Both the position numbers and the translations under genes were made by a program. Shown here piece by piece: positions 1-64,000 of a stretch of DNA of 64,000 bases; the stretch's first letter is position 1, and every line of letters starts with the position of its first letter. This DNA is from Aquisalimonas lutea (lineage in GTDB: Bacteria; Pseudomonadota; Gammaproteobacteria; Nitrococcales; Aquisalimonadaceae): NCBI RefSeq assembly GCF_030409225.1, contig NZ_JAUFPK010000006.1, positions 1 through 64,000 on the forward strand, in the 5' to 3' direction. Below the pieces are notes generated by a model, which did not search any database, was not told where the DNA came from, and was given only the letters and a program-made list of their open reading frames with translations.

Positions 1-2
1 CT

Positions 3-158
3 TCGGGCGCTGTCCAACGGGTCCTGCCGGAGTGGTACGTATCCGAGGGCACGCTCTACGCCATTACGCTCGGCGGACGCGAGGCGCCGGCACGGGTCCG
101 GGTGTTCCGGGAGTTCCTGCGGGAGAACCTCGACGCCCACGGACAGGTGGCGAGCTGA
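3..158 (+). CDS. LysR-family transcriptional regulator, C-terminal end (5' cut by window)
   Basis: The first codons in frame read as the end of a LysR effector-binding domain. The tail contains VLPEWYVSEGTLYAITLGGR, then a basic stretch and VFREFLRENL before a TGA stop. This layout (PEW..., LY...GGR, R.F..FL...L) is standard for the last 50 residues of LysR proteins. Only 51 residues are visible, so the regulated target cannot be told. It is not part of the mer operon, which points the other way. Confidence 0.75.
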   Translation, partial: SGAVQRVLPEWYVSEGTLYAITLGGREAPARVRVFREFLRENLDAHGQVAS

Positions 159-471
159 CATTCGGGGGCGCGAAAGCCACTGCGTGGAGTTGCTTATCAA
201 CTGCAAACTATGAGCATGGATATGAGTCGGGCTACTTCGCTGTCAACGCTCTCGGCTGACCCGTGCCGGCTTCCCCGGACATTATTGGCTGTGAGTCGGC
301 TAGCTTTGCCCATTGTTTGACGGCGAGGTACGACTCTGAGTGGAACCCGTTAGCCTTTCATCACGAACGGCAGGTTGACGAAGCAGTCGAAGCCAGGGAC
401 TTGGCTTCAACGCGCTGCCTCGTTGGGAATACCATCACTCCGCATCAGGTGGTCAGCCGTAAGCGGCGTAC
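159..471. other. Intergenic stretch without a recognisable gene
   Basis: About 310 bases lie between the LysR tail and the end of merC. Short open frames exist in both directions, but none has a good ribosome binding site or a recognisable protein pattern. No hairpin with a U-run was found to terminate the leftward mer operon. Confidence 0.5.
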
Positions 472-864
472 TTATGTCTCGCATTGCTTGTCGCGGCCGG
501 AGAGCATATCCCAGATGGATACGCCGAGTACCGCGGCAAGCCCTGGATAGAAAAGCAGCTCGCTCATGGCGATCGCACCCATGAGAATCAGCACAGGACC
601 AACGAGGCCTAGCGCCAGGCGGTGCCACTGCCGGTGCTTGAAGTATCCCAGGACATTGATCACCACCAGCAGCACCGCGATCGCCGGAATCACCGCGTTG
701 ACCAGCGCACCCTCCAACGGAGCGAGAAAACCCAGGCCAACGGCGGCCCCGACACCGGCCAGCGCCGGGAAACACACCGAACAACCCGCTCCGGCAACCA
801 ACGTGGCCCCGAAGCCGAACTTGTCGCCCAGGCGGGTTACTACATCTAGCATGTTACTGAGCAT
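472..864 (-). CDS. merC: MerC-family mercuric ion transporter
   Basis: This is a 130-residue inner-membrane protein that carries Hg(II) into the cytoplasm for reduction. It matches MerC through the first-helix Cys pair (Cys28 and Cys31 in GCSVCFPA), the GLGFL segment, an HRQW turn and the late SIWDM motif. Four hydrophobic segments can be counted. The start was set at the ATG at 864, which follows a GGAGGA ribosome site; an upstream frame extension has no such signal. It is the last gene of the mer operon, 31 bases after merA. In most Tn21-type operons merC precedes merA, so this position is unusual. A second transporter pair (merT, merF) is in the same operon. Confidence 0.85.
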   Translation of the reverse strand: MLSNMLDVVTRLGDKFGFGATLVAGAGCSVCFPALAGVGAAVGLGFLAPLEGALVNAVIPAIAVLLVVINVLGYFKHRQWHRLALGLVGPVLILMGAIAMSELLFYPGLAAVLGVSIWDMLSGRDKQCET

Positions 865-895
865 GGCGCTTTCCTCCGATCGGTGCCGATTAATC

Positions 896-2790
<1,895 letters not shown>

Positions 2791-2801
<11 letters not shown>

Positions 2802-3099
2802 GGTCGGTCACTCCCTGTACGCTCGAGGGAAAGCCCGCGTTGGCCGTTGCGCTTGCCAGCGCTTCGACGCTCACGCGGTCGTCGTCGAACGTCACTTCGG
2901 CGGCATCGGTCCCCATGGACGCGCGGGCGTCGACAACGCCGTCCAGGCGTTTCAGGGACTGCTCGACCATGTAGGGGCAACTCACGCAGGTCATGCCGTC
3001 GACGCTGAGCGCGACGGTGCGTTCCACGCCCTGGGCCATTCCCGCCCAGGACAAGCCAATGATCACGACCAACGCCGCGTTGATGGCAGACGTCTTCAT
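2791..3099 (-). CDS. merP: Periplasmic mercury-binding protein MerP
   Basis: Periplasmic Hg(II) scavenger that passes the ion to the membrane transporters. The 102-residue product has a Sec signal peptide (basic start, hydrophobic residues 8-20, likely cut after MAQG) followed by a single HMA domain with GMTCVSCP (Cys38 and Cys41). Length and fold match MerP. It lies between merT (19 bases upstream) and merF (overlapping), the standard T-P order. Confidence 0.95.
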
Positions 3100-3118
3100 G
3101 GAAAAATCCTCCCGGCGT

Positions 3119-3520
3119 TCAGCGTCCGATGACGAGTGGGAACAACCAGGGCCAGGCCAGCGAGAGCGCGACCAGCGCAGTCGCTACCCAGAGCGCCACC
3201 GTTGTTACCCGGGTCGCGGTTGTCGTTGCACAATAGCCATTGACCATGCACGTCCGGCGGCGACGTCGAAGGCTCCAGAACCCGGCTGCGATGAAGGCTA
3301 CGGCCACGATCACAAAGACGGGCTGGTAGGCCTCGAGGCTGCGCAGGGTGCCGATCCAGGCGCCACCCGCGCCCATGGAGAACAGAACCAGCGGGAGAAC
3401 ACAGCACGTGGTCGCCAGCAGGCCGCCAACAACACCACCACCTGCAAGCCAGCCGCTTGATTCTCGCAAAGCCATCTGCCGTTGCATTCCCGCAGCATCG
3501 TCGGTTGTATGCTTCTCCAT
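3119..3520 (-). CDS. merT: Mercuric transport protein MerT
   Basis: Inner-membrane Hg(II) importer of 133 residues with three hydrophobic segments. The first helix holds the essential vicinal pair in TTCCVLPLVLFSMGAGGAWI (Cys39-Cys40). The cytoplasmic loop carries a second pair (Cys91 and Cys97 in CMVNGYC), as in MerT. It is the first gene of the operon, directly behind the MerR-controlled promoter at 3557-3587. The N-terminal 20 residues before the first helix are somewhat longer than usual. Confidence 0.94.
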   Translation of the reverse strand: MEKHTTDDAAGMQRQMALRESSGWLAGGGVVGGLLATTCCVLPLVLFSMGAGGAWIGTLRSLEAYQPVFVIVAVAFIAAGFWSLRRRRRTCMVNGYCATTTATRVTTVALWVATALVALSLAWPWLFPLVIGR

Positions 3521-3556
3521 GGCTCGCCTGTCCGTTTCATTGACTGGAACTACAGA

Positions 3557-3587
3557 ACCATAGACCCTGCAGTCGCTATAAGGTCAA
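3557..3587 (-). promoter_or_regulatory. MerR-controlled mer promoter and operator
   Basis: On the minus strand the sequence reads TTGACC (-35, 3582-3587), a 19-bp spacer, then TATGGT (-10, 3557-3562). The 19-bp spacer is the over-long spacing characteristic of MerR-activated promoters. A 23-bp dyad (3563-3585) with arms GACC..T..AG and CT..A.GGTC fills the spacer exactly. MerR bound here would underwind the spacer when Hg(II) is present and switch on merT-P-F-A-C. The dyad also abuts the divergent merR gene, so it should autoregulate merR. Confidence 0.92.
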
Positions 3588-3601
3588 TGAGGGAACTATC
3601 T

Positions 3602-4027
3602 GTGAAACTACGTATCGGCCAGTTAGCAAGTGAGACGGGCTGCCAGGTGGAGACCATTCGCTACTATGAGCGCATTGGCGTCCTGCCGCCGCCGGCCCGG
3701 GAGTCGAACAACTACCGCGTCTACGACCACAGCCATCGTCGCCGCCTGCTGTTCATCCGACGGATGCGCGATCTGGGCTTTTCGCTGGAAGAGGTCCGCG
3801 CCCTGTTGCGAATGATCGACGGCGGCAGCTACACCTGCGCTGAAGTGCAGGCGCTGGGCCAGGAGCACCTGGAAGCGGTGCGCGAGAAGATCGCCGACCT
3901 GCGCCAAGTGGAGAATGCCTTGTCCGAGTTGGTCGGCCGCTGCACGGGCGCCGAAACGCCGGATTGTTCGATGCTGGAAGCGTTGTTCAACATGCCCCGG
4001 TCGGGGAACGCGACACGGCACCCATAA
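3602..4027 (+). CDS. merR: Mercury-responsive regulator MerR
   Basis: MerR-family dimeric repressor/activator, 141 residues, divergent from merT. It has the N-terminal winged HTH (LRIGQLASETG, TIRYYERIGVLPPP), the long dimer helix, and three cysteines at metal-ligand positions: Cys79 (SYTC), Cys114 and Cys122 (CTGAETPDC). The Cys79-type residue separates Hg/Zn-type from Cu-type sensors. The spacing of the last two Cys (8) is shorter than in Tn501 MerR (9). A GTG start at 3602 was chosen because AGGGA sits 7 bases upstream. An in-frame ATG at 3587 is possible, but it overlaps the operator -35 box. Confidence 0.92.
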   Translation: MKLRIGQLASETGCQVETIRYYERIGVLPPPARESNNYRVYDHSHRRRLLFIRRMRDLGFSLEEVRALLRMIDGGSYTCAEVQALGQEHLEAVREKIADLRQVENALSELVGRCTGAETPDCSMLEALFNMPRSGNATRHP

Positions 4028-4468
4028 CGCCTTGCTTGGTGGGCCGGCTGTCTGACGTCAATTATTCTGGTTGACCTTCCACCGGTGTCGTGGACAGTTC
4101 TTGAAAGCGGACTCTCGCAGGTACCGGCCGACCGACAGCTCAGGGTCGCGGTCGGCACTCCGCTGTGACTGGCGGGGATACTGACGACCCTGCGAAGGGA
4201 GTTAGCAGCCCATGCCACGGAGTTTTTGCGACCACGGTCACGCCCGTCCCTTGAAAGGTTGTTTAGCATCCAACTATCCACTGCATCGCCGTTGCGGCCC
4301 GGGCGTTCCAGTTAAGCGGAGGGCTCAAATCCGAACCTGTCCACCGAGGTGGGGTAACACCCACGTGAAACGAGATGCAGAGAGGACAGCCGTCTTGGTG
4401 GCGGAGATGGTTTGCGCAAAATCGGGCTTTTAGCGCGTTTTACACGACATGAAATAATTCTCCCGAAG
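4028..4468. other. Non-coding accessory DNA downstream of merR
   Basis: About 440 bases with only short, unconvincing open frames. No transposon end typical of Tn21/Tn501-type mer transposons was found here. Base composition becomes AT-richer toward the right, at about 4430. Confidence 0.4.
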
Positions 4469-4487
4469 TAGCACCCGTTGGGTGCTA
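4469..4487. promoter_or_regulatory. Perfect 8-bp palindrome, possible operator
   Basis: TAGCACCC-gtt-GGGTGCTA is a perfect dyad. A TATACT -10-like box lies at about 4512-4520, roughly 40 bases before the GTG start of the next small gene. Placement upstream of a weak promoter suggests an operator rather than a terminator, since no T-run follows directly. The -35 element is poor, so the promoter itself is tentative. Confidence 0.4.
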
Positions 4488-4561
4488 AAGCTACACATTT
4501 TTAATGCGCCTATATACTGGCTGGAGTACAGTCATTTAACTTGCGGGACGGAGGTGACGAC

Positions 4562-4941
4562 GTGAAGAACGAATTTGATAATGAGTTTGAGCTGTCCGAT
4601 GAAGAGGTCGACGACTTCGGTCGGGGCGCCCTTGAGGCGTATGTTCACCGTGAGTCCATGATTTCTTTGGAGACGTATCGCGACGCTATTCTCGGCTTGG
4701 CTGACTGTGCGCAGCACATGAGCGAAAGTGGCCACCTTGCCCGCTGTATACTTCTAAGCGCGATCAGCCGCATTATAATTTCAGCGCAATCGATCTTATC
4801 AGCCTTGATGCGGCTAATCTTCAGTTCGCTCTCAACTTCCTCTGCGGCAGAGGCGCCCTGATGAAGCATCCTGCAGATTTGCTCGGAGTACCAGAGGATC
4901 TACTGGATCGGATTGAAGTGCTTCATAGGCAGTGGGCTTAG
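4562..4941 (+). pseudogene. Small hypothetical gene, apparently frameshifted
   Basis: A GTG at 4562 follows an excellent ribosome site (GGAGGT, 6 bases before). It opens an acidic protein beginning VKNEFDNEFELSDEEVDDFG that runs in frame to 4861. From about 4771 the next frame reads smoothly as HYNFSAIDLISLDAANLQ... and ends ...DRIEVLHRQWA at TAG 4939-4941, while the first frame becomes low-complexity (SILSALMRLIFSSLSTSS). The simplest reading is one gene of about 125 codons with a single frameshift near 4740-4775. No family is recognised. A sequencing error, or two separate overlapping frames, are alternatives. Confidence 0.45.
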
Positions 4942-5102
4942 CGTCTCGGCACTTTAACCAACGCCGGCCTGATGAAGAGTATAGTGGACTGAGTTAGATA
5001 ACCCTATCTTAATCCGAGTTGAAATATAGCCAAAAACCCTCACGGGAAGCCCGCCGAGCTCCGCCGGCGTCGGTCTGCTAAAGGATTGAGGAGTGGTGCA
5101 AT

Positions 5103-5252
5103 CATGGCGTCGGAGTGTCCACGACACCCGGGGAAGTCCACATTCAGGCCGTGGTGGAAGAAGTCAGCGGGGCGCCGTTCATGATCAGCACGCACACGTT
5201 CGGCCACTCGTTCGGGATCCACCTGCTGCTGCGCGGACGGCCGCTTAAGTAG
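5103..5252 (+). pseudogene. Tyrosine recombinase C-terminal remnant
   Basis: In frame up to TAG at 5250-5252 the sequence reads ...ISTHTFGHSFGIHLLLRGRPLK. This resembles the conserved box II of phage integrases (HTFRHSFA.HLL..G) with the catalytic Arg changed to Gly. Nothing of the N-terminal domain or of the final Tyr box is present. It is a decayed fragment, not a functional gene. Two integrase traces in one island suggest several integration events. Confidence 0.45.
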
Positions 5253-5316
5253 TCGCTCCTGAAAAAACTCCCAAGGCACTGATGCGGCGTAGATTCCGGA
5301 GTTTTTCAGGACCGAC
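5252..5316. repeat. 65-bp inverted-repeat element related to the IS5-family left end
   Basis: The ends read GTCGCTCCTGAAAAAACTCC and, on the other strand, GTCGGTCCTGAAAAACTCC, with 26 bases between. The first 57 bases match the left end of the IS5-family element at 13373 almost base for base, including the CACTGATGCGGCG loop. Here both termini are complete, giving a MITE-like mini-element without a transposase. Confidence 0.6.
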
Positions 5317-5413
5317 TTGTTAAGAATGAGACGCTTCAGAAAAGCGTTTGCTTTCGTCATTGCAACAGCGCCTCAATGAATAGGAAGGCCGCATTGATAG
5401 GAGTAGAAAGAGG

Positions 5414-6648
5414 ATGGTGCGTTCAACCGGTCGACGCAACAGTAGCCATGAGTTTATCCACCGGGTTGTGGAACCCGAAAGTTCTACGCGGTCGCTGGTT
5501 AAGGCGTTGGGCGATCGCGTCGAGATCGGCCTGGGAGAACCCAGAGAGATCCGTGCCCTTGGGGAAATACTGGCGGAGTAAGCGGTTGGTGTTCTCATTC
5601 GTCCCGCGTTGCCATGGACTCTGTGGGTCGCAGAAGTAGACTTTCACGTCCGTGGCCACAGTGAAGGCCTTATGGCTGGCCATTTCGCTGCCGCGATCCC
5701 AAGTCAGAGAGCGCCACAGCTCCCGCGGGAGTGCACGGATTTCCCGACTGACCGCCCCCACAACACTTGCCGTGTCCTTGCCGTCGACCTTTACCAGCAT
5801 CGTATAGCGCGAGTGACGCTCGACGAGCGTGGCGATGTGGCTATTCTTCGCGCCAGAGAGCAGATCCCCTTCCCAGTGACCTGGTATGGCACGGTCCTCT
5901 GCCTCTGCTGGGCGCTCTCGGATCGACACGGCATCGATGATCTGGCCGCGTGGTTGTCCTTCCGTGCTCGCAAGGCGTGAACGGCGCATCATCCGTCGCG
6001 AGCGCAGGTGCTTCATCAACTCCTTCTTGAGAACGCCGTGAGCCTGGACGAATAGGCTGCGGTAGATCGTCTCATGGGAGATCTGCATGTCAGAGTTGTC
6101 TGGATACCGAACCCGTAGCCAACCTGCGATCTGCTCGGGTGACCAGTCCAGTGCAAGTTTCCGTGCAACTGCCATTCGCAACTGTGGACGCGTCGCAAGC
6201 CGGCACGGCTTGGGACGATGGGCACGATCCCAGGCTTGGCAATCCGCCAGCGAAGCGCGATACGTGCCCCGAGCGTCGTGACGATTAATCTCCCGGCTGA
6301 GTGTGGACGGGGCACGGTTGAGGTTCGCGGCGATTCCACGAATCGATGCCCCGGTGGCAAGGCCACGCGAGATCTCCTCGCGCTCTGCAAGCGTCAGCGC
6401 CAAGTGCGATCGACGGCGCTCAGCGGGCGCGATGCCGCCACGCGCAGCGACGACACCATGAACGGATCCGGCATGCTTGCCCAGGGCGCGGCCAATGTCA
6501 CTGAGCGATTCCCCGCCTCTCCATCGTGCCCAGGCCTCGGCCTTCTGTTCGGCTGAGAGCCCCGGTCTCCCCATACGTGCCATATGCACCACCCCCCAAA
6601 AGCAACATTAGGACAAAGGGTGTTGCATCGATCAATTGAACGCACCAT
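5414..6648 (-). mobile_element. IS30-family insertion sequence
   Basis: The ends form an imperfect 27-28-bp inverted repeat. The left starts ATGGTGCGTTCAAccGgTCG and the right, read on the minus strand, starts ATGGTGCGTTCAAttGaTCG; both finish with GCAACA. The 1.2-kb unit contains one transposase gene. No convincing target duplication is visible in the flanks. The right end is followed directly by an AT-rich repeat array. Confidence 0.9.
5423..6583 (-). CDS. IS30-family transposase
   Basis: 386-residue DDE transposase. The N-terminal part has two HTH-like regions (SLSDIGRALGKHAGSVHGVV and SIRGIAANLNRAPSTLSREI). The catalytic core shows IPGHWEGDLLSG (first Asp), LTWDRGSEMASH (second Asp) and QRGTNENTNRLLRQYFPKGT (Glu), the classic IS30 signature. 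Length is normal (380-390). The ATG at 6583 was chosen over a GTG at 6592 because a G-rich ribosome site lies at suitable distance. The gene fills the element and appears intact. Confidence 0.95.
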   Translation of the reverse strand: MARMGRPGLSAEQKAEAWARWRGGESLSDIGRALGKHAGSVHGVVAARGGIAPAERRRSHLALTLAEREEISRGLATGASIRGIAANLNRAPSTLSREINRHDARGTYRASLADCQAWDRAHRPKPCRLATRPQLRMAVARKLALDWSPEQIAGWLRVRYPDNSDMQISHETIYRSLFVQAHGVLKKELMKHLRSRRMMRRSRLASTEGQPRGQIIDAVSIRERPAEAEDRAIPGHWEGDLLSGAKNSHIATLVERHSRYTMLVKVDGKDTASVVGAVSREIRALPRELWRSLTWDRGSEMASHKAFTVATDVKVYFCDPQSPWQRGTNENTNRLLRQYFPKGTDLSGFSQADLDAIAQRLNQRPRRTFGFHNPVDKLMATVASTG

Positions 6649-6669
6649 TCCCTTTTTTAGGAAAAAATG

Positions 6670-6705
6670 TTATAACTATTATAACGGTTATAACAATTAT
6701 AAAGT
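6670..6705. repeat. Tandem 9-bp AT-rich repeats (iteron-like)
   Basis: Four consecutive units follow the pattern TTATAACNN (TTATAACTA, TTATAACGG, TTATAACAA, then the degenerate TTATAAAGT), with a fifth decayed unit TATATAACG. The 9-bp period is short for plasmid iterons. Such arrays can bind replication or regulatory proteins or nucleoid silencers. Confidence 0.6.
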
Positions 6706-7097
6706 TATATAACGCATATAAGGTAGAGCGTCTTTTTGAGCGAAACACTGTGGGTGTTGGCGCGGGTTGGGCGAAAAAGCTGCTGCCAGCGATGGCAGTT
6801 TCGATGCCTTACGGGGCACTTTGCCTGCCTGGGCGGGCAGAAACGGTGTCAGTACCGGACTGTGGCCTTGATGATGGCCATATTCGGTTCGCATTGGACA
6901 TTGCGCATACGCTCCGATGCTCGCAGAGCTGCGAGCGGAAGCTCGGACGATGTCACTCTCGACGACAGCGACGTTTTGTACAAACTCTGGTGGTATTCGG
7001 GCGATGAAAGCGTCGGGGTCAGTGAGGCAAATGCAAGGAGCGGTGTCACCGGGCGATTCGACTGCTGTTGTCTCGGTGCTCAGTGACAAGAGATTAG
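6706..7097. other. Region without a supportable gene
   Basis: Several overlapping open frames exist on both strands, but none has a clear ribosome site or protein pattern. The minus-strand frame continuing from the frameshifted copy at 7098-7313 runs through here to about 6697 with no recognisable domain. Confidence 0.35.
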
Positions 7098-7313
7098 CTA
7101 CAACCGGCGGGGAATCATCTCGGATAGCCGTGATGCGTGACCGGAATGGGGCGGGCCATCTTTGGTGCCCCTCGTGGATTTCTCGTTCGCGGCCGAATCC
7201 CATGACATCCATGAGGTGCCACGCAACAAAAAAACGAAATCCGCGGTGCGCAGCGGGCCGTGAATAACAAGGGGATCGACATCGCAGGGGCCGAGGAATT
7301 CGAATCGGTGCAT
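7098..7313 (-). pseudogene. Partial, frameshifted copy of the 85-residue gene at 7410
   Basis: It begins MHRFEFLGPCDVDPLVIHGPL, closely matching LHRFEFLGSHGVEPLEIAGPL in the neighbouring gene. After that the similarity continues only in another reading frame (AWHLMDVMGFG versus AWHLADALGLG). The frame switch falls at a run of seven A residues (7228-7234, plus strand). The copy also lacks the neighbour's N-terminal 30 residues. It is therefore a degenerate tandem paralogue, unless slippage at the A-run restores the frame. Function unknown. Confidence 0.5.
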
Positions 7314-7409
7314 TGCCGGTTCGTCGTTGCCCCGATGCTCGACGGTATGTTGGCGCAGTCGATGTGCGAGGAAAGAAGCGACAGATGGTGGAGGACTTCG
7401 TGGAGGTGG

Positions 7410-7667
7410 TCAGCTTCGAGCCTGACTGACCTCAGCCAGCTCGGGCGGTTGCCCGAGGCCCAGGGCATCCGCGAGATGCCATGCGATGCATAGCAGATGC
7501 TTGAGTTCCAGCGGCCCTGCGATCTCAAGCGGCTCGACGCCGTGGGAGCCTAGGAACTCGAAACGATGGAGCTCGTGGTCACCCGTGGTGTCCTTGGTGT
7601 AGCGCATGGACGCCACCGCGGGCGTAGGCATTCCGGTCTCAGCTTTGGTACCATAATTCGTAGGCAT
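7410..7667 (-). CDS. Small hypothetical protein (85 residues)
   Basis: Starts MPTNYGTKAETGMPTP after an AGAGGA ribosome site. The conserved part shared with its broken neighbour is HRFEFLG..GVEPLEIAGPL...AWHLADALGLG. No family is recognised, and there is no signal peptide or membrane helix. It lies 65 bases after the exonuclease gene, outside a 16-bp motif (7703-7718) that recurs in front of the integrase gene at 17156. It could be the last gene of that operon or be separately transcribed. Confidence 0.55.
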   Translation of the reverse strand: MPTNYGTKAETGMPTPAVASMRYTKDTTGDHELHRFEFLGSHGVEPLEIAGPLELKHLLCIAWHLADALGLGQPPELAEVSQARS

Positions 7668-7702
7668 AAGTCCTCTTCTATTTTTACCGTTCGAGAGTTC
7701 GC

Positions 7703-7718
7703 TTGTGTCTAATCTCGT
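7703..7718 (-). repeat. 16-bp repeat, copy 1 (inverted relative to 17126-17141)
   Basis: On the minus strand this reads ACGAGATTAGACACAA, identical to plus-strand 17126-17141. Copies point toward the following gene in both cases (35 and 14 bases before the start codons). They may be a shared 5' regulatory element, or terminal inverted repeats of a unit spanning 7703-17141. Confidence 0.6.
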
Positions 7719-7720
7719 TT

Positions 7721-7748
7721 TACCCCGGGCCCTCACCCGGGGTTTTTC
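7721..7748 (+). terminator. Terminator-like hairpin at the exonuclease 3' end
   Basis: CCCCGGG-ccctca-CCCGGGG followed by TTTTT on the plus strand forms a 7-bp GC stem with a U-run. It overlaps the last codons and stop of the minus-strand exonuclease gene. As oriented, it would stop rightward transcription from running antisense into that operon. No plus-strand gene obviously ends here. Confidence 0.5.
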
Positions 7749-8260
7749 TTGCGCATGAGATACGCTGTCAGAAGCGCTCTCACGTCATCCTTCGCCCTAT
7801 GCGGCCGTAGGCTCCGGTCGTCCCGGGAAATGGCCTCACGCAGGCGCTCCATTGCCTGTATGGGTGCCTCGGAGACATCCGAGAAGAGCTCGTAGGCGGC
7901 CAGGAGGCGTGGGTAGTCGCCTCTGGCAATCCATGCCCCCGAGACCATCCAGAGGATCTCGAGCCAATGCGGATCGAAGGCGATCGCGTCGCAGTACATC
8001 GGCGCCCCCTGGGTTCCGGCCCTGAGTCGGCTGATGATCACGCCCGCGTCCTCCCCGTGCTGCTCCAGGTAGTCGATGGACAGCCCATGGAGCTCTTCGG
8101 CCCGTGGATCCCAGGAGTCCATATCGAACTCAGGGTGCGGGCGCACAAGCGCCCCATTGATGGTCCCATCGCGCAGGCTCCAGGCGATCTCCACGGGGAA
8201 GCTCCCGGGCTCGAGGCCCGAGGCTTCGATGTCAAGGAAGCACGGAAGGGCCTCAGTCAT
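7733..8260 (-). CDS. DEDDh-type 3'-5' exonuclease-like protein
   Basis: 175 residues with an RNase H-fold exonuclease pattern. Motif I is CFLDIEASGLEPGSFPVEIAW (Asp and Glu metal ligands, residues 9-11) and motif III is HRAKDDVRALL (His and Asp, about residues 153-158). An acidic motif II candidate (CDAIAFDPHWLEILW) lies between. This resembles short DnaQ/RNase-T-like nucleases acting on DNA or RNA ends; the substrate is unknown. The gene overlaps the upstream coiled-coil gene by 8 bases, so the two are probably translationally coupled. It is the fourth gene of a small accessory operon. Confidence 0.75.
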   Translation of the reverse strand: MTEALPCFLDIEASGLEPGSFPVEIAWSLRDGTINGALVRPHPEFDMDSWDPRAEELHGLSIDYLEQHGEDAGVIISRLRAGTQGAPMYCDAIAFDPHWLEILWMVSGAWIARGDYPRLLAAYELFSDVSEAPIQAMERLREAISRDDRSLRPHRAKDDVRALLTAYLMRKKNPG

Positions 8261-8669
8261 GCTTGTTGTCGCTCCGCGCTAGCGCAAGTTCAACCCGCAG
8301 GAAGCGATAGTCCCGGTAGGCCTCGAGTTGCTCGTGGATCTCCAGTTGCAGGCTGTCCATAAGTCGCGCCATCTGGTTGATCAGGCGCTGGTTATCGTCA
8401 GCCTGAGTGGTCGTATGCATGTGATCAGCGAACTCGAGGACCGCCTGCTCGCTCAGCCCGGCGTTTTTCTCACGCTCTTCCTCCAGTTGTTCCTCGAGAT
8501 GCTTGATGCGGCGGCGAAGGCGCATCGCTTGGGAGACACCCCCGAAAGCCTCCGGCGCCTTGTCCTCGAAGCCCCAGGGGTTCTTCCCAGGTGGGACCGT
8601 GTTGGACGGCAGGTCGCCCACCTCGCGCTCGAGAAGCCCGAGCGTGGCATAGGCGATTTGGTGCATCAC
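8253..8669 (-). CDS. Hypothetical coiled-coil protein
   Basis: About 138 residues. The centre is a strongly charged helix (RLRRRIKHLEEQLEEEREKN, about residues 50-70) predicted as a coiled coil. A second helical stretch holds NQRLINQMARLMDSLQLEIH. No catalytic motif is seen. The start is uncertain: GTG 8669 and ATG 8666 lack a nearby ribosome site. The strong AGGAGG at 8693-8698 is ideally placed for an in-frame CTG at 8687, which would add six residues. It is coupled to the downstream exonuclease by overlap, suggesting a complex or shared process. Confidence 0.7.
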   Translation of the reverse strand: MMHQIAYATLGLLEREVGDLPSNTVPPGKNPWGFEDKAPEAFGGVSQAMRLRRRIKHLEEQLEEEREKNAGLSEQAVLEFADHMHTTTQADDNQRLINQMARLMDSLQLEIHEQLEAYRDYRFLRVELALARSDNKHD

Positions 8670-8710
8670 GCGGTCTGCGAAGTCCAGAGGCGCCTCCTAG
8701 GTGGCTTGCG

Positions 8711-8794
8711 TTACTGCGTAAAGGCGAGAACCCAATGGGCGCCCATGTACAGAAACATGGCGGTCACGACGATGCGATCGAGCGCTTTCAGCAT
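8711..8794 (-). CDS. Tiny membrane peptide (27 residues)
   Basis: Encodes MLKALDRIVVTAMFLYMGAH followed by WVLAFTQ: a short basic start and one hydrophobic helix. It has its own ribosome site (GAGGT, 5 bases upstream) and begins 7 bases after the preceding peptide gene. It ends in TQ like its neighbour, and like the small peptide at 16341 (TQY). Function unknown. Single-helix peptides of this size can be toxins, holin-like proteins or membrane anchors for partner proteins. Confidence 0.55.
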   Translation of the reverse strand: MLKALDRIVVTAMFLYMGAHWVLAFTQ

Positions 8795-8801
8795 AAGGAC
8801 C

Positions 8802-8909
8802 TCACTGGGTTGCGGCGTAGGTCATTGCGGAGCACGACAGCAGGAGACAACCGAATGCTGCCAGCGCATGCGTCACGGGTCCGCTCAGGATTGCGACAAC
8901 AATCTCCAT
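8802..8909 (-). CDS. Tiny membrane peptide (35 residues), first gene of operon
   Basis: Starts MEIVVAILSGPVTHALAAFG and ends SAMTYAATQ, a single hydrophobic helix with two Cys (GCLLLSC). A very strong ribosome site (AGGAGGACGCA) precedes the ATG at 8909. It is the first gene behind the promoter at 9050-9078, followed by a second tiny membrane peptide, the coiled-coil protein and the exonuclease. No homologue is recognised. Confidence 0.6.
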   Translation of the reverse strand: MEIVVAILSGPVTHALAAFGCLLLSCSAMTYAATQ

Positions 8910-8975
8910 TGCGTCCTCCTAAGGGTGGCTTGCGGCTTACTGAGGCGCCGCGTGTGCGGCAAAAGGGGCATCACT

Positions 8976-8989
8976 GGACCCTTGGGTCC
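8976..8989. promoter_or_regulatory. Palindrome in operon leader
   Basis: GGACCC-TT-GGGTCC is a perfect 6-bp dyad. It lies in the 5' leader between the promoter (9050-9078) and the first peptide gene (8909). It can act as an RNA hairpin or as an operator downstream of the promoter. Confidence 0.4.
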
Positions 8990-9049
8990 TAGAGTGCAAA
9001 GGTTGGGCTTGTGAGGCGGTACTCGAAGAAAACCTTTCATTATTACATA

Positions 9050-9078
9050 AGTATATAAAGATGCAACACTCTTGTCAA
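9050..9078 (-). promoter_or_regulatory. Strong sigma-70 promoter of the peptide/exonuclease operon
   Basis: On the minus strand TTGACA (9073-9078), a 17-bp spacer and TATACT (9050-9055) make a near-consensus promoter. The predicted start near 9043 gives a leader of about 130 bases. Two GCGCGT-N2-ACGCGC palindromes lie just upstream. Confidence 0.75.
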
Positions 9079-9089
9079 CCTGGTTCTTT

Positions 9090-9103
9090 GCGCGTAAACG
9101 CGC
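9090..9103. promoter_or_regulatory. Operator-like palindrome, proximal copy
   Basis: GCGCGT-AA-ACGCGC, perfect dyad, 12 bases upstream of the -35 box of the 9050-9078 promoter. An almost identical dyad starts exactly 63 bp further upstream. Confidence 0.5.
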
Positions 9104-9152
9104 GAACGCGCGCGAGAGACAACACAGGATCCCCAGGGAGCTTGCGCTTCTC

Positions 9153-9166
9153 GCGCGTACACGCGC
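9153..9166. promoter_or_regulatory. Operator-like palindrome, distal copy
   Basis: GCGCGT-AC-ACGCGC. The start-to-start distance to the proximal copy is 63 bp, about six turns of B-DNA, so both face the same side of the helix. That fits cooperative binding or looping by one regulator, possibly the HTH protein at 16444. Confidence 0.5.
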
Positions 9167-9479
9167 TGGTCTCGCGTAGAGAAGAAAAAGGGTATCCGGA
9201 TTAATTGGTTGATAGCTCCCCAATATGATGTGGCATCTATTCCTGTGCTCTCCGGATTATTCGGTTGATAGAATTAGGATGCTGAGCGGTCTTGTGCAAC
9301 CAGCAGCGCTGCCTTATCGATCAATGATCGTCCAATGTCGCTAGCCAACAGATGATCGTAGTAGCTAGCTTTTGCGATTCATGTGCCCGCTACCAGGATA
9401 CGGCTGGTTTGGGGCTGTTGCGCTCCGTCCTCGACCGGCCATAGGGGTATCGGGCTAGCGCCGCTCGCTGAGCGATAGC

Positions 9480-10346
9480 TCAATCCACCGTGCTGCGCAG
9501 CGTCCTGATCAGCAGCTGATAGAGGCTGTCGACGGCTTCGTTGCCCTGAGAGGCCTGACTGCGATAGGCCGCCACCGCCATGGGCTCCAGCGGGCCCAGA
9601 CCATGCTTGCCGCCAAGGATCTCCAAGTGGGGCGGGGCACTGCACCGCGTCAACACGGCGACGGCAAGGCCGCTCTCCACCGCAGCGATCTGCCCTGCCA
9701 GGCTGGAGCTGTTGTACACCACCCGGTAGCGGCGTCCCTGCAGAGCCAGGGAGTTGATGGCACTGCGCTTGGCGAGGCTGGCGCTCTCGTAGACAGCGAT
9801 GGGCAACGGGTCGTGCCGCCAGGTAGGAAACTCCGGCGAGCCGACCCACACCATCGGTTCATGGAACAGCAGGGTGCCGTGACGCGGCTGTTCCCGCGAG
9901 ACCAGTGCGAGGTCCAGGTCGCCATTCTCGACCCGCGGAATCAGTGCGGTCGACTGCTCGCAGCTCAGCTCGATCTCCACCGCGCCGTGCTGCGGCGCGA
10001 AGCGCTTCAGCACCGGAGTCAGGTAGCGTGCCGCATAGTCATCCGGCACGCCGAGACAGATATGCCCGGTCAGCACCCGGCCGTGAAACGCCGCCTGGGT
10101 CTCAGCGTGCAGGTCGAGCATCCTGCGGGCATAGCCCAGCAGCCGCTGCCCTTCCGGGGTGAGCTGCTGCGACCGAGGCCCTCGTTCCAGCAGGCGATGC
10201 CCCAGAGCGGTCTCCAGCTTCTTCAGCTGCATGCTCACCGCCGACTGGGAGCGATGCACCTCAGGGGCGGCGGCGGAGAGTGAGCCGGCGTCCACCACCG
10301 CGACGAAGCACTTGAGCCAGTCGATCTGCAGATCTTGGTAGGCCAT
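9480..10346 (-). CDS. LysR-family regulator (transposon cargo)
   Basis: 288-residue LysR protein. The N-terminal winged HTH reads WLKCFVAVVDAGSLSAAAPE then SQSAVSMQLKKLE (about residues 8-45), followed by a LysR effector domain. Start ATG 10346 places the HTH at the usual distance from the N-terminus. It is divergent from azlC-azlD, so it probably regulates that pair in response to an amino acid or related effector. This is inference from layout. It lies inside the ISL3 transposon. Confidence 0.88.
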   Translation of the reverse strand: MAYQDLQIDWLKCFVAVVDAGSLSAAAPEVHRSQSAVSMQLKKLETALGHRLLERGPRSQQLTPEGQRLLGYARRMLDLHAETQAAFHGRVLTGHICLGVPDDYAARYLTPVLKRFAPQHGAVEIELSCEQSTALIPRVENGDLDLALVSREQPRHGTLLFHEPMVWVGSPEFPTWRHDPLPIAVYESASLAKRSAINSLALQGRRYRVVYNSSSLAGQIAAVESGLAVAVLTRCSAPPHLEILGGKHGLGPLEPMAVAAYRSQASQGNEAVDSLYQLLIRTLRSTVD

Positions 10347-10459
10347 ACGCTGCCACATGAATTCGATTCTCGAATATCTAATAGCAAAATCATTCGCTTT
10401 CATCAAGAGGTGCGCCGCGGCATAGTGACGGCCATGTCATGAGACAGGAGGAGTACGGC

Positions 10460-11188
10460 ATGACCAACGAGATGGCTAGTGAGGAGGCGGCACTGCATCG
10501 TCTGGACGGGGCGCTAACGTGGCAAGGGTTCAGGGAACTGTTACCCATCTCGCTGTTTGTCATCGTCTTCGGCGCTGCCTTCGGCCTGGCGGCGACTCAG
10601 GCTGGGCTGAGCGATGCGTCCATCGTCATCATGAGCGCCCTGGTTTTCGCGGGTGCTGCACAGTTCGCGTCTCTGGAGTTGTGGGGGCCACATATCCCGC
10701 TCTTTACGATGATGCTCACCGTATTCGCGATCAATGCCCGGCACCTGCTGATGGGCGCTACGCTCTCCCCCTGGTTGCAGCCACTCAAGCCGGCGAAGCG
10801 CTACGGCGTGATGCTGGTGGCTTCCGATGCCAACTGGGCCATGGCCATGCAGGCGTTCAGCCAGGGCCGGCCGGGGCTGGGGCTGCTGCTGGGCGGTGGT
10901 ATCGCCCTATGGAGCTTCTGGGTTCTTGGCACGTGGCTGGGTCTGTACTTCGGCAACGCCGTGAGCAACCCCGCGAGCCTGGGACTGGACATGGTGATGG
11001 GTTGCTTCCTGCTCGCCATGGTGGTGGGCAGTGAGAAGAACCTGCGCATGCTGGTGATCTGGGCGGTGGCGGCGGGCGCTTCCCTGCTGGCCTATCGCTA
11101 CCTGCCGGAAAACAGCCATGTGGTCGTGGGCGCCATCGCCGGTGGCCTGGTCGGCCTCTTTTGGGGGAGTCGTGACCATGAGCATTGA
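10460..11188 (+). CDS. azlC: AzlC-family transporter subunit
   Basis: 242-residue membrane protein of the AzlC/YgaZ family, which with AzlD exports branched-chain or related amino acids. The family pattern is clear: an early helix PISLFVIVFGAAFGLAATQA, then SALVFAGAAQFASLEL, INARHLLMGATLSP, and several C-terminal helices. Start ATG 10460 follows an AGGAGG site. The stop overlaps azlD by 11 bases, coupling the two subunits. As cargo on an ISL3 transposon it could protect against toxic amino-acid analogues; this is inference. Confidence 0.9.
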   Translation: MTNEMASEEAALHRLDGALTWQGFRELLPISLFVIVFGAAFGLAATQAGLSDASIVIMSALVFAGAAQFASLELWGPHIPLFTMMLTVFAINARHLLMGATLSPWLQPLKPAKRYGVMLVASDANWAMAMQAFSQGRPGLGLLLGGGIALWSFWVLGTWLGLYFGNAVSNPASLGLDMVMGCFLLAMVVGSEKNLRMLVIWAVAAGASLLAYRYLPENSHVVVGAIAGGLVGLFWGSRDHEH

Positions 11189-11486
11189 GACAGGCAACCC
11201 GAGCGCGCTCGCCATCATCCTGATCATGGCGGTGGTGACCCTGGTGACTCGCTGGGGTGGCGTCTTCGCGATGTCCTTCGTGCCCATCGGCTACCGCGTC
11301 AAACGGTTCATTCACGCCATGTCCGGCTCGGTGCTAGTGGCGCTGCTCGCGCCGCTGGCGATCACCGGTGACAATGGCGCCCGTCTGGCCCTGCTGACCA
11401 CCGCCGTGATTATGCTGACGCTGAAGAAGCCACTGCCAGCGATCGCCGGCGGTATTCTGGTGGCGGCACTGTTCCGTCAGATGTAG
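11178..11486 (+). CDS. azlD: AzlD-family transporter subunit
   Basis: 102-residue partner of AzlC with about four hydrophobic helices. Typical AzlD features are VVTLVTRWGGVFAMSF early, the VKRFIHAM..SVLVALLAP middle and LTLKKPLPAIAGGILVAALF near the end. The ATG at 11178 lies within the end of azlC. It is the last gene before the transposase. Confidence 0.9.
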   Translation: MSIETGNPSALAIILIMAVVTLVTRWGGVFAMSFVPIGYRVKRFIHAMSGSVLVALLAPLAITGDNGARLALLTTAVIMLTLKKPLPAIAGGILVAALFRQM

Positions 11487-11627
11487 CCATACCCCAGCGC
11501 CACGGGCGCGCTGCGTTTTCTACATAAATGTCGAGCAGCGCCCAGCTTGTCATGCTGGGCTCTCTTGAACCAGTTAATCCAGACACCCGGGGCTAGATGA
11601 AATGGTGAACCTCTCAGGGAGAGATGT

Positions 11628-12929
11628 GTGACGAACCTGCCCAACAATGTCCTGCATTTGCCGCAATATAATATCCTGAACACTAAACAAGATGAGCATG
11701 ATCTCCACTATCAAATTGAAGCGCCTGAACCTCTAGCGTGCGAGGAATGTGGCGTTGGGGGTGAGTTCGTCAGGTTCGGCAAGCGCGATATGGCTTACCG
11801 AGATCTGCCTATCCATGGCAAGCGAGTCACCCTTTGGGTTGTTCGCCGCCGCTACGTGTGCCGGGCTTGCGAGAAAACGTTCCGCCCTAAGCTCCCGGAT
11901 ATGGTGGATGACCACCGCATGACTCGCCGGCTCCACACTCATGTCGAGAAGGAAGCCTTCAACCACCCCTATGCCTACGTGGCCGATACCACAGGCCTCG
12001 ACGAGAAGACCGTCCGCGAGATCTTCAAGAAGAAGGCCGAGTTCCTCGCAGCCTGGCACCGCTTCGAGACGCCTCGCTGCCTGGGCATCGACGAGCTGTA
12101 CCTGAATCGCCGTTACCGCTGCATCCTGACCAACCTGGAGGAGCGCACCCTGCTGGACCTGCTCCCTGGTCGCCAACAGGATGCGGTGACCAGGCGCCTC
12201 ATGAACATGACCGACCGCCACAAGGTGGAGATCGTCAGCATGGACATGTGGAAGCCCTACCGGGCGGCGGTCCAAGCGGTGCTGCCACAAGCCCGTATCG
12301 TGGTCGATAAGTTCCACGTCGTGCGCATGGCCAACGATGCCATGGACAGCATCCGCAAGGGCCTCAGGAAGGAGCTGACGCCCAATCAGCGCCGAACCCT
12401 CAAGGGTGACCGGAAGATCCTGCTGAAGTGCGCTCACGACGTCTCAGACCGCGAATGGCTCATCATGGAGACCTGGACTGGGGCCTTCCCCCAGCTCCTG
12501 GCGGCACACGAGCACAAGGAGCGGTTCTTCCACATCTGGGACTGCACCAACCGGCGTGACGCCGAGAAGGCGCTGGCTCAATGGATTGACGACATCCCGC
12601 AGGGGCAGAAGGAAGTCTGGAAGGATCTCGTCAAAGCTGTCAGCAACTGGCGTGAGGAGATGCTGACCTACTTCGAGGCCGACATCCCGATCACCAACGC
12701 CTTCACGGAGTCGATCAACCGACTGGCCAAGGACAAGAACCGCGATGGCCGGGGCTATTCGTTCGAGGTGATGCGCGCTCGGATGCTCTACACCACCAAG
12801 CACAAGAAGAAGTCGCCGCAGACCAAGGAATCCCCGTTCCTGGGCAGGGCCACCATGACCTACGGCAAGAGCCTTCCCCCGGTCGAGAAGAACTACGGCG
12901 TCGATCTATCACCCTTCCGGACAGATTAG
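11628..12929 (+). CDS. ISL3-family transposase
   Basis: 433-residue transposase starting at GTG 11628 after a GGGAGA site. The N-terminal zinc-finger region has paired cysteines (CEECGVGG, CRACEKTFRPKLPD), typical of ISL3 family TnpA. The DDE core includes LGIDELYLNRRYRC, VSMDMWKPYRAAV, IVVDKFHVVRMAN and the late ITNAFTESINRLAK motif. Length is normal and the frame is intact, so the surrounding transposon may still move. Confidence 0.94.
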   Translation: MTNLPNNVLHLPQYNILNTKQDEHDLHYQIEAPEPLACEECGVGGEFVRFGKRDMAYRDLPIHGKRVTLWVVRRRYVCRACEKTFRPKLPDMVDDHRMTRRLHTHVEKEAFNHPYAYVADTTGLDEKTVREIFKKKAEFLAAWHRFETPRCLGIDELYLNRRYRCILTNLEERTLLDLLPGRQQDAVTRRLMNMTDRHKVEIVSMDMWKPYRAAVQAVLPQARIVVDKFHVVRMANDAMDSIRKGLRKELTPNQRRTLKGDRKILLKCAHDVSDREWLIMETWTGAFPQLLAAHEHKERFFHIWDCTNRRDAEKALAQWIDDIPQGQKEVWKDLVKAVSNWREEMLTYFEADIPITNAFTESINRLAKDKNRDGRGYSFEVMRARMLYTTKHKKKSPQTKESPFLGRATMTYGKSLPPVEKNYGVDLSPFRTD

Positions 12930-12977
12930 GGGGCGGAGGAGTTTGAAGGCCCCTTCAACCAGTTAATCCGGATACCC

Positions 12978-13084
12978 TTTCTTCTCGCGCGCCAGGAATC
13001 CCCCCGGTGGGGGTCCGATGTGCTCTAGGAATAACGAGTTGACAGCCACCAGAGTCCATGGAAACGTCCGACCGTTGTCAACCA
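12978..13084. other. Spacer right of the ISL3 element
   Basis: No gene. It begins with CTTCTCGCGCG, also found at 9147-9157 left of the transposon. It holds an isolated TTGACA at 13039-13044 without a good -10 box. Confidence 0.4.
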
Positions 13085-13113
13085 TTGACGGACGAGCGGT
13101 CGCTGGTTATACA
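13085..13113 (+). promoter_or_regulatory. Promoter 1 of a tandem set
   Basis: TTGACG (13085-13090), 17-bp spacer, TATACA (13108-13113). First of three closely spaced sigma-70-like promoters pointing right. Confidence 0.55.
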
Positions 13114-13119
13114 TTGGAC

Positions 13120-13148
13120 TTGACAAACGCCCGACGCCTCCCTATAGA
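13120..13148 (+). promoter_or_regulatory. Promoter 2 of a tandem set
   Basis: TTGACA (13120-13125), 17-bp spacer, TATAGA (13143-13148). The -35 boxes of promoters 1 and 2 are 35 bp apart. Confidence 0.6.
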
Positions 13149-13154
13149 AATCGC

Positions 13155-13302
13155 CTGACAAACCGGGGTCCACCGTTATAGTCCCCCCGGTGCCCGCCTA
13201 GGCTGTTCTAGCTTCTTGATAAGTCGACGATTGTCACCCGCGGGGCTCCGCCTTGAGGGAGCGCAAGCTCGCCTATAAAGCGCTTGTTGCTCCTGTTTTT
13301 TC
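13155..13302 (+). ncRNA. Candidate small RNA with tandem promoters and terminator
   Basis: A third promoter-like pair (CTGACA at about 13156, 16-bp spacer, TATAGT) follows promoters 1 and 2. There is no open frame with a ribosome site downstream. Instead a hairpin (GGAGC..AAGC and GCTT...GCTCC, 13258-13293) followed by GTTTTTT (to 13302) resembles an intrinsic terminator. The inferred transcript is about 110-190 bases. The IS5-family element inserted 71 bases beyond. The hairpin has an internal bulge, so the terminator call is moderate. Confidence 0.45.
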
Positions 13303-13490
13303 CTAGTTTTCATATGCCCTAGGCCTCGCGGACACAACGGTGCGCGGGCGCTTCTCCTGAAGGGCTTACCAGGTCGGTCCTGAAAAACTCCCAACCCACT
13401 GATGCGGCGGAGATTCTGGAGTTTTTCAGCATTCTGAAATTGCCGGTTTTTGGTATCCTCAAGGCAGTTTCCCTGCAATAACGGTGTTGG

Positions 13491-14400
13491 ATGGGGCCTC
13501 GGGACGAGCGGCATACGCCACAGGACGATCTCTTCCGCAGTGAGCTGGCCAACCTGATCGATCCGCGTCACCCGCTGGTGAAGCTGGCCAATCGCATCGA
13601 CTGGTCGGTGTTCGAGCGCGAGTGGAGCGAACTCTTTGCCTCGCCAACCGGCCGACCCGCAGCGCCACCGCGGCTGATCGCAGGCTTGCTGTATTTGCAG
13701 CACGCCTACAACCTCTCCGACGAGGCCGTGGTCGAACGCTGGGTGGAAAATCCCTACATGCAGCATTTCTGCGGCGAGAAATACTTCCAGCATGAGTTCC
13801 CGGTCGATCCTTCGTCGCTGACCCGGTGGCGGCAGCGCATCGGCGAGGAAGGCGTGGAGTTGCTGCTTGCCGAGACCGTGGAAGTCGCCAAGCGCACCGG
13901 CGTGGTGAAACGCCAGAGCCTGGAACGCGTGAGCGTGGATACCACCGTCCAGGAGAAGGCGATCACGTACCCGACGGATGACCAAACGGCTGAAGACTTA
14001 CCTGGGCCGGGTGACCCGCGACATTGAGCGCAAGATCGAGGACGCACCGGACGTCACCCAGACGGCGTTCCAGCAACCGCTGCACCGGGCAAACCGGCTG
14101 CTCAACCAGACGCGCAAGAGCAAGAACAAGCTGCTGTCCTGGCATGCCCCGGAGGTCGAGGTCATCGGCAAGGGCAAGGTGGCCAAGCCGTGGGAGTTCG
14201 GCGTGAAGGTCTCGGTGGCGGTGACCAACCGGGAGAGCTTCGTGGTCGGCTGCCGCTCCATGCCAAACAACCCGTTCGACGGCCACACCCTGGCCGAGAC
14301 GCTGGAGCAGACCGAGATCCTGAGCGGTGTGGCACCCAAGCGCTGCTACGTCGATCGTGGTTACCAGGGAGCGGCCATCCCGGACGTCCAGGTCTTCCGT
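13491..14400 (+). pseudogene. IS5-family transposase, N-terminal and central parts (broken)
   Basis: From ATG 13491 the frame encodes the usual start (FRSELANLIDPRHPLVKLAN, then FCGEKYFQHEFPVDPSSLTR) down to RVSVDTTVQEKAITYPTDD at about 13980. The next recognisable part (MTKRLKTYLGRVTRDIERKI...) resumes at 13978 in a different frame. About 50-60 residues that normally lie between are missing. The second piece contains the catalytic region (GVKVSVAVTNRESFVVG, YVDRGYQGA) and is cut by the IS256-family insertion at 14400-14407. Confidence 0.88.
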
Positions 14401-14407
14401 TCTGGTC

Positions 14408-15826
14408 GGCAGTGCCCAGTCAACTGTGTAAAAGGCCTTCATTGACCACCGCGGTCTCTTCGCTGATTCAGGCCACTTGCTCTTCGAGTTGGGCCAGGGC
14501 CTGCTCGGGGTCGTCGGCGTCAGCCGGGGTGACCTGCTGCAGGCTGTCCAGGCTCATGTAGCGCCGCCCCGTGGCCCACTCCTCGGTCTGCTCGGTGAGC
14601 ACCGCCCCGACCAGGCGGGTGACCGCCTCGTCGTTCGGGAAGATGCCCACCACATTGCTGCGGCGCTTGATCTCCTTGTTCACCCGCTCCAGCGGGTTGG
14701 TGGAGGAGATCTTCGACCACACCGCCGCCGGGTAGGCCATGTGGGCGAGCACGTCCTCTTCGGCGGCGTCCATCGCCTCGGCGACCTTGGGGAACTGCCC
14801 CCGGAGCTGATCGGCCACGGTGCGCCACTGCGCCCGTGCCTCGGCGTGGTCCTGCTGGGCGAAGACCGTGCGCACCATCGCCGCAACCATGCTCTGGTGG
14901 CGCTTGGCGACGTAGGAGAGGATGTTGCGCATGAAGTGCACGCGGCAGCGCTGCCAGCTCGCGTGGAGCACCTCGCCGACGGCGCGCTTGAGCCCCTGGT
15001 GGGCGTCGGAGATGACCAGCTCCACCCCCGTCAGGCCCCGCCCGAGGAGCTCGCGCAGGAACTGCTTCCAGAAGCCCTGGGTCTCGTTCGGGCCCACGCG
15101 CAGCCCCAGCACCTCCCGGCGGCCCTCGGTGTTCACGCCCACAGCGATCACACAGTCCTTGGAGACCACCCGGCCGTGCTCGCGGACCTTGACGTAGGTC
15201 GCATCCAGCCACAGAAACGGCCAGTGCCCCTCAATGGGCCGCTCGAGGAAGGCTTGGACCCGCTCGTCGATCGAGGCACACAGCCGCGAGACCTGCGATG
15301 AGGATATCCCCTCCATGCCGGCGGCCTTGACCAGCTCATCGACCGAGCGCGTCGACACGCCCTGGATATACGCCTCCTGGACGACACCCACCAGCGCCTG
15401 CTCGGTCGGCCGCCGCGGCTCCAGGAACGAGGGCAGGTAGTTGGCGTGGCGAAGCCGCGGGACCTGCAACTCCATGCTCCCCACCCGGGTATCCCAGCGC
15501 CGCGTGCGGTAGCCATTGCGCTGATCCTGGCGTTGCTCACTGCGCTCGTGGCGCTCGGCACCACAGTGCTGGGTGACTTCCGCGTCCATGAGCTTGTGGA
15601 CGACCTCGCGCACGAGCTCACGCAGGAAGTCCACATCGCCACCCTTCTCAGCCATCTCCAGCAGTGCCATCCTGTTCTCGGTCATCGCGGGTTCTCCTTC
15701 GATTGGGTCCTACGTCTTGATTCAGCCCGAATCCTAACGAGACCCGCGGTGGCCTCTCAGCCTCCCTGCCTGACCGGCCCGGCAACCCTCCCGGCCGCCG
15801 AGTTACACACTTCTGGGGACTCTACT
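14408..15826 (-). mobile_element. IS256-family insertion sequence
   Basis: 1,419-bp element flanked by a perfect 8-bp target duplication TTCTGGTC (14400-14407 and 15827-15834). The ends are imperfect inverted repeats sharing the pattern CCCAG..A..GTGTAA. It sits inside the IS5-family transposase gene. The clean duplication suggests a relatively recent insertion. Confidence 0.92.
14468..15685 (-). CDS. IS256-family transposase
   Basis: 405-residue mutator-type DDE transposase. Core motifs are PFLWLDATYVKVREHGRVV (first Asp), LVISDAHQGLKRAV (second Asp) and SSTNPLERVNKEIKRRSNVV (Glu). The N-terminal region has the usual GAERHERSEQRQDQRNGYRT segment. Length and frame are intact. It fills most of the 14408-15826 element, reading opposite to the interrupted gene. 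Confidence 0.95.
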   Translation of the reverse strand: MTENRMALLEMAEKGGDVDFLRELVREVVHKLMDAEVTQHCGAERHERSEQRQDQRNGYRTRRWDTRVGSMELQVPRLRHANYLPSFLEPRRPTEQALVGVVQEAYIQGVSTRSVDELVKAAGMEGISSSQVSRLCASIDERVQAFLERPIEGHWPFLWLDATYVKVREHGRVVSKDCVIAVGVNTEGRREVLGLRVGPNETQGFWKQFLRELLGRGLTGVELVISDAHQGLKRAVGEVLHASWQRCRVHFMRNILSYVAKRHQSMVAAMVRTVFAQQDHAEARAQWRTVADQLRGQFPKVAEAMDAAEEDVLAHMAYPAAVWSKISSTNPLERVNKEIKRRSNVVGIFPNDEAVTRLVGAVLTEQTEEWATGRRYMSLDSLQQVTPADADDPEQALAQLEEQVA

Positions 15827-15845
15827 TTCTGGTCAGAAACGCGGT

Positions 15846-16124
15846 ATGAACACCCGAACGCTGAAGAGGGAGCTCAAACGCCGCAGCGCCATCGAAGCCG
15901 TGATCGGTCACATGAAAACCGACGGCCGCATGGACCGGTGCCGACTGAAAGGTGCTCTGGGCGATGCGCTCAATGCGGTGCTCGTGGCTGCCGGGCACAA
16001 CATCCGGCTCCTGCTCCGGGCGATGCCCGCTCTTTTGCGCCGAATACTTGGGCGGCTACGGGCCGTCTTCGACACCGGAATCCGTAATCAGAATCTCAAA
16101 CCCGGAATGCGGGCTGCCGCATAA
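15846..16124 (+). pseudogene. IS5-family transposase, C-terminal part
   Basis: Reads MNTRTLKRELKRRSAIEAVI followed by GHMKTDGRMDRC, GDALNAVLVAAGHNIRLLLR and a stop at 16124. This is the C-terminal catalytic-Glu region of the same transposase interrupted by the IS256-family element. It cannot be expressed as a functional protein. Confidence 0.88.
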
Positions 16125-16278
16125 CGGGTTATTCAGGACGGACTACCAGGGCGGCCAAGGGCCTCACCCGGCCGCTCACGGGCAAAATAGCGATGATAAA
16201 CGCGGGCCCCCGTGTGCCTGGTTTCTTCTTTTGTCAACCTATATGAGCCCGCGTCACGCCTGATTCTCACGCTTTTCT

Positions 16279-16305
16279 CTCGAGGCGGTGGATTGTCGCC
16301 TCGAG
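16279..16305. promoter_or_regulatory. Perfect 9-bp inverted repeat upstream of small-peptide/HTH operon
   Basis: CTCGAGGCG-gtggattgt-CGCCTCGAG. No T-run follows, so it is more likely an operator or leader hairpin than a terminator. It ends 36 bases before the tiny membrane peptide gene. Confidence 0.45.
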
Positions 16306-16340
16306 CCCCCGCAGGCCTACCAAAGTACAGCACTAGAAAA

Positions 16341-16427
16341 ATGTCCTGGACGGTAATGGCAACCCTGGCTATACTGGCAACCGCGGCGTCCTGGTTTTGT
16401 GCCTGGTCGTCGCTCACCCAGTACTAG
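16341..16427 (+). CDS. Tiny membrane peptide (28 residues)
   Basis: Encodes MSWTVMATLAILATAASWFC followed by AWSSLTQY, essentially one hydrophobic helix. The ribosome site is weak. It ends in TQY, echoing the TQ ends of the two tiny peptides in the leftward operon. It is followed 16 bases later by the HTH gene. Function unknown. Confidence 0.45.
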   Translation: MSWTVMATLAILATAASWFCAWSSLTQY

Positions 16428-16443
16428 CCAGGAGAACCACACG

Positions 16444-16758
16444 ATGGCACATACGCGATACGACCTACGTGGAAGCGAGTACAAGGACCTCAGGAAACAG
16501 GCCGGCAAGATGATTAAAACCTATCGTCAGCAAGCCGGTATGAGCCAGATGGAAATGGCCAAGCGCCTGAACCTGGATTACTACACGTTCATCTCCCAGG
16601 TGGAGACTGGCGTAAGGCGGTTGCCCACCGAAGAGATCGAACACTGGGCCAGAGCGCTTGATATCCAGGATGTCCAGGGGTTCGCGCGCTCGCTTCTGCG
16701 TCATTACGATCCATTAATGTACGACCTGTGCTTCAAAAAGAAGGAAGAAGCGAGCTAA
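16444..16758 (+). CDS. XRE-family HTH regulator
   Basis: 104 residues with a Cro/C1-type HTH in the first half: KTYRQQAGMSQMEMAKRLNL then YYTFISQVETGVRRLP (about residues 23-58). ATG 16444 follows AGGAG. A plausible repressor of the surrounding divergent operons, given the palindromes found upstream of each; this is inference. The stop shares its last base with the start of the next gene (TAATG), so the two are co-translated. Confidence 0.8.
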   Translation: MAHTRYDLRGSEYKDLRKQAGKMIKTYRQQAGMSQMEMAKRLNLDYYTFISQVETGVRRLPTEEIEHWARALDIQDVQGFARSLLRHYDPLMYDLCFKKKEEAS

Positions 16759-17111
16759 TGCCACATTTACGGTACGAAAAGGGAGGGCGCAGGATAACGC
16801 GCTACACGGACGAGGCGGAAAGGACCGAATTCTCTCGCTTTTTGTCGCACCTCACGGATCTGGGGTACGACTACGAACACGAAACATCGACTCAAAAGGA
16901 GGGTGGCATTGAGTTTCTGCACTGGTCTTTCTATCTCAGCGCAGATGATTGGCCGGACCTTATTTTGTCGATTGCGACAGATAAAAGTGGGTCAACGTAC
17001 ACGGCGTACTGGCTAGGAGTGGACCATGGGCCGTGGACGAAAGCCCGCGATATGTTCCTTGAATTACCCGTGCTGAACATGCGGGACACGTATTATAAAA
17101 TGTTCAAATAA
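16758..17111 (+). CDS. Hypothetical protein (117 residues)
   Basis: Starts MPHLRYEKGGRRITRYTDEA and ends NMRDTYYKMFK. No signal peptide, membrane helix or known motif; the middle is rich in aromatic residues (FLHWSFYLSADDWPDLIL). It is translationally coupled to the HTH gene, an arrangement shared with toxin-antitoxin pairs and with phage regulator modules. No toxin fold was recognised. Confidence 0.65.
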   Translation: MPHLRYEKGGRRITRYTDEAERTEFSRFLSHLTDLGYDYEHETSTQKEGGIEFLHWSFYLSADDWPDLILSIATDKSGSTYTAYWLGVDHGPWTKARDMFLELPVLNMRDTYYKMFK

Positions 17112-17125
17112 ATAAAGAAGTTCAC

Positions 17126-17141
17126 ACGAGATTAGACACAA
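17126..17141 (+). repeat. 16-bp repeat, copy 2 (inverted relative to 7703-7718)
   Basis: ACGAGATTAGACACAA, ending 14 bases before the integrase start and just before its AAGGAGG ribosome site. Identical on the opposite strand to 7703-7718. Confidence 0.6.
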
Positions 17142-17155
17142 AAAAGGAGGCACCT

Positions 17156-18334
17156 ATGCCGAGCAAAACGGGCAGTATTGCACTGTACAGGAAAAAAGAT
17201 GCAGAGGGCCGCGAGTACGGCTCGTGGCTTCATGACTGCAAGATCAAGGGCCAGCGCCATCGCATTAACACAGGCACGGAGGACTATGGCAAGGCCTTTA
17301 ATGTGGCGGAGGAGGAGAAGGAAAAGCTTCGGCAGAAGGTTTTGCACGGGCGGCGCATGGACATGACCGTTGGTGAAGCGCTGGACGAGTACCGGCAAAA
17401 CCGCGTGCCACGCCTCAACGATCAATACAATGCGCTCCAGCGCCTGGACAAGCTGTCAGGGAAGGGCAAGCGGGGGGCCCGCTGGGGGCTGGATCTCGAC
17501 CTCAAGCTCTCGGACCTCTCTGTGCGACACATTGAGGAGCTTGTGCGCCAGCGCCTGAGCGAGGGCAACAAAGAGGGCACAATCAATCGAGAGTTAACCA
17601 CTTTGCAAGCCGCTGTCAACTACAGCAAGCGCCAGCTCGAGGCGGACGTGAACCCGAATCTTCGGTTCGAAAAGTTTACCGCGAGCGCGCGCCCGCGTGC
17701 GCTTGATGACGACGAGGTACAGCGCTTGCTGCACGAGCTGGACCCAAGCAAAGGCTATGTGGGCGGCTTGCGCTTCACCGAGCGCACGGGCCCGCTGAAG
17801 GATCGATCGCAGGACAACTATGATCTGGCCGTGTTCTTTCTGGACACAGGGTGCAGGTACAGCGAAGCGACTTATCTCCATTGGCGTGATGTCGACCTCA
17901 AGCGTGGGGTGGTACTGGTGTATCGAGAGAAGAGCGGCGGCAAGGTGCTGACCGAGCTCGCGATGACCCCGCGCCTCCAGGAAGTCATGGGGCGTAGGGT
18001 TGGCAACCGCAAGCACGGGATCCACTGGGTCTTTCCCAGGCGGGCGCCTACGGGCCACCCTGTGAATGAACGCAGGAGCGGCAATGGCACCGCCGGGATC
18101 GAGGCAGCGATGGAGCGCGCGGGCCTGAATGACCCGGCGATAGTAGAGAGATATGGCGTTGCGAGCACCAACACGCTGCGGCACACGTACGCCACCAAGC
18201 TTCTGAAGGCCGGCATGAGCGATAAGGCCGTGGCGACTCTGCTCGGGCACACGAACACCAATATGGTGAATCGCCACTATGGGCACTTATTGGCAAGCGA
18301 TGTGAGCCACGAAGCAGCGAGGCACCTAGGATAA
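17156..18334 (+). CDS. Tyrosine-recombinase integrase
   Basis: 392-residue integrase. An N-terminal DNA-binding part is followed by a core domain (about residues 85-175). The catalytic domain has box I TGCRYSEATYLHW (Arg), box II NTLRHTYATKLLKAG (His-x-x-Arg type), LLGHTNTNMVNRHYGHL (His and nucleophilic Tyr). All key residues appear present. A strong AAGGAGG lies upstream. It would catalyse insertion or excision of the island or of a smaller element. Attachment sites could not be assigned, although the tRNA-Glu at 22713 is a classic type of target. Confidence 0.93.
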   Translation: MPSKTGSIALYRKKDAEGREYGSWLHDCKIKGQRHRINTGTEDYGKAFNVAEEEKEKLRQKVLHGRRMDMTVGEALDEYRQNRVPRLNDQYNALQRLDKLSGKGKRGARWGLDLDLKLSDLSVRHIEELVRQRLSEGNKEGTINRELTTLQAAVNYSKRQLEADVNPNLRFEKFTASARPRALDDDEVQRLLHELDPSKGYVGGLRFTERTGPLKDRSQDNYDLAVFFLDTGCRYSEATYLHWRDVDLKRGVVLVYREKSGGKVLTELAMTPRLQEVMGRRVGNRKHGIHWVFPRRAPTGHPVNERRSGNGTAGIEAAMERAGLNDPAIVERYGVASTNTLRHTYATKLLKAGMSDKAVATLLGHTNTNMVNRHYGHLLASDVSHEAARHLG

Positions 18335-18429
18335 CCCGGGCCAAGCGCAAGGAAGTGCACGACAACGCAGGGACGCGCAGGGGAATCGAGAGCCCGGCCT
18401 GCGCGCAAGGCGTTCAGGTAAAGTGTTGA

Positions 18430-18642
18430 ACGCTTGTGAGGGACGGGTACCCCCTCCCGTATAGATGGGATATGAGCATCGGACCACCCAGCTCCGGGGG
18501 TCCGCTGTTCGTATACCAGGAAGGAAATCTAGACGTATTCGAGGAAGGATCGTGGGGAGCGGCGGGGCGTAGAGCCGCATAGCAACGTCCCCGGCAACTG
18601 ATTCACCGGCTCCTCCAAGGCGGTGTCAGGCCTATGTAGCGG
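18430..18642. other. Left arm of the 24-bp-TIR unit, no gene seen
   Basis: Sequence with short hairpins (for example GGGGTACCCC-like around 18450) and no supportable open frame. Confidence 0.35.
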
Positions 18643-18900
18643 TCAACGACATCGCCGGCCGCGATGGCTCTCCCGCGAGAGGATGCAGGATCGCATCTGC
18701 CTTGCCATCTTGGGCGGTACTTTATGCCTCAACTCGATGAACTCGGCACAATAGCAGTCTCTTAAGCGCTTCCCGGATCCGTAGGGGCACGGCCAATGAC
18801 CCTTCGGACGATCTTGTGCCAAGAGGGACAAGCAGCGCATGACGAGATCTCGCCGGCGAGGGACATCGACAACCTCAGCGTAAGCGGCAACGAGCCCGCT
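18643..18900 (-). pseudogene. SEC-C motif protein fragment
   Basis: The minus-strand frame reads ...RRRDLVMRCLSLLAQDRPKG then HWPCPYGSGKRLRDCYCAEF. The CPxGSGK(R)xxxC pattern is the SEC-C metal-binding motif found at the ends of SecA and in many small proteins. Upstream residues are low-quality and no clear start is visible. It looks like the C-terminal remnant of a longer gene. Confidence 0.45.
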
Positions 18901-18955
18901 GGGGCCGTGACCTCGAGGAGTTGCGCGCGGCCTGAGTCGGCAGTGTTTGCCGGCG

Positions 18956-19327
18956 GGCCTCGCCAACCGCGTGCCGCCGAAAAGCCTGCTGGGCAAGGCG
19001 ATCACCTATACGCGCAAACAGTGGCCCTAGCTCACGCGCTATCTCGAGCATGGTGAGACGGCGATCGATAACAACACCGCCGAGCGCGCGATCAAACCGT
19101 TCGTCATCAGGCGCAAGAACTGGCTGTTTGCCAATACGCCGGCCGGGGCCAAGGCGAGTGCCAGCCTATACGGGCTCATCGAAACGGCGAAGGTGAACGC
19201 CATCGAGCCCTACGGCTATCTTGCCCAGGTGTTCCGGGAGTTGCCGCAGCGCGGTATCGCCGCCGGTGATCCGGTCGATGATCTCTTGCCTTGGAATGTC
19301 GATCTGCCCGATCCAGCGGCCCGCTAA
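18956..19327 (+). pseudogene. IS66-family transposase (TnpC) C-terminal remnant
   Basis: The frame ending at TAA 19325-19327 contains LLGKAITYTRKQWP, an in-frame TAG, then [40 protein letters not shown] and [20 protein letters not shown]. These are the conserved last 120 residues of IS66 TnpC ([10 protein letters not shown]...RKNWLF...IETAK). The N-terminal three quarters are missing and a stop interrupts the rest. Confidence 0.85.
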
Positions 19328-19622
19328 TGCACGATCCGGGGCTCATCGTCCATGTGCGTTGGCTGTGACGCTTCCGTCGTGGGAGCGGACCAGGTAAGGG
19401 GCCGACCATCCCGAACCGTTGCGCTCGCGCACAGCTGGTCCCAGAGATTGTCCCGCCCCGAAGAATCATAGGCGAGGGCGAAGAGGATGGATGCGCTGCC
19501 AAAGCTGCTTGACAGGCGCCCCGAACGGCCGCATCTTCAAGTTCAATGGATTGATGGCCCTGTCGGACGGACCCACACAGTCGGAGCCGGCTGACCTTGG
19601 CGTGCTCCCTCAATAGCACGAC
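19328..19622. other. Spacer before the secreted-protein gene
   Basis: About 295 bases with no convincing gene. No clear promoter for the downstream gene could be picked out. Confidence 0.35.
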
Positions 19623-21569
19623 ATGGTGAGCCTCATGCGTTCGCGACCCCCCTCATCCTGGATTGCCGGCCTCGTGATGCTCGCGTGCGCGGCAACCGCC
19701 ACTGTTGCCCAGGCCTCGCCCCCGGCGCTCGATACGCAGGAGATTGCCTATCTCGGTCGGCTCGCGGAGCTCGCCCGGGCGGATACCGTTGCCGCGATCA
19801 CAGCGAGCCGTGTGGATCAAAGCGGCCGGGATGCCGAGCGAGCGACCCCTAGCGGACTCGTGCTCGTCTCCATCGAGGGCGTGCCTGCTTTCGTCTATGA
19901 CCGCGACAGCTACTATTACATCACCGACCGTCAGCTCGAGTTCGTCATGCGCTGCCGGGGCGGGGGCGTCATCGACTTCTCCCTGATCGTCCGCCAGTAC
20001 CCGGGCGAGGTCGACGACGTCGTGCCCGTGCCTCCGGGTACGGAATACGAACTCCTGCTGATGCCCTACGGTCAGGATCTCGAGCGACGGCTGCCCGTGC
20101 AATGGGTTGAAACCTTCCCCAGTCACGACGTCGTGGCGCGTGTATCCGGCTCCGTGCGGGCGGATGACCCCTTTCTCCTGGCCCTGCGCGGAACCAGCAA
20201 CCTCCAGTACTCATTGAGTACGGCGGATGGCCAGCCATTGACAATGCGGGACGGCCAATACCTGACGTTGAGCGGCGGCCTTGATCTCAGCACCTTCCGC
20301 TCGGATGTCGCGCCCCTGCTCGAGCATTGCCGCACGGGCGGCAACGATCCATTGGCCTCACTGGACCTGGAGGCGTTGCGGGACTCGCAGGCCGCATCCA
20401 GCGAAGCGCCTGGGGCCACCCCGGAGCCGCTCGAGGTCGATCTCGACTTCCTGCCACGGAACCAGCAGCAGCGCTACAAGCGTGTTTTCGAGGGCCGCCC
20501 ACGGTCCTCGGAGACCCCCCTGGATACCGTGCTGCTCGATCATCTCGCCTTCCACACCGCGTACTGGGAGCAGTGTGCGGCCACCCCGGCCGGGCCGATG
20601 GACTTCTACACCACCCCGCCGTTTTCCCGGGCGCGCACGATAGGGCTGCTCAAGGACGATTATGCCGCGTTCGTGATCGCGGCCCTGGTCCATGCCCCGA
20701 TCCGCGCGCAGCTCTACGAGGAGAATATCCGGCCCGACTTCAGCCTCGAGGCCACGAATCGCCGACTCGGTGAGGTCATGGAGCGTCTCGCAAAGAACTG
20801 GCGTCGCGTGTTCGCGGGCACGGGCTGCTCCGGGGCGGTCTTCGAGCGCTTCCGGGGTAATATGCGTCAGGCCTTTCCCTATCTCGAGTATCGCGAGGGT
20901 GGTCGCGATGTGCTCGTGGATTTCGGGTCCCGTCAGTTTGAGATCAGGCTGCAACAGCCGCTTGCCATCGCCGCGGCGCGCCGAGCAGGCGCGGCGGAGG
21001 TAGGGTCGGTGAACCAGGGTGTGTTCAACGATAGCTACCCCAGCCTTGTGCTTCGCAGCATTGCCATCGGGGACTTCGCGCTCGCCGATCGGATCGAGGA
21101 GGAGTTCATCGCAACGGCGTCAAACCCCTTTGGCGGCAATCCGGACAATGCCATGACCAGGGCCCTTACGGCTCTTATGCACGCTGAGAAGTCGATGCGC
21201 CGGCAGGGGAACCTCATCGCGGCCTATGCCCTTGGCCGGCAACGCCTGCTCGGCGCCTGTGGCGAGCCGACCACCCACTACACGCAGGAAAGGATCTACT
21301 GGAGCGAGTACACAAACGGCCTGGGTCAGTATGTCGGCGGGTCGGCCGGCAGTCGCGTGCACAATGAGGCCCACGTGCCCACCAAGTTCAACGCCGTTAT
21401 CCAGCGGCAGAACTCGATCACGACCTCGAGCGTTCTGAGCTCGGAGATGGGCGCCATTCTCAGCAAGCTAAGCTGCGAAAGCGCCCTGAGGCAGCAGCTC
21501 GAAGACAATATGCTGGCCTACTTCAACGGCCATGCGCCGGTGCACGTTAAGGCACTCCCCGGCCGATAG
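19623..21569 (+). CDS. Large secreted protein of unknown function
   Basis: 648 residues. The start has a Sec signal peptide (MRSRPPSSWIAGLVMLACAA..., likely cut after VAQA), so the mature part should be periplasmic or exported. The rest is soluble, with several Cys (about Cys110, Cys236, Cys318, Cys401, Cys540, Cys621) that could form disulfides. No domain was recognised. ATG 19623 is used; an in-frame ATG at 19635 has a slightly better ribosome site and would still give a complete signal peptide. It lies inside the 24-bp-TIR transposon as its only intact large gene. Confidence 0.75.
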   Translation: MVSLMRSRPPSSWIAGLVMLACAATATVAQASPPALDTQEIAYLGRLAELARADTVAAITASRVDQSGRDAERATPSGLVLVSIEGVPAFVYDRDSYYYITDRQLEFVMRCRGGGVIDFSLIVRQYPGEVDDVVPVPPGTEYELLLMPYGQDLERRLPVQWVETFPSHDVVARVSGSVRADDPFLLALRGTSNLQYSLSTADGQPLTMRDGQYLTLSGGLDLSTFRSDVAPLLEHCRTGGNDPLASLDLEALRDSQAASSEAPGATPEPLEVDLDFLPRNQQQRYKRVFEGRPRSSETPLDTVLLDHLAFHTAYWEQCAATPAGPMDFYTTPPFSRARTIGLLKDDYAAFVIAALVHAPIRAQLYEENIRPDFSLEATNRRLGEVMERLAKNWRRVFAGTGCSGAVFERFRGNMRQAFPYLEYREGGRDVLVDFGSRQFEIRLQQPLAIAAARRAGAAEVGSVNQGVFNDSYPSLVLRSIAIGDFALADRIEEEFIATASNPFGGNPDNAMTRALTALMHAEKSMRRQGNLIAAYALGRQRLLGACGEPTTHYTQERIYWSEYTNGLGQYVGGSAGSRVHNEAHVPTKFNAVIQRQNSITTSSVLSSEMGAILSKLSCESALRQQLEDNMLAYFNGHAPVHVKALPGR

Positions 21570-22113
21570 CGACCGATGGAGGGCGGCCCTGGGGCAATAC
21601 CCACGTCCTGGATGTTCCGGCGAGCGCGAGGCCGCCGAGCGTCTGGACACGGAGGCCGTCTTTTTCGGGAGGCGGCCGGATGCGGCGCCGAATTGAGAAG
21701 GTCTTCCGGCACAGCGGACACCGGAAGCGAGGCGTACCGGCGGCACTTTGCCCGAAGCGCTGATAGGCGCCGGGATACGCGCGAATGTCGACATAGGCGT
21801 TGTCGCAGGCCGGGTTGGGACAGGTGAACTGGCCAGGCTGCCAATCGAGGATACGAACCGTGTCGCAGATGGCAGCGTTGCTTTTCAGCGGGATCGTCTC
21901 ACCGCAGCTGCGACAGCGGATTGAGGGCGCGATGCCCTTGCTGCCATCACCACCTCGAGGAGGCCGTCGATTGGTACCTGTGCGTAGGTAGTGCGGATCG
22001 TTGCGACTTAGCTCGGCAGGGACCCCGAAGTTGCTGCAGACGGGGTTCTTGCAGTGGTTCACCTGGATCCCCCGAGGGGGAAGGGATGTGGGGATGCCTG
22101 TTGTCTCTGCCAA
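21547..22113 (-). CDS. Zinc-ribbon, transposase-like protein (probably truncated)
   Basis: 188 residues with two successive zinc ribbons: CKNPVC...CRSC and CPNPAC...CPLC (the last in RFRCPLCRKTFS). Paired C-x4-C / C-x2-C ribbons ending in KTFS are typical of the N-terminal DNA-binding part of transposases. No DDE domain follows; the C-terminal 40 residues look random. The gene begins 80 bases inside the right terminal repeat of the 18406-22217 unit, where a transposase would be expected. It is likely the stump of that transposase. Its 3' end overlaps the convergent secreted-protein gene by 23 bases. Confidence 0.5.
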   Translation of the reverse strand: MAETTGIPTSLPPRGIQVNHCKNPVCSNFGVPAELSRNDPHYLRTGTNRRPPRGGDGSKGIAPSIRCRSCGETIPLKSNAAICDTVRILDWQPGQFTCPNPACDNAYVDIRAYPGAYQRFGQSAAGTPRFRCPLCRKTFSIRRRIRPPPEKDGLRVQTLGGLALAGTSRTWVLPQGRPPSVAIGRGVP

Positions 22114-22329
22114 ATTTTTGGCTGGCCATGTCTAGCGCCCCGATCTGTAACCCCCCGTTCAGTAGGGGGGTTTAGCCAGATCGGGGCGCATCGTCAACAC
22201 TTTACCTGAACGCCTTGGCCTGCGCGCCGGGTTTTCTTTTGCCCAAAGGTACAGCTCATAGCGAAATAAACCAGTGCTGTACGCGAATGGACAATCATGA
22301 ACTAACTCACGCTCAACACAGGAGGACCT

Positions 22330-22734
22330 ATGAGCGATAACCACGAGAAGCTAACACTCGCGTTCTACAAGCGGATCTACGGCGAGCCGAAGGATCGCCT
22401 GGAGGTGGAGCCCGCGCCGCGCGTGGAAGCTGCAAAGCAGCGCGCAAGTGAAGCTCTGGCCGCACTGGAGATGGCGGAAGTTTGCATCATCGAGGATGCG
22501 CAGGCGAAGGCCTCGGCCAAGGAAACCCAGGCCACCCAAGCGGATGAGAGTAGCGAGAGTGCGGCCTCTGAAGCAGGTGAGACCCGGGGGACCCCCGAGG
22601 GTACCGAAGGGGACTCGGGTTCCACCGAGAGGCACACCCAACAGCAGAAGCGTAAACAGCCAGCGAAGCGAGGAACGAAGGGAGAAACCCAGGAAAATCA
22701 GCAAGATGAAGATGGCGCTCCCACGGGGACTTGA
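22330..22734 (+). CDS. Hypothetical protein ending antisense to tRNA-Glu
   Basis: 134 residues starting MSDNHEKLTLAFYKRIYGEP after a strong AGGAGG site. The first half is plausible helical protein; the second half is low-complexity, charged and Gln/Glu/Thr-rich (SGSTERHTQQQKRKQPAKRG). The last 22 bases overlap the 3' end of tRNA-Glu on the other strand, so the C-terminus may derive from integration into the tRNA gene. No family is recognised. Confidence 0.5.
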   Translation: MSDNHEKLTLAFYKRIYGEPKDRLEVEPAPRVEAAKQRASEALAALEMAEVCIIEDAQAKASAKETQATQADESSESAASEAGETRGTPEGTEGDSGSTERHTQQQKRKQPAKRGTKGETQENQQDEDGAPTGT

Positions 22735-22788
22735 ACCCCGGTTTCCGCCGTGAGAGGGCGGCGTCCTGGACCGCTAGACGATGGGAGC
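22713..22788 (-). tRNA. tRNA-Glu (anticodon CTC)
   Basis: 76 nt on the minus strand. Acceptor GCTCCCA pairs with TGGGAGC, then discriminator G and an encoded CCA. The D arm (TCGTCTAGCGG), anticodon loop CCCTCTCACGG and T arm GGTTCAAGTCCC are standard for glutamate tRNA. It marks the border between accessory DNA (left) and core genome (right). Confidence 0.96.
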
Positions 22789-22841
22789 GCGGTTTTACCT
22801 GCCGGCGCGGGAATGTTCTTCAACCGCGCCACGGGAGTGGT

Positions 22842-22869
22842 ATTATACGCGCTCATTCAGTTGGCTCAA
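22842..22869 (-). promoter_or_regulatory. Promoter of tRNA-Glu
   Basis: Minus-strand TTGAGC (22864-22869), 16-bp spacer, TATAAT (22842-22847, consensus). Predicted start about 50 bases before the tRNA. Confidence 0.65.
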
Positions 22870-22880
22870 GCTTGGACTCC

Positions 22881-24224
22881 GTGACGGAACAGGAACTCGA
22901 CGATCTGCGCGCCCGCATCCGGGTGATCCCGCGAGAAGAACACCGGATCTCCCGCAAGGACATCAGCGACAACGCCCTCAAGGTCCTCTACCGGTTGAAG
23001 AATGCCGGCTTCGAGGCCTATCTGGTCGGCGGCGGCGTCCGTGACCTCTCCCTGGGGCGCGAGCCCAAGGATTTCGACGTGGTCACCGATGCGCGTCCCG
23101 AGGACGTCCGCGATCTCTTCCGCAACTGCCGGCTGATCGGGCGGCGTTTCCGGCTGGCCCACGTACACTTCGGCCGCGAGATCATCGAGGTGGCCACCTT
23201 CCGGGCCCTGCACGATCCGGAGTCCGTCGACGCCGAGGGCGACGTGGAGATGGAGGACGGGCGGATCCTCCGGGACAACGTCTACGGCTCCGTGGAGGAA
23301 GACGCCTTCCGGCGCGACTTCACCATCAACTCCCTGTACTACAACATCGCCGACTTCTCCGTGGTGGACTTCGCCAACGGCCTGGACGACCTCGACGAGG
23401 GCCGGGTCCGGCTCATCGGCGATCCGGCCACGCGCTACCGCGAGGATCCGGTACGCATGCTGCGCGCGGCGCGCTTCGCCGCCAAGCTCGGCTTCCGCAT
23501 CGATGCCGACACCGGGGCGCCCATCCCGGAGATGGCGGGACTGCTGGACCACATCCCCCAGGCGCGCCTGTTCGACGAGATCATGAAGCTGTTCATGGCG
23601 GGCGTGGCCACCGAGACCTACGCCATCCTGCGCCGGTACGGGCTGTTCAGCCATCTGTTCCCGCAGGCGGACGAGGCCCTGGACGGCGACAAGGGCGAGG
23701 TCTGGGACGTGTTCATCCTGCGCGCCCTGGAGAACACCGACCGCCGGGTCAACGAGGGCAAGCCGGTGACGCCGGCGTTCCTGTTCGCGGCGCTGCTGTG
23801 GCCGAGCGTCTCGGAGCGGGCGGAGGAGTTCGCGCAGGATACCGAGGTCTCGCCGGCCCAGGCGCTGCAGGAGGCCATGGCCGAGGTGGTGGAGCGGCAG
23901 CTGGAGCGCGTCGCCATTCCCAAGCGCTTCAGCATTCCCATGCGCGAGATCATGCTGCTGCAGTCGCGGCTGGAACGCTTCCGGGGCAAGCGGGCGCGGC
24001 GGCTGCTGGGTCATCCCCGCTTCCGCGCGGCCTACGACTTCCTCCTGATCCGGGCGGCCGCCGGCGACGCGCCGCAGGAGCTGGCGGATACCTGGACCCG
24101 AATGCAGGACGCCGACGGCACCGGCGAGGCCGACGGTGCGGCGGCCGCCGAAGCGCCGCGGCGCCGCAAGCGCCGCCGGCGCCGGGGCAAATCCGGCCGC
24201 GCCAGCCCGGAAACGCCGGAGTAA
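22881..24224 (+). CDS. pcnB: Poly(A) polymerase I
   Basis: Adds 3' poly(A) tails to RNA, promoting decay. The nucleotidyltransferase signature is clear: VIPREEHRISRKDISDNALK start, LVGGGVRDLSLG (residues 48-59), KDFDVVTDARPEDV (catalytic Asp pair), then RRDFTINSLYYNI and RYREDPVRMLRAARFAAKLG. The C-terminus is very basic (RRRKRRRRRGKSG), as in PcnB. GTG 22881 was chosen to match family length (447 residues); TTG 22872 is an alternative. The stop overlaps folK (TAATG). Confidence 0.93.
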   Translation: MTEQELDDLRARIRVIPREEHRISRKDISDNALKVLYRLKNAGFEAYLVGGGVRDLSLGREPKDFDVVTDARPEDVRDLFRNCRLIGRRFRLAHVHFGREIIEVATFRALHDPESVDAEGDVEMEDGRILRDNVYGSVEEDAFRRDFTINSLYYNIADFSVVDFANGLDDLDEGRVRLIGDPATRYREDPVRMLRAARFAAKLGFRIDADTGAPIPEMAGLLDHIPQARLFDEIMKLFMAGVATETYAILRRYGLFSHLFPQADEALDGDKGEVWDVFILRALENTDRRVNEGKPVTPAFLFAALLWPSVSERAEEFAQDTEVSPAQALQEAMAEVVERQLERVAIPKRFSIPMREIMLLQSRLERFRGKRARRLLGHPRFRAAYDFLLIRAAAGDAPQELADTWTRMQDADGTGEADGAAAAEAPRRRKRRRRRGKSGRASPETPE

Positions 24225-24748
24225 TGACCGACGAGGCCGTGACCGCCTGGATCGGGCTGGGCAGCAATCTGGACGATCCCAGGGCGCACGTGCAGCGGGC
24301 GCTGGAGCGCCTGGCCCGCCATCCGCAGCTGGAGAGCGCGGGACGCTCGGGGCTGTACCTGAGTCCGCCCATGGGGCCGCAGGATCAGCCGGAGTACGTC
24401 AACGCCGTCATGGGCGTGCGCACGACGCTGTCCCCGGACGCCCTGCTGGTGCTGCTGCAGGCGGAGGAGGCCGCCCACGAGCGTCGGCGCGGGCGGCGCT
24501 GGGGGCCGCGGACGCTGGATCTCGACCTGCTTCTCTACGGCGACCGCCGGATCCGCCAGCCGTCCCTGGTGGTGCCCCATCCGGGTATGCATGAGCGCAG
24601 CTTTGTGCTGTATCCTCTCGCCGAAGTAGCGCCCGACGCCCGGGTGCCCGGCAGGGGGGAGGTGCGGGCGCTGTTGGCGGCGTGCCCTGCCGACGGCCTG
24701 CGGCGCATCCAGGAGGACGGTACAGCGGTGGCAGTCAGCAATGAGTGA
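24224..24748 (+). CDS. folK: HPPK, 2-amino-4-hydroxy-6-hydroxymethyldihydropteridine pyrophosphokinase
   Basis: Folate pathway enzyme transferring pyrophosphate from ATP to the pterin substrate. 174 residues: IGLGSNLDDPRAHVQRAL at the start, then the catalytic RRWGPRTLDLDLLLYG and LVVPHPGMHERSFVLYPLAEVAP, the family signature. Start codon overlaps the pcnB stop; the end overlaps the kinase gene by 8 bases. The pcnB-folK order is common in gammaproteobacteria. Confidence 0.95.
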   Translation: MTDEAVTAWIGLGSNLDDPRAHVQRALERLARHPQLESAGRSGLYLSPPMGPQDQPEYVNAVMGVRTTLSPDALLVLLQAEEAAHERRRGRRWGPRTLDLDLLLYGDRRIRQPSLVVPHPGMHERSFVLYPLAEVAPDARVPGRGEVRALLAACPADGLRRIQEDGTAVAVSNE

Positions 24749-25391
24749 GCATGGCGAGCCCGGCTACATCGTGGTGGAAGGGCCCATCGGTGTCGGCAAG
24801 ACCAGCCTGGCGCGGCGACTGGCCGAGACCTTCGACAGCAGGCTGCTACTGGAGGGCGCCGAGGACAACCCGTTCCTGGAGCGTTTCTACGAGAATCCCC
24901 GGGACGCGGCCTTCGCCACCCAGATGCACTTCCTCCTGCAGCGCGCCGAGCAGCTCCGGGGGCTGCGTCAGGCGGACCTGTTCGAGACCACCCGCATCGC
25001 CGATTTCCTGTTCGAGAAGGACCGGCTGTTCGCCCAGCTCACGCTGACCGCCGACGAGTTTGCGCTGTATCAGCGGGTGTACGACTACCTGGCGCCGGAG
25101 CTCCAGCCGCCGGATCTGGTGATCTACCTGCAGGCGCCGGTGAATGTCCTCCTGGAGCGCATCCGCCGGCGGGGCATCGCCCACGAGCAGCGCATCGACA
25201 CCGATTACCTGCAGCGTCTCACGGACGCCTACGTGGAGTTTTTCCATCACTACGAGCGGGCGCCACTGCTCATTGTCAACGCCGCCGAGATTGACCTGGT
25301 CGGCAACGAAGCCGACTACGGCCAGCTGCTGGAGCGCATCCGCTCCATCCGCAGCGGCCGGCATTTCTTCAATCCGGCGCCCATCGCCTGA
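24741..25391 (+). CDS. Deoxynucleoside kinase family protein
   Basis: 216 residues. The P-loop is VVEGPIGVGKTSLARRLAE (residues 12-30). The dNK family residues ENPFLERFYENP, TTRIADFLFEKDRLFAQL and the lid RIRRRGIAHEQRI are visible. It phosphorylates deoxynucleosides (dGuo/dAdo-type salvage); the exact substrate is unclear. Placement between folK and panB-panC is typical of many gammaproteobacteria. Translation is coupled to folK by an 8-base overlap. Confidence 0.9.
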   Translation: MSEHGEPGYIVVEGPIGVGKTSLARRLAETFDSRLLLEGAEDNPFLERFYENPRDAAFATQMHFLLQRAEQLRGLRQADLFETTRIADFLFEKDRLFAQLTLTADEFALYQRVYDYLAPELQPPDLVIYLQAPVNVLLERIRRRGIAHEQRIDTDYLQRLTDAYVEFFHHYERAPLLIVNAAEIDLVGNEADYGQLLERIRSIRSGRHFFNPAPIA

Positions 25392-25426
25392 CCACCCGCG
25401 GGCCCGGCCCGCAGGAGTGCACGGGA

Positions 25427-26248
25427 GTGCCTATGTACACCGGTGACAACCGCAAGCGGCCCGTTACAGTGGCCACCCTCGCCCGCATGAAGCAGGCCGG
25501 CGAGAAGATTGCGTGCATGACGGCCTATGACTATACCTTTGCCGCGGTGACGGACCGCGCCGGCATGGACGTGATCCTGGTCGGGGATTCCCTGGGCATG
25601 ACCATGCAGGGACGGGAGACGACGCTGCCCGTGACCATGGAGGATCTCATCTATCACGCCCGCTGCGTGGCCGCGGCGCGGCCGACGGCGCTGCTGATGG
25701 TGGACATGCCTTTCATGAGCCACGCCACGGTGGACGATGCCCTGCGCAACGGCGCCCGCATGATGAAGGAAGGCAGCGCGCAGATCGTCAAGCTGGAGGG
25801 CGGCCGCGAGCAGGTCGAGGCGGTGCGCCGACTCAGCGGCGCCGGCGTGCCCGTGTGCGCGCATCTCGGGCTGCAGCCGCAATCCGTCCACAAGCTGGGC
25901 GGCTACCGCGTCCAGGGGCGCGACGCGGCGGACGCCGAAGCCATGATCGACGATGCCCGGGCGCTGGCTGACGCCGGCGCCGACATGATCCTGCTGGAGT
26001 GCGTGCCGTCCGCGGTGGGGGCGCGCATCACCCGGGAAGTGGGCGTGCCCGTCATCGGCATCGGCGCCGGACCGGACACGGACGGGCAGATCCTGGTGCT
26101 CCAGGACGTCCTGGGGATTACGCCGGGGCAGACGCCCAGCTTCTCGCGCAACTTCATGGCCGGTGCGGGCAGCATCCAGGACGCCCTGGCGGCGTACGTG
26201 ACAGCCGTGCGCGAGGGCGCCTTCCCGCTTGCCGAGCACAGCTTCTGA
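25427..26248 (+). CDS. panB: 3-methyl-2-oxobutanoate hydroxymethyltransferase
   Basis: First committed step of pantothenate synthesis: transfers hydroxymethyl from methylene-THF to ketoisovalerate to give ketopantoate. 273 residues with ITAYDY-type MTAYDYTFAAV, the Mg-binding LVGDSLGMTMQGRETTLPVT, DMPFMSHAT and IGAGPDTDGQILVLQDVLGI. The start is either GTG 25427 or ATG 25433; both have a ribosome site nearby. panC follows 10 bases later. Confidence 0.96.
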   Translation: MPMYTGDNRKRPVTVATLARMKQAGEKIACMTAYDYTFAAVTDRAGMDVILVGDSLGMTMQGRETTLPVTMEDLIYHARCVAAARPTALLMVDMPFMSHATVDDALRNGARMMKEGSAQIVKLEGGREQVEAVRRLSGAGVPVCAHLGLQPQSVHKLGGYRVQGRDAADAEAMIDDARALADAGADMILLECVPSAVGARITREVGVPVIGIGAGPDTDGQILVLQDVLGITPGQTPSFSRNFMAGAGSIQDALAAYVTAVREGAFPLAEHSF

Positions 26249-26258
26249 CGGAGGCCCC

Positions 26259-27125
26259 ATGGAGACGGTCCACCGGATCGAGGCGGTTCGCGCCCGTGTG
26301 CGCGCCTGGCAGGCCGAGGGCAGGGTCGTCGGCTTCGTGCCCACCATGGGCAACCTCCACGAGGGCCACCTGCGGCTGGTGCGCCATGCCCGGCGCATCA
26401 GCGACCACGTGGTGGTCAGCGTGTTCGTCAATCCCACCCAGTTCGCCCCGGGGGAGGATTTCGACGCCTACCCGCGCACCCTGGACGCGGACAGCGAGCA
26501 GCTGCGGGCCGAGGGCGCCGAGGTCCTGTTCGCCCCGTCGGTGGCCGAGGTCTATCCCCGCGGCCTGGATCACCTGGTCACCGTCCACGTACCGGGGCTG
26601 TCGGATATCCTCTGCGGCGCGCACCGGCCCGGCCACTTCACGGGCGTGGCCACGGTGGTGTGCAAGCTGTTCAACATGGTGGGGCCGGACCGTGCCGTGT
26701 TCGGCCGCAAGGACTTCCAGCAGTTCCAGGTGATCCGCCGCATGGCGACGGACCTGAACCTGCCCGTGGAGATCGTGGGCTCGCCTACCGCACGGGAGGC
26801 CGACGGCCTGGCCATGAGCTCGCGCAACGCCTACCTGGAGGCCCACGAGCGCGGGATCGCGCCGGCGCTGTACCAGTGCCTGCACGGCATCGCCACCGCG
26901 CTGCGCGACGGCGAGCGGGATTTCCTGGAGCTGGAGGCCCAGGGCTGGCGCAGGCTTGGCGCCGCCGGCATGCGGCCGGACTACGTCAGTATCCGCCGGC
27001 GGTACGATCTGTCCGAGCCGGTGCCGGATCTGCCCGCCGATGACCTGATCGTCCTGGCCGCCGCCCACCTCGGGCGCGCGCGGCTCATCGACAACATCGA
27101 GGTGGCCGACCTGCTCGGGGAGTGA
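26259..27125 (+). CDS. panC: Pantoate-beta-alanine ligase
   Basis: Makes pantothenate from pantoate, beta-alanine and ATP. 288 residues. The HxGH-type nucleotidyl signature is FVPTMGNLHEGHLRLV (residues 30-45), with VFVNPTQFAPGEDFDAYPRT, FGRKDFQQFQVIRRM and AMSSRNAYL. ATG 26259 follows GGAGG. In operon with panB; panD is not in the window. Confidence 0.97.
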   Translation: METVHRIEAVRARVRAWQAEGRVVGFVPTMGNLHEGHLRLVRHARRISDHVVVSVFVNPTQFAPGEDFDAYPRTLDADSEQLRAEGAEVLFAPSVAEVYPRGLDHLVTVHVPGLSDILCGAHRPGHFTGVATVVCKLFNMVGPDRAVFGRKDFQQFQVIRRMATDLNLPVEIVGSPTAREADGLAMSSRNAYLEAHERGIAPALYQCLHGIATALRDGERDFLELEAQGWRRLGAAGMRPDYVSIRRRYDLSEPVPDLPADDLIVLAAAHLGRARLIDNIEVADLLGE

Positions 27126-27152
27126 GTCGTCCTCTCCGGGGGCGGCCTTCGA

Positions 27153-27977
27153 TCAGCCCGCCCGGGCTGCGATGGCCCGCACCAGCGGCTTCATGAAGTA
27201 GCTGGACTCCGGCGCCAGGTCGGCGGGACGGCCGCGTTGCGCCAGGGCGTCGGCGACCACCGGTCCCACGGCCGCGACCAGGGTGATCTCCAGGCCGTGA
27301 AGCAGGGCGTCCCCGCGACCCGCCCCCTCGGCTACCTCCCACAGGCGCTGGACCTGGGACTTGCTGGTGAAGGCGATGACGTCCAGCCGGCCCTGCTCCA
27401 GGGCCTCGACGAGCTCGATCACCGCCGGATCCTCCTGGTCGGAGAGATAGACGTAGGGCGCCACCGGGTCGGGCTCGGCTCCGGCGTCCCGGATGGCCTG
27501 CATGAGCTCCGGGTTGGGCTCTTCGCCGTAGAGCTGGACGCCAACCCGGTGTCCCTGCAGATCCATTGCGCCGAGGGTACGGATGACGCCCGCCGTGGTC
27601 GGGTCGTCCGACAGCCGGTCGGGCTTCAGTCCCAGGGTGCGCAGGGCCCGGCCGGGCTTGGGGCCGCGGGCGATGATGTGCGTTCGCGCCAGTGCCCGCG
27701 TGAACGCTTCGTCCACGCCCGCGCGCTCGGCGAACCCCAGCAGCCGCTTCAGCCCCTCGCCGGTGAGGAGCACGAGCTCGTCCGGCGGGCGCTCGCAGAA
27801 CCGCTCCAGCCACCGGCGCACACCGGGTTCATCAGGGCTGTCGGCGATCCGCACCAGGGGACAGCGCCAGGCGCGGGCGCCGCGATCCTCCAGCATGGAG
27901 GCGAACAGGTCGAGCTCGCGGCTCTCGGGCACCGCGATGGTCAGGCCCTGGAGGTTGGCGGTGTCGGTGTCATTCAC
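27153..27977 (-). CDS. Uroporphyrinogen-III synthase (HemD)-like protein
   Basis: 274 residues with the two-lobed HemD pattern: a Rossmann-like first half (TIAVPESRELDLFASMLEDR) and a second half with DVIAFTSKSQVQRLWEVAE and VAAVGPVVADALAQRG. HemD closes hydroxymethylbilane to uroporphyrinogen III for tetrapyrroles. Sequence divergence from the main HemD group and location away from hemC leave the role uncertain. Its start overlaps queG by 8 bases, so the two form a small operon. Confidence 0.7.
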   Translation of the reverse strand: MNDTDTANLQGLTIAVPESRELDLFASMLEDRGARAWRCPLVRIADSPDEPGVRRWLERFCERPPDELVLLTGEGLKRLLGFAERAGVDEAFTRALARTHIIARGPKPGRALRTLGLKPDRLSDDPTTAGVIRTLGAMDLQGHRVGVQLYGEEPNPELMQAIRDAGAEPDPVAPYVYLSDQEDPAVIELVEALEQGRLDVIAFTSKSQVQRLWEVAEGAGRGDALLHGLEITLVAAVGPVVADALAQRGRPADLAPESSYFMKPLVRAIAARAG

Positions 27978-29076
27978 GGTGGCTCTCCTGTGCGGATTGT
28001 CCGTGGCGGGCCAGCGCCCAGTGCACGTGCTCGCGCACCAGCTCCGCCGGATGGTCGGCGCGTTCCTGCAGGGCCGCCACCACGTCGGGCTCCGTGGGCG
28101 CGTTGCCCAGGGCGACGGCGATATTGCGCAGCCAGCGCTGGTGGCCCAGGCGGCGGATGGCCGAGCCCTCGGTGCGCGCCAGGAAGGTGGCCTCGTCCCA
28201 GCGGAACAGGGAGACCAGGGCCGCGGTGTCCAGCCCGTGGCGGGGATGGAAGTCCGCCTCGTCGGTGGGTTGCGCGAACTTGTTCCAGGGGCAGACCATC
28301 TGGCAGTCGTCGCAGCCGAAGATGCGGTTGCCCATCAGCGGCCGCAGGTGTTCCGGGATGCTGCCCTGGTGCTCGATGGTCAGGTAGGACACGCACAGCC
28401 GTGCGTCCAGCTGGTACGGGGCCGTGATCGCGCCGGTGGGGCAGACGTCGATGCACGCCCGGCAGCTGCCGCAGTGATCGGTGCCCGGGGTATCCACGGG
28501 CAGCGGCAGGTCGGTGTAGATCTCGCCCAGGAAGAACCACGAGCCGGCGCGGTGGTTGAGCAGCAGGGTGTGCTTGCCGATCCAGCCCAGCCCGGCCTTC
28601 TCCGCCAGCGGCTTCTCCATTACCGGGGCGCTGTCGACGAACACGCGGTAGCCCTCGGAACCCGTCTCGGCCCGGATCCGCGACGCCAGGCGCTGGAGGC
28701 GCTTGCGCATGAGCTTGTGGTAGTCGCGGCCCAGGGCGTAGCGGGAGACGAAGGCGCGTCCGGGGTCGGCGAGGGTGTCGTCGGCGTCGTCGGCGTCCGG
28801 CGCCGGGTGGTAGTCCATGCGCACGCTGATCACGCGCCGTGTTCCGGGGACCAGCTCCCCGGGACGGGTGCGCTTGCGGCCGTGGCGGGCCATCCACTCC
28901 ATGTCGCCGTGGCGCCCCTCGGCCAGCCACTCGTCCAGGCGCGCCTCGGTGACGTCCAGGGCGGTGTCGGCGATGCCCACCTGCTGGAAGCCCAGCTCCT
29001 GCCCCCAGGTGCGGATCCGCCCGGCCAGTGCTGCCAGGTCCGGCGCGCTCCCGGATTGCGCGGCTGCCTCGTTCAT
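27970..29076 (-). CDS. queG: Epoxyqueuosine reductase
   Basis: Final step of queuosine tRNA modification, reducing epoxyqueuosine with cobalamin and Fe-S clusters. 368 residues. Motifs: VDSAPVMEKPLAEKAGLGWI, then two 4Fe-4S sites CGSCRACIDVCPTGAI and CDDCQMVCPWNKFA, and a HEAT-like C-terminus. ATG 29076 was chosen; upstream codons do not match the family. It is divergent from nnrD/E. Confidence 0.96.
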   Translation of the reverse strand: MNEAAAQSGSAPDLAALAGRIRTWGQELGFQQVGIADTALDVTEARLDEWLAEGRHGDMEWMARHGRKRTRPGELVPGTRRVISVRMDYHPAPDADDADDTLADPGRAFVSRYALGRDYHKLMRKRLQRLASRIRAETGSEGYRVFVDSAPVMEKPLAEKAGLGWIGKHTLLLNHRAGSWFFLGEIYTDLPLPVDTPGTDHCGSCRACIDVCPTGAITAPYQLDARLCVSYLTIEHQGSIPEHLRPLMGNRIFGCDDCQMVCPWNKFAQPTDEADFHPRHGLDTAALVSLFRWDEATFLARTEGSAIRRLGHQRWLRNIAVALGNAPTEPDVVAALQERADHPAELVREHVHWALARHGQSAQESHRE

Positions 29077-29152
29077 GCCGGTATTGTACCGCCCCGTGGC
29101 CGGGCGGCGACACAACGGTTGCCCCCGGTGCCCAGGCGGCGGACGGGAAAGG

Positions 29153-29158
29153 TATACT
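29153..29158 (+). promoter_or_regulatory. -10 box directly before nnrD/E
   Basis: TATACT ends six bases before the ATG at 29165, so transcription would start at or within a base of the start codon. No good -35 at normal spacing. Confidence 0.4.
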
Positions 29159-29164
29159 GCGCCC

Positions 29165-30637
29165 ATGGACGCATTGCCCGAGGAACTCTACCGGCCGGAG
29201 CAGGTTGCGGCGCTGGACCGGCGCGCCATCGATACCTGCGGGGTGCCCGGGGCGCTGCTCATGGAGCGCGCCGGGGTTGCCGCCTACCGGACGCTGCGCG
29301 AGCGCTGGCCCGGCTGCCGCGCCCTCTGCGTGCTGTGCGGCGGGGGCAACAACGGCGGTGACGGCTACGTGATCGCCGCGCTGGCACGCCGGGACGGCCT
29401 GGACGTGGAGGTGCTGTACCTCAGTGATCCGGAGCGGCTGCAGGGCGATGCGGCCGCCATGGCGGCGCGCTACCGGGCGACGGGCGGGCCATGGCGCGCC
29501 TTCGAGGGGGAGTTGCCGGCGCAGGCGGAGGTCATCGTGGACGCCATGCTCGGCACCGGCCTGCAGCGGCCGGTGGAAGGCCGCTACCGCGACGCCGTCG
29601 ACTGCGTGAACGCCAGCGGCCTGCCGGTGCTGGCGGCGGATATCCCCTCCGGCCTGCACGGGGCGACCGGCGCCGTGCTCGGCGTCGCCGTCCGGGCGGA
29701 CCTGACGGCGACGTTCATCGGCCTCAAGGCGGGGCTGTTCACGGGGCAGGGGCCGGCGTACGCGGGAACAGTCCAGTTTGCCGGCCTGGATGTCCCGCCG
29801 GAAACCTACGACGGGGCCGCGCCCTGCGCCCGCCGGGTGGACTACGCCGGGCTGCGCCACTGGTTCCCGCCGCGGGCCCGGGACGCCCACAAGGGGCGGT
29901 TCGGCCACGTGCTCGTCGTCGGCGGCGACCACGGCACCGGCGGGGCGGTGCTCATGGCGGCCCGGGCCGCCGCCCGCAGCGGCGCCGGCCTGGTCAGCGT
30001 GGTGACCCGCGGCGCGCATGTCGCGGGCTGCCTGGCGGCCTGCCCGGAGCTCATGGTGCACGAGCCCGATGACCTGGAGAGCCTGCTCGAGCGGGTGGAT
30101 GTGGTGATCGCCGGGCCCGGGCTGGGCATGCACGCCTGGGGCCGGGACCTGCTGGCGCGGGTGCGCGCATTCGAAGGCCCGGCGGTCCTGGACGCGGATG
30201 CGCTCAATCAGCTGGCGGAGACCCCCGAGCATGACGACCGCCGGGTGCTCACCCCGCATCCCGGCGAGGCGGCCCGGCTCCTGGGCTGGACCACGGCGGC
30301 CGTCCAGGGCGACCGGCTTCGGGCCGCGGAGGCGTTGTGCCAGGGCTTCGGCGGGGTCGCCGTGCTCAAGGGGGCGGGGACGGTGATCCAGGCGCCCGGG
30401 GGCCTGCCATCGGTGTGCACGGACGGCAATCCCGGCATGGCTTCGGGGGGCATGGGCGACGTGCTCTCCGGGCTGGTGGGCGGCTTCCTGGCCCAGGGCA
30501 TGTCCCCCCGGGACGCGGCCGTGGCCGGCGTGTGCGTACACGCCGCCGCCGCCGACCGCGCTGCGGCCGCGGGGGAGCGCGGCATGCTGGCGACGGATCT
30601 GCTCGATCCCGTGCGTGCGCTGGTCAACCCGCGATGA
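29165..30637 (+). CDS. nnr: Bifunctional NAD(P)H-hydrate epimerase / ADP-dependent dehydratase
   Basis: Repairs hydrated NAD(P)H. 490 residues. The epimerase domain (1-210) has GGGNNGGDGYVIAALA and VDAMLGTGLQRPVEG. The dehydratase (225-490) has KGRFGHVLVVGGDHGTGGAV, LTPHPGEAARLLG and GNPGMASGGMGDVLSGLVGG. Shares ATGA with tsaE at its end. The nnr-tsaE-amiC-mutL-miaA-hfq order is a classic gammaproteobacterial block. Confidence 0.96.
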   Translation: MDALPEELYRPEQVAALDRRAIDTCGVPGALLMERAGVAAYRTLRERWPGCRALCVLCGGGNNGGDGYVIAALARRDGLDVEVLYLSDPERLQGDAAAMAARYRATGGPWRAFEGELPAQAEVIVDAMLGTGLQRPVEGRYRDAVDCVNASGLPVLAADIPSGLHGATGAVLGVAVRADLTATFIGLKAGLFTGQGPAYAGTVQFAGLDVPPETYDGAAPCARRVDYAGLRHWFPPRARDAHKGRFGHVLVVGGDHGTGGAVLMAARAAARSGAGLVSVVTRGAHVAGCLAACPELMVHEPDDLESLLERVDVVIAGPGLGMHAWGRDLLARVRAFEGPAVLDADALNQLAETPEHDDRRVLTPHPGEAARLLGWTTAAVQGDRLRAAEALCQGFGGVAVLKGAGTVIQAPGGLPSVCTDGNPGMASGGMGDVLSGLVGGFLAQGMSPRDAAVAGVCVHAAAADRAAAAGERGMLATDLLDPVRALVNPR

Positions 30638-31140
30638 CGGTGATGAAGGACTCGCCTGACGGCGGCAGCCGCCGGACTGCGTTGCCGGATGCGGCCGCCA
30701 CGGAGGCCCTCGGGGCGGCGCTGTGGCGCAGCTGGCCGGGGGGGCAGTGCGTGGTCCTGCTGGACGGCGACCTGGGCGCGGGCAAGACCACGCTGGTTCG
30801 CGGTCTGCTGCGCGCCGCCGGGCATGACGGCGCCGTCCGCAGCCCCACCTACACGCTCATGGAACCCTACGAGCTGACGGCGGGACGGGTGGTGCACCTG
30901 GATCTGTACCGCCTCGCCGATGCCGAGGAGCTCGAGTACCTGGGGCTGCGGGACGAGCTCGGGCCGGGGACGCTGATCCTGGTGGAGTGGCCGGAACGCG
31001 GCCGCGGCGTGCTGCCCGCCGGAGACCTGCACATTGCGCTGGCCGATGCGAACCACGGACGCGAGGCGACCCTGACGGCGTTGACTCCGGTGGCGGCGGT
31101 CATGGCGCACCCGATGGGTATTTCTCCCTCTGATCAGTAA
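30634..31140 (+). CDS. tsaE: tRNA t6A-synthesis ATPase TsaE
   Basis: P-loop ATPase needed, with TsaB and TsaD, for threonylcarbamoyl-adenosine at tRNA position 37. 168 residues. Walker A VVLLDGDLGAGKTTLVRGLL (about residues 40-60), SPTYTLMEPYEL, HLDLYRLADAEELEYLG and ILVEWPERG are all TsaE hallmarks. Start overlaps the nnr stop (ATGA). Confidence 0.95.
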   Translation: MTVMKDSPDGGSRRTALPDAAATEALGAALWRSWPGGQCVVLLDGDLGAGKTTLVRGLLRAAGHDGAVRSPTYTLMEPYELTAGRVVHLDLYRLADAEELEYLGLRDELGPGTLILVEWPERGRGVLPAGDLHIALADANHGREATLTALTPVAAVMAHPMGISPSDQ

Positions 31141-31229
31141 CCTGTGGTCTATCCTTGATGTGACGCTTGCAATGTCGGCGGCAACCGGGGTACTGTCGGC
31201 CTACGAAGAACACCGACAGGCCCGCGCCC

Positions 31230-32501
31230 ATGAAGCGCTTCCTTCTTGCATGTGTCCTGCTTTGTCTGCCGGCCCTGGTGCTGGCGGATCAGGTGCGCGT
31301 GGATAACGTGCGGACCTCCGCCAGCGCCGAGCGCACCCGGGTGGTGTTCGATCTCACCGGCCCGGTGGAGCACCGGATCTTCACCCTGGAAGGCCCCCCA
31401 CGGGTGGTCATCGACTTCTCCGGGGCGCGGCTGCAGGCCTCGCCCGAGCTCGCCGGCACGGGGGTCATCCGGCGCATGCGCAGCGCGGTGCGCGACAACG
31501 ACGATCTCCGCGTGGTCCTGGACGTTCAGCGGCAAGTCCAGACCCAGTCGTTCCTGATGGAGCCCACAGGGGACTACGGCCACCGCCTCGTGGTGGACCT
31601 GGAATCGGGGGGCGGCGACGCCCCCGTGCGCACCGCCAGCGAGCACCGCCGGCAGGACTTCATCGTGGCCATCGACGCCGGCCATGGCGGGCGCGATCCC
31701 GGCGCCATCGGGCCGTCCGGGGTCATGGAGAAGACCATCGTGCTGCAGGTGGCGCGGCGGCTGGAGCGCATACTGGAGGACATGCCGGGCGTGCGGCCGC
31801 TCATGATCCGCTCCTCGGATGCCTATGTGCCGCTGGCGGAGCGCCGGGAGACCGCGCGTGGCAACGGTGCCGACCTGTTCCTGTCGCTCCATGCCGACGC
31901 CGTCGAGAGCGGCGGCCCGCGCGGATCCTCGGTGTATGTACTGTCGCGTACCGGGGCGTCGTCGCGGGCCGCGAGCATGCTGGCCCAGCGCGAGAACAGC
32001 GCCGATCTGCTGGGCGATGTCTCCCTCGCGGACAAGGATGACCTGACCCGATCCGTGCTGGTGGACCTTTCCCGCGGGGCGACGCTGGAGGCCAGCGTGG
32101 AGCTGGCGGCGGACGTCCTCGACGGCCTGGACGCCGTGGGCCACGTGCACAAGCCCAGTGTCGAGCGGGCCGGCTTCGTGGTGCTCAAGTCCCTGGACAT
32201 GCCATCGGTGCTGGTGGAGCTGGCGTTCATCTCCAACGCCCGGGAGGAGCGGCTCCTGCAGCAGGCCGAGTACCAGGAGAAACTGGCCCGCGCCGTCGCC
32301 AACGGCGTGGAGCGCTACGTCGAGCGCTATCGTCCCACGGCGGGTCGGATGGCGTCCGGCGGCGAGTACGAGGTCCAGCGCGGCGATACGCTCAGCGGCA
32401 TTGCCCGCAGCCACCAGGTGAGCGTCTCGGAGCTTCGCTCCGCCAACGACCTCAGCAGCGATCGCATCACCGTGGGCTCCACCCTGCGGATTCCGGACTG
32501 A
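31230..32501 (+). CDS. amiC: N-acetylmuramoyl-L-alanine amidase
   Basis: Zinc amidase that splits peptidoglycan for daughter-cell separation. 423 residues: Sec signal peptide (MKRFLLACVLLCLPALVLA), AMIN targeting domain (about 22-115), Amidase_3 domain (about 145-365; IDAGHGGRDPGAIG with zinc His, LFLSLHADA and VLVELAFISN), and a C-terminal LysM (YEVQRGDTLSGIARSHQVSV). The AMIN-amidase-LysM layout matches AmiB/AmiC-type enzymes. It precedes mutL as usual. Confidence 0.95.
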   Translation: MKRFLLACVLLCLPALVLADQVRVDNVRTSASAERTRVVFDLTGPVEHRIFTLEGPPRVVIDFSGARLQASPELAGTGVIRRMRSAVRDNDDLRVVLDVQRQVQTQSFLMEPTGDYGHRLVVDLESGGGDAPVRTASEHRRQDFIVAIDAGHGGRDPGAIGPSGVMEKTIVLQVARRLERILEDMPGVRPLMIRSSDAYVPLAERRETARGNGADLFLSLHADAVESGGPRGSSVYVLSRTGASSRAASMLAQRENSADLLGDVSLADKDDLTRSVLVDLSRGATLEASVELAADVLDGLDAVGHVHKPSVERAGFVVLKSLDMPSVLVELAFISNAREERLLQQAEYQEKLARAVANGVERYVERYRPTAGRMASGGEYEVQRGDTLSGIARSHQVSVSELRSANDLSSDRITVGSTLRIPD

Positions 32502-32543
32502 GGGCCGTCAGGGGAACCGCCGACCGATTCCAACGAACTCGGG

Positions 32544-32573
32544 TTACAGGACACTAGCTACCTGCGCCATAAT
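32544..32573 (+). promoter_or_regulatory. Possible mutL promoter
   Basis: TTACAG (32544-32549), 18-bp spacer, CATAAT (32568-32573), about 35 bases before the mutL ATG. Confidence 0.4.
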
Positions 32574-32608
32574 ACGTGCTGTCATCACCAGCAGCGCGGT
32601 ACCGGCCG

Positions 32609-34462
32609 ATGCCCCCGTTCCGACCGATCCAGCCCCTCCCGGAGCAGCTCATCAACCAGATCGCCGCCGGCGAGGTGGTCGAGCGCCCGGCATCGGTGGT
32701 CAAGGAGCTGCTGGAGAACAGCCTGGACGCCGGCGCGGACCGCGTCGACGTGGACGTGGAAGCCGGCGGCAAGCGCCTGATCCGCGTTCGCGACAACGGC
32801 CAGGGCATCCCCCGCGACGAGCTGGCTCTCGCCCTGAGCCGGCATGCCACCAGCAAGATCGGCACCCTGGAGGAGCTGGATCGTGTCGCCAGCCTGGGGT
32901 TCCGGGGGGAGGCGCTGCCCAGCATCGCGTCGGTGTCCCGGCTAACCCTGGATTCACGGGCGCGGGAGGCCGAGCTCGCCTGGCGCATGATGGCCCCGGA
33001 CGGTGCCGTCGAGGAGCCGACGCCGGTGGCGCACCCGGAAGGGACGACCGTGGAGGTGCGGGACCTGTTCTACAACACGCCCGGCCGGCGCAAGTTCCTG
33101 CGCGCCGATCGCACGGAGTTCGGGCACGTCCAGGAGCTGGTGCGGCGCATGGCCCTGGCGCGCTTCGACGTCGGCCTGCGGGTGCGCCACAACGAGCGCA
33201 CCACGCTGCAGGTGGCGCCGGCCGCGGAGCCGGATGCCCGCGAGGAGCGCCTGGCGCGCGTGCTGGGCAGCGCCTTCGTGGAGCAGGCGCTGCGCGTGGA
33301 CATGGAGGCGGCCGGCCTGGCGCTTCGGGGCTGGGTGGGCCTGCCGACGTTCTCGCGCTCCACGGGGGATCTCCAGTACCTGTTCGTCAACGGCCGCAGC
33401 GTGCGCGACCGCACAGCGGCGCACGCCATCCGGCGGGCCTATCAGGACGTCCTGTTCAAGGACCGCTACCCGGCCTACGTCCTGTACCTGGACGTGGAGC
33501 CCGGGCAGGTGGACGTCAACGTGCATCCGGCCAAGCAGGAGGTCCGTTTCCGGGACGGCCGGCTGATCCACGATTTCCTGGCGCGCAGCCTCCGAGAGGC
33601 CCTCGCCTCCGTTCGCCCCGCGCAGGCCGACGCGGGGCCGGCCGCGGCCGTGCCGGCGGAGGCCATCCGGCAGGAGACGGCGCCGGCCTCCGGTCCACGG
33701 TCGTCGCCGGAAGGGGGGCAGTCCGGCTTCGGGTTCGGCGTGGCGGAGGCGCGCGCCCTGTATGCCGAGCCGGATGGCGCGGACGCGGCCGGCGGGGCGG
33801 CAGCCGCGCCCGCGGAACCGTCCCGGGCCGCGGAGGCGGAGGCGGCGACGGCCTTGCCGGGGGAGGGGGCCGGGGATGTGCCGCCGCTGGGTTACGCCCT
33901 GGCCCAGATCCACGGCGTGTTCATTCTGGCGGAGGCTGCGGACGGCGTTGTCCTGGTGGACATGCACGCTGCCCATGAGCGCATCGTCTACGAGCGCATG
34001 AAGCAGGCCCTGGCGGAGCAGGGGGTGGCGTCCCAGGCCCTGCTGGTGCCGGTGAGCGTGCCGGTGGCGCCCGCCGAGGCCGAGCTCGCCGAGCGCCGGG
34101 CCGATGTCTTCCGGGCGCTCGGCTTCGAGGTCGACCGGGGCGGCCCGGAGACCGTTGTCGTGCGGCAGGTCCCGTCGCTGCTCCAGCGCGCCGACGTTGC
34201 CCGCCTGGTCACCGATGTCCTCGCGGAGCTGCGCCGGCACGGCGACGGGGCCGGCCTGCAGGAGCAGCTGCACCGGGTGCTGGGGACCATGGCCTGCCAC
34301 GGCTCGGTGCGCGCCAACCGCCGGCTGGGGACAGCGGAAATGAACGCGCTGCTGCGGGACATGGAGCGCACGCCCAACAGCGGGCAGTGCAACCATGGCC
34401 GGCCCACCTGGACGCGGCTCGGGATGGTGGACCTGGATCGCCTGTTCCTGCGCGGACAGTGA
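32609..34462 (+). CDS. mutL: DNA mismatch repair protein MutL (endonuclease-type)
   Basis: 617 residues. The N-terminal GHKL ATPase has [38 protein letters not shown] and [15 protein letters not shown] long Ala/Pro/Glu-rich linker (about 340-430) follows. The C-terminal domain has [12 protein letters not shown], which fits the D(Q/M)HAx2Ex4E metal-binding endonuclease motif, plus [12 protein letters not shown] and QCNHGRPT. E. coli MutL lacks this motif, so this MutL should nick DNA itself, as in species without MutH. Confidence 0.96.
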
Positions 34463-34464
34463 CC

Positions 34465-35397
34465 ATGTCCGAGCACCCCGTACCCTGCATCATGGGGCCG
34501 ACGGCCTCCGGCAAGACCGGTGTCGCGGTGGCGCTGGCGCAGCGCTTCCCCGTGCGGATCATCAGCGTGGACTCCGCCCAGGTCTACCGCGGCATGGACA
34601 TCGGCACCGCCAAGCCCGACGCGGCAACCCTCGCGGTGGCGCCCCACCGTCTCCTGGACATCCGCGATCCCGCGGACAGCTATTCCGCCGCCGACTTCTG
34701 CGCCGACGTGCGCCGGGAGATCGACGCGGCCCGCGCCGCCGGCGAATGGCCGCTGCTGGTCGGCGGCAGCATGCTGTATTTCCGCGCCCTGGCGTACGGT
34801 CTCGCCGATCTGCCGTCCGCCGATGCCGCCGTGCGCCGGGAGATCGAGGCCGAGGCCGCGGAGCACGGCTGGCCGGCCCTGCACCGGCGGCTGGCGGCCG
34901 TCGACCCGGCCAGCGCCGGGCGCATCCATCCCAACGACGCCCAGCGCATCCAGCGCGCCCTGGAAGTGCGGCGGCTCACCGGGGAGACCATGACGGCGCG
35001 GCTGCACCGACGGGACCGGCAGCCCCCGGGGCCGGCCCTGGCGAAATGGGTGCTGGTTCCGCGCGAGCGCAGCCGGCTGCACCGGCGCATCGAGGAGCGT
35101 TTCGAGGCGATGCTGGCCGCGGGCTTCGTCGGCGAGGTGGAAGCCCTCCGCGCCCGCGGCGATCTCGATGTGAACCTTCCCTCCATGCGCGCTGTCGGTT
35201 ATCGGCAGGTCTGGCAGTATCTCGACGGCGAGGGCGACCTGGCGACACTCCGGCAGCGGGGTGTCATCGCCACCCGGCAGTTCGCCAAGCGGCAGCTGAC
35301 CTGGCTCCGTCGGGAGGCCGACGCCGCCTGGCTGGATCCGGATGCGGACGATGCCGTGGAGGCCGTGGCGCGATGGCTCGCGGCCCCGGGGCCGTAG
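34465..35397 (+). CDS. miaA: tRNA dimethylallyltransferase
   Basis: Prenylates A37 of tRNAs reading UNN codons. 310 residues. P-loop IMGPTASGKTGVAVALAQ (residues 9-26), ISVDSAQVYRGMDIGTAKP, LLVGGSMLYFRAL, PNDAQRIQRALEVRRLTG and MRAVGYRQVWQYL are the family signatures. It begins two bases after the mutL stop and precedes hfq. Confidence 0.97.
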   Translation: MSEHPVPCIMGPTASGKTGVAVALAQRFPVRIISVDSAQVYRGMDIGTAKPDAATLAVAPHRLLDIRDPADSYSAADFCADVRREIDAARAAGEWPLLVGGSMLYFRALAYGLADLPSADAAVRREIEAEAAEHGWPALHRRLAAVDPASAGRIHPNDAQRIQRALEVRRLTGETMTARLHRRDRQPPGPALAKWVLVPRERSRLHRRIEERFEAMLAAGFVGEVEALRARGDLDVNLPSMRAVGYRQVWQYLDGEGDLATLRQRGVIATRQFAKRQLTWLRREADAAWLDPDADDAVEAVARWLAAPGP

Positions 35398-35533
35398 GGT
35401 CTTCCGCATGCCTTCGGGGCGGAGTCCGGCGGGGCGGCTATGCTAGACTGGCAGCGGGTACTGCTTGAACGCATGGCGTGCGTGCGGGCCTGCGATAAGA
35501 ACAAGCTCAACCGGAATTGAAAGGGGTCGAACA

Positions 35534-35791
35534 ATGTCCAAGGGACAGTCGCTGCAGGAACCATTTCTCAATGCACTGCGCAAGGAACGGATTCCTGTCT
35601 CCATTTACCTGGTCAACGGGATCAAGCTGCAAGGGCAGATCGAATCCTTCGACCAGTTCGTGATCCTGCTGCGCAACACCGTGAATCAGATGGTCTACAA
35701 GCACGCCGTTTCAACGATCGTGCCTGCCCGCAACGTCAAGCTGGCGCCGGCGGAGCAGGAGCGGGGTGGTCAGGATATTGGCAACGAGTGA
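35534..35791 (+). CDS. hfq: RNA chaperone Hfq
   Basis: Hexameric Sm-like protein that pairs small RNAs with mRNAs. 85 residues: [20 protein letters not shown], Sm1 [19 protein letters not shown] and Sm2 [12 protein letters not shown] (with the KHA proximal-face motif). The C-terminal tail is short. The next gene, hflX, overlaps its end by 26 bases. Confidence 0.98.
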
Positions 35792-37109
35792 GCTGACCGG
35801 GCCGGCCGCGTCGGCACTGAACCTGTTCGATCGACCCGAGGGTGGTGAGCGCGCCCTGCTGGTGCACCTGGACACCGAGGGGCGGGGCGTCGCCGACGCC
35901 CTGGAGGAGCTCCGGTCCCTGGCGGAGTCCGCCGGCGCCGAGGTGGTGGACACGTTCGTCAGCCGCCGCAAGGCGCCTGACCCGCGCTACTACATCGGCA
36001 GCGGCAAGGTCGACGAGCTCGCCGCCCTGGTCGCCTCCGGACAGGCGGATCTGGTGCTGCTGAATCATGTCCTGTCGCCGAGCCAGGAACGCAACCTGGA
36101 GCAGGCCCTGCGCTGCCGCGTCCTGGATCGCACCGGCCTGATCCTGGATATCTTCGCCCAGCGGGCACGGACCCACGAGGGCAAGCTCCAGGTGGAGCTG
36201 GCGCAGCTGCGGCACATGGCCACCCGCCTGGTACGCGGCTGGTCGCACCTGGAGCGCCAGAAGGGCGGGATCGGCCAGCGCGGGCCGGGCGAGACCCAGC
36301 TGGAGATGGACCGGCGCATGCTGGGCGTGCGCATCAAGCAGCTGGAGAAGCGCATCGCCCGCGTCCGGCAGCAGCGCGAGCAGGGTCGCCAGGCGCGGCG
36401 CAAGCAGGAAGTGCCGACGGTGTCGCTGGTGGGCTATACCAACGCCGGCAAGTCGACGCTGTTCAACCAGCTCACCCAGGCGGGCGTCTACGCCGACGAC
36501 CGGCTGTTCGCCACCCTGGATACCACCCTGCGCCGGGTGCTGCTGGCCACCGGCGAGCCCTTCGTGCTGGCAGATACCGTCGGGTTCATCCGTGAGCTGC
36601 CCCATCAGCTGGTGGCGGCATTCCGCTCCACGCTGGAGGAGGCCACCGAATCCCAGCTGCTGGTGCACGTCATCGATGCCGGCGACGACAACCGTGACGC
36701 CAGCATCGGGCAGGTGGAGTCGGTGCTCGACGCCATCGGCGCCGGGGACATTCCGCGCATCCGCGTGTACAACAAGATCGACCGCACGGCGCGCGAGCCG
36801 GGCGTCTCGGTGGACCCGGAGTCCGGCATCACCGATGTCCGGGTGTCGGCCGCCGACGGACGCGGCATGGACCTGCTGCTCGCCGCCATCGCCGACAATG
36901 TCGCCGCCGAGCGGGTCCGGGGCCGGGTCAGCCTGCGGCCGGAGCAGGGCCGGCTGCGTTCCCGGTTCTTCGACCTGGGCGAGGTCATCGGCGAGGACTG
37001 GACGGAATCCGGCGAGCTGGTACTGGAGATCGACATCCGCCGGCGCGATCTCGATCATCTCTACGAGAAAGAGGGCCTGACGGCGCCCCTGCAGTCGCTG
37101 CCGCAGTGA
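35766..37109 (+). CDS. hflX: Ribosome-rescue GTPase HflX
   Basis: GTPase that splits stalled ribosomes. 447 residues: N-terminal substrate domain ([17 protein letters not shown]), the glycine-rich linker [18 protein letters not shown], then the G domain with G1 [17 protein letters not shown]3 [11 protein letters not shown] and G4 YNKID. GTG 35766 is used as start, giving the standard N-terminal length. Confidence 0.96.
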
Positions 37110-37199
37110 CTTGTTGCGGGGCAGCGTCCCGGGTCATTACAATCCACGTTTTGTCTGCGGCCCGCGCGCATCCAAATCATCCACCATGCGGAGAAGGGT

Positions 37200-38426
37200 A
37201 TGTCCTGGAACGAACCCGGTCGTGGCAATCGGGACCCGTGGGGCGGCTCGGGAAATCAGGGGCCACCGGACCTGGACGAGGTCATCCGGAAGGTCAAAGG
37301 GAAGTTCAGCGGGTTGTTCGGCGGCAAGGGGTCTTCCGGCGGCAACGGCCAGGGGGGTGATTCCGGCGGCGGTTCGTCCGGGGTCAGTTTCAAGGCCGTG
37401 GGCGCGATTGTCGGCATCGCCGTGGTGATCTGGCTGGCTTCCGGCATCTACATCGTGGACGAGGGCTGGCGCGGCGTGGAGAAGCGCTTCGGCGCCTATC
37501 ACCGCACCACCATGCCCGGTCCGCACTGGCGGCCGCCGGTGCCCATCGGCTCGGTGCAGCAGGTCAACGTCGAGACCATCCGGGTCTCCGAGATCGGCTA
37601 CCAGAGCGGCAGCGGCGGCACGTCCCGCCGGCAGGTGCCGGAAGAGGCGCTCATGCTCACCCAGGACGAGAACATCGTCGACGTGCAGCTGGCGGTGCAG
37701 TATCGGGTGGATGATCCGGCGGCGTACGCGTTCAACTTCCGCCAGCCCGACCAGACCCTGAAGGACATGGCCGAGAGCGCCCTGCGCGAGACCGTGGGCA
37801 AGCGGCGCATGGATTTCGTCCTCACCGAAGGGCGAACCGAGGTCGCCCGCCGCACCCGCGAGCTCGTCAGCCAGGCCATGGAGGACTACGGCACCGGCCT
37901 GACGGTGGTCAGCGTCGACATGCAGGACGTCCAGCCGCCGGACGAGGTCCAGGGGGCGTTCGAGGACGCCATCATGGCGCGCGAGGACGAGCAGCGGAAG
38001 ATCAACCAGGCCAACGCCTATCGCAACGAGGTGATCCCCCGGGCACAGGGCGAGGCCGCGCGCATCCGCGAGGAGGCGGAGGGCTACCGGCAGCAGGTCA
38101 TCGCCGAGGCCGAGGGCGAGAGCGCCCGGTTCCAGGCGTTGCTGCGCGAGTACAGCCAGGCGCCCGGGGTCACCCGGACGCGGCTGTACCTGGATGCCGT
38201 CTCCGATATCTATTCCCGGAGCCGCAAGATTCTCATGACCGGGGACTCCGCCGATTCGTTGCTGTACCTTCCCCTGAATCGCATGAGCAGCGGCTCGGGG
38301 GGCCAGGGCGGATCCGCCCAGGCGCTGGATCGGGACGTGCTCGACCGGCGCGTGAGCTCCGGTGACGGGCAACAGAACAGCAGTGGACGCAGCAGGGGTG
38401 ATCTGCGGTCCCGGGAGACGCGCTGA
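37200..38426 (+). CDS. hflK: HflK, FtsH-regulating SPFH protein
   Basis: Membrane-anchored SPFH/prohibitin protein that with HflC surrounds the FtsH protease. 408 residues: a Gly/Ser-rich cytoplasmic start (MSWNEPGRGNRDPWGG...), one transmembrane helix (about 65-82), then the SPFH domain (EGWRGVEKRFGAY..., VQYRVDDPAAYAF) and a long helical EAEGESARF region. Its stop overlaps hflC (TGATG). Confidence 0.96.
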   Translation: MSWNEPGRGNRDPWGGSGNQGPPDLDEVIRKVKGKFSGLFGGKGSSGGNGQGGDSGGGSSGVSFKAVGAIVGIAVVIWLASGIYIVDEGWRGVEKRFGAYHRTTMPGPHWRPPVPIGSVQQVNVETIRVSEIGYQSGSGGTSRRQVPEEALMLTQDENIVDVQLAVQYRVDDPAAYAFNFRQPDQTLKDMAESALRETVGKRRMDFVLTEGRTEVARRTRELVSQAMEDYGTGLTVVSVDMQDVQPPDEVQGAFEDAIMAREDEQRKINQANAYRNEVIPRAQGEAARIREEAEGYRQQVIAEAEGESARFQALLREYSQAPGVTRTRLYLDAVSDIYSRSRKILMTGDSADSLLYLPLNRMSSGSGGQGGSAQALDRDVLDRRVSSGDGQQNSSGRSRGDLRSRETR

Positions 38427-39301
38427 TGCAATCGCTCAAGACTGTCGCCGGAATCGTCATCGCCGCAGCGCTGGTGCTCGGCTATTTCTCCGTGTTCACC
38501 GTGGACGAGACGGAGGAGGCCCTGAAGTTCCGCCTGGGCGAGATCCAGCGGGCCGATTACGAGCCGGGGCTGCATTTCAAGATGCCGTTCGTGAACAACG
38601 TGCGCACCTTCGACGCCCGGGTCCAGACCCTGGACTCCGACCCGGAACGCTATCTCACCGGCGAGCTCAAGAACGTCATCGTCGACGCCTTCGTGAAGTG
38701 GCGTATCGAGGACGTGCGCGAGTACTACACCACCGTGGGCGGCGACCCGATGCGGGCCAACTCCCGCCTCAACGAGAACATCAAGGACAGCCTGCGCAGC
38801 GAGTTCGGGCGGCGCACCATCCAGGAGGTGGTCTCCGGCGAGCGGGGCCAGATCATGCAGATCCTCAGCGAGCAGGCCAACAACTACGCCGCCGGGCTCG
38901 GGATCGAGGTGCTGGACGTCCGTATCAAGCGGGTGGATCTGCCGGAGAACGTCAGTGAATCGGTATTCCAGCGCATGGTCGCCGAGCGCGAGCGGGTGGC
39001 CCGGGACATCCGCGCCAGCGGCGACGAGGCCGCCGAGCGCATCCGTGCCGACGCCGATCGCCAGCGCACGGTGATCCTGGCCGAAGCGCGGCGCGACGCC
39101 GAGGAGCTGCGCGGCGAGGGCGAGGCCGAAGCGACGCAGATCTTCGCCCGGGCCGCCCAGCAGGACCGCGAGTTCTTCGATTTCTGGCGGAGCCTGCGGG
39201 CCTACGACGAGGCGTTCCGGAGCCAGGACGACGTTCTCGTGCTGACCCCGGAGAGCCAGTTCTTCCGGTACCTGGAGAACCCGAACGCCGGCGAGAACTG
39301 A
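38426..39301 (+). CDS. hflC: HflC, FtsH-regulating SPFH protein
   Basis: 291 residues: N-terminal transmembrane helix (GIVIAAALVLGYFSVFTV), SPFH domain (VDETEEALKFRLGEIQRADY, FVKWRIEDVREYY) and a coiled-coil C-terminal half (RADADRQRTVILAEARRDAE). Partner of HflK, translated from an overlapping start. Confidence 0.97.
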   Translation: MQSLKTVAGIVIAAALVLGYFSVFTVDETEEALKFRLGEIQRADYEPGLHFKMPFVNNVRTFDARVQTLDSDPERYLTGELKNVIVDAFVKWRIEDVREYYTTVGGDPMRANSRLNENIKDSLRSEFGRRTIQEVVSGERGQIMQILSEQANNYAAGLGIEVLDVRIKRVDLPENVSESVFQRMVAERERVARDIRASGDEAAERIRADADRQRTVILAEARRDAEELRGEGEAEATQIFARAAQQDREFFDFWRSLRAYDEAFRSQDDVLVLTPESQFFRYLENPNAGEN

Positions 39302-39328
39302 GGCCGCGCTCACGGTCGCGGGACGGCA

Positions 39329-39383
39329 CCGGGCGGTTGCCTGCTGACCTCACGGCGGGTCGGTCAACCGCCCGGCTTTTTTT
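39329..39383 (+). terminator. Intrinsic terminator after hflC
   Basis: CCGGGCGGTTG and CAACCGCCCGG form an 11-bp stem with a loop of about 25 bases, followed by CTTTTTTT. It lies between hflC and the DUF2065 gene, separating the hfq-hflX-hflK-hflC block from the following genes. Confidence 0.8.
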
Positions 39384-39392
39384 GGAGGCTGC

Positions 39393-39587
39393 ATGGCGGG
39401 CTTCGATCTGCTGATCACGGCGGTTGCCCTGGTTCTGATCCTGGAGGGTATCCTGCCGTTCCTGAGCCCGGCGATGCTGCGGCGGTATCTCGCCCAGGTC
39501 CAGGCGATGGACGACCGGAGCCTGCGCCTGGGCGGGCTGGCGGCCATGCTGAGCGGCCTGGGTCTGCTGTATCTGTTCGGGCCGTGA
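39393..39587 (+). CDS. DUF2065 (YjeT-like) small membrane protein
   Basis: 64 residues with two hydrophobic helices: LLITAVALVLILEGILPFL and LGGLAAMLSGLGLLYLFGP. This matches DUF2065, which conserves this place between hflC and hisZ/purA. Function unknown; probably an inner-membrane accessory protein. Confidence 0.9.
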   Translation: MAGFDLLITAVALVLILEGILPFLSPAMLRRYLAQVQAMDDRSLRLGGLAAMLSGLGLLYLFGP

Positions 39588-39603
39588 CGGGAGCGACAGC
39601 GCC

Positions 39604-42184
<2,581 letters not shown>

Positions 42185-42226
42185 CGCTCCCGCAGGTTCT
42201 GCAGCGAAGGGCAGTGCAACAAAAAA

Positions 42227-42253
42227 GGCGACCCGTTCTGGTCGCCCTTTTTT
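42227..42253. terminator. Bidirectional terminator between purA and tRNA-Leu
   Basis: AAAAAA-GGCGACC-cgttct-GGTCGCC-cTTTTTT: a 7-bp stem flanked by A-run and T-run, so it serves both the plus-strand purA transcript and the minus-strand tRNA-Leu transcript. Confidence 0.9.
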
Positions 42254-42259
42254 CATGCC

Positions 42260-42346
42260 TGGTGCCCAGGAGAGGACTTGAACCTCCACGGGGTCTCCCC
42301 CACTAGCACCTGAAGCTAGCGCGTCTACCAATTCCGCCACCTGGGC
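42260..42346 (-). tRNA. tRNA-Leu (anticodon CAG)
   Basis: 87 nt on the minus strand with encoded CCA. GCCCAGGTGGCGGAATTGG start, anticodon loop CTTCAGG, long variable arm typical of leucine tRNA, and GGTTCAAGTCC T arm. Confidence 0.97.
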
Positions 42347-42384
42347 CTGATTGTGCGGGGCCAGCGCCCCGGATCAGGGCGCGT

Positions 42385-42413
42385 ACTTTACCGAGGCCCC
42401 CGGGGGCTGTCAA
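42385..42413 (-). promoter_or_regulatory. Promoter of tRNA-Leu(CAG)
   Basis: Minus-strand TTGACA (42408-42413), 17-bp spacer, TAAAGT (42385-42390). Predicted start about 30 bases before the tRNA. Confidence 0.65.
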
Positions 42414-42534
42414 CGACCGCGGACGCCCCTGCGATTGCATGTGCGGGGTGAAAGCGTATCCTCGTGCGCATCCCTGCGGCGCGGCGATTCCCGCGCCTCC
42501 GGAAACGTTCGTCAACGGGAGATACCCAGAGCCT

Positions 42535-44856
42535 ATGGCAAAAAGGAAACAACAGCGCGACGCGGCGGCCGACCCCTATCGTGAGCGCGAGCAGAGCAAG
42601 TACGACAATCCGGTCCCGAGCCGCGAGTTCCTCATGGAGGTGATCGCCGACCAGGCGCGGCCGCTGACCCGGGATCAGCTGGCGCGCACCCTGGAGCTGG
42701 AGGATCCCGACGCCCTTGAGGGGCTGCGCCGGCGCCTCATCGCCATGGAGCGCGACGGCCAGGTCATCCGCAACCGGCGCGGCGGCTATGTGCTGGTGGA
42801 CAACGAGGAGCTGCTGCGCGGCCGCGTCGTCGGCCACCAGGACGGCTACGGCCAGCTCGCCCCGGATGTCGGCGGCCAGCGCATCTACATCTCGCCCCGG
42901 GACATGCGCATGGTCCTGCACGGCGACCGGGCGGTGGTGCGGGTCACCGGCGTCAACCACGAGGGCGAGCCCGCCGGCCTGCTGGTGGAGGTGATCGAGC
43001 GCGCCAACAAGACGGTGGTGGGGCGCTACTTCGAGGAAAGCGGCATCGGCTTCGTGGTGCCGAGCAACCGCCGCATCCACCAGGACGTCATCGTGCCCGC
43101 CGGCGAGCAGCACAATGCCAGCAACGGCGAGCTGGTGGTGGCGCAGATCAACCAGCAGCCCACCATGCGCCGCCAGCCCATCGGCGAGGTGATCCAGGTG
43201 CTGGGCGAGCACATCCAGCCGGGCACCGAGATCGAGACCGCGCAGCTGATCTACGGCATCCCGGTGGAATGGCCCGATGCCGTGATGAAGGAGCTCGAGC
43301 GCATCCCCGACCAGGTGCCGGAGGCCGACAAGCAGGGCCGCAAGGACCTGCGCAAGATGCCGCTGGTGACCATCGACGGCGCCGACGCCAGGGACTTCGA
43401 CGATGCCGTCTACGCCGAGCCCAAGCCGTCCGGCTGGCGCCTGGTGGTGGCCATCGCCGACGTCTCCCACTACGTGCGCCCGGGCACCGCCCTGGATCGC
43501 GAGGCCCGCCGGCGCGGCAACTCGGTGTACTTCCCGCGCAATGTCGTGCCCATGCTGCCGGAGAAGCTCTCCAACGGGCTGTGCTCGCTGAACCCCGAGG
43601 TGGACCGGCTGTGCATGGTCTGCGACATGCTGGTCACCGGCGGCGGCGAGATCCGCCGCTCCAGCTTCTACCGGGCCGTGATGCGCTCCCACGCGCGGAT
43701 GCTCTACGACGAGGTCGCGGGCATCCTGGTGGACGGCGACCGCGACCTGCGCGCCCGCTACGAGACGCTGGTGCCGCAGCTGGAGAATCTCCACGGTGTC
43801 TACCAGTCCCTGCGCAAGGCGAGGAACCGCCGCGGTGCCATCGACTTCGAGACCACCGAGACGCAGATCCTGTTCGATGACGACGGCCTGATCCGGAGCA
43901 TCGAGCCCGTGGAGCGCAACGACGCCCACCGGCTGATCGAGGAGTGCATGCTGGCGGCGAATCAGGCCACGGCGCGCTACCTCCAGAAGCAGAAGCTGCC
44001 GGCGTTGTTCCGCAACCACGAGGGCCCGGACGAGGACCGCCTGGACAACCTCAACCGCTTCCTGGCCGAGACCGGGCTGCGCCTGGGCGGCGGCGACGAC
44101 CCGCAGCCGGGCGATTTCGCCAAGCTCCTGCGCAGCGTCCAGAATCGCCCGGACCGGCACCTCATCCAGACGGTGATGCTGCGCTCGCTCAAGCAGGCGG
44201 TCTATCACCCGGTGAACTCGGGGCACTTCGGCCTGGCCATGAACGAGTACGCCCACTTCACGTCCCCCATCCGGCGCTATCCGGACCTGCTGGTGCACCG
44301 GGGCATCGGCCACGTGCTCGACGGCGGCAAGGGCAGCAACTTCCCCATCGGCCAGGACGAGCTGCTCAGCCTCGGCGAGCACTTCTCCATGACCGAGCGG
44401 CGCGCCGACGAGGCCACCCGGGACGCGGAGGCCATCCTCAAGTGCCAGTACATCCGCGACAAGGTGGGCGAGGAGTACAACGGCACGGTCACGGGGGTCA
44501 CCGGCTTCGGCCTGTTCGTGGAGCTGGACGACCTCTATGTGGACGGCCTGGTGCACGTCACCCAGCTGGAGAACGATTTCTTCCGCTTCGACCCCATCGG
44601 CCACCACCTCACCGGGGAGCGCACCGGCAAGGTCTACCGCCTCACCGACCGGGTGCGCGTGCGCATTGCACGCGTGGACCCGGACGAGCGCAAGGTGGAT
44701 CTGGCCATGCTGGGCTCGCTGGATGCCAACGGCGAGCTGGAGGCGCCGCTGGACGGCGATGCCGGCAAGCAGGGCAAGGGCGGGCGCAAGCGCCCGGGCA
44801 AGGGCGGCGCGGACAAGCAGCGCAAGGGCCGGCGGTCCCGCAAGGAGAAAGCCTGA
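42535..44856 (+). CDS. rnr: Ribonuclease R
   Basis: Processive 3'-5' exoribonuclease that degrades structured RNA. 773 residues: N-terminal helix-turn-helix and cold-shock domains (GRVVGHQDGYGQLAPDVGGQ), the RNB catalytic domain (TIDGADARDFDDAVYAEPK with the catalytic Asp cluster; HFGLAMNEYAHFTSPIRRYP), an S1 domain (YNGTVTGVTGFGLFVELDDL) and a Lys-rich tail. rlmB follows 3 bases later, as in E. coli. Confidence 0.97.
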   Translation: MAKRKQQRDAAADPYREREQSKYDNPVPSREFLMEVIADQARPLTRDQLARTLELEDPDALEGLRRRLIAMERDGQVIRNRRGGYVLVDNEELLRGRVVGHQDGYGQLAPDVGGQRIYISPRDMRMVLHGDRAVVRVTGVNHEGEPAGLLVEVIERANKTVVGRYFEESGIGFVVPSNRRIHQDVIVPAGEQHNASNGELVVAQINQQPTMRRQPIGEVIQVLGEHIQPGTEIETAQLIYGIPVEWPDAVMKELERIPDQVPEADKQGRKDLRKMPLVTIDGADARDFDDAVYAEPKPSGWRLVVAIADVSHYVRPGTALDREARRRGNSVYFPRNVVPMLPEKLSNGLCSLNPEVDRLCMVCDMLVTGGGEIRRSSFYRAVMRSHARMLYDEVAGILVDGDRDLRARYETLVPQLENLHGVYQSLRKARNRRGAIDFETTETQILFDDDGLIRSIEPVERNDAHRLIEECMLAANQATARYLQKQKLPALFRNHEGPDEDRLDNLNRFLAETGLRLGGGDDPQPGDFAKLLRSVQNRPDRHLIQTVMLRSLKQAVYHPVNSGHFGLAMNEYAHFTSPIRRYPDLLVHRGIGHVLDGGKGSNFPIGQDELLSLGEHFSMTERRADEATRDAEAILKCQYIRDKVGEEYNGTVTGVTGFGLFVELDDLYVDGLVHVTQLENDFFRFDPIGHHLTGERTGKVYRLTDRVRVRIARVDPDERKVDLAMLGSLDANGELEAPLDGDAGKQGKGGRKRPGKGGADKQRKGRRSRKEKA

Positions 44857-44859
44857 TCC

Positions 44860-45630
44860 GTGGCCGCCGGGGAGCTGATCCACGGTCTCCACGCGGTGCG
44901 CGCTGCCCTGCGCTACGATCCCGCCGGCGTGGTCGAGGCCTGGATGGAGCGCAGCCGGCGGGATCAGCGCATGCAGCGCCTGCGCGAGGAGCTGGAGCGC
45001 TGCGGCGCGCGTATCCAGCAGGTCTCGCGCCGCGAGCTCGACCGGCTCACTGACGGCGCCGCCCACCAGGGCGTCGTGATCCGGTTCCGCGGCGCCGCAC
45101 CGCAGGGCGACGAAGCCCTGGAAGGGCACCTGGACGGGCTGGCCGGGGCGCCGTTGCTGCTGATCCTCGACCAGGTGCAGGACCCGCACAACCTCGGGGC
45201 CTGCCTGCGTACGGCGGACGCCGCCGGCGTCGACGCCGTGGTCGCGCCGCGGGACCGCGCGGTGGGCCTGACGGCGACGGTGCACAAGGTGGCCTCGGGG
45301 GCGACGGCGAGCGTACCGTTCTTCCAGGTGACCAACCTGGCGCGCACCCTGGAGGCGCTGAAGCAGCGGGGCATCTGGCTGGTGGGCGCCGCCGGAGAGG
45401 CGGAATCGCCGCCCTGGGCCCTGGACCTGGACGGTCCGCTGGCCGTTGTCATGGGCGCCGAGGGCACCGGGTTGCGGCGGCTCACCCGCGAGGCCTGCGA
45501 CTTCCTGGCGCGGATACCCATGGCCGGCCAGGTGGAGAGCCTGAACGTCTCCGTTGCCACCGGCGTGCTGCTCTACGAGGCCGTCCGGCAGCGGCAGGCG
45601 GCCGGAACAGCTCAGCAGGCTCCGGAGTAG
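44860..45630 (+). CDS. rlmB: 23S rRNA (guanosine-2251-2'-O)-methyltransferase
   Basis: SPOUT/TrmH-type methyltransferase. 256 residues: N-terminal substrate domain (ELIHGLHAVRAAL, QQVSRRELDRLTDGAAHQGV) and the knotted domain with LLILDQVQDPHNLGACLRTA, VMGAEGTGLRRL and IPMAGQVESLNVSVATGVLL. GTG start immediately after rnr. Confidence 0.96.
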   Translation: MAAGELIHGLHAVRAALRYDPAGVVEAWMERSRRDQRMQRLREELERCGARIQQVSRRELDRLTDGAAHQGVVIRFRGAAPQGDEALEGHLDGLAGAPLLLILDQVQDPHNLGACLRTADAAGVDAVVAPRDRAVGLTATVHKVASGATASVPFFQVTNLARTLEALKQRGIWLVGAAGEAESPPWALDLDGPLAVVMGAEGTGLRRLTREACDFLARIPMAGQVESLNVSVATGVLLYEAVRQRQAAGTAQQAPE

Positions 45631-45655
45631 GGGGCGCTGGAGGGCGGGTGTCCGC

Positions 45656-45863
45656 GCCGAGTGCGGTGTGGCCTCGGGGTTCTTGTCTGGGCGACTACTG
45701 GAGCCCCGGAGCGCAGGCCGTCCGGCCCCGAAGGGGTGGCGGCAGGGATGCCGCCACCGGCTGTCAGCACAGGGATGTGCTGTCAGCCGGCCAGGCCGGA
45801 GCGGAGGAATCAGGCGGAAGTCCGGAGCCCAGACAAGAACCCCGAGGCCACACCGCACTCGGC
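45656..45863. repeat. 208-bp element: 37-bp inverted repeats with internal GGGA-loop hairpins
   Basis: 45656-45692 and 45827-45863 are perfect 37-bp inverted repeats (begins GCCGAGTGCGG, ends TTGTCTGGGC). Between them lie GGTGGCGGCA-GGGA-TGCCGCCACC (10-bp stem) and GGCTGtCAGCACA / TGTGCTGtCAGCC around another GGGA loop (13-bp stem with one T-T mismatch). Both loops contain CAGGGATG, which fits the CsrA/RsmA motif CANGGAYG presented in a hairpin. No gene is encoded. It could be a MITE-like repeat, a terminator-like element of rlmB, or a CsrA-sequestering RNA. Confidence 0.75.
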
Positions 45864-45952
45864 CCCGGATGCTTCCGTCTGCTTGATAGCCGTGTCGACA
45901 CCTGCACTGTGCAAGTGCCTCGCTTTGTCGGTCCGGTCGGTAAGCCCAAGGA

Positions 45953-45982
45953 TTTTCATCCCGCGCCCTTCCGCGCTATACT
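45953..45982 (+). promoter_or_regulatory. Promoter of the rpsF ribosomal operon
   Basis: TTTTCA (45953-45958), 18-bp spacer, TATACT (45977-45982). Predicted start near 45989, giving a leader of about 135 bases. Confidence 0.55.
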
Positions 45983-45990
45983 CCCGCGCT

Positions 45991-46053
45991 TACCCGGGCA
46001 GGTGCCCGGGTAGCTCTGCCGTGGTGCAGAGCCATCGGGCCGGAACCGGCCCG
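45991..46053 (+). promoter_or_regulatory. Triple-hairpin leader of rpsF, possible S6:S18 autoregulatory element
   Basis: Three consecutive perfect hairpins: TACCCGGGCA-gg-TGCCCGGGTA (45991-46012), GCTCTGC-cgtggt-GCAGAGC (46013-46032) and CGGGCCGG-aa-CCGGCCCG (46036-46053). They start at the predicted transcript 5' end. Leaders of rpsF operons in many bacteria bind the S6:S18 complex for feedback control; assignment to that class is inference. Confidence 0.55.
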
Positions 46054-46123
46054 TCCCTGCCTTTCGCCCGCGGCGGCAAAGGCTTCTCCGGGAACATACC
46101 CGAGTAACCGTAGGGAGCGAACA

Positions 46124-46576
46124 ATGCGACATTACGAAGTGGTCTTCATGGTCCACCCGGACCAGAGCGACCAGGTGCCCGCCATGACGGAGCGCTATCG
46201 CGCCATCGTCGAGGGCAATGACGGCAAGGTGCACCGCCTCGAGGACTGGGGCCGCCGGCAGCTTGCCTACCCCATCCGCAAGCTCATCAAGGCGCACTAC
46301 GTTCTCATGAACATCGAGTGCGGCAAGGACGAGCTGGACGAACTCACCTCTGCCTTCCGTTTCAACGATGCCGTCATCCGGCACTTCGTGCTCGCCCGGG
46401 AAGAGCCGGTCACCGAGCCGTCGCCGATGATGAAGGAAAAGGACGAGAGCAAGGAGCGGGGCCGGCGCGAGGATCGCCCGCGGGGCGACGACCGGCCGCA
46501 GTCCCGTGACCAGGGTCAGGGCGAGGGCGAGCAGGCCGAGGCTTCCGAGGAAGCTGACAGCGGCGCCGAGGCCTGA
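46124..46576 (+). CDS. rpsF: 30S ribosomal protein S6
   Basis: 150 residues, longer than many S6 because of an acidic, charged tail (about 105-150, [20 protein letters not shown]...). The S6 core reads [49 protein letters not shown] and [24 protein letters not shown] ribosome site precedes ATG 46124. First gene of rpsF-priB-rpsR. Confidence 0.98.
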
Positions 46577-46602
46577 GCCGGGCGGGGCAGGAGTGCTCGC
46601 CC

Positions 46603-46959
46603 ATGACAGAGTCCGGGCACGCCCCGTGGCCCGACAATCGCCTGGCGCTCACCGGGACCGTGGTGGATGAGCCGCAGACCCGGACCTCGCCGGGCGGCGT
46701 GCCGGTGAGCCGGTTCACCCTGGAGCATGCCTCCGAGCAACCGGACGACGGCGAGAGCCGCCAGACCCGGTTCCGGGTAAGCGTCCATGCCCGGGGCAAG
46801 GCGCTGCAGGCGGAGGTCGCCGCCCTGCAGGCCGGCAGCCGGGTACGGGTTCTCGGCCATCTCGGGCATACCGGCTATCGTCCGGAACAGCAGCGGCTGG
46901 TGGTGATCGCGCGCCGCATTCAGCCGCAACCGAATCAGGAAACGCAAGGAGTTGAGTAA
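46603..46959 (+). CDS. priB: Primosomal replication protein N (PriB)
   Basis: 118-residue OB-fold single-strand DNA-binding protein that helps PriA restart replication forks. [31 protein letters not shown] and [20 protein letters not shown] match PriB. The position between rpsF and rpsR is diagnostic. Its TAA overlaps the rpsR ATG. Confidence 0.93.
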
Positions 46960-47183
46960 TGGCTCGTTTTTTCCGTCGTCGCAAGTATTGCCGCTTTACA
47001 GCGGAAGGCGTGAAGGAGATCGACTACAAGGATCTCGCCACGCTGCGGAACTACATCACGGAGACGGGCAAGATCGTCCCGAGCCGGATCACCGGGACGA
47101 ACGCCCGCTATCAGCGCCAGCTGGCCCGTGCCATCAAGCGTGCACGCTACCTGGCACTGCTGCCGTATACGGACCGGCACTGA
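46959..47183 (+). CDS. rpsR: 30S ribosomal protein S18
   Basis: 74 residues: [40 protein letters not shown] and [20 protein letters not shown]. Full-length S18. Co-translated with priB. Confidence 0.98.
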
Positions 47184-47214
47184 TCCGGCCGCCGGGACAG
47201 CACGGAGCACGTCC

Positions 47215-48072
47215 GTGAGAGGCCTGGCGGGATTGCTCATGCAGGGTCGGTGGCAGCCGGTGCTGTTCATGGGCGTCACCACCCTGGTGCCGTTGCTGGC
47301 GTGGCTCGGCGGCGCGGCGCTGGCCCTGGTCACCCTGCGCCGCGGGCCGCTGGAAGGATTCGTGACCATGGCCGCGGCGTCCCTGGCCCTGGGCGTGGGG
47401 CTGGCGGCCATGGGGGCGAACCCCGTGGTCTCGGCGCTGGGCGTGCTCGAGTACTGGGGGCCGGTGTACGTGCTCGCCTGGGTCCTGCGCGTCACGGTGT
47501 CGCTGCCGCTGGCCATGATGGCGTCCGCCGCCATGGCCGCGGTGGTGCTCGTCGGATGGCACGTGCTGGTCACCGACCCGGTGGCGTTCTGGGAGCGTTC
47601 ACTGGGGCCGCTGGCGCAGGGCGAGAACGCGACCGGGATGATGGAGGCGCTGCTGCCGGTGATGTCCGGCTACTGGGTGCTCGGGCTGTGGAGCCTGGTC
47701 CTGGGCAGCCTGCTTCTGGGCCGCTGGTGGCAGGCACTGCTGTACAATCCGGGCGGGTTCCGGGCGGAGTTCCATGCCCTGCGCCTGGACTGGCGTCTCG
47801 GGGCGGCGGCCCTGGCGGCCATGCTCGGGGCGACGTTCACGGGGCCCGGGCTGGTGCATGATCTGTCGCTGCTCGCCTCGGGTGTGTTTACCATACAGGC
47901 CCTGGCGGTGGCGCACGGGCTGCGGGCCGTGACCGGCTGGCACCGGGCGGTGCTGATACCGGTGTACGTATTGTTGCCGTTTCTGTTCAAGCTGTATGCC
48001 CTCGCGGGCATTGCCGATACCTGGTTCGACCTGCGGGCCCGGTGGCGGCACAGCAGCGGAAGCGGCGGGTGA
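47215..48072 (+). CDS. DUF2232 (YybS-like) membrane protein
   Basis: 285 residues with about eight hydrophobic helices (for example [60 protein letters not shown]). This gene sits between rpsR and rplI in many gammaproteobacteria. GTG 47215 with GGAG 8 bases upstream is used; a later ATG (47239) is possible. Function unknown. Confidence 0.8.
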
Positions 48073-48119
48073 ATCGACCGGGTGTCGATTCGGGATTTGA
48101 ACTGATCGGGGTTGCAGCG

Positions 48120-48566
48120 ATGGAAGTCATTCTCCTGGAAAAGGTGGAAAACCTGGGTAGCCTGGGTGATACAGTAAAAGTACGTCCGGGGTTCGGGCGC
48201 AATTACCTGGTGCCGCAGGGCAAGGCCAAGCCGGCGACACCGGAGAACATCCGGTACTTCGAGGAGCGCCGGGCGGAGCTCGAGCGCGCCGCCGCGGAAG
48301 CCCTGGCGGCCGCCGAGGCCCGGCGCGAGCGCGTCGCCGAGCTGACGCTCAACATCGCCGCCAAGGCCGGCGACGAGGGCAAGCTGTTCGGCTCGGTGGG
48401 CCCCGGCGATATCGCCGATGCCGCCACCGAGGCCGGTGTCGAGCTGGCCAAGCACGAAGTGCGCATGCCCAACGGGCCCATTCGCGTCACCGGCGAGTAC
48501 GACGTGCATGTCCACCTCTATACGGACGTGGATACCACGATCCGGGTCGTCGTCGAAGGGACCTGA
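48120..48566 (+). CDS. rplI: 50S ribosomal protein L9
   Basis: 148 residues: [36 protein letters not shown], a long central helix and [15 protein letters not shown] in the C-terminal domain. Canonical L9. Confidence 0.98.
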
Positions 48567-48724
48567 CGCAGTCGCGTCGGCGCTGCGCCGGGCCGTGCAC
48601 CGATGGCCGGCAGTCCGGGGGCCCGCGTTTGCCCCGGGGCGCGTCGGCGGGTGCGGTCCGGCCCGCGACATGGTCTCCGGGGCCGACGGCAGTCCATGCA
48701 CGGTATCGAGGGTAGCGGGGAGCC

Positions 48725-50116
48725 ATGGCAGAGACGAATCCCGCCGAACAGCTGGATACCAGTGCCCTGAAGGTGCCGCCCCATTCCCTGGAGGCGGAAC
48801 AGGCCGTACTCGGCGGTCTCATGGTGGACAACGAGGCCTGGGACCGGGTCGCCGACCGCGTCGGTGAAGAGGACTTCTACCGCCACGATCACCGCCTGAT
48901 CTTCCGCGCCATCGGGCAGCTGGCCGAGCAGCAGCAGCCCATGGACGTGGTGACGCTGTCCGAGGCCCTGCGCAACAGCGGCCAGCTCGACGACGCCGGG
49001 GGCATGGGCTATCTCGGCACGCTAGTGACGGAGACGCCCAGCGCCGCCAATATCGTCGCCTACGCGGATATCGTCCGCGAGCGCTCCATCCTGCGGCAGA
49101 TGATCCGCGTCGGCACCGACGTGGTCAGCTCCGCCTTCCAGCCCGACGGCCGCGACAGCAAGGATCTCCTGGAGGAGGCCGAGCGCCTGATCTTCCAGAT
49201 CGCGGAGAGCAGCGGCCGCTTCCAGCAGGGCTTTGTCGGGGTGAAGGACATCCTCCCCACAGTGGTCGAGCGCATCGACACGCTCTATCACCAGGACGGC
49301 AGCGTAACCGGCCTGCCCACCGGCTTCACCGACTACGACCACATGACCTCGGGACTGCAGTCCGGGGACCTGGTGATCATCGCCGCCCGGCCGTCCATGG
49401 GCAAGACCACCTTCGCCATGAACATTGCCGAGCAGGCCTCGCTCAAGGGGGACGCCCCGGTGGCCGTGTTCAGCATGGAGATGCCCGCCGACGCCCTGGC
49501 CATGCGCATGCTCTCGTCGCTGGGGCGCGTGGAGCTGCAGAAGATCCGCACGGGGAACCTGGAGGACGAGGACTGGCCGCGGCTGACCTCCACCATGAGC
49601 CTGCTCTCCGAGGCGAAGCTGTTCATCGACGACTCGCCCGGCCTGTCCCCCCAGGAGATGCGCGCCCGGGCACGGCGCCTCAAGCGCGAGCACGGTCTGT
49701 CCATGATCGTGGTGGACTACCTGCAGCTCATGCAGCTGCCCGGCTTCAAGGAGAACCGCACGGCGGAGATCTCGCAGATCTCGCGCGGGCTCAAGGCCAT
49801 GGCCAAGGAGCTGGACGTGCCCGTGGTGGCGCTGTCCCAGCTCAACCGCAGCCTCGAGCAGCGGCCCAACAAGCGGCCGGTGATGTCGGACCTGCGCGAG
49901 TCCGGGGCCATCGAGCAGGATGCCGACGTCATCGTGTTCATCTACCGGGACGAGGTCTACAACGAGGACAGCCCGGACAAGGGCACCGCCGAGATCATCA
50001 TCGGCAAGCAGCGCAACGGCCCGATCGGTACCTGCCGCCTGACGTTCCTCGGGCAGTACACGCGCTTCGAGAACTACATCCACGACGTCTACGGCGGCGA
50101 GGGCTGGCAACAGTGA
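48725..50116 (+). CDS. dnaB: Replicative DNA helicase
   Basis: 463-residue hexameric helicase. N-terminal domain LKVPPHSLEAEQAVLGGLMV; RecA-like motor with Walker A IIAARPSMGKTTFAMNIAEQ, IVVDYLQLMQLPG (Walker B), LSQLNRSLEQRPNKRPVMSD (H4) and SGAIEQDADVIVFIYRDEVY. No intein. The stop overlaps the alr start. Confidence 0.98.
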   Translation: MAETNPAEQLDTSALKVPPHSLEAEQAVLGGLMVDNEAWDRVADRVGEEDFYRHDHRLIFRAIGQLAEQQQPMDVVTLSEALRNSGQLDDAGGMGYLGTLVTETPSAANIVAYADIVRERSILRQMIRVGTDVVSSAFQPDGRDSKDLLEEAERLIFQIAESSGRFQQGFVGVKDILPTVVERIDTLYHQDGSVTGLPTGFTDYDHMTSGLQSGDLVIIAARPSMGKTTFAMNIAEQASLKGDAPVAVFSMEMPADALAMRMLSSLGRVELQKIRTGNLEDEDWPRLTSTMSLLSEAKLFIDDSPGLSPQEMRARARRLKREHGLSMIVVDYLQLMQLPGFKENRTAEISQISRGLKAMAKELDVPVVALSQLNRSLEQRPNKRPVMSDLRESGAIEQDADVIVFIYRDEVYNEDSPDKGTAEIIIGKQRNGPIGTCRLTFLGQYTRFENYIHDVYGGEGWQQ

Positions 50117-51225
50117 CCCGCGAAGCCCGGGCGGTGATCAATGTCTCCGCGCTGCGCCACAATCTGGGGGTGGCCCGGGATGCCGCGGGCCAGGCGCGGG
50201 TCATGGCGGTGATCAAGGGCAACGGCTACGGCCACGGCCTGCTGCGGGCGGCGTACGCCCTGCGGGGCGCTGACGCCTTCGCGGTGACCTGCCTGGAAGA
50301 GGCCATTCCCCTGCGGGAGGCGGGGTTCGCCCACCCGATCCTGCTCCTCGAGGGCCCGTACGAGCCCGGCGAGGTGCAGCTGGCCAGCCGCTATCGCCTG
50401 GATGTGGTGATCCATTCGGACTGGCAGATCAGCGTGCTGCAGAATGCCCGGCTGGCGCGCCCGCTCAACGCGTGGCTGAAGGTGGACTCGGGCATGCACC
50501 GCCTGGGCCTGCCCCCGGAGCGGGTCCGCGAGGCCCACGCGCAGCTGGCCGCCAGCGCGTCGGTGTCGCCGCACCTGCGGCTGATTACGCATCTCGCGGA
50601 GGCGGATGATCTCGACTCCGGCAAGACGGATCGGCAGCTGGCGTGCTTCGACGAGGCGACCAGCGGTCTCCGCGGCGAGCGGACCATCGCCAACTCCGCC
50701 GGCCTGCTGGCCTGGCCCCGTACGCGGGCGGACTGGGTGCGCCCGGGCATCATGCTCTACGGCGCCACCCCGTTCGATCACCGGAATCCGCCCCACGCCC
50801 CGCTGCGCCCGGCCATGACCCTGACCACGCGCATTCATGCCATCTACCAGCACCGGTCCGGGGACGCCATCGGCTACGGGGGCACGTGGGTGTGCCCGGA
50901 GGACATGCCCGTGGCCGTGGCCGCCATCGGCTACGGCGACGGCTACCCCCGGCATGCGCCGTCCGGGACGCCCGTGCTGGTCAACGGCGTGCGGGCGCAG
51001 CTCATCGGCCGCGTGTCCATGGACATGATCTGTATCGACCTGCGGGGCATCGACGAGCCGGTGGAGGTCGGCGACGAGGTAACCCTGTGGGGCGAGGGCC
51101 TGCCGGCGGAGGAAGTCGCCGAGCACGCCGGCACCATCGCCTATGAGCTTTTCTGCACCGTGACCCAGCGCGTGCGCTTCCTGGAAGAACGCGACCGGCA
51201 TGGCCCGCACCCGCACTCTGTATAG
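50113..51225 (+). CDS. alr: Alanine racemase
   Basis: PLP enzyme making D-alanine for peptidoglycan. 370 residues. PLP lysine in AVIKGNGYGHGLLRAA (about residue 35), catalytic Tyr in AIGYGGTW, plus RVSMDMICIDL. GTG start overlapping the dnaB stop. Overlaps radA by 26 bases. Confidence 0.96.
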   Translation: MTREARAVINVSALRHNLGVARDAAGQARVMAVIKGNGYGHGLLRAAYALRGADAFAVTCLEEAIPLREAGFAHPILLLEGPYEPGEVQLASRYRLDVVIHSDWQISVLQNARLARPLNAWLKVDSGMHRLGLPPERVREAHAQLAASASVSPHLRLITHLAEADDLDSGKTDRQLACFDEATSGLRGERTIANSAGLLAWPRTRADWVRPGIMLYGATPFDHRNPPHAPLRPAMTLTTRIHAIYQHRSGDAIGYGGTWVCPEDMPVAVAAIGYGDGYPRHAPSGTPVLVNGVRAQLIGRVSMDMICIDLRGIDEPVEVGDEVTLWGEGLPAEEVAEHAGTIAYELFCTVTQRVRFLEERDRHGPHPHSV

Positions 51226-52561
51226 CTGCAGCGCCTGCGGGGCACGGAGCCCGAAATGGGCGGGGCAGTGCCCGGAATGCGGTGCATGGAACACCCTCGA
51301 GGAGACGGTGGAGGCGCCCGCTGCGGCGCAACGCGCCACCGGGCACTACGCCGCGGAATCCGGCGTCATGACCCTGGGCGAGGTGGGGCTGGAGCAGGAC
51401 GCGCGCTTCTCCAGCGGGCTGCGCGAGCTCGATCGCGTCCTCGGCGGCGGTCTGGTCCAGGGCGGTGCGGTCCTCATCGGCGGCGACCCGGGCATCGGCA
51501 AGTCCACGCTGCTGCTGCAGACCACCGCCCATCTCGCCGCCCGCGAGCGGGTGCTCTACGTCACCGGGGAGGAGTCCCTGCGCCAGGTGGCGCTGCGCGC
51601 CGGGCGTCTCGGCGTATCGGCGGACACCCTGGAGGTTCTCGCCGAGACGTGCGTGGAGGTGATCCTGGAGCATGCCCGGCAGCGACGCCCCCGGGTGCTG
51701 GTGGTGGATTCCGTGCAGACCGTGTTCACCGAGGCCCTGCAGTCGGCGCCGGGTGCCGTGGCGCAGGTGCGCGAGAGCGCGGCGCGGCTCATCCGCTTCG
51801 CCAAGCAGACCGAGACCAGCCTGTTCCTGGTGGGCCACGTCACCAAGGAAGGGCAGCTGGCGGGCCCGCGGGTACTGGAGCACATGGTGGATACCGTGCT
51901 CTATTTCGAGAGCGAGGGCGGCAGCCGCTTCCGCCTGCTGCGGGCGGTGAAGAACCGCTTCGGCGCGGCCAACGAGCTCGGCATCTTCGCCATGGACGAG
52001 GCCGGGCTCAAGCAGGTCCGCAATCCGTCGGCGATCTTCCTGTCGCGCCACCCGGAGCCGGTAAGCGGCAGCGCCGTGATGGTCACCCGCGACGGCAGCC
52101 GGCCGCTGCTGGTGGAGGTGCAGGCGCTGGTCGCGGAAACCCCGTTCTCCAGCCCGCGCCGGGTGGCCGTGGGCCTGGACGGCAATCGCCTGGCCATGCT
52201 GCTCGCCGTGCTCCTGCGCCACGGCGGGGTCATGACGGCGGACCAGGACGTCTTCCTGAACGTCGTCGGCGGCGTGCGGGTGGCGGAGACCGCCAGCGAC
52301 CTGCCGGTGATTCTCGCCACCCTGTCGAGCCTGCGCGACCGGCCGCTGGCCCCGGACTGCGTGCTGTTCGGCGAGGTGGGCCTGGCCGGCGAGATCCGGC
52401 CCGTGCCCAACGGCGAGGAGCGCCTCGCCGAAGCCGCCAAGCATGGATTCACCCGGGCGGTAATCCCGGCCAAGAACGCTCCCAGGCAGGGGCCGAAGGG
52501 AATCGAGGTCGTGGGCGTGGAACGCCTGCAGGACGCCATGGACGCCGTGTTCTCCCGCTGA
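51200..52561 (+). CDS. radA: DNA repair/branch-migration protein RadA (Sms)
   Basis: 453 residues. N-terminal zinc finger YSCSACGARSPKWAGQCPEC GAWNT, RecA-like ATPase with Walker A LIGGDPGIGKSTLLLQT, the RadA-specific KNRFGAANELGIFAM motif and a Lon-like C-terminal domain (FGEVGLAGEIRPV). It processes recombination intermediates. Confidence 0.97.
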   Translation: MARTRTLYSCSACGARSPKWAGQCPECGAWNTLEETVEAPAAAQRATGHYAAESGVMTLGEVGLEQDARFSSGLRELDRVLGGGLVQGGAVLIGGDPGIGKSTLLLQTTAHLAARERVLYVTGEESLRQVALRAGRLGVSADTLEVLAETCVEVILEHARQRRPRVLVVDSVQTVFTEALQSAPGAVAQVRESAARLIRFAKQTETSLFLVGHVTKEGQLAGPRVLEHMVDTVLYFESEGGSRFRLLRAVKNRFGAANELGIFAMDEAGLKQVRNPSAIFLSRHPEPVSGSAVMVTRDGSRPLLVEVQALVAETPFSSPRRVAVGLDGNRLAMLLAVLLRHGGVMTADQDVFLNVVGGVRVAETASDLPVILATLSSLRDRPLAPDCVLFGEVGLAGEIRPVPNGEERLAEAAKHGFTRAVIPAKNAPRQGPKGIEVVGVERLQDAMDAVFSR

Positions 52562-52579
52562 ACCGCGGACGGCGGGCGC

Positions 52580-52960
52580 TCAGCCGCTCTGCAGGTCCTC
52601 CGCCATCTCGCCCAGCTCGCGCTGCAGGGTGGCGGGATCGCCGAGATTGAGCTCCACCAGCCGCCGCAGATGCCCCATGCTCTCCATGTCGATCTCGGTA
52701 CAGTGGAACCCCGCATAGCGGCCGTTGCGGTGCGCCAGCTCGAGCGCCATGGCAATGCGGGCCTCCTCGGCCAGCGTGATGACGAGATGGTAGCGGGCGT
52801 CCGCGGCCAGCGGGACCGTTTCCGGGACGATCAGCATCACGCCCTTCAGGGACAGGTCGATGACCTGGGTGTCCAGCGTTGTCTCCGGCGTGCTCAGCTG
52901 TGCCGGCCCGTCGAACGGGACGCGACTGAAATGTCGACGCTCTTGGGATCCGGGAGCCAT
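52580..52960 (-). CDS. PilZ-domain protein
   Basis: 126 residues. The c-di-GMP-binding PilZ pattern is ERRHFSRVPFDG (R-x3-R) and TQVIDLSLKGVMLIV (D/N-x-S-x2-G). A likely cytoplasmic c-di-GMP effector controlling motility or surface behaviour; its partner is unknown. It is convergent with radA. Confidence 0.88.
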   Translation of the reverse strand: MAPGSQERRHFSRVPFDGPAQLSTPETTLDTQVIDLSLKGVMLIVPETVPLAADARYHLVITLAEEARIAMALELAHRNGRYAGFHCTEIDMESMGHLRRLVELNLGDPATLQRELGEMAEDLQSG

Positions 52961-53052
52961 GGCAGGCCTCGCTGGCCGTACATCCTTAACGATTGGATGC
53001 GGATACCATAGCACCGACTCCCGCGGTGCGCGAAGAAAGTGCACCGGGGCGA

Positions 53053-53910
53053 TCAGAGGGGGTCCCGGGCCTCCGCGGCGTCCAGGGTGTTGGCCAGGAG
53101 CGTCGCCACGGTCATGGGGCCGACCCCGCCGGGCACCGGTGTAATCCAGCCGGCACGCTCGCGGGCGCTGTCGAAATCCACGTCGCCGGTGAGCTTGCCC
53201 GAGTCCAGGCGGTTGATGCCCACGTCCACGACCACGGCACCCTCCTGGATCCAGTCGCCGGGAATGAAGCCGGGGCGCCCGACGGCCGCGACCACCAGGT
53301 CCGCGCCGCGCACCCGCGCCTCCAGGTCCCGGGTGCGGCTGTGGCAGATGGTGACCGTGCAGCGGGCGTTGAGCAGCTCCAGGGCCATGGGCCGGCCGAC
53401 GATATTGGACTGGCCGACGATGACGGCATCGCGGCCGGCGAGGGCGATGCCGGCGTCCTCCAGGAGCTTCATTACGCCGTGGGGCGTACACGACCGCAGC
53501 CCGGGCAGCTTCAGGGCAAGCCGTCCCATGTTGACGGGGTGGAAGCCGTCCACGTCCTTGGCCGGATCGATGCGGTCGATGACGCTCTGGGCCTCCATGT
53601 GCGGCGGCAGCGGCAGCTGGACCAGGATGCCGTCGATGGCCGGGTCGGCATTGAGCTCGTCGACCAGCGCCAGCAGCCGCTCCTGGTCCGCGTCCCCGGG
53701 AAGGTCGTAGGCCCGGGAGAGCATGCCCACCTCCTCGCACTGGGCGCGCTTCTTGCGGACATAGACCTGTGAGGCGGGGTTGTCGCCCACCAGGACGACG
53801 GCCAGGCCCGGGGGACGCCCGCCGCCCCCGGTGCGCCGGGCGACGCCGGTGGCCACGGACTGCCGCAGGCGGGCCGCTGCGGCCTTGCCGTCGAGGATTT
53901 CTGCGCTCAT
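53053..53910 (-). CDS. folD: Methylene-THF dehydrogenase / methenyl-THF cyclohydrolase
   Basis: Interconverts C1-folates using NADP. 285 residues: [20 protein letters not shown] (catalytic Lys), [60 protein letters not shown] and [18 protein letters not shown]. Start ATG 53910. Confidence 0.97.
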
Positions 53911-54069
53911 GGGGGCTCCTGCGTGATCCCTGGGACGTGCCGCTGCGCTGCCGCATGCAAGCGAGCGGATTCTCGCACGGCCCGTTCTGCGGCCACAAGC
54001 AGATGGGTCCGCAGCGGCCGGCGGATGGCGCAGCAGCACAATTGCGCGACGTGCTCCGGCCGCGGCGCG

Positions 54070-54504
54070 TCAGTCGTCCGGGGTGCCGGTTTCCTGGGCC
54101 AGGGCGGCGGCGAGGGCTTCCGCCGGCAGGGTCACGCAGCGGTGGCGGGTCGGGTAGGCGCGCAGGGCACCGAGCGGCTCCAGCGGGGCGGGCAGCGGCG
54201 TGTCCGTGGACTGCAGCGCAGCCCGGACCGTCCCCGCGTACGCGCGCAGGGCGTCGGCACGGGTGTCCGGCGGCGTCTCGCACAACAACGACGCCGCTGC
54301 CATGCAGACCGCGCAGCCCCGGCCGTGGAACCCGATGGCGGCGAGCTGCTCGTGCTCCAGGGCGACGCCGACGCGGATATCGTCGCCGCACAGGGGGTTG
54401 TAGGCCTGCCCACGCCGGGGGTAGTCGTCCACGGGCCCGAAGCGGCGCGGGTGCCGGTAGTGGTCCAGCACGATCTCGCGGTAGATGGATTCCATCTCAG
54501 CCAT
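54070..54504 (-). CDS. SufU/NifU-like Fe-S scaffold family protein
   Basis: 144 residues. The U-type scaffold pattern is YREIVLDHYRHPRRFGPVDD, NPLCGDDIRVGV (first Cys), FHGRGCAVCMAAASLLCE (second Cys) and RHRCVTLPAEAL (third Cys). Such proteins bind nascent clusters or zinc or relay sulfur. It overlaps xdhC by 8 bases and lies beside a molybdenum-hydroxylase cluster, so it may serve the Fe-S or Mo-sulfuration steps of that enzyme (inference). Starts MAE at 54504; ATG 54495 also possible. Confidence 0.8.
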   Translation of the reverse strand: MAEMESIYREIVLDHYRHPRRFGPVDDYPRRGQAYNPLCGDDIRVGVALEHEQLAAIGFHGRGCAVCMAAASLLCETPPDTRADALRAYAGTVRAALQSTDTPLPAPLEPLGALRAYPTRHRCVTLPAEALAAALAQETGTPDD

Positions 54505-55306
54505 CGAGCGGCTCCAGGGGCTTGACCTCGCAGAGGCGGCGACCGCTGCCGCCGTAGTGGAGCAGTACCATCTCCGAGAGGATGGCCAGGGCGATCTCCT
54601 CCGGCGCCCGCCCGCCCAGGTCCAGGCCCGCCGGTGCGGTGACCCGGTGCAGCTGCTCGGGGGTGAATCCCTCGGCCCGGAGCGAGTCCAGGACCAGGCG
54701 CGCCCGCTTGCGGCTGGCGACCAGGGCGATGTAGCCGGCACCCTCGCTCAGGGCGCGGCTGACGGAATGGTGATCGCCCTTGTGCTGGGTGGCGACCACG
54801 ACGCAGTCCCCGGCGCCGGGCGTGAGGCGCCGGTACTCCGGGTCGTCGGTGTCCAGGCGGACCGCGTCGGGGTAGCGCTCCTGCGTGGCGCGCGGGTCGT
54901 TGATGACCACGTCGAAGCCGCAGATGGTGGCCATCCGGCACAGGCTCTCCACCAGGCGGCCCTGGCCGAGCAGCCAGGCTGTCGGGCGCGGCCGCACCGG
55001 CTCCACCCACACCTTCATGGTGCCGCCGCAGGGGACGCCGGCGCCCAGGATCTCGTCGGTCATGTCGATCTCGATGAGCCGCCCCTGGCCATCGGCGAGC
55101 GCCTCGCGCGCGGCCTGGCCGGCGGACGAGTCGGCGCAGCCGCCGCCCACCCAGCCGGCCATGGTGCGCCCCTGGGCGTCGAACACGGCCTTGGCTCCCT
55201 TTTCCGCGGACACCGAGCCCTCGGTCTCCACCACCGTGGCCACGGCGTGGGCCTCACCCCGGTCCCGCAGCTCCACCAGGACGTCCAGCAGATCGTTTCC
55301 GCGCAT
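54497..55306 (-). CDS. XdhC/CoxI-family maturation protein
   Basis: 269 residues. The N-terminal XdhC part has ATVVETEGSVSAEKGAKAVF, AGWVGGGCADSSAG and LIEIDMTDEILGAGVPCGGT. The C-terminal Rossmann part has LLGQGRLVESLCRMATICGF and VVVATQHKGDHHSVSRAL. The family inserts and sulfurates molybdenum cofactor in xanthine dehydrogenase-type enzymes. Divergent from coxG, consistent with service to the adjacent cox cluster. Confidence 0.9.
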   Translation of the reverse strand: MRGNDLLDVLVELRDRGEAHAVATVVETEGSVSAEKGAKAVFDAQGRTMAGWVGGGCADSSAGQAAREALADGQGRLIEIDMTDEILGAGVPCGGTMKVWVEPVRPRPTAWLLGQGRLVESLCRMATICGFDVVINDPRATQERYPDAVRLDTDDPEYRRLTPGAGDCVVVATQHKGDHHSVSRALSEGAGYIALVASRKRARLVLDSLRAEGFTPEQLHRVTAPAGLDLGGRAPEEIALAILSEMVLLHYGGSGRRLCEVKPLEPLDG

Positions 55307-55551
55307 GCCGCGCCTCCTCCGACGTTCCGAGACACCAGGCCTGTCATGCTACCGCAGCATGCCCACCTCCAGCCTGTGCCCACCGCTCCGACCGCGCAAG
55401 GGGGGTCGGCATTCCCCGGGGCGGGGCTGCGCGGGCCCGCGGTCCCGGCGGCGGCGTCCGCATACGCATCCCCCGCGATTCGTCTACGCTTACCGGTGAC
55501 GCCAACGGCGGGGCCGCTGCCGGCCCCTCACCCGGAATACCGAGGAGGAGA

Positions 55552-56148
55552 ATGTCCATGGAGCTGAAGAACGAACAAAGACTCCCGGTTTCCCGCCAGA
55601 AGGCCTGGGAGGCGCTGAACGACCCGGACGTCCTCGCCGCCTGCATTCCGGGCTGCGAGTCCCTGGAGCGGGTGGACGATCACAACTACGACGCCACGGT
55701 GAATACCAAGGTGGGCCCGGTGAAGGCGCGCTTCACCGGCCGGGTCACCCTGGAGAACCTGCAGCCGCCGGAGTCGTATACCCTGAGCTTCGAGGGCAAC
55801 AGCGGCCAGGCCGGTTTCGCCCGGGGCAGCGCCGACGTGTACCTGGACGAGGAGCCGGACGGCGGCTGCCGGGTGCGCTACGACGTCTCGGCGACGGTGG
55901 GCGGCAAGCTCGCCCAGCTCGGCAGCCGCCTGGTCAAGGGGGCGGCGGAGAAGAACGCCAGCGAGTTCTTCGGCAATTTCACCCGCCATCTCGGCGGTGA
56001 GCCCGAGGGAGCCGCGGAAGAAGCGGCCGCCGGAAGCGGCCAGGCCGCGCAGGCTGAAGGCGGCGGCGACTCTCCCCGCACCGGCTATTGGCCCTGGGTG
56101 GCCGGCGGTGCGGTGGTGGTGCTGGTCATCATCATCCTGCTGCTGTAG
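55552..56148 (+). CDS. coxG: CoxG family protein (SRPBCC, membrane-anchored)
   Basis: 198 residues. SRPBCC/CoxG start [39 protein letters not shown], then [22 protein letters not shown]-terminal Ala/Gly-rich linker leads to a transmembrane anchor ([16 protein letters not shown]). In CO-oxidising bacteria CoxG recruits the dehydrogenase to the membrane. A strong GAGGAGGAG site lies upstream. First gene of coxG-S-L-M-D-E. Confidence 0.92.
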
Positions 56149-56234
56149 CGCCCTTGCAGTGTGCGCATGCGGGGCTACGCTCAAGGCAGGCGGATCGTCC
56201 AGAACAAGCAAGAACCCCGCGAGGAGAAGCTGTC

Positions 56235-56705
<471 letters not shown>

Positions 56706-56706
56706 C

Positions 56707-59094
<2,388 letters not shown>

Positions 59095-59109
59095 CCGAGG
59101 TGAATCGCC

Positions 59110-59913
59110 ATGCATGCGTTCGAGTACCACCGCCCGAAGACCCTGGACGAGGCCGCCGCCGTGCTGGCGCGGGCCGAGGATGCCAGCCCCGTGGCCGGCG
59201 GCCAGACCCTGCTGCAGACGCTGCGCCAGCGCCTGGCGGAGCCCAGCGACCTGGTGGATCTGCGGGGCATCCCCGATCTGTACGGCATCACCCGGGAGGG
59301 GGACAGCCTCCGCATCGGCGCCATGGTCCGGCACAACGAGGTCGCCCGCTCCCGCGAGGTGGAGCAGGCCATTCCGGCGCTGGCCGGTCTCGCCGGCGGC
59401 ATCGGCGATGCCCAGGTGCGCAACATGGGCACCCTGGGCGGCTCCATCGCCAACAACGATCCCGCGGCGGATTATCCCGCCGGCCTGCTGGGGCTGGGGG
59501 CCACGGTGCACACCAGCCAGCGTACGATCCCCGCCGACGAGTTCTTCGTGGACATGTTCGAGACCGCCCTGGAGCCGGGCGAGATCGTGCGCTCCGTGGA
59601 CTTCCCGATCCCGCAGCGGGCCAGCTACATCAAGTTCGCCCAGCCGGCGTCCCGCTTCGCCCTGGTGGGTGTCATGGTCAGCCAGGGCGCCGGCGGGGTG
59701 CGCGTGGCCGTGACCGGTGCGGGGCCGGCGGTGTTCCGGGTGCCCGACATGGAGCAGGCCCTGGCCCTGGATTTCTCGGCGGATGCCATACGCGATATCC
59801 GCGTGCCGGCGGATGAGCTCAACGACGACATCCATGGCACGCCGGAGTATCGCGCCCATCTGGTGACGGTACTCGCCCGCCGCGCGGTGGAGGCCGCCCT
59901 GAATGCCGGCTGA
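59110..59913 (+). CDS. coxM: Molybdenum hydroxylase FAD subunit (CoxM-like)
   Basis: 267 residues. FAD-binding segments DASPVAGGQTLLQTLRQRLA, AGGIGDAQVRNMGTLGGSIA NNDPAADYPA are the CoxM/CutM hallmarks. Completes the L-M-S heterotrimer. Follows coxL by 15 bases. Confidence 0.93.
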   Translation: MHAFEYHRPKTLDEAAAVLARAEDASPVAGGQTLLQTLRQRLAEPSDLVDLRGIPDLYGITREGDSLRIGAMVRHNEVARSREVEQAIPALAGLAGGIGDAQVRNMGTLGGSIANNDPAADYPAGLLGLGATVHTSQRTIPADEFFVDMFETALEPGEIVRSVDFPIPQRASYIKFAQPASRFALVGVMVSQGAGGVRVAVTGAGPAVFRVPDMEQALALDFSADAIRDIRVPADELNDDIHGTPEYRAHLVTVLARRAVEAALNAG

Positions 59914-59973
59914 CGCTTGGGTGACTGCCTGTCCGGGCCGCGCCGCCGGCGCGGCCCGCCGTACCGGGGACTC

Positions 59974-60915
59974 ATGAGCGCGAACGCGACCCATCCCACG
60001 CCGCTGCCCGCTTCCATCGACGCCACCGTGGACCTCCTGGCCCGGGGCGACTACGTGGCCAGCCGCCGGCTGGCCACGGCGGTCTACCTGAGCGTCCGGA
60101 TGGGCCGCCCGCTGTTCCTGGAAGGGGCTGCCGGCGTCGGCAAGACCGAGATCGCCAAGGTGCTCGCCGGGGCGCTGGACCGGTCGCTGATCCGGCTGCA
60201 GTGCTACGAGGGGCTGGATATTGCCTCGGCGGTCTACGAGTGGAACTACCAGCGTCAGATGGTGGAGATCCGGCTGGCCGAGGCCGAGGGGCAGGTGGAT
60301 CGGGACAGCCTCGCCCGGGATGTCTTCGACCGCCGCTTTCTCACGCGGCGGCCGCTGCTCCAGGCGCTGGAGCCGCACCCGGAGGGGCCGCCGGTGCTCC
60401 TCATCGACGAGCTGGACCGGACCGACGAGCCGTTCGAGGCCTACCTCCTGGAGGTGCTGTCGGATTACCAGGTGACCATTCCCGAGCTCGGAACCATCGC
60501 CGCCCCGGAGCCGCCCCTGGTGGTCATCACCTCCAATCGTACCCGCGAGATCCACGACGCGGTGAAGCGGCGCTGCCTCTACCACTGGGTGGACTACCCG
60601 GACGCCGAGCGCGAGCTGGCCATCCTGCGCATCAAGGCGCCGCGGGCCCCGGAGGCGCTCACCCGCCAGGTCACGGCCTTCGTCCAGGAGCTGCGGGGCA
60701 TGGACCTGTTCAAGGTGCCGGGGATCGCCGAGACCATCGACTGGACCAACGCCCTGGTCCAGCTCGATCAGATGTCCCTGGATCCGGCGGTGGTCAACGA
60801 CACCCTCGGCGCCCTGCTCAAGTACCAGGACGACATCGCCCGGCTGGAGTACGGCGAGGTCAACGAGATCCTGCGCCGCATCAACGCCGAGATCGCCGGG
60901 GGACGCCATGACTGA
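59974..60915 (+). CDS. coxD: MoxR-type AAA+ ATPase (CoxD-like)
   Basis: 313 residues. Walker A LFLEGAAGVGKTEIAKVLAG, Walker B PVLLIDELDRTDEPFEAYLL, sensor VVITSNRTREIHDAVKRRCL YHWVDYP. CoxD helps build the Cu-S-Mo centre in form I CODH; its role with form II enzymes is less clear. Overlaps coxE by 8 bases. Confidence 0.92.
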   Translation: MSANATHPTPLPASIDATVDLLARGDYVASRRLATAVYLSVRMGRPLFLEGAAGVGKTEIAKVLAGALDRSLIRLQCYEGLDIASAVYEWNYQRQMVEIRLAEAEGQVDRDSLARDVFDRRFLTRRPLLQALEPHPEGPPVLLIDELDRTDEPFEAYLLEVLSDYQVTIPELGTIAAPEPPLVVITSNRTREIHDAVKRRCLYHWVDYPDAERELAILRIKAPRAPEALTRQVTAFVQELRGMDLFKVPGIAETIDWTNALVQLDQMSLDPAVVNDTLGALLKYQDDIARLEYGEVNEILRRINAEIAGGRHD

Positions 60916-62122
60916 GCTGCCCCTGCCGGCCGGGGGCGGCCGGCTGGCGGAGAACGTCATGCACTTCGCCCGCGTGCTGCGCGCCGCCGGCATCCCCGTG
61001 GGGCCGGACAAGGTCCTGGACGCGGTGGCGGCGCTGCAGGTGGCCGGCGTGCAGCGGCGGGACGATGTCTACTGGACCCTCAACGCCGTGTTTCTCGATC
61101 GTCACGATCAGCAGCACCTGTTCGATCAGGCCTTCCACGTGTTCTGGCGCGACCCGCGCCTGCTGGACCAGGTCATGCAGCTGATGCTGCCGTCGGTCCA
61201 GGGTGGCACGGCGTCCGGCGAGGATGCCGTGAGCCAGCGCCTGGCCGAGGCGCTGGCCGCCGAGCAGCCGAGCGCGAGCGAGCGTCAGCCTCCGGAGGAC
61301 GAGGAGGTCGAGGTCCGGGGGACACTGACGTATTCCGCGGAAGAGCGTCTGCAGACCATGGATTTCGCCAGCATGTCCGCGGCCGAGCTGGCCCGGGCGC
61401 GCGAGGCCATCGCCCGGCTGCACCTCCCCGTGCGGCCCGTCACGACCCGGCGGTACACGGCCAGCAGCCGCGGGCGGCGCCTCGACCCGCGGGCGAGCAT
61501 GCGTGCGAGCATGCGCTCCGGCGGCGCGGTCATCGCGCTGCGGCGATCGGAGGCGGTGCGACGGCATCCGCCCCTGGTGGTCCTGTGCGACATCTCCGGG
61601 TCCATGAGCCAGTACTCCCGCATGCTCCTGCACTTCCTGCACACGCTGACCAACGACCGGGACCGGGTGCATACGTTCCTGTTCGGGACCCGCCTGACCA
61701 ACGTCACGCGGTATCTGCGTGGCAACGACGTGGACCGCGCCCTGGAGAAGACCGGTGCCGCGGTGGCGGACTGGGCGGGCGGCACGCGGATCGGCGAGTG
61801 CCTGCGCGCCTTCAACCGGGACTGGTCCCGCCGCGTGCTCGGCCAGGGTGCCACCGTGTTGCTGGTCACCGACGGCCTGGACCGCGAGGCCGGCAGCGGT
61901 GTCGCCGCGGAGATGGACCGCCTGCAGCGCTCGGCGCGCCGGCTCATCTGGCTCAATCCCCTGCTGCGCTACCACGGCTTCGAGGCGCGCCCGGCGGGCA
62001 TCCGCGCCATGCTGCCGTACGTGGACGAGTTCCGGCCGGTCCACAACCTGCGCAGCCTGCGGGAGCTGGCGGACGCCCTCAGCGACGGCCCGCCGGCCCG
62101 CGGACGGGCGGCCAGCGCATGA
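60908..62122 (+). CDS. coxE: von Willebrand factor A protein (CoxE-like)
   Basis: 404 residues. The C-terminal vWA domain has the MIDAS motif LVVLCDISGSMSQYSRMLL and later VLLVTDGLDRE. CoxE pairs with the MoxR ATPase CoxD in metal-site maturation. The stop overlaps the next gene (ATGA). Confidence 0.92.
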   Translation: MTELPLPAGGGRLAENVMHFARVLRAAGIPVGPDKVLDAVAALQVAGVQRRDDVYWTLNAVFLDRHDQQHLFDQAFHVFWRDPRLLDQVMQLMLPSVQGGTASGEDAVSQRLAEALAAEQPSASERQPPEDEEVEVRGTLTYSAEERLQTMDFASMSAAELARAREAIARLHLPVRPVTTRRYTASSRGRRLDPRASMRASMRSGGAVIALRRSEAVRRHPPLVVLCDISGSMSQYSRMLLHFLHTLTNDRDRVHTFLFGTRLTNVTRYLRGNDVDRALEKTGAAVADWAGGTRIGECLRAFNRDWSRRVLGQGATVLLVTDGLDREAGSGVAAEMDRLQRSARRLIWLNPLLRYHGFEARPAGIRAMLPYVDEFRPVHNLRSLRELADALSDGPPARGRAASA

Positions 62123-62721
62123 TTGCGGGCATTCTCCTCGCTGCAGGGGCCGGATCGCGCTTCGGCGGCGCCAAGCTGCTGGCGGAGCTGGGGGACGGCC
62201 GTGTCCTGGCGCAGGCGTCCGCAGAGCCGCTGGTGGCCGCCGCGGACGAGGTGGTCGCAGTGGTGCGCCCGGGAGACGCGCGCCTGGAGGCCATCCTCGC
62301 GGCGTCGGGCTGCCGGATCGTGCACTGCAAGCATGCGGCCGACGGCATGGGGTCGAGCCTGGCGTGCGGGGTGCGGGCGGCCGCGGATGCGCAGGGCTGG
62401 GTCGTGGGCCTGGCGGACATGCCCGGCATCGGCACGGCGACGGTCGCCCGGGTGGTGGCCGCGCTGCGGCGGGGGGCGGATCTCGTCGCCCCGGCCTGCC
62501 GGGGGCGTCGCGGCCATCCGGTGGGGTTCGCCCGCCGCTACGGTGCCGAGCTCGCGGTGCTGGCGGGAGACACCGGCGCACGAGGGATTCTTCAACAGTA
62601 CGCTGCCCGGATGGAGCTGCTGGACACCGACGACGCGGGCGTGCTCGCGGACGTGGACACCCCCGGCGACCTGGAGGCGCTGGCGCAGGCGATCTCCCGC
62701 GAACCCGGCGGCGAGAATTGA
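62119..62721 (+). CDS. mocA: MocA-like molybdenum cofactor cytidylyltransferase
   Basis: 200 residues. GT-A nucleotidyltransferase pattern: AGILLAAGAGSRFGGAKLLA, HAADGMGSSLACGVRAA, VVGLADMPGIGTATVARVVA, RGRRGHPVGFARRYGAELAV. Makes the cytosine-dinucleotide form of Mo cofactor used by CoxL-type subunits; translational coupling to coxE supports this. Confidence 0.9.
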   Translation: MIAGILLAAGAGSRFGGAKLLAELGDGRVLAQASAEPLVAAADEVVAVVRPGDARLEAILAASGCRIVHCKHAADGMGSSLACGVRAAADAQGWVVGLADMPGIGTATVARVVAALRRGADLVAPACRGRRGHPVGFARRYGAELAVLAGDTGARGILQQYAARMELLDTDDAGVLADVDTPGDLEALAQAISREPGGEN

Positions 62722-62747
62722 CGGCGCCTGTGCCCGCTGCGTATCAT
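62718..62747 (+). promoter_or_regulatory. Promoter of the tRNA cluster
   Basis: TTGACG (62718-62723, overlapping the mocA stop), 18-bp spacer, TATCAT (62742-62747). About 45 bases before tRNA-Pro. Confidence 0.6.
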
Positions 62748-62797
62748 TCTCCGGTCCGTAACCGGGTGGCCGTTCACGGCTCGCTAGCGGCGGCTGA

Positions 62798-62874
62798 CGG
62801 GGTGTGGCGCAGCCTGGTAGCGCGCCTGCTTTGGGAGCAGGAAGTCGGGGGTTCAAATCCCTCCACCCCGACCA
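62798..62874 (+). tRNA. tRNA-Pro (anticodon TGG)
   Basis: 77 nt, CGGGGTGTGGCGCAGCCTGG start, anticodon loop TTTGGGA, T arm GGTTCAAATCC, encoded CCA. Confidence 0.98.
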
Positions 62875-62907
62875 ACACCAGGCGGCAGGTCGTCGGGTGC
62901 GGCGGAA

Positions 62908-62984
62908 GCGCCCGTAGCTCAACCGGATAGAGCATCGGCCTTCTAAGCCGAGGGTTGCAGGTTCAAGTCCTGCCGGGCGCGCCA
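62908..62984 (+). tRNA. tRNA-Arg (anticodon TCT)
   Basis: 77 nt, GCGCCCGTAGCTCAACCGG start, anticodon loop CTTCTAA, T arm GGTTCAAGTCC, encoded CCA. Confidence 0.97.
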
Positions 62985-63019
62985 GTCAGGGCCCGCCGGG
63001 GGTTCGGGCGAAAGACAGT

Positions 63020-63096
63020 GGTGGACGTAGCTCAGTTGGTAGAGCCCTGGATTGTGATTCCAGTTGTCGTGGGTTCGAGTCCCATCGTCCACCCCA
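63020..63096 (+). tRNA. tRNA-His (anticodon GTG)
   Basis: 77 nt including the encoded G at position -1. GGTGGACGTAGCTCAGTTGG start, anticodon loop TTGTGAT, encoded CCA. Confidence 0.97.
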
Positions 63097-63159
63097 CCAG
63101 ATCGTGAGTCGAGCCGTGGCGCTGCTGCACGCGCGCCACCGGCATCGAGCAGTGACCAA

Positions 63160-63235
<76 letters not shown>

Positions 63236-63329
63236 TACAGTCCGACCGATCCGCGCCCGCCTGCGGCAGGGCCGGCGCGGATCCGGCCACTCCTCGCCGT
63301 GGTTCTGTTGCGGATGCGGGCGGCTTTTC

Positions 63330-63359
63330 TTGCGTTTTACACTCCGGGAGTTCGATAAT
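63330..63359 (+). promoter_or_regulatory. Possible promoter of tRNA-Leu(TAG)
   Basis: TTGCGT (63330-63335), 18-bp spacer, GATAAT (63354-63359), about 75 bases before the tRNA. Confidence 0.45.
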
Positions 63360-63434
63360 CTGCGCCCTTGATGATCAGGGAGTCGGGCGCGTGGTGGTGC
63401 CGCGGTGCTCCCGCCGGCGTGGTGTGCATTCCCT

Positions 63435-63519
63435 GCGAGTGTGGCGGAATTGGTAGACGCGACGGCTTTAGGTGCCGTTGGGGTAACCCGTGCAGGTTCA
63501 AGTCCTGCCACTCGCACCA
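63435..63519 (+). tRNA. tRNA-Leu (anticodon TAG)
   Basis: 85 nt, GCGAGTGTGGCGGAATTGG start, anticodon loop CTTTAGG, long variable arm, encoded CCA. Directly before tig, as in many gammaproteobacteria. Confidence 0.97.
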
Positions 63520-63614
63520 GATGACAGGCGCCCCGTTGACGCGGGGCGCCACGACCCGGCCGTCGACGCCGGGACCGTTCGAACGTACAGCCTTGTGCAA
63601 CTGAGGTGGCATTG

Positions 63615-64000
63615 ATGCAGGTAACAGTGGAAACGGCCGAAGGCCTGGAGCGCAAGATCCGAGTCCAGGTGCCGGCGGCGCGGGTGGACGATGAGGTCCA
63701 GAAACGCCTCAAGCAGATGGCCGGCAACATTCGGCTCGATGGTTTCCGGCCTGGCAAGGTGCCCATGAAGGTCGTCGAGCAGCGCTACGGCGGTCAGGTG
63801 CGCCAGGAAGTCCTCAACGAGGTGGTGCAGCAGTCGTACGGCGAGGCGCTGCAGCAGGAAGAGCTGCAGCCCGCCGGTGCGCCCAGCCTCAACCTGGTTC
63901 AGGGCATGAGCGAGGGCGATGTCGAGTTCGAGGCGAGCTTCGAGGTCATGCCGGAGTTCCAGGTCGCCGAGGTGACCGGCATGAAGCTGGAGCGCCCGAC
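63615..64000 (+). CDS. tig: Trigger factor, N-terminal part (3' cut by window)
   Basis: Ribosome-bound chaperone/prolyl isomerase. The visible 128 residues start MQVTVETAEGLERKIRVQVP and contain the ribosome-binding signature LDGFRPGKVPMKVVEQRYG. The PPIase and C-terminal domains lie beyond the window. Confidence 0.97.
   Translation, partial: MQVTVETAEGLERKIRVQVPAARVDDEVQKRLKQMAGNIRLDGFRPGKVPMKVVEQRYGGQVRQEVLNEVVQQSYGEALQQEELQPAGAPSLNLVQGMSEGDVEFEASFEVMPEFQVAEVTGMKLERP

What the first reader, a model, noticed from the sequence alone, without database searches (positions are those of the whole stretch)
18397..22226. 3.8-kb transposon-like unit with perfect 24-bp ends and 9-bp duplication, carrying a large secreted protein
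Identical 24-bp inverted repeats (18406-18429, 22194-22217) are flanked on both sides by GCCTGCGCG. This is clear evidence of a transposition event. The only intact large gene is a 648-residue secreted protein of unknown function. The transposase appears reduced to a zinc-ribbon stump. The ends do not match any IS family I could name, and the precise duplication indicates relatively recent movement, perhaps driven by a transposase elsewhere.
Basis: seen in the sequence. Interest (0 to 1): 0.7.

Follow-up and report, generated by a model that had tools for sequence, protein, structure and literature searches.

The report
Terminator-seeking transposon with secreted-protein cargo
This is a crippled copy of a little-known family of jumping genes that tend to settle inside the stop signals at the ends of bacterial genes and carry odd passengers (here a secreted protein of unknown function; in relatives, DNA-cutting enzymes or a trimethoprim-resistance gene), so it exposes a transposon family that current annotation mostly overlooks.

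Summary
In detail: perfect 24-bp inverted ends with a 9-bp duplication enclose a 3,812-bp unit. The 'stump' is the N-terminal two-zinc-ribbon part of a transposase of about 520-705 residues. Relatives have related ends plus 8-10-bp duplications in 17 of 32 loci, window included, against 1 of 192 controls. The modelled transposase of a relative has a DDE-transposase core. Some relatives carry passengers: restriction-modification genes, Mrr, Fic and, on Enterococcus, Staphylococcus and Lactococcus plasmids, dfrG in a 3,276-bp unit with exact 9-bp duplications in 8 of 11 copies read.

22 of 31 rejoined sites are hairpins with an A/T run against 2.9% of control positions outside ORFs; the loop centre lies within 0.5 nt of the duplication centre in 17 of the 22. 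The window copy sits in such a hairpin behind the integrase gene.

The copy is non-autonomous: no full transposase was found in its genome. The 648-residue cargo has one relative in the collections searched and no known function. I recognised no description in the papers listed; ISfinder could not be queried.

The parts
18397..18405 (.). left copy of 9-bp target duplication GCCTGCGCG
   Evidence: duplication exact 9/9
18406..18429 (+). left 24-bp terminal inverted repeat
19031..19324 (+). 98-residue remnant of an IS66 transposase C-terminus, a secondary insertion now decayed
   Evidence: PF03050 E 1.2e-14, PF13817 E 5.9e-11
19623..21569 (+). passenger gene: 648-residue protein with N-terminal signal peptide (by eye), no known family, convergent to the transposase stump
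   Evidence: no Pfam/NCBIfam/PADLOC/PHROG match; one relative, 44% identity, on Marinobacter plasmid pMAQU02
21547..22113 (-). ORF holding the transposase stump; residues about 1-140 (22113 down to about 21694) are the two zinc ribbons of the family, helix-turn-helix and catalytic core lost
22135..22189 (.). 55-bp hairpin between the right end and the transposase start (-43.5 kcal/mol), equivalent of the hairpin found at the transposase end of relatives
22194..22217 (-). right 24-bp terminal inverted repeat (transposase end)
22218..22226 (.). right copy of 9-bp target duplication
18388..18405 (+). left half of the presumed intrinsic terminator behind the integrase gene, split by the insertion
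   Evidence: rejoined site folds at -20.2 kcal/mol in 34 bases; 0.33% of 3000 random 34-mers of the window are at or below this
22218..22235 (+). duplicated loop plus right arm and T run (TTTTCTTTT) of the same terminator
17156..18334 (+). tyrosine integrase gene of the surrounding island; its presumed terminator is the target
   Evidence: PF00589 E 1.3e-23
22713..22788 (-). tRNA-Glu(ctc), presumed border of the island

Best explanation
A non-autonomous member of a family of DDE transposons that often carry passenger genes. The intact form encodes one long transposase (two zinc ribbons, helix-turn-helix, RNase-H-like core) that recognises ends of about 24 bp and prefers to insert into the loop of rho-independent terminators, duplicating about 9 bp (inferred from anatomy, not shown biochemically). 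Downstream of the transposase gene many members hold passenger genes, some convergent to it. In this copy the last three quarters of the transposase are gone, an IS66 element entered and decayed, and a 648-residue secreted-protein gene remains. It reached its place, a terminator loop behind an island integrase gene, while a full transposase was available in cis or in trans; now it could move only with a transposase supplied from outside. Inserting in a terminator spares host genes, and the hairpin at the transposase end probably keeps outside transcripts from making transposase (inferred).
For: Ends and duplication exact; stump homologous to the N-terminus of the long transposases (best E 4e-16 in 72,556 plasmids) with all eight zinc cysteines kept; P. 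aeruginosa plasmid relative has perfect 24-bp ends, 19 of 24 identical to these, and a 9-bp duplication; 17 of 32 loci (window included) have ends plus 8-10-bp duplications, control 1 of 192, and 5 of 15 fresh loci; model of the L019 transposase (pLDDT 86) matches ISCth4 (Z 12.2, rmsd 3.8, 235 aligned) and Tn5 (Z 10.6, rmsd 5.4, 276 aligned) transposases; a 3,276-bp dfrG unit of the same family sits at seven distinct plasmid sites with exact 9-bp duplications; terminator rule 1 passed by 20 of 31 sites, looser rule 2 by 22 of 31, against 43 of 5,400 and 79 of 12,240 control positions for rule 1 and 268 of 9,098 positions outside ORFs for rule 2; window site passes both and folds as a terminator; hairpin at the transposase end z <= -4 in 22 of 26, opposite end 7 of 19.
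Against: Nine of 31 sites fail rule 2 (L009, L019, L027, L035, L036, L084, L091, L126, L127) and eleven fail rule 1; L126 is a clear hairpin by eye, L027 passes rule 1 only, and among the passes L124 has a marginal A run. The rules were made after seeing the first sites; the fresh set is only five (3 pass either rule). 15 of 32 loci gave no duplication. No empty site survives in relatives, as the flanking island DNA was not found there. The -10-like box is poor in the window (3 of 6), and 7 of 19 opposite ends also fold strongly. No function for the cargo.
Confidence: 0.87

Rival explanations
1. Terminators are not targeted; insertions there merely survive because they harm nothing (selection after random insertion).
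For: Terminators are intergenic and harmless sites; transposons are purged from genes (general knowledge).
Against: Positions outside ORFs pass the same rule in 2.9% (268 of 9,098) against 22 of 31 sites, and the loop centre coincides with the duplication centre within 0.5 nt in 17 of those 22; one site holds the dfrG unit in both orientations (L087, L088).
Confidence: 0.08
2. The unit is an IS66-type element or an IS66-mobilised cassette, since IS66 transposase sequence lies inside.
For: IS66 C-terminal remnant at 19031-19324.
Against: The remnant is interior; the outer ends match the long-transposase family and the duplication is 9 bp (IS66 makes 8, recalled).
Confidence: 0.02
3. The stump is a working protein: a two-zinc-ribbon DNA binder kept as a repressor or as a partner for related transposases.
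For: Intact ORF with all eight cysteines and the hairpin at the transposase end retained.
Against: It ends before the helix-turn-helix with an unrelated tail; single copy, so no test of selection; -10 box poor.
Confidence: 0.1
4. The 648-residue protein is inert hitch-hiking DNA rather than a beneficial passenger.
For: Found in 0 of 368 other genomes of the class, 0 of 397 others of the phylum sample, no phage match and no IMG/VR match (a motif-based scan); no family.
Against: The ORF is intact over 648 codons; a 44%-identical relative lies on a conjugative plasmid and has an in-frame upstream stretch that reads as a signal peptide (by eye).
Confidence: 0.3

Closest known systems
IS1 family (NCBIfam NF033558)
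   Same: Zinc ribbon plus helix-turn-helix at the N-terminus; weak profile match (42.6 bits for L022, 38.1 for P0001); 8-9-bp duplications (recalled)
   Different: Transposase of about 520-705 residues in one ORF with a tandem second zinc ribbon, below the 100-bit cut-off in the seven members tested; different ends (recalled); terminator target
IS1595 family
   Same: Zinc ribbon transposase and a reputation for passenger genes (recalled; the 2009 paper was seen only as a title in a reference list)
   Different: No IS1595 transposase model was listed for the members scanned (four with Pfam; seven with NCBIfam); only the shared zinc-binding domain model NF050000, below its cut-off; ends and duplication length differ (recalled)
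IS256 and Tn5 transposases (ISCth4 structure)
   Same: Catalytic fold of the modelled transposase of a relative
   Different: No IS256 model above cut-off; N-terminal zinc ribbons in tandem; different target
Group IIC introns
   Same: They also use rho-independent terminators as target (passages of PMC3522654)
   Different: Retroelement that inserts downstream of the stem-loop, not a DNA transposon that inserts in the loop with a duplication
p-MULT 4 / ISKra4-group elements (promoter-targeting)
   Different: Other signal, different transposase family

Membership tests
Long two-zinc-ribbon transposon family defined here | ends of about 24 bp like CAAGnCGTTCnnnTAAnGTGTTGA | tested here: met
   19 of 24 identical to the P. 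aeruginosa plasmid element; similar ends in many but not all members (the Rhizobium, L034/L066 and dfrG units have more divergent ones)
Long two-zinc-ribbon transposon family defined here | 8-10-bp, mostly 9-bp, target duplication | tested here: met
   9 of 9
Long two-zinc-ribbon transposon family defined here | complete transposase with catalytic core | tested here: not met
   only the first about 140 residues remain; none found elsewhere in the genome. So it is a non-autonomous derivative
Long two-zinc-ribbon transposon family defined here | hairpin between transposase-side end and transposase start | tested here: met
   z -6.1
Long two-zinc-ribbon transposon family defined here | insertion in a terminator-like hairpin | tested here: met
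   passes both rules
IS1 family | transposase above the NCBIfam IS1 cut-off (100 bits) | tested here: not met
   stump: NF033558 not listed; seven relatives 23.6-42.6 bits
IS1 family | match to ISfinder IS1 members, including the ISMhu11 subgroup (recalled name) | not testable with these tools
   ISfinder not available; 0 papers held with ISMhu11
IS1595 family | IS1595 transposase profile match | tested here: not met
   only the shared zinc-domain model NF050000 below cut-off
IS66 family | IS66 ends and 8-bp duplication (recalled) bounding the unit | tested here: not met
   unit bounded by other ends with 9-bp duplication; IS66 piece is internal

The most novel reading that the evidence does not exclude
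An undescribed, widespread transposon family (Proteobacteria, Desulfuromonadales and Firmicutes) whose one long, DDE-type transposase homes to the loops of intrinsic transcription terminators, giving it a near-harmless and always available landing place, and which shuttles passenger genes: restriction-modification systems, candidate defence genes, secreted proteins and the clinically important dfrG. The window copy is a stranded, trans-mobilisable cassette of it.
Probability: 0.55. Interest if true: 0.82.

Novelty: new variant of a known kind. Interest (0 to 1): 0.72.

Why it matters
The plasmid records seen here call these transposases 'hypothetical protein' or 'insertion element protein' or leave them without a gene, so the elements and what they carry go unseen. 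A DNA transposon that aims at terminator loops would be a distinct answer to how a mobile element avoids harming its host, comparable to Tn7 at glmS (recalled) or group IIC introns behind terminators. It also gives dfrG, a trimethoprim-resistance gene of staphylococci and enterococci, a self-contained vehicle; passages I read in one paper credit IS257 and IS256 for its movement (PMC4923244), and another links it to an unnamed 'additional insertion sequence' (PMC12540322).

Tried and rejected
Rejected: dispersed non-mobile repeat; IS66 element; composite transposon (no second copy of any long part in the genome); vertically inherited locus (cargo and flanking island DNA not found in 13 family genomes).

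Led nowhere: the structure of the 648-residue protein without an alignment (pLDDT 35.7) is unusable; PDB sequence searches gave only weak, unconvincing hits for the cargo (best E 0.014) and, in the 60 rows shown of 191, almost only eukaryotic zinc fingers for the transposase; the exact 24-mer in viral contigs gave 0; a tRNA-derived att repeat was not found (only one 12-mer). The ten paper searches listed no paper that I recognised, from title and abstract start, as being on this family; only passages of PMC4923244, PMC8407400, PMC12540322, PMC3522654, PMC3942029 and PMC12428005 were read. The catalytic triad is left open: D220, D380 and either D514 (invariant) or E528 (near-invariant), L019 numbering, from alignment A5 only.

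Corrected on re-checking: the L016 site was cut one or two bases wrongly; one search repeats both rules with the right 10-bp duplication (rule 2 rises from 21 to 22 of 31; rule 1 is 20 of 31, as before when searches are added).

Rows dropped: L013, L024, L041, L066 and L067 had no usable transposase start and were left out of the 32; L082 shares its site with L035 and L088 that of L087, so both were left out of the 31; L080, L081 (no duplication; their left junction equals that of L091) and L090 (exact right end not found) are the three dfrG copies of 11 without a duplication and are not among the 31. Short dfrG loci gave no control positions. The other dfrG records (187 in all) were not read. 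In one search the left end was sought only within 330 bases of the match, so L128 may have been missed.
Full report
Check of the observation. The unit runs from 18406 to 22217 (3,812 bp). Its ends are identical 24-mers in inverted order and both outer edges carry GCCTGCGCG. The 9-mer is frequent in this GC-rich window (8 seen, 5.0 expected), so its abutting position, not its presence, is the evidence. With up to three mismatches the 24-mer is found only at these two places in the 16-contig genome and in none of 368 other genomes of the class.

What the stump is. The 188-residue minus-strand ORF matches the N-terminus of long proteins on 13 plasmid records (best E 4e-16). Four that I read, from Rhizobium, Polaromonas, Acidovorax and Pseudomonas, have 521-614 residues and are annotated 'hypothetical protein'. 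A scan of one genome for each of 84,980 species with an alignment of these four gave 29 loci; ORFs are mostly 557-705 residues, with one of 840 (L034) and a few broken or cut ones. Homology of the stump stops after about residue 140, that is after two zinc ribbons whose eight cysteines are kept; the helix-turn-helix and catalytic part are missing, and tblastn found no convincing other part of the transposase in the unit. The own genome and 13 family genomes gave no full copy.

The family is a transposon. The P. aeruginosa plasmid copy is a 2,010-bp unit with perfect ends CAAGCCGTTCGCTTAAGGTGTTGA and duplication CCTGTATCG. A uniform scan of 32 loci (window included) found ends plus an 8-10-bp duplication in 17; 15 gave none. 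Pairing left ends with unrelated DNA gave a duplication in 1 of 192 trials (repeat-like pairs without one are common by chance, 150 of 192). Further cases came from outside that scan: L034, L066, L082. Fifteen fresh loci gave 5 (L123-L127). Of the ten others eight come from one genus (g279), have matches split over frames, six of the eight with a stop codon in the C-terminal piece, and gave no ends. AlphaFold2 on the L019 transposase with 18 relatives gave pLDDT 86.1, pTM 0.88; ISCth4 transposase is the best PDB match (Foldseek E 2.9e-4; VIA Z 12.2, rmsd 3.8 over 235 residues), with Tn5 behind it (Z 10.6, rmsd 5.4 over 276). This concerns the relative, not the window protein. Invariant acids D220, D380, D514 and near-invariant E528 are candidates for the metal site (inference).

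Passengers. Units range from 1.9 to 6.5 kb. L009, L011, L019, L031 and L082, of 1.9-2.0 kb, have room for the transposase only. In longer ones the genes next to it differ from unit to unit: an EcoRI-type methylase with a GmrSD/HNH restriction enzyme in Geobacter sp. OR-1 (L023), Mrr in Salinarimonas (L036), a Fic protein (L022), NERD, DUF4268 (PADLOC PDC-S11) and DUF6035 proteins in an Azonexus MAG (L017), a Sel1-repeat protein (L030) and short secreted or membrane proteins (L025, L027, L028, L034, L065) (secretion judged by eye). L016 and L035 instead hold IS21-like genes (by eye). The family reaches Firmicutes: 131 plasmid records match the P. aeruginosa transposase, 90 of them Enterococcus, at about 26% identity in the rows listed. 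There the transposase and dfrG face each other, as the stump and the 648-residue gene do here, inside a 3,276-bp unit bounded by TAAGTAGTTCAGTTTTGGAGTAC ends; 187 records match it, 88 over at least 80%. Of 11 copies read, 8 have exact 9-bp duplications at seven distinct sites, one of them used in both orientations; L080 and L081 have none and L090 lacks the exact right end.

Target. Rejoining flanks shows that most sites are hairpins. Stem arms of five or more around the duplication centre occur in 18 of 27 sites (L082 and L035 share one) against 2.4% of 10,800 control centres. I then used two terminator rules on 31 sites; one site (L016) had been cut wrongly, and one search gives the corrected counts. 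Rule 1 (unbroken stem plus T or A run): 20 of 31, against 43 of 5,400 random positions and 79 of 12,240 nearby positions. Rule 2 (mismatches allowed): 22 of 31, against 268 of 9,098 positions outside ORFs of 100 codons or more and 1,602 of 77,471 in all. In 17 of the 22 the loop centre lies within 0.5 nt of the duplication centre, in 20 within 1.5. Rule 2 fails for L009, L019, L027, L035, L036, L084, L091, L126 and L127. The hypothesis came from the first 26 sites; of the five fresh ones three pass each rule (L124 with only a marginal A run), L126 is a hairpin by eye and L127 is a miss. In the window the rejoined site, CCCGGC-CTGCGC-GCCGGG-TTTTCTTTT with its outer pairs, begins at 18388, 54 bases past the end of the integrase ORF, and folds at -20.2 kcal/mol in a 34-base stretch; 0.33% of 3,000 random 34-mers of the window do as well. 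The pattern scanner lists only a weaker stem at the right junction, 22214-22231, in which the end of the element stands in for the left arm (5 such sites found in the stretch, 2.5 expected).

Control region. Between the transposase-side end and the start codon lies a long hairpin whose sequence differs between members: z of -4 or less in 22 of 26 against 7 of 19 at the opposite end. The inner edge of the end reads TTGAAA in 12 of 26, and 9 of 26 have a box with at least 5 of 6 matches to TATAAT 15-17 bases on, at the foot of the hairpin. A transcript from this promoter would start inside the hairpin and lack its left arm, while outside transcripts would carry it whole; this is how IS10 and IS50 are protected (recalled). 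The mechanism is inferred. In the window the hairpin is strong, the -10-like box is poor (3 of 6), and the consensus scanner finds no promoter.

The cargo. The 648-residue protein has an N-terminal signal peptide by eye. No Pfam, NCBIfam, PADLOC or PHROG model matches. One relative was found in 72,556 plasmid records, on pMAQU02 of Marinobacter nauticus (43.7% over 94%), where an in-frame upstream stretch also reads as a signal peptide and the best matches to the ends nearby are at chance level. None in phages, IMG/VR (motif-based, close relatives only), 13 family genomes, 368 class genomes or 397 phylum genomes. It is probably an accessory secreted or periplasmic factor; nothing shown here says more.

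History inferred for this copy: insertion of a full or already reduced unit into the integrase terminator by a family transposase; loss of most of the transposase gene before or after; insertion and decay of an IS66. The order of the last two is not resolved. The site lies between an integrase gene and a tRNA-Glu; genomes of the family share the tRNA region but gave no match to the DNA between, so no natural empty site is available.

Standing. The family works like a passenger-carrying IS. It is not filed under IS1 or IS1595, whose profile cut-offs are not met. Whether ISfinder already holds members could not be tested.

Noticed in passing
L083-L091, L080, L081 (Enterococcus, Staphylococcus, Lactococcus plasmids): dfrG lies in a 3,276-bp unit with its own long zinc-ribbon transposase (WP_000163792); 8 of 11 copies read have exact 9-bp duplications, one site being used in both orientations.
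   Followed up: yes
L129-L136 (eight genomes of one unnamed genus, g279): Transposase-like ORFs (493-526 codons) with matches split over frames and no terminal repeats found, with similar upstream sequence in several of the genomes: perhaps an old, immobile relative.
   Followed up: partly
L023:5884-10623 (Geobacter sp. OR-1): A complete-looking type II restriction-modification pair (EcoRI-type methylase plus GmrSD/HNH enzyme) as transposon passenger.
   Followed up: partly
L017:5857-12345 (Azonexus MAG): 6.5-kb member with four passenger ORFs including the candidate defence family PDC-S11, a NERD protein and a DUF6035 protein with a sub-threshold CoiA match.
   Followed up: partly
L011 (Pseudomonas aeruginosa plasmid CP136985): An intact 2,010-bp member of the family within 5 kb of blaGES-1 and aac(6') genes.
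   Followed up: no
L035 and L082: Spongiibacter and a Marinobacter plasmid carry related elements at the same site sequence; the Spongiibacter transposase appears interrupted by an IS21-type pair (by eye).
   Followed up: no
window 15846-16121: C-terminal remnant of another DDE transposase (PF13751, E 1.6e-7).
   Followed up: no
window 16399-17111: A helix-turn-helix ORF overlapping a 127-residue ORF of unknown family just upstream of the integrase gene, perhaps the island's regulatory end.
   Followed up: no
window 22330-22734: A 134-residue low-complexity ORF that runs into the tRNA-Glu gene on the other strand; perhaps not a gene.
   Followed up: no
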